From contig NZ_BBPQ01000013.1 of NCBI RefSeq assembly GCF_000787855.1, positions 65,520 to 105,693 on the forward strand: 40,174 bases of DNA, given 5' to 3'. This DNA comes from Streptacidiphilus anmyonensis (GTDB lineage Bacteria > Actinomycetota > Actinomycetes > Streptomycetales > Streptomycetaceae). Within the stretch, counting starts at the first letter, position 1. Every line of letters starts with the position of its first letter. The position numbers and the translations under genes are program-made. Positions 1 through 40,174 of the stretch are shown here, piece by piece. Below the pieces are notes generated by a model that worked only from the letters and a program-made list of their open reading frames with translations, ran no database searches and was not told the DNA's origin.

Positions 1-3
1 CCG

Positions 4-43
4 CTGGGCGGGTCCGCGGAGCCGGTGCCGCGGACCCGCCCAG
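4..43. terminator. strong hairpin, probable terminator of a gene left of the window
   Basis: Perfect 16-bp inverted repeat: arm 4-19 (CTGGGCGGGTCCGCGG) pairs with 28-43 around an 8-nt loop. No T-tract follows, as is common for actinomycete terminators. No coding frame is supported before it, so it probably ends a gene lying upstream of the window. Orientation cannot be told. Confidence 0.6.
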
Positions 44-56
44 CCGCGGCGCACCG

Positions 57-102
57 TCTCCGGGCGCGCGTTCCGGGCTTATCTCCGGGCGCGCGTTCCG
101 GG
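57..102. repeat. 25-bp-period direct repeat, two copies
   Basis: A 21-base word (TCTCCGGGCGCGCG followed by TTCCGGG) occurs at 57-77 and again, identical, at 82-102. It lies in the non-coding stretch 1-276 before the first gene. Role unknown. Confidence 0.7.
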
Positions 103-131
103 GCCGTCTTCCCGGCGCGGCAACCCGGACC

Positions 132-209
132 CGGAAACGGGGCGAGGCAGTGGGAAACGGTCGCCGGACGCGGAAACGGGGCGAGGCAGTAGGAGACGGT
201 CGCCGGACG
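132..209. repeat. 39-bp tandem direct repeat, two copies
   Basis: 132-170 and 171-209 are head-to-tail copies differing at only two positions by eye. Each begins CGGAAACGGGGCGAGGCAG. They sit just upstream of the first gene, in what should be its promoter region. An upstream regulatory repeat or a simple replication duplication are both possible. Confidence 0.75.
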
Positions 210-276
210 CGGCCTATCGATCGAGGTCCGTGGGTAGTTCACTCGCGACGGACGGTTGTCGAAGCAGGGTGGCTGG

Positions 277-1128
277 ATGATCGGCGATCTCTGGGTGCTG
301 GTGGCACCGCTGGAGACCCCGGCCCGGAAGGGGGCCGAGGTCGACGAACCACGCCTGCTCGCACTGACCGAGGCGGGAACGGCCGAGGCCGATCGCGTGG
401 ACGGCCTGATCCCGGTCGACCGTGTCGAATGGGATGCCTGGCGGGCTGCCGCCGCCGACTACCGAGCCGCCGTCGCGGACGCCGCCCGCGTGCTCGCCCT
501 CGCGGAACGCCGAGCCCAGCGGGCCGCAGGCCGGCTGCTCCCCGGTGTCCGCCGCCGCGCGGCCCGCGAGGCCGAGACCACCTTCGACGCCGCCCTCGCC
601 GAGTACGCCGGTGCCGTGCGCACGGCCGCCACCGGCTACTGGCCGATCCACTGCGAGATCCGCCGTCGGCTCGACTCCCAGGCCGCCGCCCGCCGTTGGG
701 TCGAGATCCGTTCCCGCTTCGCCGGTCGGGGGACCGAACCGGTCTGGGGCTGGTCGCTGCGCGAGCTCGACCATGAGGAGAGCCCGGGGCTGGTGGAGCT
801 GACGGTGTTCCGTTGGGACGGCGACTCCCCCGCCGCTCCTGCCGACTTCATCTCCCCCGACCGCTTAGGCGCGCAGGACCTCGACCGTGAACTGCTGCGC
901 CTGCGCGCGGAGTGGACGGTCCGCCGCATCGTCTGGGACGAGCCGGCGCGCCTTCGCGTCGAGGAGGAGAACGGCGGCGTGCCGTTCGCGCTGTGGTGGC
1001 GCGCGGTGACGGCCCGCGTCGACGCCGCGGAGAAGGTGATCCCGCCCCGCTCCGGTGACGGCCCGTTCGCCGCACCGCCCGCCGGAACCGGCCGCCGCCG
1101 CATCGAGGTTCTGCAACTGCCGGAGTGA
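277..1128 (+). CDS. hypothetical protein with an in-frame TTA codon
   Basis: I do not recognise this 283-residue protein and assign no function. The ATG at 277 is preferred over an in-frame TTG at 256 because an AGGG element lies 7 nt before it. The N-terminal half is rich in Ala, Arg and Glu and looks helical, perhaps coiled coil (about residues 60-125). The C-terminal half contains mixed segments with several Trp residues. No signal peptide or membrane segment is seen. One codon, at 865-867, is TTA (Leu in the context Asp-Arg-Leu-Gly); in Streptomyces this rare codon needs the bldA tRNA, so translation may be developmentally controlled. Direct repeats lie just upstream and a long hairpin just downstream. 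It converges on the ABC exporter gene. Confidence 0.7.
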   Translation: MIGDLWVLVAPLETPARKGAEVDEPRLLALTEAGTAEADRVDGLIPVDRVEWDAWRAAAADYRAAVADAARVLALAERRAQRAAGRLLPGVRRRAAREAETTFDAALAEYAGAVRTAATGYWPIHCEIRRRLDSQAAARRWVEIRSRFAGRGTEPVWGWSLRELDHEESPGLVELTVFRWDGDSPAAPADFISPDRLGAQDLDRELLRLRAEWTVRRIVWDEPARLRVEEENGGVPFALWWRAVTARVDAAEKVIPPRSGDGPFAAPPAGTGRRRIEVLQLPE

Positions 1129-1156
1129 CGGCGCCGACAGCGCCGCTCCGCATGCG

Positions 1157-1210
1157 ACAGCGCCCGTCTTCTGCCAACGGATCGACGGGTCGGCAGAAGA
1201 CGGGCGCTGT
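1157..1210. terminator. bidirectional terminator between convergent genes
   Basis: Perfect 19-bp inverted repeat: 1157-1175 pairs with 1192-1210 around a 16-nt loop. It lies between the + strand gene ending at 1128 and the - strand ABC exporter gene ending at 1272, so it can serve both. A short run of GCGGT repeats (about 1218-1245) follows. Confidence 0.75.
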
Positions 1211-1271
1211 CCCGCGCTGCGGTGCGATGCGGTGCGGTGCGGTGCGGTCGGCGCAGTGGATCCGGTGGGAG

Positions 1272-4200
1272 CTAACCGACCTTGGCCGTCTGCTCCTCCC
1301 CCACGAACGCGCGCCACAGGCGGGCGTAGGCGCCGTCCGCGGCGAGGAGGTCGGCGTGGGTGCCGTCCTCGACGACGCGGCCGTGGTCCATGACCACCAC
1401 GCGGTCGGCGCGGGCCGCCGTGCTGAGGCGGTGGGCGATGACCACGGTGGTGCGGCGCTTGCCGCCGTGCCGGGTCAGGCGGTCCGCGGCGCGGTTGACC
1501 GCGGCCTCGGTGGCCAGATCCAGCGCCGCGGTCGCCTCGTCGAGCAGCAGCAGGTCCGGGTCGACCAGTTCGGCGCGGGCGAGGGCGATCAGCTGGCGCT
1601 GGCCGGCCGACAGGTTCCGACCCCGCTCGCTGACCCGGTAGAGGTAGCCGCCGTCGAGCCGGGCGATCATCTCGTGCGCGCCGACCGCACGCGCCGCCGC
1701 CTCGACCTCGGCGTCGCTCGCGTCCGGGCGGCCGTAGGCGATGGCGTCACGGATCGTGCCCGCGAAGAGGTAGGCCTCCTGCGGGACGACGCCCAGGCGG
1801 TGCCGGAAGCCGGCCAGGTCCAGCTCGCGTACGTCCCGGCCGTCCACGCGCACCGCGCCCCCGGTGACGTCGTAGAACCGGGCCAGCAGCTTGACCAGCG
1901 TGGACTTGCCCGCGCCTGTCTCGCCCACGAGCGCGACGGTCTGACCGGCCGGGATGCGCAGCTCCACGCCGGTGATCGCCTCGGGCTTGCGCGCGGGCGT
2001 CCTGCCGGACGCGGGCGCCGTCGGGTCGGCCAGGGTGGCGTCGGCCCCGAGGGCGTTGTAGGCGAAGCGCACGTCGTCGAAGTGGATGTCACCCGTCAGG
2101 CGCCCCACGGCCTCCGGCTGCGCCGCCTGCGGTGTGGAGGTCGGGGTGCGCAGCAGTTCGCGGATCCGGCTGAGGCCGACGGCGGCCTGCTGGTATCCGT
2201 CGAACACCTGCGAGAGCTGCTGCACCGGCGAGAAGAACAGGTCGATGTAGAGCAGGTAGGCCACCAGCGCACCGGTGGTCAGGGTTCCGGCGTTGACCCG
2301 GTTCGCGCCGACGATCAGCACCAGGGCCGCCGCCACGCTGGAGAGCATCTGTACGAACGGGAAGTAGAGCGAAATGTACAGCTGCGCCCGGACGCGGGTG
2401 CGCCGGTAGTCGTCGCTGCGCTCGGCGAAGCGCGCACGGTTGTGGTCCTCGCGCCGGAACGCCTGGACGATCCGCATGCCCGCGACGTTCTCCTGCAGGT
2501 CGGCGTTGACCGTGCTGACCTTCTCCCGGCCGAGCTGGTAGATCTTCGACGACTTCGCGCGGAAGACCAGGGTGGCCACGATCAGGATCGGCAGCACGGC
2601 GAAGACGTAGAGCGCGAGCCCCGCGTCGAGGACCAGGAGCACCACGAAGATGCCCGCGAACGTGAGCAGGCTGACCACGGCGGTGACGACGCCCGTCTGC
2701 AGGAACGAGGTCAGCGCGTCGACGTCCGTCGTCATGCGCGTCATGATCCGGCCGCCGAGCTCGCGCTCGTAGTAGTCGAGACCGAGTCGCTGCAGGTGGG
2801 CGAAGATCTTCACGCGCAGCCCGTACAGCACACGCTCACCGGTGCGTCCGCTGACCTGCGTCTCGGCGGTCTGCACCCCCCAGTCGACGAGGACGACCGC
2901 GAGCGCGATCAGCGAGACGAGCCCGACGGCGCCGGCCGCCCCCTTGCTGACGCCGTCGTCGATGCCGCGGCGGATCAGGATCGGCAGCACCAGCGAGGCG
3001 AGCGCGTCCAGCGTCACCAGAAGCAGAGCCAGCAGCAGCGGCCCCCGGAACGGTGCCAGCATCCGGCGCACGTTGAACGCCGGGTCGGGCCTGCGGGCCT
3101 CGTCCAGGGCGATCGCCGGGGTCTCGTCGGCCGGTGGCAGCGCTGCGACCTTGGCCAGGAGGTCGGGTGTGGCGGCCATGGCGCCCATCGCCGCGTGCAC
3201 GCCGCCGGGTCCGCCCATGTGGCCGCCACCCGCGCCGGGCCGGTTGGCGGTCACCGGCGCATCCGGGTCGGGCTCGGGGTAGCGTTCCCGGTCCCACAGC
3301 TCCGGCGTGACGCCGCCGACGCGGACGGCGACCTGCGCCCCGTCGACGGCCTCGAGCCCGTGGCGCCGCGCACCGTCGATCCGCGCACCGTCGATCCGGG
3401 CGCCGTCGAGCTGAACGGCACCGATCGGAGCGGCGTCGATCTGAGCGGCACCGATCGGAGACCCGTCGAGCCCGGCCGTGTCACGTTCCTCGGCGTCGAG
3501 CTCGATCGCAGCCGCCGCCTCGGCCTCCATCAGCACGGCGTCGGCCGGTCGGACATCGGTCAGCTCGTCGTCGGCCAGCTCGGCGGCCAGCAGCGAGTCG
3601 GTGAGGATCTGGGCCGCCGGATCGGCCTGGCGGATGTCGGCCGCCATGGCGTCCGGGTCGGTCAGCAGCGAGCGGTAGAGCGGGCAGCGGGCGTCGAGCT
3701 CCTCATGGGTGCCGAGGTCGACGAGACGCCCCTGGTCCAGCACGCCGATGCGGTCGGCCAGCTGAAGCGTCGAGCGGCGGTGTGCGACCAGCAGCGTCGT
3801 GCGGCCGGCCATCACCGTGCGCAGCGCGTCGTGGATCTCCGCCTCCACCTGCGCGTCGACGGCGGAGGTCGCGTCGTCGAGCAGCAGGATGTGCGGGTCG
3901 GCCAGGATGGCGCGGGCGAGGGCGACGCGCTGACGCTGACCGCCGGAGAGGGTCAGTCCCTGCTCGCCGACCACGGTGTCGTATCCGTCGGGCAGCTCGC
4001 GTATGAAGCCGTCCGCCTGCGCGGCCCGGGCGGCGGCGACCACGTCCTCGTCCGTCGCGTCGGGGCGGCCGTAGGCGATGTTCGTGCGCACGGACTCCGA
4101 GAAGAGGAAGCTGTCCTCCGGCACCATGCCGATCGCGGCACGCAGCGAGCGCATCGTGAGGTCCCGCACATCGTGGCCGTGGACGCGGACCGTTCCGCTG

Positions 4201-5459
4201 GTCGCGTCGTAGAAGCGCGGTACGAGCATCCCGACCGTGGACTTGCCGGAGCCCGAGGCGCCGACGAGGGCGACCGTCTCACCGGCCCGCACGCTGAGGT
4301 TCAGCCCGCGCAGCACCGGTTCGGGCGAGGAGGCGTAGGCGAAGTCGACGTCCTCGAAGGAGACGGCGGGCACGCCGTCGAGCTCCGCGAACTCGTCCAG
4401 CTCCTCCGGATCGAGGTCGATCGCGGAGTCGCGCTCCTTGATCACCGGTCGCTCGTCGATCAGCTGCAGGACGCGCTCCACGCTGGCGCGCGCCTGCTGG
4501 CCGACCGTGAGCAGCATGGTGAGCATCCGGACCGGGCCGGTCATCTGCGCGACGTAGGTGGAGAAGGCGACGAAGGTACCGAGCGTCACCTGGCCGCGCA
4601 CGGCCAGCCAGCCGCCCAGGGCCAGCACCGCGACCTGGGCCAGGGCGGGGATGGCCTGCATCGCCGGGCTGTAGCGGGCGCTGAGCCGCACGCCGCGCAG
4701 GCGCCTGGCGTAGAGGCGCCGGCTGGCGGACTCGAGACGGCCCAGCTCCTGCTCCTCCTGGCCGAAGCCCTTGACGACGCGGACGCCGGAGACCGCCCCG
4801 TCCACGACGCCGGCCACCCGGCCGGCCTCCTGCTGGGCGGACCAGGTCGCGGGGAAGAGCCGCCTGCGGCTGAGCGACGCGAAGTACCACAGGGCCGGGG
4901 CCATGGCCAGCGCGATCAGGGTCAGCAGCGGCGACAGGAAGAACATCACCACGATGGAGAGCAGGAACATCAGCACGTTGCCGGTCATCATCGGCAGCAT
5001 GCTGAGCAACCCGACGATCATCTGCAGGTCCGAGGTGGCCCGGCCGACGACCTGCCCGGTGTCGAGTCCGTCCTGCTTGACGCCGTCGAGCCGGGTCAGT
5101 GAGTCGAACAGGTCCTGGCGCATGTCGTGCTGGACGTCCATGGCCAGGCGTCCACCCCAGTAGCGGCGGACCATGGTGAGCAGGAAGACCGCGACCGCGG
5201 CGGCGACCAGCGCGATCGCCCAGGGGGCGAGCGAGCTGCGGTGGGTGGTGATGACGTCGTCGATGATGTGGCGCGGGATCAGCGGCACGAGGGCGCTGAT
5301 CGCCATGCCGAGCAGCGAGGCGCCGAACGACAGCAGGACGTTGGTGCGGTAGCGCCAGGCATACCCGCTCAGCCGACGCACCCAACCGGACCGGCGCTCG
5401 GTGTCCGGACCGGTGGAGGGGGCTTCGACTTCCCCTGGAGACTTATGAGCCTGAGACAT
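1272..5459 (-). CDS. fused two-half ABC exporter (TMD-NBD-TMD-NBD)
   Basis: A 1395-residue membrane transporter with two complete ABC exporter halves in one chain. Half 1 has membrane helices at about 30-310 and an ATPase with Walker A GASGSGKST (about 398), signature LSGGQ (about 501) and Walker B ending LLLDDATSAVD (about 527). Half 2 has helices at about 795-1080, Walker A GETGAGKST (about 1177), signature LSAGQ (about 1281) and LLLLDEATAALD (about 1305). NBD1 carries Asp where the catalytic Glu is expected. NBD2 carries the altered signature LSAGQ. Both defects fall in the same composite ATP site, as in heterodimeric exporters of the TM287/288 and BmrCD type. The linker (about 590-790) has an acidic stretch, a pentad repeat and a Gly/His/Met-rich patch. 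ATG 5459 has no ribosome binding site and sits directly after a good promoter, so the transcript is probably leaderless. The substrate cannot be told; drug or lipid export is the family norm. Confidence 0.92.
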   Translation of the reverse strand: MSQAHKSPGEVEAPSTGPDTERRSGWVRRLSGYAWRYRTNVLLSFGASLLGMAISALVPLIPRHIIDDVITTHRSSLAPWAIALVAAAVAVFLLTMVRRYWGGRLAMDVQHDMRQDLFDSLTRLDGVKQDGLDTGQVVGRATSDLQMIVGLLSMLPMMTGNVLMFLLSIVVMFFLSPLLTLIALAMAPALWYFASLSRRRLFPATWSAQQEAGRVAGVVDGAVSGVRVVKGFGQEEQELGRLESASRRLYARRLRGVRLSARYSPAMQAIPALAQVAVLALGGWLAVRGQVTLGTFVAFSTYVAQMTGPVRMLTMLLTVGQQARASVERVLQLIDERPVIKERDSAIDLDPEELDEFAELDGVPAVSFEDVDFAYASSPEPVLRGLNLSVRAGETVALVGASGSGKSTVGMLVPRFYDATSGTVRVHGHDVRDLTMRSLRAAIGMVPEDSFLFSESVRTNIAYGRPDATDEDVVAAARAAQADGFIRELPDGYDTVVGEQGLTLSGGQRQRVALARAILADPHILLLDDATSAVDAQVEAEIHDALRTVMAGRTTLLVAHRRSTLQLADRIGVLDQGRLVDLGTHEELDARCPLYRSLLTDPDAMAADIRQADPAAQILTDSLLAAELADDELTDVRPADAVLMEAEAAAAIELDAEERDTAGLDGSPIGAAQIDAAPIGAVQLDGARIDGARIDGARRHGLEAVDGAQVAVRVGGVTPELWDRERYPEPDPDAPVTANRPGAGGGHMGGPGGVHAAMGAMAATPDLLAKVAALPPADETPAIALDEARRPDPAFNVRRMLAPFRGPLLLALLLVTLDALASLVLPILIRRGIDDGVSKGAAGAVGLVSLIALAVVLVDWGVQTAETQVSGRTGERVLYGLRVKIFAHLQRLGLDYYERELGGRIMTRMTTDVDALTSFLQTGVVTAVVSLLTFAGIFVVLLVLDAGLALYVFAVLPILIVATLVFRAKSSKIYQLGREKVSTVNADLQENVAGMRIVQAFRREDHNRARFAERSDDYRRTRVRAQLYISLYFPFVQMLSSVAAALVLIVGANRVNAGTLTTGALVAYLLYIDLFFSPVQQLSQVFDGYQQAAVGLSRIRELLRTPTSTPQAAQPEAVGRLTGDIHFDDVRFAYNALGADATLADPTAPASGRTPARKPEAITGVELRIPAGQTVALVGETGAGKSTLVKLLARFYDVTGGAVRVDGRDVRELDLAGFRHRLGVVPQEAYLFAGTIRDAIAYGRPDASDAEVEAAARAVGAHEMIARLDGGYLYRVSERGRNLSAGQRQLIALARAELVDPDLLLLDEATAALDLATEAAVNRAADRLTRHGGKRRTTVVIAHRLSTAARADRVVVMDHGRVVEDGTHADLLAADGAYARLWRAFVGEEQTAKVG

Positions 5460-5497
5460 ATTTAGCGATACTAATCTTCTCGTCGGTCAGCTGTCCA
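5459..5497 (-). promoter_or_regulatory. vegetative-type leaderless promoter of the ABC exporter with embedded inverted repeat
   Basis: Reading on the minus strand: -35 TGGACA (5497-5492, 5 of 6 to TTGACA), 18-bp spacer, -10 TAGTAT (5473-5468), then 8 nt to the ATG at 5459. Transcription should begin at or within a base or two of the start codon. An inverted repeat TTAG-N5-CTAA (5462-5474) overlaps the -10 and is a possible repressor site. The motifs are seen directly; activity is inferred. Confidence 0.6.
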
Positions 5498-5531
5498 TGT
5501 CGCTTTAGGGGCTTACCCGCCCCGGCTCGAA

Positions 5532-5957
5532 TCACCAGCCACCCCAGCCGTAGACCCGCTCGACCGGGATGCGCACCACGAGCCGCCGGTCGGCCACCAT
5601 GGCCGCCCGGTACTCGTCCCAGTCCGGATGCTCACCCGCGATCCGCCGGTAGACCTCGACCAGCTCGTCGACGGCCGCGTCGGCGGGACCAGCCGCGACC
5701 GGGCCGAGCTGGGCCGTGCCCTCGACGACGGCGTAACCGCCGAAGTCGGGCCGGGTGACGTAGACACTCACCCGGGCGTCGCGCCGCAGGTTGGCCACCT
5801 TCGCCCGGTCCGCGGTGGTGGAGAACCGGATCAGCTCCGCGTCGGGATCGAAGGTGATGCTGACATTGGAGAGCTGCGGCCGACCGTCCCGCTTGAGGGT
5901 GACCACCGCACCGGTCTGCGAGCGTGCGACGAGATCCAGCAGGTCCTTGTTCGCCAT
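5532..5957 (-). CDS. PPOX-class (split beta-barrel) F420/FMN-dependent oxidoreductase
   Basis: A 141-residue cytosolic protein of the pyridoxamine-5'-phosphate-oxidase-like split-barrel family. Many actinobacterial members use F420. Family features seen are the start MANKDLLDLVARSQTG, the segment AVVTLKRDGRPQLSNV with the small-residue beta strand that opens the barrel, the block STTADRAKVANLRRD, and a C-terminal region RIPVERVYGWGGW typical of the Rv1155-like group. The start at 5957 is chosen because GGGAGG lies 7 nt before it; an in-frame start further up (6002) has no such support. It lies alone between the exporter and a TetR gene, all on the minus strand, with about 70 bases to the exporter promoter. 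The substrate is unknown. Confidence 0.85.
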   Translation of the reverse strand: MANKDLLDLVARSQTGAVVTLKRDGRPQLSNVSITFDPDAELIRFSTTADRAKVANLRRDARVSVYVTRPDFGGYAVVEGTAQLGPVAAGPADAAVDELVEVYRRIAGEHPDWDEYRAAMVADRRLVVRIPVERVYGWGGW

Positions 5958-6134
5958 CGTGCGTCCTCCCGTGCGCCGGATGATGCCCTCTGGGCACAGC
6001 ACCAGACTGCCGCCGGGTGTTCCCGTCGCGCACCGGGCGACGGTCGCGGTCAGGGCTCCGCGATGGTCGTAGGACCTCGGACGGAGACGGTCCCGCGAAG
6101 GCCCGCCTGAAGGGCGGGGCCAGGGGCGGGGCCG

Positions 6135-6821
6135 CTACCGCTCGGCGGGCGTGGCCGCCGCGCCCAGGGCGCCGAGGGCGAGGCGGTGCAGCAGCCCCGC
6201 CATCGCCGCACGCCCGTCCGGGTGACCCGCGACAGAGGGGCCGGCGGCGGCACTGTGCGGGGTGGAGTTCAGCAGCCCGAACACCGCGTGGACGGCCGGA
6301 CGCGCCTCGTCCCCGAGCCCGGGAAAGACGTCGCGGGCGACGCCGACCCACAGCTCCACGTACTGGCGCTGCAGACTGCGCACCTGGCGGCGCTCCTTGT
6401 CCGGCAGGTTGAGCAGTTCCCGGTCGTGCAGGGTGATCAACGCGCTCTCGTCGAGGGCGAAGTCGATGTGGCACTGGAGCAGCGACTCCAGGGCCTCGCG
6501 CGGATCGGCGGAGGCGTCGACCCGCCGCCGGCCCTGCTCCAGCAGTCGCCCGCTGATGCCGATCAGCAGGTCCGCCAGCATCGCGTCCTTCCCGGCGAAG
6601 TGCCGGTACAGGCCGGGCCCGCTGATGCCGACCGCCCGGCCGATCTCGTCCACGCCCACGCCGAGGAAGCCGCGCTCGGCGAAGAGACGAGCGGCCTCCC
6701 GGCGGATCTGTGCCCGCCTCGGGTTCTCCGGCGCGACGGTGGTGGAACCCATGGAGGCGGCAGAACCGGCACCGGTCGACGCTCCGGCCGCCGCGCCGGA
6801 GGGACTCGAAGGCTTGACCAT
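6135..6821 (-). CDS. TetR-family regulator divergent from the 3-methylcrotonyl-CoA carboxylase operon
   Basis: A 228-residue TetR/AcrR-type repressor. The N-terminal helix-turn-helix runs about residues 33-80 and includes IRREAARLFAERGFLGVGVD and the recognition part GISGPGLYRHFAGKDAML. The remaining residues form a ligand-binding domain. A Ser/Ala/Gly-rich tail of about 25 residues precedes the DNA-binding domain; an internal ATG (6752) would remove it, but neither start has a clear ribosome binding site. The gene is divergent from accD1 with 88 bp between them, and that gap holds a perfect inverted repeat over the operon promoter. By position it probably represses the leucine-degradation genes and responds to an acyl-CoA. 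That is inference; TetR regulators next to such operons in actinobacteria commonly work this way. Confidence 0.88.
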   Translation of the reverse strand: MVKPSSPSGAAAGASTGAGSAASMGSTTVAPENPRRAQIRREAARLFAERGFLGVGVDEIGRAVGISGPGLYRHFAGKDAMLADLLIGISGRLLEQGRRRVDASADPREALESLLQCHIDFALDESALITLHDRELLNLPDKERRQVRSLQRQYVELWVGVARDVFPGLGDEARPAVHAVFGLLNSTPHSAAAGPSVAGHPDGRAAMAGLLHRLALGALGAAATPAER

Positions 6822-6843
6822 CAGGCCATCGTAGACAGACCTG

Positions 6844-6887
6844 TTAGGCGGCGTTAACCTGAGCCGTATAAGTTAACGCTCGTTCAC
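6844..6887 (+). promoter_or_regulatory. promoter and inverted-repeat operator of the mcc/liu-type operon
   Basis: GCGTTAAC (6851-6858) and GTTAACGC (6872-6879) are perfect inverted arms separated by 13 bp. The right arm also belongs to an imperfect palindrome GTTAACGC/TCGTTCAC (6872-6887). A candidate promoter is -35 TTAGGC (6844-6849), 17-bp spacer, -10 TATAAG (6867-6872), which puts the start near 6879. A protein bound to the arms would cover spacer, -10 and start site, fitting repression by the divergent TetR protein. Confidence 0.6.
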
Positions 6888-6909
6888 AGGAGCAAAGGAG
6901 CTCTCGGCG

Positions 6910-8577
6910 ATGGCACCCGCTCCACTCCCCACCGGCTTTCCCCCGAGCCCACAGGCCCGGGCCGCCGCTCCGCGGCTGGACAGCACGGTGGATCCCACCT
7001 CGGCCTCCTACCGGAGCAACACCGAGGGACACCAGGCCCTGGCCGACGAACTGCGGACCAAACTGGCCGCGGCCGCGGCGGGCGGCGGAGCACGCGCTCG
7101 CGAGCGCCACACCTCCCGCGGCAAGCTGCTGCCGCGCGACCGCGTCGACACACTGCTCGACGCCGGCTCACCGTTCCTCGAGCTCGCGCCGCTGGCGGCC
7201 GACGGCCTCTACGGCGGGGACGCCCCCGCCGCCGGCGTGATCGCCGGTATCGGGCGGGTGGCGGGCCGCGAGGTGGTCGTCGTCGCCAACGACGCGACCG
7301 TCAAGGGCGGCACCTATTACCCGATGACGGTCAAGAAGCACCTGCGCGCGCAGGAGGTCGCCCTCGACAACCGGCTGCCCTGCGTCTATCTCGTCGACTC
7401 GGGTGGCGCGTTCCTGCCGATGCAGGACGAGGTCTTCCCCGACCGGGACCACTTCGGCCGGATCTTCTACAACCAGGCCCGCCTCTCGGCCGCCGGCATC
7501 CCCCAGCTGGCCGCCGTGCTCGGCTCCTGCACCGCGGGCGGCGCCTACGTGCCGGCCATGAGCGACCAGGCCGTCATCGTCCGGAACCAGGGGACGATCT
7601 TCCTGGGCGGGCCGCCGCTGGTGAAGGCCGCCACCGGCGAGGTCGTCACCGCCGAGGAGCTGGGCGGCGGCGAGCTGCACTCCAAGACCTCCGGCGTCAC
7701 CGACCACCTGGCGGAGAACGACGGCCACGCGCTCTCCATCCTGCGCACGATCGTCGGCGAGCTCGGCCCCCGAGCCCCTCGCCCGTGGACCGTCGAGCCG
7801 TCCGAGGAACCCGCCGTCGACCCGGCCGGCCTCTACGGCGCCGTGCCCGTGGACTCGCGCACCCCCTACGACGTGCGCGAGGTCATCGCCCGCATCGTCG
7901 ACGGCAGCCGATTCGCCGAGTTCAAGGCCGAGTACGGCCCGACCCTGGTCACCGGCTTCGCCCGGATCCAGGGCCACCCCGTCGGGATCGTCGCCAACAA
8001 CGGCATCCTCTTCGCCGAGTCCGCCCTCAAGGGCGCGCACTTCATCGAGCTCTGCGACCAGCGCGGCATCCCGCTGCTCTTCCTGCAGAACATCTCGGGC
8101 TTCATGGTCGGCCAGAAGTACGAGGCCGGCGGCATCGCCAAGCACGGCGCCAAGATGGTGACGGCCGTGGCCACCACCCGGGTGCCGAAGCTGACGGTGG
8201 TCATCGGCGGCTCCTACGGCGCGGGCAACTACTCGATGTGCGGGCGGGCCTACTCCCCTCGCTTCCTGTGGATGTGGCCGAACGCCAAGATCTCCGTCAT
8301 GGGCGGCGAGCAGGCCGCCTCGGTGCTCGCGACGGTGCGTCGCGACCAGATGGACGCCCGCGGCGAGGAGTGGCCGGCCGAGGCGGAGGAGGAGTTCCGC
8401 CGCCCGGTGCGCGAGCAGTACGAGCGCCAGGGCAACGCCTACTACGCGACGGCCCGCCTGTGGGACGACGGAGTGATCGACCCCCTGGACACCCGCACCG
8501 TCCTCGGCCTGGCGCTCAGCGCCTGCGCCAACGCGCCCCTGCCCGAGCCGCGCCCCTACGGCGTCTTCCGCATGTGA
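6910..8577 (+). CDS. accD1: acyl-CoA carboxylase carboxyltransferase, 3-methylcrotonyl-CoA carboxylase beta type
   Basis: A 555-residue carboxyltransferase subunit that moves CO2 from biotin to an acyl-CoA. Together with the biotin subunit next to it, it should carboxylate 3-methylcrotonyl-CoA in leucine breakdown. Two crotonase-like halves are present. The N half has [20 protein letters not shown], the segment [18 protein letters not shown] and [15 protein letters not shown]. The C half has [20 protein letters not shown] and [16 protein letters not shown]. These match MCC beta rather than propionyl/acetyl-CoA carboxylase beta. AAGGAG lies at 6894-6899, about 10 nt before the ATG. It is the first gene of a four-gene operon and matches S. 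coelicolor accD1 (SCO2776, from memory). It is probably controlled by the divergent TetR gene. Confidence 0.93.
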
Positions 8578-8598
8578 CATGACGAGAGGTCACCTCCA

Positions 8599-10722
8599 GT
8601 GCCTATGTTCGAAAGTGTTCTGGTGGCCAACCGCGGCGAGATCGCGGTCCGGGTCATCCGCACGCTGAAGCGGCTCGGTGTCCGCTCCGTCGCCGTGCAC
8701 AGCGCCGCCGACGCCGCCGCGCCGCACGTCCTCGCCGCGGACACCGCCGTCCTGATCGACAGCTACCTCGACGGCGCCGAACTGGTCGCCGCCGCCAAGC
8801 GCGCCGGGGCCGAGGCCGTCCACCCCGGCTACGGCTTCCTCGCGGAGAACACCGGCTTCGCCCGTGCCTGCGCCGAGGCCGGACTGGTCTTCATCGGCCC
8901 GCCCGCCGAGGCGATCGAGCTCATGGGCGACAAGATCAACGCCAAGGAGGCTGTCAAGGCCGCCGCTGTCCCGGTCGTCCCGGGCAGCAGTGGCGACGAC
9001 CTCGACGACGCCGCCCTGATCGCGGCCGCGGCCGAGATCGGCTTCCCGGTCCTGCTCAAGCCGTCCGCCGGCGGCGGCGGCAAGGGGATGCGCCTGGTCC
9101 GTGAGGCGGACCGGCTGGCCGAGGAGATCGCCGCCGCGAGGCGCGAGGCCCGCACCTCGTTCGGCGACGACACCCTGCTGCTGGAGCGGTGGATCGACCG
9201 CCCCCGTCACATCGAGATCCAGATCCTCGCCGACGCGCACGGCAACGTCGTCCACCTGGGCGAGCGTGAGTGCAGCCTCCAGCGGCGCCACCAGAAGCTG
9301 ATCGAGGAAGCCCCCTCCGTGCTCCTCGACGAGACCACGCGCGCCGAGATGGGTGCGGCCGCCGTGCGTGCGGCGAAGTCCTGCGGCTACACGGGCGCAG
9401 GCACCGTCGAGTTCATCGTGCCAGGGGCCGATCCCTCCTCTCATTTCTTCATGGAGATGAACACCAGGCTCCAGGTGGAGCACCCGGTGACCGAGCTGGT
9501 CACCGGCCTGGACCTGGTGGAGTGGCAACTCCGCGTGGCCGCGGGCGAAGTGCTCCCGTTCGCCCAGGCCGACGTCACTCTCACGGGACACGCCATCGAG
9601 GCGCGGATCTGCGCCGAGGACCCGAGCCGCGGGTTCCTGCCCTCGGGAGGACAGGTCCTGCTGCTCCAGGAACCCGAAGGGGAGGGGGTCCGGGTGGATT
9701 CCGGACTGGCCCCCGGGCTGGTCGTCGGCAGCACCTACGACCCGATGGTGTCCAAGGTCATCGCCTACGGCCCCGACCGGGACACCGCCCTGCGCAGGCT
9801 GCGCGCCGCCCTTGCGGAGACGGTCGTCCTCGGGGTCGTCACCAACGCCGGCTACCTGCGCCGGCTCATCTCTCATCCCGACGTCGTCGCGGGGCGCCTC
9901 GACACCGGTCTGGTCGAGCGCCACCCGGAGCTGACGCTAGTCCCGACCGGCGACACCGGCCAAGCCGGCAGCGCGCAGCCTGTGGAAAACCTCCCGCTGC
10001 TGGCCGCCGCGCTGCTGCGCCAGCTGGCCCTCGCACCCGCCCCGGCCGCCGACGGGTCGGGCTGGACCGACCCGTTCGCCCGGCCCAGCGGCTGGCGGAT
10101 CGGCGGCACGCCCGCGTGGACCAGGCACCACCTGCGGCTTCCGGGCTCCGAGCCGGAGCTGGTGCTGGTCCGCCCGCTGCGCGGCGCGGAGCACGGCGCC
10201 CCGCAGGGCAGGGACAACGGCGCTAACCGGGGCGCGTTCGAGGTCAGGATCGGCGACGGCGAGATCCTGCGGGCCGAGGCCCGCACCCAACTGGCGGACG
10301 GCGCGGGCCGCCTGGCCGTCACCGTCGACGGCGTGACCCGCGGCTTCGCCTGCGGGGTGGAGGGGGCCGAGCACGGCGACGGCACCGTCTGGCTCTCCCG
10401 TGACGGCGACAGCTGGGCCTGCCACGTCCACGACCCGCTCGCCGAACTCGCGCTCGGCGGGGCCGGAGCCCACGGCGGTTCCCTCACCGCGCCGATGCCG
10501 GGCACCGTGACCCTGGTCAAGGCCTCCGTCGGCGAGACGGTGAAGCGTGGTCAGGCCGTGCTGGTGCTGGAGGCGATGAAGATGGAGCACGTCATCACCG
10601 CGCCGCACGACGGCACGGTCGCCCAGCTCAAGGTCGTCCCGGGTGGCACGGTGGCCATGGACGACCTGCTCGCGGTGATCACTCCCGCCTCCGCCCCGAC
10701 CGACGAGACCGCGGAATCCTGA
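8599..10722 (+). CDS. accA1: biotin carboxylase / biotin carrier protein, 3-methylcrotonyl-CoA carboxylase alpha type
   Basis: A 707-residue biotin-dependent carboxylase subunit. Biotin carboxylase domain at about 1-450: MFESVLVANRGEIAVRVIRT, HPGYGFLAENTGFA, the ATP-grasp Gly loop KPSAGGGGKGMRLV, EMNTRLQVEHPVTE. A less conserved middle segment (about 450-625) probably docks the partner subunit. The C-terminal biotinyl domain has EAMKMEH with the biotin-accepting Lys at residue 661. The GTG at 8599 is chosen because GAGAGGT lies 8 nt before it; the ATG two codons later is too far away. It lies 21 nt after accD1, so co-translation is likely. The gene can also be called accC or mccA; the symbol follows S. 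coelicolor usage. Confidence 0.92.
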   Translation: MPMFESVLVANRGEIAVRVIRTLKRLGVRSVAVHSAADAAAPHVLAADTAVLIDSYLDGAELVAAAKRAGAEAVHPGYGFLAENTGFARACAEAGLVFIGPPAEAIELMGDKINAKEAVKAAAVPVVPGSSGDDLDDAALIAAAAEIGFPVLLKPSAGGGGKGMRLVREADRLAEEIAAARREARTSFGDDTLLLERWIDRPRHIEIQILADAHGNVVHLGERECSLQRRHQKLIEEAPSVLLDETTRAEMGAAAVRAAKSCGYTGAGTVEFIVPGADPSSHFFMEMNTRLQVEHPVTELVTGLDLVEWQLRVAAGEVLPFAQADVTLTGHAIEARICAEDPSRGFLPSGGQVLLLQEPEGEGVRVDSGLAPGLVVGSTYDPMVSKVIAYGPDRDTALRRLRAALAETVVLGVVTNAGYLRRLISHPDVVAGRLDTGLVERHPELTLVPTGDTGQAGSAQPVENLPLLAAALLRQLALAPAPAADGSGWTDPFARPSGWRIGGTPAWTRHHLRLPGSEPELVLVRPLRGAEHGAPQGRDNGANRGAFEVRIGDGEILRAEARTQLADGAGRLAVTVDGVTRGFACGVEGAEHGDGTVWLSRDGDSWACHVHDPLAELALGGAGAHGGSLTAPMPGTVTLVKASVGETVKRGQAVLVLEAMKMEHVITAPHDGTVAQLKVVPGGTVAMDDLLAVITPASAPTDETAES

Positions 10723-10731
10723 GGAGTGGTG

Positions 10732-11736
10732 ATGACCGATCAGACCGACCGCGCCGGGCAGCAGACGCCGCACGAGCCGACGGTGCTGGAGCTCGGCCTG
10801 CCGATGGCCGTGCGCGCGGACGGGCTGCCGCAGCGCGTCCGGATCCACGAGGTCGGCCCCCGCGACGGGCTGCAGAACGAGTCCGTCGCACTGCCGGTCG
10901 AGGTCAAGGCGGAGTTCATCGCCCGGCTCGCCCAGGCGGGCCTGACCACCGTCGAGGCGACCAGCTTCGTCCACCCCAAGTGGGTCCCCCAGTTGGCGGA
11001 CGCCGAGGAACTCTTCCCGAAGGTCTCGACGTTGCCGCAGCAGTACCCGGGGCTGCGGCTCCCGGTCCTGGTGCCCAACGAGCGCGGGCTGGACCGCGCA
11101 CTGGACCTGGGCGCCACCGAGATCGCCGTGTTCGGCAGCGCCACCGAGACCTTCGCCGCGCGGAACCTCAACCGGACCGTCGCCGAGTCGCTGGAGATGT
11201 TCGCCCCCGTCGTCCACCGGGCCGCCGAGGCCGAGGTGAGGGTCCGCGGATACCTCTCCATGTGCTTCGGGGACCCGTGGGAGGGCCCCGTCGCGACCGA
11301 GCAGGTCGTGGCGGTCGGCAAGGCGCTGCTCGACCTCGGCTGCGCCGAACTGAGCCTCGGCGACACCATCGGCACCGGCACGCCCGGTCAGGTGGAGGCG
11401 CTGCTCGGCGCGTTCGCCGCGGCCGGAGTCGGCCCGGAGAGGCTCGCCGTCCACTTCCACGACACCTACGGCCAGGCGCTCGCGAACACGCTCGCGGCGC
11501 TGCGCTGCGGAGTCTCCGTGGTGGACGCCTCCGCCGGCGGACTGGGCGGGTGCCCCTACGCCAAGAGCGCCACCGGAAACCTCGCCACCGAGGACCTGGT
11601 CTGGATGCTCGACGGCCTCGGCATCGAGACCGGCGTGGACCTCGCCGCGCTGGCCGCGACCAGCCAGTGGCTCGCCGGACACCTCGGTCGGCCGAGCCCG
11701 TCCCGGGCCGTGCGCGCCCTCGTCGGATCGAGCTGA
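10732..11736 (+). CDS. hmgL: hydroxymethylglutaryl-CoA lyase
   Basis: A 334-residue TIM-barrel lyase that splits HMG-CoA into acetoacetate and acetyl-CoA, the last step of leucine breakdown. Seen: VRIHEVGPRDGLQNE, with the Arg-Asp pair of the HMGL-like family at the first strand; VEATSFVHPKWVPQLADAEE; the metal-site pattern HFHDTYGQALAN; and the HMG-CoA lyase signature GGLGGCPYAKSATGN, whose Cys is the conserved active-site loop residue. ATG 10732 is preferred to the in-frame GTGs at 10726 and 10729 because GAGGAG (10721-10726) is then spaced properly. That GAGGAG overlaps the stop codon of accA1, so the genes are translationally coupled. A leader of about 30 residues precedes the barrel. The enoyl-CoA hydratase needed between the carboxylase and this enzyme is not in the window. 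Confidence 0.92.
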   Translation: MTDQTDRAGQQTPHEPTVLELGLPMAVRADGLPQRVRIHEVGPRDGLQNESVALPVEVKAEFIARLAQAGLTTVEATSFVHPKWVPQLADAEELFPKVSTLPQQYPGLRLPVLVPNERGLDRALDLGATEIAVFGSATETFAARNLNRTVAESLEMFAPVVHRAAEAEVRVRGYLSMCFGDPWEGPVATEQVVAVGKALLDLGCAELSLGDTIGTGTPGQVEALLGAFAAAGVGPERLAVHFHDTYGQALANTLAALRCGVSVVDASAGGLGGCPYAKSATGNLATEDLVWMLDGLGIETGVDLAALAATSQWLAGHLGRPSPSRAVRALVGSS

Positions 11737-11898
11737 CCGGGCGCGGCGACCGACGAGCGGACAGGCGCTCACACAACTGCCTCACACAACTGCACAGCAC
11801 CCCTGAACCACCACCGGACGGCCGTCGCAGACGCCCACAAGGCCGCACGGCGGCTGCCCGTTTCCCTTCTTCCGCCTCCCCACCCTCAGGAGACCACC

Positions 11899-13077
11899 AT
11901 GCTGGACCACCGCCTCGAGCCAGAGCACGAGGAACTGCGCCGCACTGTCCGGGAGTTCGCCCGCGACGTGGTCGCGCCGAAGATCGGCGAGTTCTACGAG
12001 CACGAGGAGTTCCCCTACGAGATCGTCCGCGAGATGGGCCGGATGGGCCTGTTCGGCCTGCCCTTCCCGGAGGAGTACGGGGGCATGGGCGGCGACTACT
12101 TCACCCTGGGCCTGGCCCTGGAGGAGCTGGCGCGGGTCGACTCCTCCGTGGCGATCACCCTGGAGGCCGCGGTCTCACTCGGCGCCATGCCGATCTACCT
12201 CTTCGGCACGGAGGAGCAGAAGCGCACCTGGCTGCCGAAGCTCTGCTCCGGCGAGATGCTCGGCGCGTTCGGCCTCACCGAGCCGGAGGGCGGCTCCGAC
12301 GCGGGCGCGACCCGCACCACGGCCCGGTACGACAAGGCGACCGACGAGTGGGTGATCAACGGCACGAAGTGCTTCATCACCAACTCCGGCACCGACATCA
12401 CGGGCCTGGTGACGGTCACGGCACTCACCGATTCGAGCGACGATTCGGGCCATGCCTCGCCCACGCGCTCGATCTCCAGCATCATCGTCCCCACGGGGAC
12501 CCCGGGCTTCACGGTCTCCAAGAAGTACTCGAAGGTCGGCTGGAACGCCTCGGACACCAGGGAGCTCTCCTTCACCGACTGCCGCGTCCCGGCGGCCAAC
12601 CTGGTCGGTGAGCTGGGCCGCGGCTACGCCCAGTTCCTGCGGATCCTCGACGAGGGACGCATCGCCATCGCCGCCCTGGCCACCGGTCTGGCCCAGGGCT
12701 GCGTCGACGAGTCGGTTCGCTACGCCGCCGAACGGCACGCCTTCGGCCGTCCGATCGGCGCCAACCAGGCGATCCAGTTCAAGGTCGCGGACATGGAGAC
12801 GCGGGCGCACATGGCCCGTCTCGCCTGGTACCACGCGGCCAGCAGGATGGTGGCCGGCGAGCCGTTCAAGAAGGAGGCGGCGATCGCCAAGCTGTACTCC
12901 TCCGAGGCGGCCGTCGACAACGCGCGCGAGGCCACGCAGATCCACGGCGGCTACGGCTTCATGAACGAGTTCCCGGTGGCCCGCTTCTGGCGGGACTGCA
13001 AGATCCTCGAGATCGGCGAGGGCACCTCGGAGGTGCAGCGCATGCTGATCTCGCGCGAGCTCGGCATGCCCGCCTGA
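11899..13077 (+). CDS. acdH: acyl-CoA dehydrogenase (AcdH-like, branched-chain)
   Basis: A 392-residue FAD enzyme that oxidises an acyl-CoA to the 2,3-enoyl-CoA. Seen: N-terminal helical domain, FGLTEPEGGSDAGATRTTA and WVINGTKCFITNSGTD (FAD/substrate domain), ERHAFGRPIGANQAIQFKVADM and YGFMNEFPVARFWRD, then EIGEGTSEVQRMLI. The likely catalytic base is Glu of GFMNE at about residue 357, the SCAD-type position; the alternative isovaleryl-CoA-dehydrogenase position has Gly (context DEGRI). Context points to isovaleryl-CoA as a substrate, but residues suggest a broader short/branched-chain enzyme, as described for Streptomyces AcdH. A Ser/Asp-rich insert (about 177-192) looks lineage-specific. 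AGGAG lies 6 nt before ATG. A 162-bp gap separates it from hmgL, so it may have its own promoter. Confidence 0.9.
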   Translation: MLDHRLEPEHEELRRTVREFARDVVAPKIGEFYEHEEFPYEIVREMGRMGLFGLPFPEEYGGMGGDYFTLGLALEELARVDSSVAITLEAAVSLGAMPIYLFGTEEQKRTWLPKLCSGEMLGAFGLTEPEGGSDAGATRTTARYDKATDEWVINGTKCFITNSGTDITGLVTVTALTDSSDDSGHASPTRSISSIIVPTGTPGFTVSKKYSKVGWNASDTRELSFTDCRVPAANLVGELGRGYAQFLRILDEGRIAIAALATGLAQGCVDESVRYAAERHAFGRPIGANQAIQFKVADMETRAHMARLAWYHAASRMVAGEPFKKEAAIAKLYSSEAAVDNAREATQIHGGYGFMNEFPVARFWRDCKILEIGEGTSEVQRMLISRELGMPA

Positions 13078-13124
13078 CGACCACGTCGGGCTACCGGGCG
13101 GCTGGGGCCGCCTGGGCGGGCTCG

Positions 13125-13158
13125 GGCGGCTCGCGGGTGCCCCGTGCCCCGAGCCGCC
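13125..13158. terminator. hairpin between convergent acdH and usp genes
   Basis: GGCGGCTCG (13125-13133) pairs with CGAGCCGCC (13150-13158) around a 16-nt loop. The word GGCGGCTCGCGGG is repeated near 13170, so alternative hairpins are possible. It lies in the 149-bp gap between acdH (+) and the stress-protein gene (-). Confidence 0.5.
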
Positions 13159-13226
13159 GGGAACTCCTAGGCGGCTCGCGGGCGCCCCGGACCGCGGGCG
13201 CCCGGAACGGCAGGCGCCCGGGCGGC

Positions 13227-13757
13227 TCAGGGGATGACGACGACCGGGCGGTTGGCGCGCTTTGCCAGGCGTCCGGCGACGGAGCCGAACAGGCGCCCGA
13301 GCCAGCCGTGCGAGCCGCCCACGACGATCGCGTCCGCGGCGTACTCCTTGGCGACCTCTTCGAGCTCGTGGCAGATGTCGCCGCCGCGCTCGACCAGCAC
13401 CCAGGGGACGTCGGTCAGGTAGTCGGCGCAGGCCAACTCCAGGCCCAGCACCTCGGTGCGGTGGTCCGGCACATCGACGAAGACCGGCGGCTCGCAGCCG
13501 GCCCATACCGTCGCCGGAAGTCTGTTGGCCACGTGGACCAGTACCAGTCCGGAACCTGACCGCCGTGCCATGCCGACCGCGTAGGCGAGCGCCCGCTCGC
13601 TCGACACGGAACCGTCGAAGCCAACCACGACACCGTGGAGGAACGCCGGGTCGCAAGGGCGAACCCGTTGTGACTTGACTTCAAAACTGGGCATCGGCAG
13701 CTGGGGTCCCGTCGTCTGCTTGGGGTCGCGGGGCTCTCGGTGCTCGTAACCGGCCAT
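13227..13757 (-). CDS. universal stress protein (UspA family)
   Basis: A 176-residue single-domain UspA-fold protein. The first beta strand GVVVGFDGSVSSERALAYAVGMA (about 42-64) has the Asp of the nucleotide pocket. The C-terminal motif IVVGGSHGWLGRLFGSVAGRLAKRANRPVVVIP fits the G-2x-G-9x-G(S/T) pattern of ATP-binding members. About 40 extra residues precede the domain. The start at 13757 has no strong ribosome binding site; a later start cannot be excluded. In actinobacteria such proteins usually respond to hypoxia, dormancy or nutrient stress; nothing here shows the signal. It faces a 343-bp gap toward the HAD gene. Confidence 0.88.
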   Translation of the reverse strand: MAGYEHREPRDPKQTTGPQLPMPSFEVKSQRVRPCDPAFLHGVVVGFDGSVSSERALAYAVGMARRSGSGLVLVHVANRLPATVWAGCEPPVFVDVPDHRTEVLGLELACADYLTDVPWVLVERGGDICHELEEVAKEYAADAIVVGGSHGWLGRLFGSVAGRLAKRANRPVVVIP

Positions 13758-14100
13758 GGCTTGAGGACGTTTCGCGAGGTGGGATACGAGATGTGGTGCG
13801 CGGGGCGGAGGCGGGGAAGGAGGCGGCAGTCTTGGCGAGGTGGGCCGAGGGGCGGCCGGTTTTCCCCTTCCCTCAAGGGTACGGCGACATTGTGTCCGCG
13901 CCCAGATGCGGAGCGCACAGGGCGCGCAGTTCCCGCGAACGGAGGATGCGCACGCCCGGGGCGTGCATGGAGCATGCCTGAGCGCCGGGCCATGTGCAAC
14001 GGTGCAGACGCGGTCAGGTCGCCCTCAAGCCCGATTCACTTTCGGACAAAAGCTGGCGATCTGCCTGTCGCATATGCCAACAGACTGAAACCATGCGCTC
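13758..14100. other. intergenic region between divergent usp and HAD genes
   Basis: 343 bases without a supported gene. Composition is mixed, with a more AT-rich patch at about 14030-14095 (including CATATG) just before the HAD gene that is likely its promoter. I could not fix a -35/-10 pair on either strand. No tRNA, hairpin array or mobile element seen. Confidence 0.5.
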
Positions 14101-14874
14101 ATGCCGCCTCTCCTCCTCTTCGATCTTGACAACACCCTCATCGATCGGAACCAGGCCTTCCGTGGCTGGGCGCAGCGCTTCCTCCGGGCACGGGCGCTCC
14201 CTCTGGAGGATCTCGGCTGGTTGTCCACCCTGGACTGCGGCGGGTACTTCCCCCGCGAGGCCCTGCTGCGGGCGACGGTCTCCCGCTACGGCCTGCACGT
14301 CTCACTGGAGAAGCTGCTCGACGACTACGCCGAGACCATGATCGAGCTGATCGACTGCCCCGAGGAGCACCGCGCGGCCCTGCGGAAGGCACGGGCGGCC
14401 GGATGGACGCTGGGCATCGTCAGCAACGGCTCGACCAAGCAGCAGCAGGCGAAGATCGAACGGACCGGTCTGGACGACCTCGTGGACGGCTGGATCATCT
14501 CCGAGGAGGCCAACTGCGAGAAGCCCGATCCGCTGATCTTCCAGCTTGCGGCGGACCGTTGCAGACGCGGCACCTCGGCGGGCGCGTACCGACCCTCCGA
14601 TCTCCCGGGTCTCAAGGACCTCACGGACGTCGCGGGCCTCACGGAGGTCGCAGGCCTCTCCGGCGCCCTGGACGACGGGGACTGGACCCGCACCACCTGG
14701 ATGGTCGGCGACCACGCCCCCGCCGACATCGCGGGCGCGGCCGTGGCCGGCCTGCGCAGCGTATGGCTGAACCACGGACGCCCCTGGCCCGAGCTGGACT
14801 ACCGGCCCACGATCACCGCGACCGGCATCCCGGAGGCCGTGGACGAGGTGCTGAACGCCCCGCTGTTCGCCTGA
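14101..14874 (+). CDS. HAD-superfamily hydrolase
   Basis: A 257-residue phosphatase-type HAD protein. Motif I is LLLFDLDNTLIDRNQAF (first Asp = nucleophile, second = acid/base). Motif II is GIVSNGSTKQQQAKI (Ser/Asn). Motif III Lys lies in EEANCEKPDPLIFQLA. Motif IV is in TTWMVGDHAPADIAGA. The cap is a small helical insertion after motif I (C1 type). Between motifs III and IV is an unusual insert (about 156-197) with the near-repeat DLPGLKDLTDVAGLTEVAGL, absent from the usual family core. ATG 14101 has no clear ribosome binding site, so a leaderless or weakly translated message is possible. The substrate is unknown. Confidence 0.85.
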   Translation: MPPLLLFDLDNTLIDRNQAFRGWAQRFLRARALPLEDLGWLSTLDCGGYFPREALLRATVSRYGLHVSLEKLLDDYAETMIELIDCPEEHRAALRKARAAGWTLGIVSNGSTKQQQAKIERTGLDDLVDGWIISEEANCEKPDPLIFQLAADRCRRGTSAGAYRPSDLPGLKDLTDVAGLTEVAGLSGALDDGDWTRTTWMVGDHAPADIAGAAVAGLRSVWLNHGRPWPELDYRPTITATGIPEAVDEVLNAPLFA

Positions 14875-14949
14875 CGCGGACCGGGACAGGCGGACGACCG
14901 GGACCGGGAGCGGGACCGGCCCGAGGAGGTCTCGAGCCGCGGAGGCGGG

Positions 14950-15810
14950 TCAGCGGCGCAGTTCGACGGGCGTGGCCGGGAACTGCCACCAGCGCGCGAG
15001 GCCGCGCTCGGTGAAGCCGAGACGGCGATAGAGAGGCTCTCCGAGCAGCGTGGCCGTCAACGTGGCAGGGCGGTCCGGGTGCGCGGCCAGTCCCGCGCGC
15101 ATCACCGCCCGCCCGGCCCCGCGCGAGCGGAAGTCGGGCAGGGTGGCCACCCAGTAGAACCCCACCGCGACGCCGTCGTCGTGCGTCACGCACGCCGCCG
15201 CCGGGCGCCCGTCCACACGCGCGAGCCAGCTCCGCTGCCCCGGCACCACGGCGTCGGCCGGAAACTGCTGGCCGCGGCGCCACGGCAGCCGCTGGAGTAT
15301 CGGGAAGCCCTCCACCACCACGCGCTCGACCGCGGCGTGATCCTCCTCGTCCAGCGCCTCCCCGACGGACAGGCCGTCCCCGGACACCTCACCCCCGGAG
15401 ACGTGCTGCCCGCCGGAGGCGTGCTCCCCGCCGGATGCCTGCGTTCCACCGGCCGTGGTGTCGACCGGGACTGCGGGGCGCCGACGAAGGCTCGGCGTCT
15501 CCGGCGCGCCCGGATCACGCACCATCATCGGCATGGTCAGGGCTGCTTCGAACCCGAGATCGGTGAAGTCCAGGGACTGCGTCGGGTCCTCCAGGCAGAG
15601 CTGCCGCGAGTCCCACTCCCGGAACACCGCCAGCAGGTCGCGTCGCAGCGCCGCCGCGTCCACGACCGGCTGGGCCGCCAGCAGCACGCGGTGGGCGCTG
15701 TCCGACCGCACCGCGAGGAAGCCCGGGCCGTCGACCCACGCCCAGCCACGTGCCCGCGCCATGGCCGTCCAGTGGCTTGCGGCATTGCCGACCGCGAGTT
15801 CGACTCCCAT
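14950..15810 (-). CDS. GNAT-family N-acetyltransferase
   Basis: A 286-residue protein whose C-terminal part (about 170-286) is a GNAT acetyltransferase. It has SWLARVDGRPAAACVTHDDGVAVGFYWVATLPDFRSRGAGRAVMRAGL, with the acetyl-CoA pyrophosphate loop R-S-R-G-A-G-R, and PLYRRLGFTERG near the end. The N-terminal half looks like a degenerate GNAT fold or substrate domain and is joined by a Gly/Ser/His-rich linker (about residues 122-160) with repeated ASGGEH/VSGGE units. The start at 15810 is chosen for GGTGA 4 nt before it and because residues upstream do not look like protein. The acceptor is unknown. It is convergent with the HAD gene and divergent from adpA. Confidence 0.8.
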   Translation of the reverse strand: MGVELAVGNAASHWTAMARARGWAWVDGPGFLAVRSDSAHRVLLAAQPVVDAAALRRDLLAVFREWDSRQLCLEDPTQSLDFTDLGFEAALTMPMMVRDPGAPETPSLRRRPAVPVDTTAGGTQASGGEHASGGQHVSGGEVSGDGLSVGEALDEEDHAAVERVVVEGFPILQRLPWRRGQQFPADAVVPGQRSWLARVDGRPAAACVTHDDGVAVGFYWVATLPDFRSRGAGRAVMRAGLAAHPDRPATLTATLLGEPLYRRLGFTERGLARWWQFPATPVELRR

Positions 15811-16335
15811 CCGTTCACCATAGAGCCTGACGCCCCCTGACCGGGTGGCCGAGACCGTATCCCAAGGCCTCCCAACTCCCCTCACTGGGAGCGATGGCGC
15901 CTCCGACCCGATCCGGCCGGCGTGAAGTTCGTGAGGTCGCGCGGACCGGCTCAAGGTGGAGTGCGGGAGGAAATGTGCGCGGTCCGTGCGCCCCCTGCGC
16001 TCCAGGACGCCTCTTTTCGGTCAACTTCAGGACACATGGTCGTGGTTGGCCATATGCCCAGCCCAGGCCCTTCCGCCGGGTTTCCGCGCACTCGTCAACT
16101 GCGTTGGAACCGCGCCACAACTGGCCACAGCGCGACATGCCCCCTTCCCTGACGGGGTGATGGGTGCCACGCTTCGAGATCGAATGCTTCACGCCAAATT
16201 GCCATGTCGACATAGCGTCTGATGGTGAACTAGTCGCAACAGCCCTACCCGAGCCAGTAGATTCGATCTTGATGGGAGCATGCGAGAGGCGGGGGGCTCG
16301 ACAGGCGCCATCCCAGGACGGGTGCGGACGGCACC
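15811..16335. promoter_or_regulatory. long regulatory region upstream of adpA
   Basis: 525 bases with no supported gene and lower GC than the surroundings, as expected for the complex adpA promoter. Seen: palindrome ATGTCGACAT (16204-16213); palindrome TTCGAGATCGAA (16173-16184); and, on the minus strand at 16196-16187, TGGCGTGAAG, which matches the published AdpA consensus TGGCSNGWWY at 9 of 10 positions. AdpA autoregulates in several Streptomyces, so this is a candidate site. I could not settle a -35/-10 pair. Confidence 0.5.
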
Positions 16336-17823
16336 GTGGAACCACAGGACCGGGACGACCATGACAGCGAGGGGGGCCGGAGCGCCTTGAGCAGGGTCAG
16401 CAGGACTACCGTCACCGGGGACGAGGCGATCGCCGGCGTCCCGGTCGGCGCCACCGGTTCCGGCAGCCTCGCCAGTGGATCAACCGGCCTCGCCACCGCC
16501 GCACCCCGCAAACTCTCGAGCCGCCGCCGCGCCGAGATCGTGGCCGTGCTGCTCTTCAGCGGCGGCCCGATCTTCGAGAGCTCGATCCCGCTCTCCGTCT
16601 TCGGCATCGACCGCCAGGACACCGGGCTCCCGCACTACCGCCTGCTTGTCTGCGCGGGCGAGAACGGCCCGCTGGCCACGACCGGCGGCCTCACCATGAC
16701 GGCGCCCTACGGCCTCGACGGCCTCGCCCGGGCCGGCACCATCGTCGTCCCGGCCTGGCGCTCCGCGGGCCAGACCCCGCCGGCCGAGGCGCTCGCGGCG
16801 CTCCGCAAGGCCCACGCCGAGGGTGCGCGGATCATCGGCCTGTGCACCGGCGCCTTCGTCCTCGCCGCCGCCGGCCTGCTGGACGGACGCCCCGCGACCA
16901 CCCACTGGATGTACGCGCCGACCCTGGCCAAGCGTTACCCGCAGATCCAGGTGGACCCGCGCGAGCTCTTCATCGACGAGGGCGACGTGCTGACCAGCGC
17001 CGGCACGGCCGCAGGCATCGACCTGTGCCTCCACGTGGTCCGCACCGACCACGGCGCCGAGGCGGCTGCCGCCCTCGCCCGCCGACTCGTCGTGCCAGTC
17101 CGCCGCTCGGGCGGACAGGCCCCCTACGTCGACCGGTCTTTACCTGAGGAGATCGGCAACGACCCGCTCGCCGAGGTCGTCACCTGGGCCCTCGACAACC
17201 TCTCCAAGCAGTTCGACGTGGAGGTGCTGGCGGCCCGCGCGTACATGAGCCGTCGCACCTTCGACCGGCGCTTCCGTTCGCTGACCGGCAGTGCGCCGCT
17301 GCAGTGGTTGATCTCGCAGCGCGTCCTGCAGGCGCAGCGGCTGCTCGAGACCACGGAACTTTCCGTGGACGAGGTGGCGCGGCGCTGCGGCTTCCGCTCG
17401 CCGGTGGCCCTGCGCGGCCACTTCCGGCGGCAGCTGGGCGTCTCCCCCGCCGTCTACCGCAGCACGTTCCGGGCGCGCCGCCCCGAACCCGGCACACCGG
17501 GCGGGAACGGCGGCGCGGGCGGGCCTGCGGGTGGGACGACGACGGGCACCGGAACGTCCATGTCGACTCCGAGTGCGGCGACGCCGGGCGGCGGGGAGCA
17601 GTTCGGCGCCTCGCTGCCCACCGTTCCGCCCCAGGGCGGCCCCGGACGCGGCCGGCCGACCCCGCGCGTGGGCAGTCGCACCCGGCAGGCAGGCCCGAGC
17701 CGCCCGGCGTCGGCCGACCACTCCTCTCCCACGGAGGACGGCCGCCCGGGCCCCGCTCAGGCCCTCAGCCACCCCGACAGCGCCACCGCCGCCCTGCGCC
17801 GCCGCGGCGCGGAACGCCGGTAG
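16336..17823 (+). CDS. adpA: AdpA, pleiotropic AraC-family regulator of development and secondary metabolism
   Basis: A 495-residue transcription factor; in Streptomyces it controls hundreds of genes for morphogenesis and antibiotics. The ThiJ/PfpI/DJ-1 (GATase-1) dimerisation domain is at about 62-235, with EIVAVLLFSGGPIFESSIPL and IIGLCTGAFVLAAAG. The AraC/XylS double helix-turn-helix is at about 280-375, including AARAYMSRRTFDRRFRSLTG and VDEVARRCGFRSPVALRGHF. The single TTA codon (17140-17142, Leu269 in SLPEEIG) sits in the inter-domain linker exactly where known adpA genes carry it, so translation should depend on bldA tRNA. The N terminus before KLSSRRR is about 57 residues against roughly 15 in S. 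coelicolor, so the true start may be later; TTG 16387 is one candidate. A Gly/Pro/Ser-rich tail of about 115 residues follows the DNA-binding domain. orn follows, as in other Streptomyces. Confidence 0.95.
   Translation: MEPQDRDDHDSEGGRSALSRVSRTTVTGDEAIAGVPVGATGSGSLASGSTGLATAAPRKLSSRRRAEIVAVLLFSGGPIFESSIPLSVFGIDRQDTGLPHYRLLVCAGENGPLATTGGLTMTAPYGLDGLARAGTIVVPAWRSAGQTPPAEALAALRKAHAEGARIIGLCTGAFVLAAAGLLDGRPATTHWMYAPTLAKRYPQIQVDPRELFIDEGDVLTSAGTAAGIDLCLHVVRTDHGAEAAAALARRLVVPVRRSGGQAPYVDRSLPEEIGNDPLAEVVTWALDNLSKQFDVEVLAARAYMSRRTFDRRFRSLTGSAPLQWLISQRVLQAQRLLETTELSVDEVARRCGFRSPVALRGHFRRQLGVSPAVYRSTFRARRPEPGTPGGNGGAGGPAGGTTTGTGTSMSTPSAATPGGGEQFGASLPTVPPQGGPGRGRPTPRVGSRTRQAGPSRPASADHSSPTEDGRPGPAQALSHPDSATAALRRRGAERR
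17140..17142 (+). other. TTA leucine codon (bldA control point) in adpA
   Basis: In-frame TTA at codon 269 between the two adpA domains. Control of adpA through this codon is established in Streptomyces coelicolor and S. griseus. Confidence 0.9.
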
Positions 17824-17909
17824 CCGGCGCGGAACGGAACGGGAGGGGCGGGACGGAGCCGGCCACCGTGGGACGAGCCTGGCCGAGCCGACGCGGCCCC
17901 GGCCGGGCG

Positions 17910-18265
17910 GCGGCATGCGGCCGACCGCACAAGCACTGGCCCGCGCCTCGATGACCGCGAGCGGTCCACCCCGAGGCCTCCCGACCTGACCCGGGACCGG
18001 CCGACGCGGAACGGACGGGCCGGGGAGGGTCGGGCTGCAGCATGCGGCCGACGCCACAAGCCCCCGCCTCGAAGACCGCAGCCTAACCACCCCGCGGCGA
18101 GCCGACCTGGCCGGGACTGGCCGACGCGGAACGGACGGGCCGCGGAGGGCCCGGCCTGGCCCAGACGGGCCTTGAGGAGGGCCGGGCCGCAGCATGCCAC
18201 CGACGCCACAAGCACCCGCCGCGCCTCGACGGCAGCGAGCTGACCACCTCCGGTCGGCCGAGGGA
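17910..18265. repeat. degenerate tandem repeats between adpA and orn
   Basis: The stretch 17824-18705 has no supported gene. It holds diverged head-to-tail units of about 120-150 bp. The marker GCAGCATGCGGCCGACGCC, with changes, starts at 17910, 18037 and 18189. The 23-base word beginning GGCCGACGCGGAACGG occurs at 17999-18021 and 18119-18141, with a weaker copy near 17822. The frames open across it on the minus strand are repetitive, Arg/Pro/Ala-rich and lack family resemblance, so I do not call a gene. Further short repeats (CATGTGTCCC) occur around 18348-18370. Origin unknown. Confidence 0.6.
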
Positions 18266-18705
18266 GCGCGAGCCCAGCACTCTCGCCCCGCGCCCCGCGC
18301 CCGGCGCGCCGCACGCCCCACCCCGCGAACCCGGCCGCCGGCCGGTCATGTGTCCCTGCTGCCATGTGTCCCGCTCGGCCGCCGCCCGGGGAGGCGCTCC
18401 GCGCAAGCGCCTTCGCAGCGATCCATCCGGCGTGCCGGAGCGCGCCCGAGCGGGATTCCTCCGCCGCGCGCCACCCCGCGCGCCGCTTCACGCATCCCCC
18501 GCATGTCCCTGCGCGTGTCCCTGCGCGCGTCCTCCCGTGCGTCACAGCCGCCCTCCGCACACGGACCGGGCGACGTGTCGACTTGCCAGGGCGAAGCGCA
18601 ATGATCGACCATGACGGGTCAGCCGATCGCCCGCCCGGGTTCGTCGCGGAGCTCGCGGTTGACGTCGACAGCAGGACGCGCACAAGCCCCGGGACGGTGA
18701 GCCGG

Positions 18706-19308
18706 ATGAACGACCGCATGGTGTGGATCGACTGCGAGATGACGGGACTCGACCTCGAACGAGATGCCCTGGTGGAGGTCGCCGCCCTGGTGACCGACTC
18801 CGAGCTGAACATTCTGGGCGAGGGTGTCGACATCGTGGTCCGTCCGCCGGAGGCGGCGCTCGAACAGATGCCGGACGTGGTGCGGGAGATGCACACCGCG
18901 TCGGGGCTGCTGGAGGAGCTGGCCGGGGGCGTGACCCTCGCGGAGGCGGAGGCCCAGGTGCTGGCGTACGTCCGGGCCCACGTGGCGGAGGCCGGCAAGG
19001 CGCCGCTGTGCGGGAACTCCGTGGCGACCGACCGCGGCTTCCTCTCGCGGGACATGCCCGCGTTGGAGGGGCACCTCCACTACCGGATCGTCGACGTGTC
19101 GTCGATCAAGGAGCTCGCCCGCCGCTGGTACCCGCGCGCCTACTACAACAGCCCCAAGAAGCAGGGCAACCACCGCGCGCTCGCGGACATCCGGGAGAGC
19201 ATCGCCGAGTTGAAGTACTACCGCGAGGCCGTCTTCGTGCCCCAGCCTGGCCCGGACACCGAGGCCGCGCGGGCCATCGCCGCACGCTACGAGCAGCCGC
19301 CGGCCTGA
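18706..19308 (+). CDS. orn: oligoribonuclease
   Basis: A 200-residue DEDDh 3'-to-5' exoribonuclease that degrades di- to pentaribonucleotides, including the pGpG product of c-di-GMP breakdown. It has [22 protein letters not shown] (Exo I, Asp and Glu), [18 protein letters not shown] (Exo II Asp), [18 protein letters not shown] and [20 protein letters not shown] (Exo III His and Asp). Length matches the family. ATG 18706 gives the normal N terminus; a GTG three codons earlier is possible. It lies downstream of adpA as in S. coelicolor, where ornA is needed for normal growth and development. A strong hairpin follows 11 nt after the stop. Confidence 0.96.
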
Positions 19309-19318
19309 CACCGGCACG

Positions 19319-19348
19319 CCGGCGCACCCGCGACCAGGGGTGCGCCGG
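19319..19348 (+). terminator. orn terminator hairpin
   Basis: CCGGCGCACCC (19319-19329) pairs perfectly with GGGTGCGCCGG (19338-19348) around an 8-nt loop, directly after the orn stop codon. It isolates orn from the tRNA downstream. Confidence 0.7.
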
Positions 19349-19441
19349 ACCGGCCGCAGCCACCGGAAACGTGGTCGTGAGCATCCCGCCGGATCCTGTA
19401 GAGTTATCTCCGTCAGCGCGCGAGAGCGCAGCGGACAGATG

Positions 19442-19517
19442 GTGGGTGTAGCTCAGCTGGTAGAGCACTGGGTTGTGGTCTCAGGTGTCGCGGGTTCGAG
19501 CCCCGTCACTCACCCCA
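19442..19517 (+). tRNA. tRNA-His (GTG)
   Basis: Complete cloverleaf. The acceptor GTGGGTG (19442-19448) pairs with CACTCAC (19507-19513). The D stem is GCTC/GAGC. The anticodon stem CTGGG/CTCAG encloses loop TTGTGGT with anticodon GTG. The T arm is GCGGG-TTCGAGC-CCCGT. The discriminator is C at 19514, facing a G at 19441 that can serve as the His-specific G-1. The CCA end is encoded (19515-19517). A -10-like TAGAGT lies at 19399-19404. The same order orn then tRNA-His is expected in Streptomyces. Confidence 0.97.
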
Positions 19518-19522
19518 TCGAG

Positions 19523-19561
19523 GACTTCGGGCCCGACCGTTCAACGGTCGGGCCCGAAGTC
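19523..19561 (+). terminator. tRNA-His terminator, near-perfect 39-nt palindrome
   Basis: A 19-nt arm (19523-19541) and its exact complement (19543-19561) meet at a single central base, so the RNA would fold with a small TTCAA loop. It starts 5 nt after the tRNA CCA. Confidence 0.8.
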
Positions 19562-19579
19562 GTTTCCGGCTTCCACGCT

Positions 19580-19608
19580 TTGAGCCCGGCTCAGAGAACC
19601 GGGCTCAA
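19580..19608 (-). terminator. terminator of the SPFH gene
   Basis: TTGAGCCCGG (19580-19589) pairs with CCGGGCTCAA (19599-19608), loop 9 nt, 26 nt beyond the end of the minus-strand SPFH gene. It can act on both strands. Confidence 0.7.
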
Positions 19609-19634
19609 GAGCGGTCTGGCTCGTACACCTTCGG

Positions 19635-20621
19635 TCAAGGCTCCGGACGTTCCTCCGGCTGTCCCTCCGAGCCCTCCGGGCCTTCCCCCGGCTCCTCCTC
19701 CGGCTCCGAGAACAGCAGCCCCCCTGCCTCCAGCTCCGCATCCGCCTGCGCCTCGAGCTCGGGGACGCTCGGCACCGGCGGCACGCTCGGCACCTCCTCC
19801 GGCTTCGCCGCCACGGCGGCTGCCGCACCGGCGCTGGGAGCCCCGCCGTTGCTCTCGGGCTTGGGCGTCATCCCGTCCAGGAAGCGGAGCAGCTCCACCG
19901 GGAACGGCAGCACCAGCGTCGAGTTCTTCTCGGCGGCCACCTCGACGACCGTCTGCAGCAGACGCAGCTGCAGTGCGGCCGGGGTGTCGGACATGATCGT
20001 CGCGGCCTCGGAGAGCTTCCGGGACGCCTGGAACTCACCGTCGGCGGTGATGATGCGCGCGCGGCGCTCACGCTCCGCCTCGGCCTGCCGGGACATGGAG
20101 CGCTTCATCGACTCCGGCAGTGCGACGTCCTTGATCTCCACCCGGTCGATGTGGATGCCCCAGCCGACCGCCGGGCTGTCGAGCATGAGCTCCAGGCCCT
20201 GGTTGAGCGGCTCGCGATTGGTGAGCAGGTCGTCGAGCTCGCTCTTGCCGATGATCGAGCGGAGCGAGGTCTGCGCCACCTGGGACATCGCGAAGGTGTA
20301 GTTCTGCACCTGCACCGTCGCGAGGACCGGGTCCTCGACCCGGAAGTAGACGACGGCGTCGACCCGGACCGTGACGTTGTCACGGGTGATGCCCTCCTGC
20401 GCGGGCACCGGCATCGTGATGATCTGGACGTTCACCTTGCGCAGCCGGTCGGCGACGGGCAGCAGCAGGGTGAGGCCCGGTTGCTTGATCCCGCTGCGGA
20501 CGCGACCGAAGCGGAAGACGACGCCGCGCTCGAACTGCTGGACGACCCGCACCCCCGTCGCCAGCCACACGGCGCCCACACCGAGCACCCCCAGGACGAC
20601 ATCCACAGCCAGCATCGCCAT
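19635..20621 (-). CDS. SPFH/band 7 (slipin, stomatin-like) membrane protein
   Basis: A 328-residue membrane scaffold protein. One N-terminal membrane segment (about 2-22) is followed by the SPFH domain at about 23-205, with VVQQFERGVVFRFGRV, GLTLLLPVADRLRKVNVQ, VRVDAVVYFRVEDPV, VAQTSLRSIIGKSELDDLL and GIHIDRVEIKDVALPE, the classic slipin blocks. A charged, coiled-coil-prone stretch EAERERRARIITADGEFQAS follows, then an acidic Pro/Glu-rich tail that looks disordered. The domain faces the cytosol as an oligomer and is linked to membrane microdomains. Usually a NfeD-like partner or protease is near; none is seen here. The start is uncertain: ATG 20621 puts the membrane helix first, while a GTG at 20666 would add 15 residues. 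Confidence 0.88.
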   Translation of the reverse strand: MAMLAVDVVLGVLGVGAVWLATGVRVVQQFERGVVFRFGRVRSGIKQPGLTLLLPVADRLRKVNVQIITMPVPAQEGITRDNVTVRVDAVVYFRVEDPVLATVQVQNYTFAMSQVAQTSLRSIIGKSELDDLLTNREPLNQGLELMLDSPAVGWGIHIDRVEIKDVALPESMKRSMSRQAEAERERRARIITADGEFQASRKLSEAATIMSDTPAALQLRLLQTVVEVAAEKNSTLVLPFPVELLRFLDGMTPKPESNGGAPSAGAAAAVAAKPEEVPSVPPVPSVPELEAQADAELEAGGLLFSEPEEEPGEGPEGSEGQPEERPEP

Positions 20622-20785
20622 CACCCGATCTCGTCCGCACAGGACACCCGGCAGCCACCCCGCCACCTTCCACGCTACTCGCGGGTCCGGCCAGGAGGAA
20701 CGGTCGTGCGGGCACGATGATCAGTCGTTCGGCTTCAGGCGGAAGGCGTCGGGCAGGCGCCTCCGACCGGCGGGGCACCGGCCGA

Positions 20786-21820
20786 CTAGGCCGATTCGCG
20801 GACGACCAGGTCCGTGGAGAGGATGATCTGCCGATGACTGCGCCCGGGAGCGGCGATCTCCTCCAGCAGCAGTCGGGCCATCGCGCGGCCCATCTCCTCG
20901 CTCGGCTGACGGACCGTGGTCATCGTCGGTTCCGTGTGCCGCGCCAAGGGTGAGTCGTCGAAACCGACCACCGCGACGTCCGTCGGTATCCTGCGGCCGG
21001 CCCGGCGCAGTGCACGCATCGCGCCCGCCGCCATCAAGTCGGAGGCGCAGAAGACCGCGTCGAGGGCGGGTTCGCGCCCGAGCAGCTCGGCCATGGCCTC
21101 CTCGCCGGACTCCTCGGAGAAGTCGCCGTGCGCGATGAGCGGGGACTCGACCGCCACCCCGGCCTCCTCGAGCGCCCGCCGGTATCCCTCCAGGCGGACG
21201 CAGGACGCCTCCATGTCCAGCGGGCCGGTGATCGTAGCCACCCGCCGCCGCCCGAGGCCCAGCAGGTGACGCACCGCCGACCAGGCGCCCCCGAGGTTGT
21301 CCGAGTTGACGTAGCTGAGGGGCTCCAGCTCAGAGCGGCGACCGCCCAGCACCGTGGGCAGACCCGTGCTCTCCACCAGCTCGGCCACGGGGTCGTCGGC
21401 GTGGACGGAGACCATGAGCACTCCGTCGACCCGCCGCCCGTCGAGGAAGCCCGCGAGCCGGCGGCGCTCACGCTCGGTACTCACCAGGATCAGCAGCAGC
21501 TGCAGCTCGGTCTCGGAGAGCTCGCTGGCGACCCCGCGGATGATCGAGGCGAAGAAGGGCTCGGAGGCGAGCCGGGTCTCGGTCTCCGGGATGATCAGAG
21601 CGACAGCGTCGGCCCGACTCGTGGCGAGGGAGCGGGCTGCGCGGTTCGGTACGTAGCCCAGCTCGGCGATGGCCTGCTCGACCGCCGTGCGCGCCCGGGG
21701 GCTCACCCCGGCCGCGCCGTTGACCACGCGCGACACCGTGCCGCGGCCGACACCGGCCAGCGCGGCGACGGCCTCCAGCGTGGGCCGTCCCTCGCCGCGA
21801 CCGGCGGACCTGCTGCTCAT
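20786..21820 (-). CDS. cebR: LacI-family repressor, CebR-like (cellobiose/cello-oligosaccharide utilisation)
   Basis: A 344-residue LacI/GalR repressor. The N-terminal helix-turn-helix and hinge (about 11-65) read PTLEAVAALAGVGRGTVSRV and AELGYVPNRAARSLATSRAD. The periplasmic-binding-protein-like sugar domain includes VDGVLMVSVHADDPVAELVE, DAVFCASDLMAAGAMRALR and TTVRQPSEEMGRAMARLLLEEI. The sequence is very close to Streptomyces CebR as I recall it. It is divergent from a GH1 beta-glucosidase, and the gap holds two perfect TGGGAGCGCTCCCA boxes, the reported CebR operator. In Streptomyces CebR releases DNA on binding cellobiose or cellotriose. The start at 21820 has AAGGG 8 nt upstream; an upstream in-frame start lacks this. 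Confidence 0.88.
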   Translation of the reverse strand: MSSRSAGRGEGRPTLEAVAALAGVGRGTVSRVVNGAAGVSPRARTAVEQAIAELGYVPNRAARSLATSRADAVALIIPETETRLASEPFFASIIRGVASELSETELQLLLILVSTERERRRLAGFLDGRRVDGVLMVSVHADDPVAELVESTGLPTVLGGRRSELEPLSYVNSDNLGGAWSAVRHLLGLGRRRVATITGPLDMEASCVRLEGYRRALEEAGVAVESPLIAHGDFSEESGEEAMAELLGREPALDAVFCASDLMAAGAMRALRRAGRRIPTDVAVVGFDDSPLARHTEPTMTTVRQPSEEMGRAMARLLLEEIAAPGRSHRQIILSTDLVVRESA

Positions 21821-22094
21821 GGCGTTCCCTTCGTTCCCTCGTGTACGGCGCGGTCTGCTCATGACCCGACTCACCGGCCACTCACGCACTCACGACCCGA
21901 CCCACCTGACCCAGCCGGCGCGCCCGACGCGCCGACGGGCACCCGACCGGGCACCCGGACTCTCCGCGTTCCGTCAGCGCCCGGGTACATCGTGCCAGCG
22001 GCCCACCCGGCCGCACGCACGGGAGTCGCGCGGGCCCACGGTAGACGGGCGACCACGGTGCGGTGACCTCACCCTAGCGCGATGTCCCAGCAAA

Positions 22095-22108
22095 TGGGAG
22101 CGCTCCCA
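22095..22108. promoter_or_regulatory. CebR operator, distal copy
   Basis: Perfect 14-bp palindrome TGGGAGCGCTCCCA, the reported CebR box. It lies 30 bp before the -35 of the bglC promoter and 275 bp from the cebR start, so it may serve bglC, cebR or both. Confidence 0.85.
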
Positions 22109-22137
22109 ACTTTCGAGCGAAAGCCTCAGCGGAGTCC

Positions 22138-22167
22138 TTGACATCCACACGCCGCAGGGCTCAGGCT
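22138..22167 (+). promoter_or_regulatory. bglC promoter
   Basis: A perfect -35 TTGACA (22138-22143), an 18-bp spacer and -10 CAGGCT (22162-22167, close to the frequent Streptomyces TAGGCT). The transcript should start near 22174 and carry a leader of about 110 nt. It lies between the two CebR boxes, with the proximal box just downstream of the start. Confidence 0.65.
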
Positions 22168-22182
22168 TCCGGCAACAGGAAC

Positions 22183-22196
22183 TGGGAGCGCTCCCA
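22183..22196. promoter_or_regulatory. CebR operator, proximal copy
   Basis: A second perfect TGGGAGCGCTCCCA, about 10 bp after the predicted transcription start of bglC, a position suited to blocking initiation or elongation. Centre-to-centre distance to the other copy is 88 bp. Confidence 0.87.
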
Positions 22197-22285
22197 TCAC
22201 CGGTCGCCTTCGCGGCCCGGCCGGGACGCCCCGCCTCCTCCCGCTTCACCGCCATCCGTCTCGGAAACCTCGGGAGACCGCTGCG

Positions 22286-23755
<1,470 letters not shown>

Positions 23756-23792
23756 CAGTAACGCTGCGTAGCTCACGATCGTTGGACCGGGC

Positions 23793-23969
23793 GTGCATGT
23801 GTTCGCCGCTCTGTTCGCCCCAGCGCCCACGCCGGTGCCCGCCCAAGGGTCGGTTCCGATTCCGGCCGAGCACGTCGGCACGATGGCGTGGTTGCTGCCG
23901 GTCCTGTTGGGTCTGCTGCTGACGGCGATCGCCTGCTACAAGCACCGCGGCCTGCCCGGGGGTCACTGA
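23793..23969 (+). CDS. small single-pass membrane protein (tentative)
   Basis: A 58-residue frame from GTG 23793 (or GTG 23799) to TGA 23969. The N part is short and hydrophobic, followed by a Pro/Ala-rich stretch (APAPTPVPAQGSVPIP). A clear membrane helix then reads MAWLLPVLLGLLLTAIACY, with a basic cytosolic end KHRGLPGGH. The frame is interrupted by a stop shortly upstream (TAG at 23769), so the gene cannot be much longer. No strong ribosome binding site is visible. The compact helix plus positive-inside tail is what a real small membrane protein looks like, but no homologue is recognised. It sits between bglC and the Opp-type transporter. Confidence 0.4.
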   Translation: MHVFAALFAPAPTPVPAQGSVPIPAEHVGTMAWLLPVLLGLLLTAIACYKHRGLPGGH

Positions 23970-24268
23970 GCCGCTTGCGGCCCCCTGTTCGCGCCGGTTC
24001 CGGAAAGCCGAGCGCTACCCATCAACGTGTACGCACCATTTATGTCTTGATGGTCAGTCACGTCATCACGGCGACTCCGTCGACAGAGCTTGACCTCGCG
24101 ACGGCGCCGACGACCGCAACCGATCACCGTGCGCCGGCCCGTTCAGAGGATCAGCGCGCAAGCCCCCGAGGTCCACCAATGATCACCTCACGTCAGATAC
24201 CCGCCGCCCTGCCCACCCAGAACCCGGTGACGCCTCTCCGGCGTCGCCTCGGCTGAGCGGAGGCCGGC
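23970..24268. other. intergenic region before the Opp-type operon
   Basis: 299 bases. A less GC-rich patch (about 24020-24095) looks like a promoter zone and includes TTGACC near 24090, but I cannot assign a matching -10. A 25-codon frame starts at ATG 24180 (MITSRQIPAALPTQNP...) and ends at 24256, 12 nt before the first permease gene; it could be a leader peptide but support is weak. No full CebR box is present in this gap. Confidence 0.4.
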
Positions 24269-25255
24269 ATGCGAGCGCTCCTGCGAAGACTCTGGTTCTA
24301 CCTGATCGCCGCCTACGCCGCGGTCACGCTCAACTTCTTCATCCCGCGGATGGTGCCGGGCAGCGCCCTGCAGAACTTCCTGGCCAAGATGAACACGGCC
24401 TCACTGACCCCCGCACAGCTCCAGGCCCTCCAGGCCCAGTACGGCGGCGGACACCAGGGCCTTGCCGCGCAGTACGTCACCTACCTGGGCAATCTCTTCC
24501 AGGGCGATCTGGGTGTCTCGACCTCGCTGTCCGCGCCCGTCTCGACCGTGCTCGCCAACGACCTGCCGTGGACGATCGGCCTGGTCGGCTCGGCCACGGT
24601 GATCGCCTTCCTGGTGGGGACGCTGATCGGAGTGCTGGCGGGTTGGCGGCGCAGCGGTCTGCTGGACGCCCTGCTACCGGCGGCCACGTTCTTCCAGGCC
24701 GTCCCCTACTTCATCCTGGCGTCCCTGCTGATGCTCAGCTTCGGCTTCTACGGAGGGGCGTTCCCGACCGGCGGAGCCTACGACACCGGGCGCTACGCGA
24801 CGGTCACCCCCGGCTGGAACTGGCCGTTCATCGCCAACGTGATCGACCACGGGGCACTGCCCGCGGCCACGGTGGCGCTGGCCTCCGTCGCCGGATGGAT
24901 CCTCGGCATGCGCAACATGATGATCACGACCATGGACGAGGACTACGTCCTCGTCGCCGCAGCCAAGGGGCTGCCGCGGCACAAGGTCGTCGCGGTCGCG
25001 GCGCGCAACGCGCTGCTGCCGAGCATCTCCAACTTCGCCCTGTCGATCAGCCTCGTCGTCACCGGCTCGATCGTCACCGAGATCGTCTTCAACTACGCCG
25101 GCGTGGGCCGCGAGATATTCAACGCCGCACAGGCCGCCGACTACCCGGTGATGCAGGGCATCCTCCTCGTCGTCACCTTCACCGTCCTCGGCGCCAACCT
25201 GCTCGCCGACCTCGTCTACGTCGCGCTGGACCCGCGCGCCAGGAAGGTGGCCTGA
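24269..25255 (+). CDS. peptide-type (Opp/Dpp family) ABC importer permease, OppB/DppB-like
   Basis: A 328-residue inner-membrane permease of the binding-protein-dependent Opp/Dpp class. It has the typical start MRALLRRLWFYLIAAYAAVTLNFFIPRMVPG with the first membrane helix, a long external segment, then about five more helices. The coupling loop is AAAKGLPRHKVVAVAARNALLPSISN, the EAA-type motif that contacts the ATPase. GGAGG lies 5 nt before the ATG. It is the first gene of a five-gene importer locus and lies 0.5 kb downstream of bglC on the same strand. The start codon lies inside a degenerate CebR-like palindrome. Substrate: peptides by class name, but cello-oligosaccharide by context (inference). 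Confidence 0.9.
   Translation: MRALLRRLWFYLIAAYAAVTLNFFIPRMVPGSALQNFLAKMNTASLTPAQLQALQAQYGGGHQGLAAQYVTYLGNLFQGDLGVSTSLSAPVSTVLANDLPWTIGLVGSATVIAFLVGTLIGVLAGWRRSGLLDALLPAATFFQAVPYFILASLLMLSFGFYGGAFPTGGAYDTGRYATVTPGWNWPFIANVIDHGALPAATVALASVAGWILGMRNMMITTMDEDYVLVAAAKGLPRHKVVAVAARNALLPSISNFALSISLVVTGSIVTEIVFNYAGVGREIFNAAQAADYPVMQGILLVVTFTVLGANLLADLVYVALDPRARKVA
24270..24283. promoter_or_regulatory. degenerate CebR-like box overlapping the permease start codon
   Basis: TGCGAGCGCTCCTG matches TGGGAGCGCTCCCA at 11 of 14 positions and keeps the full 8-bp core GAGCGCTC. It overlaps the ATG at 24269. Coding sequence alone could produce it, so weight is moderate. Confidence 0.4.
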
Positions 25256-25258
25256 GCC

Positions 25259-26232
25259 GTGTCCCCCGTACTCCGACCCCGACTGCCGCGCCGCGCCGGC
25301 GGTGGCCGCTCACGCCTGCTGCGCACGCCCAAAGTGGCCGTCGGCTCGCTGATCCTCCTCTTCTTCGTGCTGCTCGCGCTCTTCGGTCCGATGGTCGCGC
25401 CGCACTCCACCGACTGGCGGGCGTCGCGCCTCGACAACGTCCCGCATCCGCCCTCGGGACGGTTCTGGCTGGGCACGGACGTGCAGCAGCACGACCTGTT
25501 CTCGCAGCTGCTCGCCGGTGGCCGGGACACCCTGCTGATCGCCTTCGTCGCCGGGATCATCGCCACCGTGCTCTCCGTGCTCGTCGGCGTGAGCGCCGGC
25601 TACCTCGGCGGCAGGGCCGACGAGGTGCTGTCGATCCTGACCAACATCTTCCTGGCCCTGCCCGGCCTGCTGATCCTCATGGTCGTCATGAAGATGATGC
25701 CGGACGGCGACACCGGGAACCCGCTGCTGATCGGCGCGGTCATCGCGCTCAGCGCCTGGGCGTGGGGCGCCCGCGTGCTGCGCGCGCAGACCCTGGCCCT
25801 GCGCAACCAGGACTACGTCGAGTCGGCACGAGTCGTCGGCGAGGGCCGAGTCCGGATCATCCTCTTCGAGATCCTCCCCAACCTGCTGCCGATTCTCGCC
25901 TCCTCGTTCATCTTCACCGTGATCTACGGGATCGGCGCCTACGCCTCGCTCTCCTGGCTGGGCCTGATCAATCCGACCAACGCCTCCTGGGGCACCATGC
26001 TCAACACCGCCCAGCAGTTCAGCGCGACCACCAGCGGCACGTGGTGGTGGTACGGGCCGCCGGCCCTGTGCGTCGCCTTCGTCGGCATCGCCCTGGCGCT
26101 GCTCAACTTCGGCATCGACGAGATCGTCAACCCGCGGATGCGCAGCACGCGTCGGGGTCCGGGCGGTCGGCGCGGACCGCGCTTCCAGCTCGGCCTCACC
26201 CCGGTCGTCCGCGCCGAGGAAGGAATACGCTC

Positions 26233-26236
<4 letters not shown>
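25259..26236 (+). CDS. peptide-type (Opp/Dpp family) ABC importer permease, OppC/DppC-like
   Basis: A 325-residue second permease. An N-terminal basic tail and a membrane helix (VGSLILLFFVLLALFGPMVA) lead into the typical OppC stretch FWLGTDVQQHDLFSQLLAGGRDTLLIAF (T-D-x-x-x-x-D pattern). Further helices and the coupling loop ESARVVGEGRVRIILFEILPNLLP follow. The GTG start at 25259 lies 3 nt after the previous stop, with GGAAGG upstream inside the preceding gene, so the two permeases are translationally coupled. It overlaps the next gene by 4 bases (ATGA). Confidence 0.9.
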
Positions 26237-28703
<2,467 letters not shown>

Positions 28704-28802
28704 GCCGGCCGACAGGAGGGCCGCGGCCTCCGCCCCGGGCGGGGTGACGCGGAACCCCGGGCGAGCGCCAACTCGCCCGAGGCGATGTCCGCTTCGACTC
28801 AG

Positions 28803-28834
28803 CGTGACCGTTCGGCACCAGCCGACCGGTCACG
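28803..28834 (+). terminator. intercistronic hairpin before the binding-protein gene
   Basis: CGTGACCG (28803-28810) pairs with CGGTCACG (28827-28834). Inside, CGGC pairs with GCCG around loop ACCA, with a symmetric TT/AC internal loop. It may be a terminator or an RNA-stability element that lets binding protein and transporter be made at different levels. Type assignment is tentative. Confidence 0.5.
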
Positions 28835-28924
28835 GCACCAGCACCGAACCACCCTTCACGGACCTGGACATGGTCGCTCAACACTGGCCGGCGCCCGCCG
28901 GTCGGACACAAGGAGCGTACGACA

Positions 28925-30646
28925 ATGAGACGCAGCACCACCATCAAGAGCATGGCCGTCGTGGCCGCCCTGGGACTCGGCCTGACGGCCTGCTCGAGCT
29001 CGTCCTCCCCCAAGGCCGGCGGCTCGGGCGGCAAGGGCAACGTCGCCGCTGAGACCCTCTACCTGGAGGACAACACCGGCGCCACCTCGTTCACCGAGGA
29101 CTTCAACCCCTTCGACGGCAACTCCTTCGGCCGGACGCAGAACACCGACTCGCTGATCTACGAGCCGCTGCTGCAGTACGACACGCTCAACCCGAGCCAG
29201 GCGCCCACCCCGTGGCTGGCCGACAAGATCGACTGGTCGGCCGACGGCAAGACCGCCACGATCCACCTGCACGCCGGCGTCAAGTGGTCCGACGGTTCTC
29301 CGCTCACCTCCGCGGACGTGGCCTTCACCTACCAGCTGGTGACGGACGACGCCGCCGCGAACACGCAGGGCGTGCCGAAGGCCGCCTCGATCTCCACGCC
29401 GGACGCCGACACCGTGGTGCTCAGCTTCGCCTCGCCGGAGATGGCGAGCGCGCAGGCCATCGGCAACCAGCTGATCGTGCCCAAGGCGCAGTGGTCCTCG
29501 ATCTCCTCCCCCGCCACCGCGGTGATCAAGTCCTCGCAGGCGATAGGCACCGGGCCCTACCTGGTCGACGCCTTCACGGCGCAGAAGGTCACCTACAAGA
29601 CCAACCCGTCGTACTGGGGCGGGAAGCCCAAGGTGCCCGAGGTCGCAGTGGCCAACTACGCGAGCAACGACGCGGCCACCACCGCGCTCGCCCAGGGGCA
29701 GCTCGACCTCGCGGGCAACGACATCAACAACGTGCTCACCTCGTTCGTCGCCAAGGACTCGCAGCACAACCACCTCTTCCAGACCGACGCGCCGTACTTC
29801 CCGGCCGGCAACACGGTCGCGCTGCTGCTCAACACCAAGAGCCCGACCGCGCCCGCCCTGGGCGACGTGGCGGTGCGCAAGGCCATCAGCGCGGGCATCG
29901 ACCGCGCCTCCATGGCCAGCCAGTGCGAGACCGACTACGAGCTGCCGGCGTCCTCGTCGGGTGGCCTGACCCTGCCGCTGGACCAGAGCTCGCTCAACCC
30001 GGCCACCGCCAACGACCTCAAGCCGGCCTCGGACGGGACCGCGGTCCAGTCCCTGCTGAGCGCCGACGGCTACACCAAGACCGGCGGCAAGTGGACCAAG
30101 GGCGGCAAGACGATCTCCTTCACGATCATCGACCCGAACTCCTTCACGGACTACTGGTGCGACGCCAAGGCCATGCAGCAGACGCTCAACGGCCTCGGCT
30201 TCGACGTGAAGATCAACGGCGACATGGACTACAACGGCTGGAACACCGCCATCACCACGGGCAAGTACGACGTGGCACTGCACTGGGGCCAGGGCACGAC
30301 GGCGTTCCAGCGCCTCCAGTTCATCCTGGACTCCACGCTGACCTCGCCCGTGGGCCAGCCGTCCGCCGGTGACTTCAGCCGCTACCAGAGCAGTGCGGCG
30401 GACGCGGCGGTCAAGCAGTTCCAGAACGCGACCACTCCGGCCGACCAGCAGTCGGCGCTCAACGCCCTTCAGCAGGAGCTCTCGACGGACGTTCCGGCGG
30501 TCCCGGTGCTGTACGGCGCGGCCTGGTACGAGTTCAGCACGGCCAACTTCACCGGCTGGCCGACGAAGGACAACCCGTACGTCAACCCGTCGCCCCAGGA
30601 TCAGGCGTACGAGTACATGATCCTGCACCTCACTCCGGTCAAGTGA
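28925..30646 (+). CDS. lipoprotein substrate-binding protein, SBP family 5 (Opp-type), predicted sugar-binding
   Basis: A 573-residue extracellular lipoprotein. A signal peptide with lipobox LTAC (lipidated Cys23) is followed by a Ser/Gly linker and an SBP_bac_5 fold. Family landmarks: LIYEPLLQYDTLNP, WADGKTATIHLHAGVKWSDG-like block with DVAFTYQLV, GTGPYLVDAF, YWGGKPKVPEV, VRKAISAGIDRASMA. Near the end PVLYGAAWYEFSTANFTGWPTKDNPY (about 527-552) is Trp-rich. I associate a W-Y/F-E-F/Y ... GWP ... D-N-P-Y ending with Opp-class binding proteins for beta-glucosides such as Thermotoga CbtA; that link is from memory and needs an alignment. AAGGAG lies 9 nt before the ATG. Last gene of the locus, whereas in opp/dpp operons it is usually first. 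Confidence 0.9.
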   Translation: MRRSTTIKSMAVVAALGLGLTACSSSSSPKAGGSGGKGNVAAETLYLEDNTGATSFTEDFNPFDGNSFGRTQNTDSLIYEPLLQYDTLNPSQAPTPWLADKIDWSADGKTATIHLHAGVKWSDGSPLTSADVAFTYQLVTDDAAANTQGVPKAASISTPDADTVVLSFASPEMASAQAIGNQLIVPKAQWSSISSPATAVIKSSQAIGTGPYLVDAFTAQKVTYKTNPSYWGGKPKVPEVAVANYASNDAATTALAQGQLDLAGNDINNVLTSFVAKDSQHNHLFQTDAPYFPAGNTVALLLNTKSPTAPALGDVAVRKAISAGIDRASMASQCETDYELPASSSGGLTLPLDQSSLNPATANDLKPASDGTAVQSLLSADGYTKTGGKWTKGGKTISFTIIDPNSFTDYWCDAKAMQQTLNGLGFDVKINGDMDYNGWNTAITTGKYDVALHWGQGTTAFQRLQFILDSTLTSPVGQPSAGDFSRYQSSAADAAVKQFQNATTPADQQSALNALQQELSTDVPAVPVLYGAAWYEFSTANFTGWPTKDNPYVNPSPQDQAYEYMILHLTPVK

Positions 30647-30669
30647 GGCAGAACGTCAGGTGACGGTAC

Positions 30670-30708
30670 GTCGGGCCGACGAAGGCTGCCTCCTGGCGTC
30701 GGCCCGAC
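30670..30708. terminator. bidirectional terminator after the importer operon
   Basis: GTCGGGCCGACG (30670-30681) pairs perfectly with CGTCGGCCCGAC (30697-30708), loop 15 nt, between the convergent binding-protein gene (ends 30646) and the spermidine-synthase-like gene (ends 30729). Confidence 0.75.
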
Positions 30709-30728
30709 CGTCGAGGGCGGGGCCACCG

Positions 30729-31661
30729 TCAGAACCGGAAGAGCGCCGACGGCGGCTCCGGGGAGGCCTCCGCCTCGGCGTCGCGCGCCGGCAGGGCGCC
30801 GGCCTGGAAGTCCTCCAGGTCGGCGCCCTGCACGATGCGTCCCAGCACCGGGTCACCGGCCATCGCCCGGCCGAGGTCCGGCAGCGGCAGCGGCGTGGCC
30901 GACGCGAGCAGGATGAGGTTGCCGAAACGCTTGCCGCGCAGCACCGCAGGGTCCGCGACCATCGCCACCTCGGGGAAGACCGCGCGCAGCGTCGCCACCT
31001 GTCGGCGGGCGAAGGGAAGCCGTCCGCCGTCGGCGATGTTGGCGGCGTAGCGGCCGCCGGGCGCCAGGGCCCGCACGACGGCCTCGGCGAACTCGACGGT
31101 GGCGCAGTGCGCGGGCACCCGGGCGCCGCTGAAGACGTCGGCGATCACCAGGTCCGCCCAACCTTCAGGAGTGCGCGTCAGCACCTCGCGGGCGTCGCCG
31201 CCGCGCACCCGGATCTGCCATGCGCGCTCCAGCGGCAGTTCGCGGCGCACGAGTTCGGTCAGCAGGGTGTCGATCTCCGCGACCTGCTGGCGGGAGCGCG
31301 GACGGGTCGCCGCGATGTAGCGGGGCAGGGTCAGCCCGCCGCCGCCGAGATGGAGCGCGTTCAGCGGGCGGCCCGGAGCGGCGGCGAGATCGGCCACCCG
31401 GCCGAGGCGGCGCTGGTACTCGAACATCAGCCGACTCGGGTCGCCGAGATCGACGTGCGACTGCGGCGCGCCGTCCAGCAGCACGGTCCACGCCTGTGGA
31501 CGGTCCCGGTCGGGCACGAGCTCGGCGGTGCCGGAGGCCACCTGCTCACTGATCGACGCGAGGGCCGCACCCCCGCGCCCGACCCCGCCCCGCCCCGCCG
31601 CCGTCGCCGCGGCATCCGCCGTCGTGGCCTCGCTGACCTGGGCCTTCCGCTTTCTCGCCAT
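30729..31661 (-). CDS. spermidine-synthase-like methyltransferase-fold protein
   Basis: A 310-residue protein with a Rossmann-type SAM/dcSAM-binding domain of the spermidine synthase family. The core is PLNALHLGGGGLTLPRYIAATRP (motif I with Gly run, about 107-129), then QQVAEIDTLLTELVRREL (acidic residue after strand 2) and WADLVIADVFSGARVPAH (motif II Asp). The N-terminal part has SHVDLGDPSRLMFEYQRRLG, like the substrate-proximal strand pair of spermidine synthases. The usual polyamine-site motif is not obvious, so I do not call it SpeE; actinobacteria have many such paralogs of unknown function. ATG 31661 is chosen because residues upstream look non-coding. There is no ribosome binding site, but a -10-like GATACT lies 6 nt upstream, so it may be leaderless. 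Confidence 0.8.
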   Translation of the reverse strand: MARKRKAQVSEATTADAAATAAGRGGVGRGGAALASISEQVASGTAELVPDRDRPQAWTVLLDGAPQSHVDLGDPSRLMFEYQRRLGRVADLAAAPGRPLNALHLGGGGLTLPRYIAATRPRSRQQVAEIDTLLTELVRRELPLERAWQIRVRGGDAREVLTRTPEGWADLVIADVFSGARVPAHCATVEFAEAVVRALAPGGRYAANIADGGRLPFARRQVATLRAVFPEVAMVADPAVLRGKRFGNLILLASATPLPLPDLGRAMAGDPVLGRIVQGADLEDFQAGALPARDAEAEASPEPPSALFRF

Positions 31662-31754
31662 CGGTCCAGTATCCGCGATCCACGGGAGAACACCTGTCCG
31701 TGACGGCCGACGGCGTCGGCAGCCCTGGGCCACCAAAGCAGAGCGGGCCTCGGA

Positions 31755-32303
31755 TCAGAGCGCGTCGCTGGCCGCGAGGGTGCGGGCCGCCTCGCCGAGG
31801 GCGGCACGAAGCTCGGCGGGATCGGTCAGCACGGGGCTGGGACCAGGACCGCCTGACGCCGGGGGCAGCAGCCAGTGCGACCCCGCGCCGGGGGCGGGCA
31901 CGGCCCGGCAGGAACTGCCGGACAACTGCCAGTCGGCGGCCGTGCCGAAGGGGACGAGGAAGGACAGCGTCGCCCCGGCCGCGGAGCCGTTGTCCAGCAG
32001 GACGGCTCCGCAGCCGCCGCGCAGGCGCAGGATGTCCACCGTCTCGAGCCCCTGTCGCTCGGGGACGGTCACCACCTCGCACCCCGGCCGCGGGGCGCTC
32101 CACCTCGCCCCGCCACGCCGGCCCGCGTCCGCGCGCGGGGCCTGACCCCGCGCCCCCTGGACCCGCCCCGCATCCGCCCGCACCGAATCGGCCCGGACGA
32201 AATCCCTCCGCACCGACTCACCCCGCACCGACTCGCCCCGGGCCGAGTCACCCCGGGCCGACTCACCGCATCCTGACTCGCTGTCCGTCGTCCTGACCTG
32301 CAC
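31755..32303 (-). CDS. hypothetical protein with N-terminal pentad repeat
   Basis: A 182-residue protein I do not recognise. The GTG at 32303 is well supported: GAGGAGG ends 6 nt before it. Residues 13-42 are six pentads of the form G-D/E-S-A/V-R (GESAR, GDSAR, GESVR and variants), coded by 15-bp repeats at 32178-32267. An Arg/Gly-rich linker follows. From about residue 77 there is an ordered-looking domain (VVTVPERQGLETVDILRLRG, AVLLDNGSAAGATLSFLVPFGTAADW) with beta-rich spacing. No signal peptide. It lies 93 bp before the spermidine-synthase-like gene on the same strand, so the two may be co-transcribed. Confidence 0.75.
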   Translation of the reverse strand: MQVRTTDSESGCGESARGDSARGESVRGESVRRDFVRADSVRADAGRVQGARGQAPRADAGRRGGARWSAPRPGCEVVTVPERQGLETVDILRLRGGCGAVLLDNGSAAGATLSFLVPFGTAADWQLSGSSCRAVPAPGAGSHWLLPPASGGPGPSPVLTDPAELRAALGEAARTLAASDAL

Positions 32304-32524
32304 GACCGCCTCCTCGCTCGCGTGCCGGGTGCTTGCGCTCTCTGCCCTCTACTAACGCGCGGACGGGGCCCGGGCCACGGCGTCCCAAACCCGCTAGGCG
32401 TGGCATTTCATGGCAGACGGCTGCGATCAGGCCCGACTGGTCCGGAAATGTCGGAAAACCCAGCGTGTTCGAATTCTCGCCCAGAGTAATGTCGCTGGTG
32501 CAATTCCGTACCAGGGGGTGCCGT

Positions 32525-33985
32525 ATGGCTCACGTCTCTCTCCCTTCGCCCACCTCTACCAACCTGCGGATGCGCGAACGACGCGGAGACCTCTCCCCGC
32601 GCGAGTTCGCGGCGTCGGTCCGACGCGCGGCGCGCGAGATCGGGGAGCACGTCTCCTGCGACGCCCGTTACATCGGCCGGATCGAGTCGGGAGAGATCCG
32701 GCGCCCCAACTACGCCTACGAGCGCGTCTTCCGCCATATGTTCCCCGGCGCGACCCTGTCCGATCTGGGCTTCACGCCGCGAGGGGAGTCACGGCGTCCG
32801 GCCGTGCTCCCGGCGCCACGCGACGAGGAGATCGACGACGTGCAGCGACGCACGTTCCTGGCCGGCGGCCCCTTGGCCGTGGTCACCGCGCTGACCTGGG
32901 ACACCCCCGCCCAGGCGCAGGGGTCCGCTGCCGCCCGCGCCGGGCGGACGACTCCTTCCGCGGCCGTCCCCGGTACGACTGCCTTCCCGGAGTCGGCGGG
33001 TCCGGCCGACCCGGCGGGACCGGTCGGCCTCGCGGGATCCGCGCTGGGCCCCGACCCCGGAACGCTCCCGCCACTGAACGCCCGAGTGGGCCTGCGCGAG
33101 GTCCGCGAGGTCGAGTCGGCCGTCCGTCAGATCCGGCTGCTGGACGACGTCCACGGCGCGGACACCCTGTTCGAGCGCGCCGGACACACCCTGCGCACCG
33201 CCTATCAGCTGCTCAACTGCGGCACGTACACCGCCCGGGTGGAGCAGCGGCTGCAGGCGTCCGCCGGGGAGCTGGCCATCTCCGTCGGCTGGCTCGCGCA
33301 CGACTCCGGGCGGCTGGCCGAGGCCCGCTCCCTGTACGCCGAGGCGTTGGCCACGGCCCGAATGGCGGGCGACGCAGCGCTGGAGGCGCACGCCTTCTGC
33401 AACACCGCCTTTCTCGCCCGTGACGCCGGCCGCCCACGCGAGGCCGTCCGTGCGGCGCAGGCCGCACGGAGCGCCGCAGCGGGCCTCGGATCGGCCCGCC
33501 TGGAGTCCCTGTTGGCCCTGCGCGAGGCCGGCGGGTGGGCGCTGCTGCGGGACCGCGGCTCCTGCGTCAAGGCGCTGGGGGAGGCCCGCACCGCGTTCGA
33601 ACAGGGCCCCTCGGGCGCGGATCCCGAGTGGATGTCCTTCTTCAACGAGGCGGAACTGGCCGGGCTGACGGCCCAGTGCTGGGCGGCGCTGGGCGAGTTC
33701 GAGTCGGCGGCGGGCTGGGCGGAGCGGGCCATAGCGCTTCAGCCGACGCACTTCGTCCGCAACCGCACGCTCTACACGGCGGAGCTGGCCCACGACCAGC
33801 TCGGGCACGGCGCGATCGTCGACGCGGCCGTGACAGGCATGTCGGCGGTCTCCCTCCTCGCCCAGGTCCGCTCGACCCGCATCCGCGGCATGGTCTCCGC
33901 GACGGCGGAGCGGATGCGGCAGCACCAGAAGGTTCCAGAGGTGTCCGACTTCCTGGAGCAGTACCGTATGGCGCTTGCGAGCTGA
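32525..33985 (+). CDS. NsdA-like regulator with HTH and TPR repeats
   Basis: A 486-residue cytosolic regulator. An N-terminal Cro/C1-like helix-turn-helix (about 14-80; FAASVRRAAREIGEHVSCDARYIGRIESGEI) is followed by a conserved RRTFLAGG turn (about 107), a disordered Ala/Pro/Gly stretch (about 130-185) and an all-helical C-terminal half with TPR-like pairs, for example LAHDSGRLAEARSLYAEALATARMAGDAALEAHAFCNTAFLARDAGRPREAV. This layout is that of Streptomyces NsdA, a negative regulator of sporulation and antibiotic synthesis; similarity is recalled, not searched. RRTFL resembles a Tat motif but sits far inside the protein and no export signal is present. ATG 32525 has GGGGGTG just upstream. 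The region before it (about 32410-32520) is AT-richer, as expected for a promoter. Confidence 0.8.
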   Translation: MAHVSLPSPTSTNLRMRERRGDLSPREFAASVRRAAREIGEHVSCDARYIGRIESGEIRRPNYAYERVFRHMFPGATLSDLGFTPRGESRRPAVLPAPRDEEIDDVQRRTFLAGGPLAVVTALTWDTPAQAQGSAAARAGRTTPSAAVPGTTAFPESAGPADPAGPVGLAGSALGPDPGTLPPLNARVGLREVREVESAVRQIRLLDDVHGADTLFERAGHTLRTAYQLLNCGTYTARVEQRLQASAGELAISVGWLAHDSGRLAEARSLYAEALATARMAGDAALEAHAFCNTAFLARDAGRPREAVRAAQAARSAAAGLGSARLESLLALREAGGWALLRDRGSCVKALGEARTAFEQGPSGADPEWMSFFNEAELAGLTAQCWAALGEFESAAGWAERAIALQPTHFVRNRTLYTAELAHDQLGHGAIVDAAVTGMSAVSLLAQVRSTRIRGMVSATAERMRQHQKVPEVSDFLEQYRMALAS

Positions 33986-34068
33986 CGCTCGCTCACCACA
34001 AGAGCTGCGCGGCCTGCGGGGTGGGGCTCCCTCGCGGGCCGCGCATCGGACCGGTGCCGGCCCGGCAG

Positions 34069-34138
34069 GGACCGGCACGGCCCGGCAGGGACCGGCACGG
34101 ACCGGCACGGACCGGCACGGACCGGCACGGACCGGCAC
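34069..34138. repeat. 10-bp tandem repeat (GGACCGGCAC, seven units)
   Basis: Seven head-to-tail decamers between convergent genes. Six read GGACCGGCAC exactly and one (34079-34088) reads GGCCCGGCAG. A diverged copy occurs just before (34049-34068). It ends 4 bp before the stop of the ROK gene. It could form alternative GC-rich hairpins and act as a terminator; role inferred only from position. Confidence 0.85.
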
Positions 34139-34142
34139 ACGA

Positions 34143-35288
34143 CTAGCCGAACAGGCGAGCCAGCACCAGGCCCGCCGCGCCGAGGGCGACGGCGTTGGGG
34201 CCGGAGGGGGCGACGGAGACCGTGACGGGTTGCCAGGTCGGGTCCGGGAGGCGGTCTGTGAGAACAGCGCGGATCTCGGCGAGATAGAGCTCGGGTGCGG
34301 CCAGGACCTCACGGCCGCCCAGGACGATCTCGTCGAGGTCGAGGAGTCGGACAAGGTTGGCGATCGCCTCGCCGAGCACCCCGGCCGCCTCACGCGGGTT
34401 CCGGGCCGCCGCCCACAGCGCCTCGACGCAGCCGGTGTTGCCGCAGCGGCAGCGCGGGCCGCTCGGGTCGAGGGTCTGGTGCCCGAACTCGCCCGCGTTG
34501 GTGCGCGCACCGCGCTGCACCGTGCCGCCGAGGACGAGGCCGGCGCCGAGGCCGCGGTCCAGGTGGATGAAGGCACGGTTGGGGGAACCGAGCCCGCTGA
34601 GGACGCCGGCCGTGCTGTCCTTCTCGATCAACGCGGGGAGGCCGAGCCGTCCGGCCACCTCGTCGCGGAGCGGCAAGCGGTCCCAGGACGGCGCGCCGGT
34701 GACCTGGTGCAGCACCCCTGCGTGCTGGTCCAGCGGGCCCGGGGAGGCGATGCCCACGCCCAGCACGCGCTCGCGCGGCACCGCGCCGAGCAGCCAGGAG
34801 ACCTGCTCGGTCAGCAGGTCCAGCACGCGGCCCGGCCCCCAGCCGGCGAGATCGATCGGGACCTGGCGATCCGCGACCACGCGTCCGGTCAGGTCGGCGC
34901 GGAGCACGGTCAGCGCGTCGCGACCGAGCTGCGCGCCGATGGCCCAACGGGCGTCGGGCACCAGGGCGAGCAGGGTGCGGGGCTTGCCGCCGGTCGAGGC
35001 GCCGCGTCCGGCCTCGACCAGCAGGCCGTCGTCGCCGAGCCGCTGCACGATCTTGCTGATCGCCTGAGCGGTGAGCCCGGACGCGCGAGCGAGCTCCACC
35101 CGGCTGACTCCGGATCCGGCCGCCCGGACGAGGGCCAGCACGGCTGCCGCGTTGTGGTCCCGCAGCGCGGACAGGTTCGCGCCAGCCAGGTTCGGGCCGG
35201 ACGGGTTCGCGCCGGACGGCTTCTCGCTGGGCGGATTCGCGGCGGGGAGGGTTGCCCGCTCCGGCGGGGTGGAAGACGGGGAGGACAC
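34143..35288 (-). CDS. ROK-family transcriptional repressor
   Basis: A 381-residue regulator of the NagC/XylR/Mlc type. The winged helix-turn-helix (about 35-100) has SGVSRVELARASGLTAQAISKIVQRL and GLLVEAGRGASTGGKPRTLL. The sugar-kinase-like ROK domain has VLGVGIASPGPLD and AFIHLDRGLGAGLVLGG with AGEFGHQTLDPSGPRC, and the zinc motif CRCGNTGCVEAL. Usually it binds a sugar or sugar phosphate. Divergent from a Gfo/Idh/MocA dehydrogenase, with a palindrome between them, so it likely controls that gene and itself. The start is uncertain: GTG 35288 lies 6 nt after a -10-like CATAAT and could be leaderless; GTG 35315, nine codons upstream, has no ribosome binding site either. Confidence 0.87.
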   Translation of the reverse strand: MSSPSSTPPERATLPAANPPSEKPSGANPSGPNLAGANLSALRDHNAAAVLALVRAAGSGVSRVELARASGLTAQAISKIVQRLGDDGLLVEAGRGASTGGKPRTLLALVPDARWAIGAQLGRDALTVLRADLTGRVVADRQVPIDLAGWGPGRVLDLLTEQVSWLLGAVPRERVLGVGIASPGPLDQHAGVLHQVTGAPSWDRLPLRDEVAGRLGLPALIEKDSTAGVLSGLGSPNRAFIHLDRGLGAGLVLGGTVQRGARTNAGEFGHQTLDPSGPRCRCGNTGCVEALWAAARNPREAAGVLGEAIANLVRLLDLDEIVLGGREVLAAPELYLAEIRAVLTDRLPDPTWQPVTVSVAPSGPNAVALGAAGLVLARLFG

Positions 35289-35308
35289 GAGTCGATTATG
35301 CGGGATGC

Positions 35309-35340
35309 TTGCCACTTAATCCACGCTGTTGTTTAACTGG
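35309..35340 (+). promoter_or_regulatory. shared operator and leaderless promoter of the MocA-type dehydrogenase
   Basis: -35 TTGCCA (35309-35314), 17-bp spacer, -10 TTTAAC (35332-35337), then 7 nt to the ATG at 35345, so the transcript should start at the ATG. The inverted repeat CCACTTAA (35312-35319) / TTAACTGG (35333-35340), 7 of 8 matched with a 13-bp spacer, covers both promoter elements. On the other strand CATAAT (35300-35295) precedes the ROK start. One bound ROK dimer could shut both genes. Confidence 0.6.
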
Positions 35341-35344
35341 TCCC

Positions 35345-36463
35345 ATGGCGAACACCACCCCGAACTCCACCCCAGCCGCCGCGCCGGGCGGCGCAGATCC
35401 GCTCCGCGTGGGCCTGATCGGCTACGGCCTCGCAGGCGCGGTCTTCCACGCGCCCTTGATCACGACCACTCCCGGTCTGCGCCTGGACGCCGTCGTCACG
35501 GCGAACCCGGAGCGCCGGGAGCAGGCAGCGGCTCGGCATCCGCAGGCGCGACTGCTCTCCTCGGCCGAGGAGCTCTGGCCGCTCGGGCTGGACCTGGTGG
35601 TGGTCGCCTCGCCGAACCGCACCCACATCCCGCTGGCCACGGCCGCGCTGCGCGCGGGTGTCCCGGTGGTGGTCGACAAGCCGCTGGCCGCGACCGCGGC
35701 CGAGGGCGCGGAGCTGGCCCAGCTGGCGGAGTCGCGCGGCCTGCTGCTGAGCGTCTTCCAGAACCGCCGCTGGGACGGGGACTTCCTGACCGTCAGCGAG
35801 CTGGTCCGGTCCGGGCGACTGGGGCGCGTGCACCGCTTCGAGTCCCGCTTCGAGCGTTGGCGGCCCAACCTCAAGGGCGGTTGGCGGGAGTTGGGCGACC
35901 CGGCCGAGGCGGGCGGCCTGCTCTACGATCTGGGCAGCCACCTGGTCGACCAGGCGCTCACCCTCTTCGGCCCGGCCGTGAGCGTCTACGCCGAACTCGA
36001 CGTGCGCCGTGAGGGCGCGGCGGCCGACGACGACTCGTTCGTCGCGCTCACCCACGCCGACGGCACCCGCTCCCACCTGTGGATGAGTGCGACGGCAGCG
36101 GAACTCGGGCCGCGCTTCCGGGTGCTGGGCAGCGAGGCCGCCTACACCAGCTGGGGGCTCGACGGCCAGGAGGACGCCCTGCGGGCGGGCCGCACGCCCG
36201 CCGACGAGGGCTGGGGCGTCACGCCCGCCGACGAGGGCTGGGGCGTCACGCCCGCCGCGATGTTCGGGCAGCTCGGCGCGGTCGACGACTACGTCGCCCA
36301 CCCGACCCTGCACGGCGCGTACGAGCGCTACTACGCCGAGGTCGAGGCCGCGCTGCGCGGACAGGCGCCGGCGCCGGTGGAGCCGCGTGACGCCGTGGCC
36401 GCACTCAAGGTCCTGGAAGCCGCGCGGCGCTCCGCCGCCGAGGGACGGACGGTGAAGCCGTGA
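35345..36463 (+). CDS. Gfo/Idh/MocA-family oxidoreductase
   Basis: A 372-residue NAD(P)-dependent dehydrogenase. The N-terminal Rossmann domain has LRVGLIGYGLAGAVFHAPLI (about 20-39, G-x-G-x-x-G), then LDLVVVASPNRTHIPLATAAL and PVVVDKPLAATAAEG, with the E/D-K-P catalytic Lys. The C-terminal domain has QNRRWDGDFLTV, GGLLYDLGSHLVDQAL (conserved Asp/His pair) and YAEVEAALRGQAPAPVEP. Such enzymes oxidise sugars, inositol or related polyols. Near the C-terminal domain a nine-residue unit ADEGWGVTP occurs twice in tandem (27-bp duplication). No ribosome binding site; leaderless promoter expected. The stop overlaps the next start (GTGA). Regulated probably by the divergent ROK repressor. The substrate is unknown. 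Confidence 0.9.
   Translation: MANTTPNSTPAAAPGGADPLRVGLIGYGLAGAVFHAPLITTTPGLRLDAVVTANPERREQAAARHPQARLLSSAEELWPLGLDLVVVASPNRTHIPLATAALRAGVPVVVDKPLAATAAEGAELAQLAESRGLLLSVFQNRRWDGDFLTVSELVRSGRLGRVHRFESRFERWRPNLKGGWRELGDPAEAGGLLYDLGSHLVDQALTLFGPAVSVYAELDVRREGAAADDDSFVALTHADGTRSHLWMSATAAELGPRFRVLGSEAAYTSWGLDGQEDALRAGRTPADEGWGVTPADEGWGVTPAAMFGQLGAVDDYVAHPTLHGAYERYYAEVEAALRGQAPAPVEPRDAVAALKVLEAARRSAAEGRTVKP
36193..36257 (+). repeat. 27-bp tandem duplication inside the dehydrogenase gene
   Basis: Identical 27-bp units at 36193-36219 and 36220-36246 start CACGCCCGCCGACGAGGGCT. An 11-bp third start follows to 36257. The frame is kept and nine residues are duplicated. It looks recent because the copies are identical. 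Confidence 0.9.
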
Positions 36464-36918
36464 CCACGACCGCCGAACTGGTCGAGCAGGAGCGCCGCCT
36501 GCAGTTCACCCGGTTCACCAATGACGACGCCTGGCGGCTCGGCTGCCTCCTGGTCGATCTGGCCCGGGAGGGGGACCTGCCCGTCGCCATCGACATCCGG
36601 CGGGGAGAGCAGCAGCTCTTCCACTTCGCCGCGCCCGGCAGCTGCGCGGACAACGACGCCTGGATCGAGCGCAAGATCGCCGTGGTGCGTCGCTACGGCG
36701 CGAGCTCCTACCTCGTCGGCCAGCGCTTCCGGGAGCAGGGCAGCAGCTTCGAGGAGAAGTCGCGCCTCGACCCCGACCGGTACGCGGCGCACGGCGGCGC
36801 GTTCCCGGTCGTGGTCGCCGACGTCGGGCTGGTCGGCACGGTCGCCGTCTCCGGGCTGCCGCAGGTGGACGATCACAAGCTGGTGGTCGAGGCGCTGGAG
36901 CGCTTTCTGGAGGGGTGA
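36460..36918 (+). CDS. UPF0303 / haem-degrading-domain protein
   Basis: A 152-residue protein of the Haem_degrading (HbpS/YBR137W-like) fold, annotated in many genomes as UPF0303. Typical blocks: FTNDDAWRLGCLLVDLAREGDLPVAIDIRRGEQQLFHFA, CADNDAWIERKIAVVRRYGASSYLVG and GGAFPVVVADVGLVGTVAVSGLPQVDDHKLVVEAL. It lacks a signal peptide, so it is cytosolic, unlike secreted HbpS. The GTG start overlaps the dehydrogenase stop by 4 bases (GTGA), so translation is coupled and the pair is one operon. A MocA-type gene followed by a UPF0303 gene suggests a shared pathway, perhaps with the small protein as a stabilising partner (inference). No biochemical role is shown by the sequence. Confidence 0.88.
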   Translation: MTTTAELVEQERRLQFTRFTNDDAWRLGCLLVDLAREGDLPVAIDIRRGEQQLFHFAAPGSCADNDAWIERKIAVVRRYGASSYLVGQRFREQGSSFEEKSRLDPDRYAAHGGAFPVVVADVGLVGTVAVSGLPQVDDHKLVVEALERFLEG

Positions 36919-36960
36919 CCGACCGGGGCCGGGGGCGGTGAGGGCCGTGAAGCCCGGAGC

Positions 36961-37599
36961 TCAGACGAGATGCGCGGCGTCGTTCCAGCGTTCGATGGCG
37001 CGTTCCGCGTACTCCCAGGTCAGCACGGACAGCGTGGCCGGGCCGAGCTTGAACTGCTGGCCGCCCTCGGGCGGCAGTCCGAGCCAGCGGGCGGTCATGA
37101 TCCGCAGGAGGTGGCCGTGGGCGAAGACGACCACGTCGCGGTCGGCCTCGTGCATCACCGTCGTGTCCGGGTCGGGCACGCCCGCGCGGGCGTCCAGTTC
37201 GGCGAGGAACGCGTCGACGCGGGCGCCGACCTCGGCGAGCTTCTCCCCGCCGGGGACACCGTCGCGCCAGATCAGCCAGCCCGGCTCCCGCTCGGCCCGG
37301 ATGTCCGGGCCGGTCAGGCCCTCGTAGCCGCCGTAGTCCCACTCCTGCAGCCGATCGTCGGTCCGGAGCCGCGCGCCGAAGCCGGCCAGTTCGGCGGTCT
37401 CGCGAGCGCGGGACAGCGGGCTGCTGACGATCTCCGCGTCCGCGAGCCCGTTCCACGGCGCGGCGGCGAGGCGCGCGCCGAGGCGGCGCGCCATGTCGCG
37501 CCCCTCGTCGGTCAGCGGCACGTCGGTGCGGCCGGTGTGCCGACCGGTGGCGGACCAGCTGGTCTCACCGTGCCGAACCAGAATGATCCGCGCGGGCAT
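36961..37599 (-). CDS. histidine phosphatase family protein (phosphoglycerate-mutase-like)
   Basis: A 212-residue phosphatase. The catalytic His lies in ILVRHGETSWSATGR (about 4-18). VSSPLSRARETAELAG gives the second Arg. The acid Glu is in DDRLQEWDYGGYEGLTG, and the second His is in VVVFAHGHLLRIMTARWLG. Such proteins dephosphorylate small sugar phosphates or nucleotides; the target here is unknown. The start at 37599 has GAGGAGG 5 nt upstream; an in-frame ATG six codons earlier would contain that ribosome binding site and is less likely. Convergent with the UPF0303 gene (42-bp gap). A 214-bp gap with no gene separates it from the TetR gene. Confidence 0.9.
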   Translation of the reverse strand: MPARIILVRHGETSWSATGRHTGRTDVPLTDEGRDMARRLGARLAAAPWNGLADAEIVSSPLSRARETAELAGFGARLRTDDRLQEWDYGGYEGLTGPDIRAEREPGWLIWRDGVPGGEKLAEVGARVDAFLAELDARAGVPDPDTTVMHEADRDVVVFAHGHLLRIMTARWLGLPPEGGQQFKLGPATLSVLTWEYAERAIERWNDAAHLV

Positions 37600-37813
37600 G
37601 CGTGCCTCCTCGGGCATCACCGGGGACCGGACACACGCCGCGCTGCGCGCACCCGGTACGCCCCGGAACGGGAAATCTACGAGTCCCTCCATGATCCCGG
37701 ACTCCACGACAGCCCGCGCACCGGGCCGCATGGCGAGACCCGAGATCCCCGCTCCTCCCCCGCCGTGAGCCCGACCGGCACGGCAGAGGGCGCAGGCAGG
37801 GGTGTGGAGGTGG

Positions 37814-38524
37814 TCAGGCGGGGCCGGAGGCGAGGTGGCGGATGCCGCAGAGGATGAGGTCGAGGCCGTACTCGTACTGCTCCCGGCCGCTCTCCGTGCT
37901 GAGCAGCAGCTCCGGGGCGAGATCGGCCAGGGCCGGGAAGCGGTCCCGGGGAAGCGCGGCGATGCGGGAGCGGAAGATCTCGACAGCTTCGGGACGGGCG
38001 CAGACCCGGACCTCGCGCAGGGCGGAGCCGATGGTGAAGCGCGAGAGCGTGCCGTAGGCCCGTGCCGCGTCCTCGGGCCCGAGGCCGCCCTCGAGCAGCA
38101 GGCTGAGCATGCGGTCCATCGCGGAGGTCGCGGCGTCGAGGAAGTCGTCGCTCGCCGTGGACTCCGCCAGGAGCCGCAGGACGGCCGGGCGGCCGATGAA
38201 GAGCTCGTGGACGGCGATGCACGCCGAACGGAGGCGCTGGTCCCAGCTGCCCTCGGTGCTCGGCGGGGTGTAGGTCGCCAGAACGCGGTCCCGCGCGGCG
38301 CGGAACAGCTCGTCCTTGCCGCGGAAGTAGGTGTACAGCGCCATCGTTCCGACCCCGAGATCCTCGGCGAGGGCACGCATCGAGAAGGCGTCCAGGCCCT
38401 TCTCGTCCAGGAGGCGCAGCGCGTGATCGAGGATCAGGTCGGGGTTGAGCGATCCCCGGGGCGCGCGCGACCGACGGGCCGGCCTGGGCGGCACGGCGGT
38501 GGCGGTCGACTGCTCGGAGGGCAC
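37814..38524 (-). CDS. TetR-family regulator divergent from the PAP2 gene
   Basis: A 236-residue TetR repressor. The DNA-binding domain is at about 24-70: NPDLILDHALRLLDEKGLDAFSMRALAEDLGVGTMALYTYFRGKDEL. An all-helical ligand domain follows. A Pro/Arg-rich tail precedes the domain. Start uncertain: GTG 38524 or GTG 38539, neither with a ribosome binding site. It is transcribed away from a PAP2-family gene with a strong GTAC-type palindrome between them, so it probably controls itself and that membrane enzyme. Ligand unknown. Confidence 0.87.
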   Translation of the reverse strand: MPSEQSTATAVPPRPARRSRAPRGSLNPDLILDHALRLLDEKGLDAFSMRALAEDLGVGTMALYTYFRGKDELFRAARDRVLATYTPPSTEGSWDQRLRSACIAVHELFIGRPAVLRLLAESTASDDFLDAATSAMDRMLSLLLEGGLGPEDAARAYGTLSRFTIGSALREVRVCARPEAVEIFRSRIAALPRDRFPALADLAPELLLSTESGREQYEYGLDLILCGIRHLASGPA

Positions 38525-38603
38525 ATCAGGAGCGTACACAGGCCTGGTAAGCGCCACCTTGCATGCTCCCTGGGTATCGGACGGGGCGGCTGTCGAGGGG
38601 ACT

Positions 38604-38632
38604 AACGTACAGCGTACGGTAGTGTGTACGTT
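38604..38632. promoter_or_regulatory. palindromic operator between TetR and PAP2 genes
   Basis: AACGTACA (38604-38611) and TGTACGTT (38625-38632) are perfect inverted arms separated by 13 bp. Nested inside is a second perfect palindrome CGTACAGCGTACG (38606-38618). Four GTAC words lie within about 25 bp. The dyad arrangement suits one or two TetR dimers. Confidence 0.65.
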
Positions 38633-38677
38633 CCTGTTCCGCCCTTCGGAACAGTCCAGACCCGCGCGGAGCACGTC

Positions 38678-39478
38678 ATGTCCCCATCTGCCACCACCAC
38701 CGGCCCCGCCCCCGCGCACACGGCGGGGGCCGGCGCGCAGGACGCGCCCCGGGCGTGGGGGCGGGGCGGCTGGCTGCGGGAGCTGCTGCTGGTGGCGGTC
38801 GTGTACTTCGCCTACGACGGCAGTCGGCTGCTGGTGCGCGGCGGCGTGCAGCGAGCCCAACGGGACGCGACGCACCTGCTCGACGTCGAACGGTGGCTGC
38901 ACCTGGACCCGGAGCGCTGGCTGAACGCGGACTTCACCAGCCACCGTTGGCTCGGCATACCGGCGGACTTCGCCTACGCCTCGCTGCACTACGTGGTCAC
39001 GCCCGCGGTTCTGGTCTGGCTCTGGCGCCACCACCGCGCGGCCTACCGCCGGGCCCGGACCTGGCTCGCGCTCTCGACCGTCATGGCCCTTCTCGGCTTC
39101 GTGCTCTTCCCGGCCGCGCCGCCGCGCCTGCTGCCCGCGGGCTCCGGCTTCACCGACACCATGGCCCAGCACTCCGCGATCGGCTGGTGGGGCGGCGACG
39201 CGAGCACGCCGAAGGGGCTGGCGTCGATGACGAACGAGTTCGCGGCGATGCCCAGCCTGCACGTGGGGTGGGCCCTGTGGTGCGGCCTGATGCTGCTGAC
39301 CTACGCCGGCGACCGCACGGTGCGCACGCTGGGCGCCCTCTACCCGGTGATCATCGCGCTGGTCGTGATGGGCACGGGCAACCACTACCTGCTGGACGTT
39401 CTGGCCGGTGCGGGCGTGGTCGCCGTCGGCCGCGCGCTCACCGGGCCGGTGCTCCGCCTGGCGCGGCCCCGCCCGTAA
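38678..39478 (+). CDS. PAP2-superfamily membrane protein (inositol-phosphotransferase/phosphatase-like)
   Basis: A 266-residue polytopic membrane protein with about six helices. Helix 1 is ELLLVAVVYFAYDGSRLLVRG. PAP2 motifs: RTWLALSTVMALLGFVLFPAAPPRLLP (the region before motif 2), PSLHVGWALWCG (motif C2 with catalytic-relay His) and GNHYLLDVLAGAG (motif C3, His and Asp). The P-P-R-L-L-P and GFxDT blocks match the bacterial group related to Aur1/Ipt1 inositolphosphotransferases, so a lipid-linked phosphate transfer is plausible; the substrate is unknown. ATG 38678 is chosen (GGAG 8 nt before); a start at 38624 would place coding sequence over the operator palindrome. Confidence 0.87.
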   Translation: MSPSATTTGPAPAHTAGAGAQDAPRAWGRGGWLRELLLVAVVYFAYDGSRLLVRGGVQRAQRDATHLLDVERWLHLDPERWLNADFTSHRWLGIPADFAYASLHYVVTPAVLVWLWRHHRAAYRRARTWLALSTVMALLGFVLFPAAPPRLLPAGSGFTDTMAQHSAIGWWGGDASTPKGLASMTNEFAAMPSLHVGWALWCGLMLLTYAGDRTVRTLGALYPVIIALVVMGTGNHYLLDVLAGAGVVAVGRALTGPVLRLARPRP

Positions 39479-39504
39479 CGATTTCCGGGACCGACCCGGG
39501 CGAA

Positions 39505-39520
39505 GGCCCCGCCAGGGGCC
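39505..39520 (+). terminator. short GC hairpin after the PAP2 gene
   Basis: GGCCCC (39505-39510) and GGGGCC (39515-39520) around loop GCCA, 27 nt after the stop codon. It is followed by a direct repeat of CCGGCGGTGTG. Short stem, so modest support. Confidence 0.4.
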
Positions 39521-39639
39521 GGCGGTGTGAACCGGCGGTGTGTCAGACGGGTCAGAGGGGGCGGCTCCGGTCGCGTGACCGACAGTGACAGAGGGCGATT
39601 CCTCGCCGAGAGACCCTCTTCCGTCTTCTGGAGTTGATC

Positions 39640-40174
39640 GTGACGTTCTCACTGTCGGATGCCGTCGGCCGACCAAGCTCAGCGCGCGGGCATCGCCCGG
39701 GTCCGGCCGGGCGTCGGAGCCGGGTGCTGGCCGTGGCGGCCGGCGTGCTCTGCGCCGCCGTCGCGCCGGTGGCGCTGTCCGGGACCGCCCACGCGCAGGG
39801 CACCTGCACGGTGTCCGGCCCCACCACCACCTGCACCTTCGCCTCCACCGGCGCCGAGCAGACGTTCACCGTGCCCAGCGGCGTCACGCAGGTCGACGTC
39901 ACGGCGATCGGCGGCGGCGGCGGTGTGGAGAGCAACGGCGTGGGCGGCGGTCGGGGCGCCCAGGTGTCCGGCACGCTCACCGGGCTGTCCGGCGGGCAGA
40001 TCCTCTACGTCGAGGTCGGCGGCGCCGCCACCGGCGGCTCGTGCGGCCCTTCCGCCCAGTGCGTCGGCGGCTTCAACGGCGGCGGCAGCACCCACTTCGG
40101 CGGCGGCGGTGGCGGAGCATCCGACGTCCGCACCCTGCCGGACACCACCCCACTGACCACCACCGACTCCCGCC
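39640..40174 (+). CDS. secreted glycine-rich protein, 5' part (runs off the window)
   Basis: A frame open from GTG 39640 to the end of the window (178 codons, no stop). TGGAG lies 6 nt before the start. The signal peptide has a basic n-region with several Arg, a hydrophobic core (VLAVAAGVLCAAVAPVALSG) and a likely cleavage after TAHA (about residue 50). The mature part begins QGTCTVSGPTTTCTFASTGA, then a beta-rich QTFTVPSGVTQVDVTAIGGG and Gly runs (GGGGGVESNGVGGGRGAQ, FNGGGSTHFGGGGGGASDVR). This is the Gly-rich domain found at the start of many actinobacterial cell-surface or secreted proteins. The four Cys probably pair outside the cell. C-terminal anchor or catalytic domains, if any, lie beyond the window. 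Confidence 0.8.
   Translation, partial: MTFSLSDAVGRPSSARGHRPGPAGRRSRVLAVAAGVLCAAVAPVALSGTAHAQGTCTVSGPTTTCTFASTGAEQTFTVPSGVTQVDVTAIGGGGGVESNGVGGGRGAQVSGTLTGLSGGQILYVEVGGAATGGSCGPSAQCVGGFNGGGSTHFGGGGGGASDVRTLPDTTPLTTTDSR

Follow-up and report, generated by a model that had tools for sequence, protein, structure and literature searches.

The closest described counterparts of the repeat in the adpA-orn spacer of Streptacidiphilus anmyonensis are bacterial intergenic VNTRs and locus-specific tandem duplications, with which it shares head-to-tail, non-coding, gene-free copies that are lineage-specific and confined to one place. It departs from the VNTR class in that its copies are old, imperfect (words 69-91% alike) and only about three in number. 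MIRU, likewise tandem intergenic units of similar-order length in a high-GC actinobacterium, are spread over many genomic loci, whereas the S. anmyonensis unit is present at one locus only. The stop-proximal hairpins of other Streptacidiphilus species resemble the array in position, between the adpA stop codon and a conserved element ahead of orn, and GC-rich hairpins are present in both, but in 8 of 13 relatives a hairpin that stands out from shuffles lies within 100 nt of adpA whereas the strongest in the array are ~155-365 nt downstream and do not outperform shuffled sequences. Among the literature matches listed, no paper concerned this repeat. In published reports, adpA and ornA are co-transcribed in Streptomyces griseus (PMC10126417, PMC2936110), and published work disagrees on adpA-orn coupling in Streptomyces coelicolor, which has a 341-bp spacer, with one group describing no coupling and another a read-through RNA (PMC2936110, PMC10126417). 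Three classes of transcript ends are described for Streptomyces clavuligerus (PMC8269248).

The window analyzed is a 40,174-nt stretch of the genome (9.39 Mb, 153 contigs) of S. anmyonensis, an acid-loving relative of Streptomyces, and coordinates are positions within it. On the + strand, adpA (16336..17823; Pfam HTH_18, HTH_AraC and DJ-1_PfpI) encodes an AraC-family developmental regulator with a DJ-1/PfpI domain and ends with TAG; the start codon, taken from the ORF list, is putative. There is a single TTA codon in adpA, at 17140-17142, such a codon being expected in a bldA-dependent gene. Downstream on the same strand, orn (18706..19308; Pfam RNase_T) encodes an oligoribonuclease. The adpA-orn spacer ranges from 138 to 882 nt among 14 genomes of the genus, with S. 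anmyonensis having the longest, although a broken orn frame makes the length unreliable for one genome (G013). orn itself was matched in all 14 genomes, in G013 as broken pieces (C4:5384717-5385311) that give three matches in different frames with a stop codon inside one; this genome is listed as 76% complete and so sequencing error is the likely cause.

A direct-repeat search of 17500-19000 identified three sets of repeated words in the spacer. A 48-nt marker word is present at 17897-17944, 18024-18071 and 18176-18223, with spacings of 127 and 152; a 30-nt word begins at 17941, 18062 and 18219, with spacings of 121 and 157; and two copies of a 45-nt word, 91% identical, are located 120 apart at 17991-18035 and 18111-18155. 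These are pieces of one unit, with their order kept. An initial inspection of the DNA alone, hereafter the sequence-only reading, had reported a marker spaced by 127 and 152 bp and a second, 23-bp word spaced by 120 bp, and both are borne out, with marker copies at 17897, 18024 and 18176 and the 23-bp word, which is the core of the 45-nt word, exact at both places, in units 1 and 2. GCAGCATGCNNCCGACGCCACAAGC is exact in units 2 and 3 and has 3 mismatches in unit 1. Overall, copies of the array words are 69-91% alike, and the copies share words of 19-25 bases that carry the palindrome GCATGC.

The repeat is thus made up of approximately three diverged head-to-tail copies of a ~120-150 bp unit, spanning 17897-18260, none of which is assigned a strand. 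Unit 1 (17897..18023) was delimited by the direct-repeat search and BLAST. Unit 2 (18024..18175) is longer, apparently through a minor duplication, within the unit, of a GGAGGGCC-type word. Unit 3 (18176..18260), delimited by BLAST and MAFFT alignment, is truncated. Lack of similarity on formal alignment had been named as grounds for abandoning the repeat; the units do align, with 78.5% identity over 135 columns for units 1 and 2 (E 1e-27) and 80% over 70 columns for units 1 and 3 when the spacer was compared with itself by BLAST, the latter value being 71% over 70 columns in the MAFFT alignment. Off-diagonal self-alignment of 17824-18568 gave a best score of 115, with a mean of 31.4 and a maximum of 43 for 100 dinucleotide shuffles, and 127 other overlapping stretches of the window scored at most 59. 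The direct adjacent copies therefore exceed chance, as expected for a local tandem duplication. Only some 365 of the 882 spacer bases belong to the array, so that the repeat block of ~880 bases described by the sequence-only reading is real as a repeat, but limited to ~17897-18260, perhaps from 17823. The rest of the spacer (18291..18567, no strand assigned) lies outside the array, its likeness to the array being reached by 189 of 200 shuffles. A word (17823..17857, no strand assigned) whose first base is the final one of the adpA stop codon resembles the end-of-unit word at 18000-18033, with an alignment score of 36 that was matched in 2 of 500 cases when the array was shuffled and in 14 of 500 when the query was and, from this modest evidence, a fourth, partial copy may start at the adpA stop codon.

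To place the array against a background, we used 878 overlapping one-kb chunks drawn from the window and from 400 kb of a single contig of its genome. Some local direct repeat is present, at E <= 1e-3, in 118 of them, and six, from four places, score above the 111 bits of the array. The stronger repeats correspond to a tRNA-Met gene pair, an ORF of 926 aa with an internal repeat, a repeat next to an assembly gap and an open stretch rich in Gly and Pro. As a local repeat, the array is therefore not exceptional. None of the four places is clearly an intergenic array, and so the array is uncommon in that respect, though less unusual than the sequence-only reading had held. The repeat is ordinary, and the observation itself is real and well supported.

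The array is the only site of the unit detected by DNA search of the S. anmyonensis genome, with matches elsewhere having, under a laxer limit, E values of 0.0097 or worse. Allowing up to 3 mismatches, the marker pattern occurs at 3 genome sites, all within the array (reversed control, 0), and the 23-mer at its 2 array sites plus one site elsewhere with 2 mismatches (reversed control, 1). The genome-wide search for the unit, which the sequence-only reading had proposed, thus returned the array only, and the repeat family suggested there, whether of the REP/BIME, MITE or MIRU type, is rejected given a single locus in its own genome. A CRISPR array is ruled out by words that are 69-91% alike, uneven spacing and similarity that continues between the words. 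In the genus, a direct self-repeat at E <= 0.01 was detected in one of the 14 adpA-orn spacers, and BLAST found no DNA similar to the S. anmyonensis spacer, outside the element that precedes orn, in the adpA-orn spacers of the 13 congeners. Searching the congeners with the whole block returned, in addition to the element that precedes orn (6 of 13 congeners), nine matches of ~23-70 nt located elsewhere (E 1.6e-7 to 9.7e-4), taken to be GC-rich chance. At the family level, 13 of 394 genomes, including that of S. anmyonensis, had a match at E <= 1e-5; the other 12 have stretches of ~35-79 nt that are 79-92% identical to differing parts of the block, and the whole unit was not found in this sample, in which two candidates per genome were scored. 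A mobile, phage or plasmid origin was dropped, as 17824-18560 had no match at E <= 1e-5 in either the phage or the plasmid collection.

Repeats do occur between the AdpA core and orn in other genomes. Ten of 78 adpA-orn loci from named genomes have a direct repeat in this region at E <= 1e-3, located wholly within the coding tail in 8, across the tail and spacer in 2 and wholly within the spacer in none, although no more than 13 of these loci have a spacer that reaches 150 nt. In S. melanogenes, the adpA tail has a 67-nt, 97% direct repeat (5376-5442 and 5463-5529 of locus L048) flanking a run of 20 N, and this repeat was dropped as support for a duplication hotspot because the N run between the copies makes an assembly artefact possible.

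The region immediately upstream of orn is conserved (18568..18705, + strand), with TCGACTTGC, ATGATCGACCATG and GGACGGTGA in this order before the start codon. Against the corresponding sequences of the four nearest congeners, identity is 86.7-95.7% across 135-155 columns. BLAST from S. anmyonensis matched it in 6 of the 13 congeners, and the remaining 7 have short words in common with it in the 14-genome alignment. In that alignment, all 14 genomes have a TTGACTTG-like word followed by ATGATCGA(C/T)(C/T)(A/C)TG, as well as GGACGGTGA shortly upstream of the orn start codon. By eye, the element would contain the orn promoter, leader and ribosome-binding site; a consensus scan that included the element gave no sigma-70-type site, and the promoter and leader assignment therefore stays inferred. 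As far as sequence comparison indicates, this ~135-bp element is the recognizably shared non-coding adpA-orn DNA in Streptacidiphilus, which provides a clean boundary within the spacer. Part of the element, CATGACGGGTCAGC-CGATCGCCC, resembles Streptantibioticus DNA that encodes the AdpA C-terminus (CATGCCAGGTCAGCGGGATCGCCC), with a score higher than any of 200 shuffles at 3 of the 10 loci compared but not at the other 7.

The block is probably an old, local and species-specific tandem duplication in the non-coding adpA-orn spacer, without a dedicated function. The duplication would have arisen by slippage, or by recombination between short homologous GC-rich words, in DNA of very high G+C content, and the sequence at the adpA stop codon may have been its seed. 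The array would be transcribed within the adpA 3′-end and within any adpA-orn read-through RNA, presumably under no detectable selection on its sequence and with no dedicated role beyond spacing. In support, the unit has a single locus, spacer length varies from 138 to 882 nt and similarity to the sister species ends at the adpA stop; for four close relatives, it breaks within about 10 bases on either side of the stop codon. The spacer is probably fast-evolving, unconstrained and transcribed. Counting against a neutral duplication are the words kept between copies, namely the 23-mer that is exact in units 1 and 2, and GCAGCATGCNNCCGACGCCACAAGC, together with two stem-loops, selected post hoc, whose stability is high relative to their composition (z -3.99 and -3.57).

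Divergence between the copies is consistent with drift. Aligned sites differ by 18% between units 1 and 2, and by 29% both between units 1 and 3 and between units 2 and 3. In the adpA core, divergence at four-fold sites is of a similar order, 22% and 24% relative to the two nearest species, and rises to 33% and 35% for the following two. Should the copies drift as synonymous sites do, the duplication would be about as old as the split from the nearest sister species, age and rate being inseparable in these data. All three copies agree at 40 of 65 columns, and these columns are not clustered (longest run, p 0.37; number of runs, p 0.27) so that no protected motif shows, although a run test on only 65 columns has little power. 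A strong and clear repeat beside a master developmental regulator can, we caution, be a private, drifting duplication.

The main rival, which we consider unlikely, is that the array forms the transcription-termination or 3′-UTR region of adpA, with hairpins at the unit ends (17980-18034 and 18148-18188) replacing the stop-proximal hairpin of the relatives and the number of hairpins tuning read-through into orn. Such a role would fit the co-transcription or read-through of adpA and orn reported for Streptomyces griseus and Streptomyces coelicolor, and disputed for the latter (PMC2936110, PMC10126417). In the first 100 nt past adpA, 8 of the 13 congeners have an outstanding hairpin, with no more than 3 of 100 shuffles doing as well, whereas that of S. 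anmyonensis was matched by 27 of 100, and so something in the array could replace it. The two stem-loops, with z scores of -3.99 and -3.57, are the candidates, picked post hoc from six stretches folded singly, of which the other four gave z scores of -0.33 to -1.51. When the search itself was controlled, in scans with sliding windows of 40, 60 and 80 nt, however, the best + strand hairpin in the array was reached by 11, 29 and 22 of 100 shuffles, respectively, and the best - strand hairpin by 90, 78 and 99. Unit 2 has not retained the stem of unit 1 and folds in a different register (z -1.44), and there is no terminator-like hairpin with a T run in 17600-18800. A control over the whole spacer also weakens the argument from the relatives. 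In this, 9 of the 13 congeners stand out, being equalled by no more than 1 of 30 shuffles, but the four nearest (G005-G008), with 4, 4, 9 and 19 of 30, are as unremarkable as S. anmyonensis, with 9 of 30, and the loss of a hairpin may therefore not be special to S. anmyonensis.

As a whole, the array folds no better than shuffled sequences on either strand (z 0.10 for + and 0.33 for -), which was the outcome of the RNA-folding check suggested with the sequence-only reading. The structured adpA 3′-UTR offered there is therefore compatible by position only. Because the array fails to beat shuffles, no function is favored over a weak termination role. An extension, that the units are an evolved attenuator with adjustable copy number, in which multiplied hairpins replace the usual one, set how much adpA transcription reaches orn and so tune development in this one species, is in our estimate scarcely probable. 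If true, expansion of the spacer would be a simple route by which a species could retune adpA-orn coupling.

It is very unlikely, in our judgment, that the block is the decayed remnant of a longer ancestral adpA 3′-coding tail, ended by the present TAG. The idea has a basis in the relatives. Among the loci that cover orn, those labelled Kitasatospora (4 of 5) and Streptantibioticus (4 of 4) have an AdpA frame that continues up to 4-5 nt short of orn, as does one strain labelled Streptacidiphilus (ASG 303), and the tails in these loci measure 93-304 codons. In S. anmyonensis, 139 open codons follow the TAG in the adpA frame, but an open run of this length has a probability of about 0.29 at the local base composition. 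In the adpA core, the G+C fractions at codon positions one to three are 0.73/0.54/0.94, and in the adpA tail they are 0.75/0.81/0.88; this codon-phase bias vanishes at the TAG, and no steady bias was found from there through the block. Compared with 24 AdpA tails, translated frames of the block matched no better than shuffles, and 14 of 100 shuffles did as well as the best DNA match. Of the word spacings, 127, 152, 121 and 157 are not divisible by three; only the fifth, 120, is. Five overlapping ORFs and the extension before orn had no Pfam match above cut-off, a match to RunxI, at E 0.07, being below its cut-off. The block does not look coding. A decayed gene, as the sequence-only reading had proposed, is thus not supported, given the absent codon-phase signal, a match to AdpA tails at shuffle level, no Pfam match and no congener counterpart. 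A conserved gene, the discovery of which intact in relatives had been held to overturn the repeat, is rejected, with the array unmatched in the spacers of 13 congeners and the tested ORFs without a Pfam match.

That the array gives rise to a small regulatory RNA, or offers a DNA-binding protein several sites near adpA or orn, is less likely still: the common 19-25 base words with the palindrome GCATGC and a weak 16-base likeness of one unit to the orn leader point this way, but there are no promoter- or terminator-like sites in 17600-18800, the only Rfam match at gathering scores in the window is a tRNA (tRNA-His), the AdpA consensus site has no exact occurrence in 15901-18800, the conserved columns are unclustered and the array was not found in the adpA-orn spacer of sister species. 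The likeness to the orn leader was reached by 56 of 500 shuffles, and a fragment of that leader inside the array was rejected for this reason.

Across the 78 loci from named genomes, the AdpA frame stops 4-5 nt before orn in 23, and 9-10 nt before orn in 9 more. The 23 are labelled Kitasatospora, Streptantibioticus and Streptomyces, with one Streptacidiphilus and one MAG, and one locus (L062) holds N. In these loci, the AdpA tails extend 70-304 codons past the core. Five of the 8 tails translated end with RDR(P/A)VG, and a TAGGGT-like word just upstream of orn overlaps the last codons of the tail in most of the printed cases. In the S. anmyonensis spacer, beyond the array, TGTCCC occurs four times in the region 18351-18521 (18351, 18367, 18504 and 18516), with 12 occurrences on the + strand of the whole window, and the last two of the four are within a 12-bp tandem pair, CGCATGTCCCTG/CGCGTGTCCCTG.
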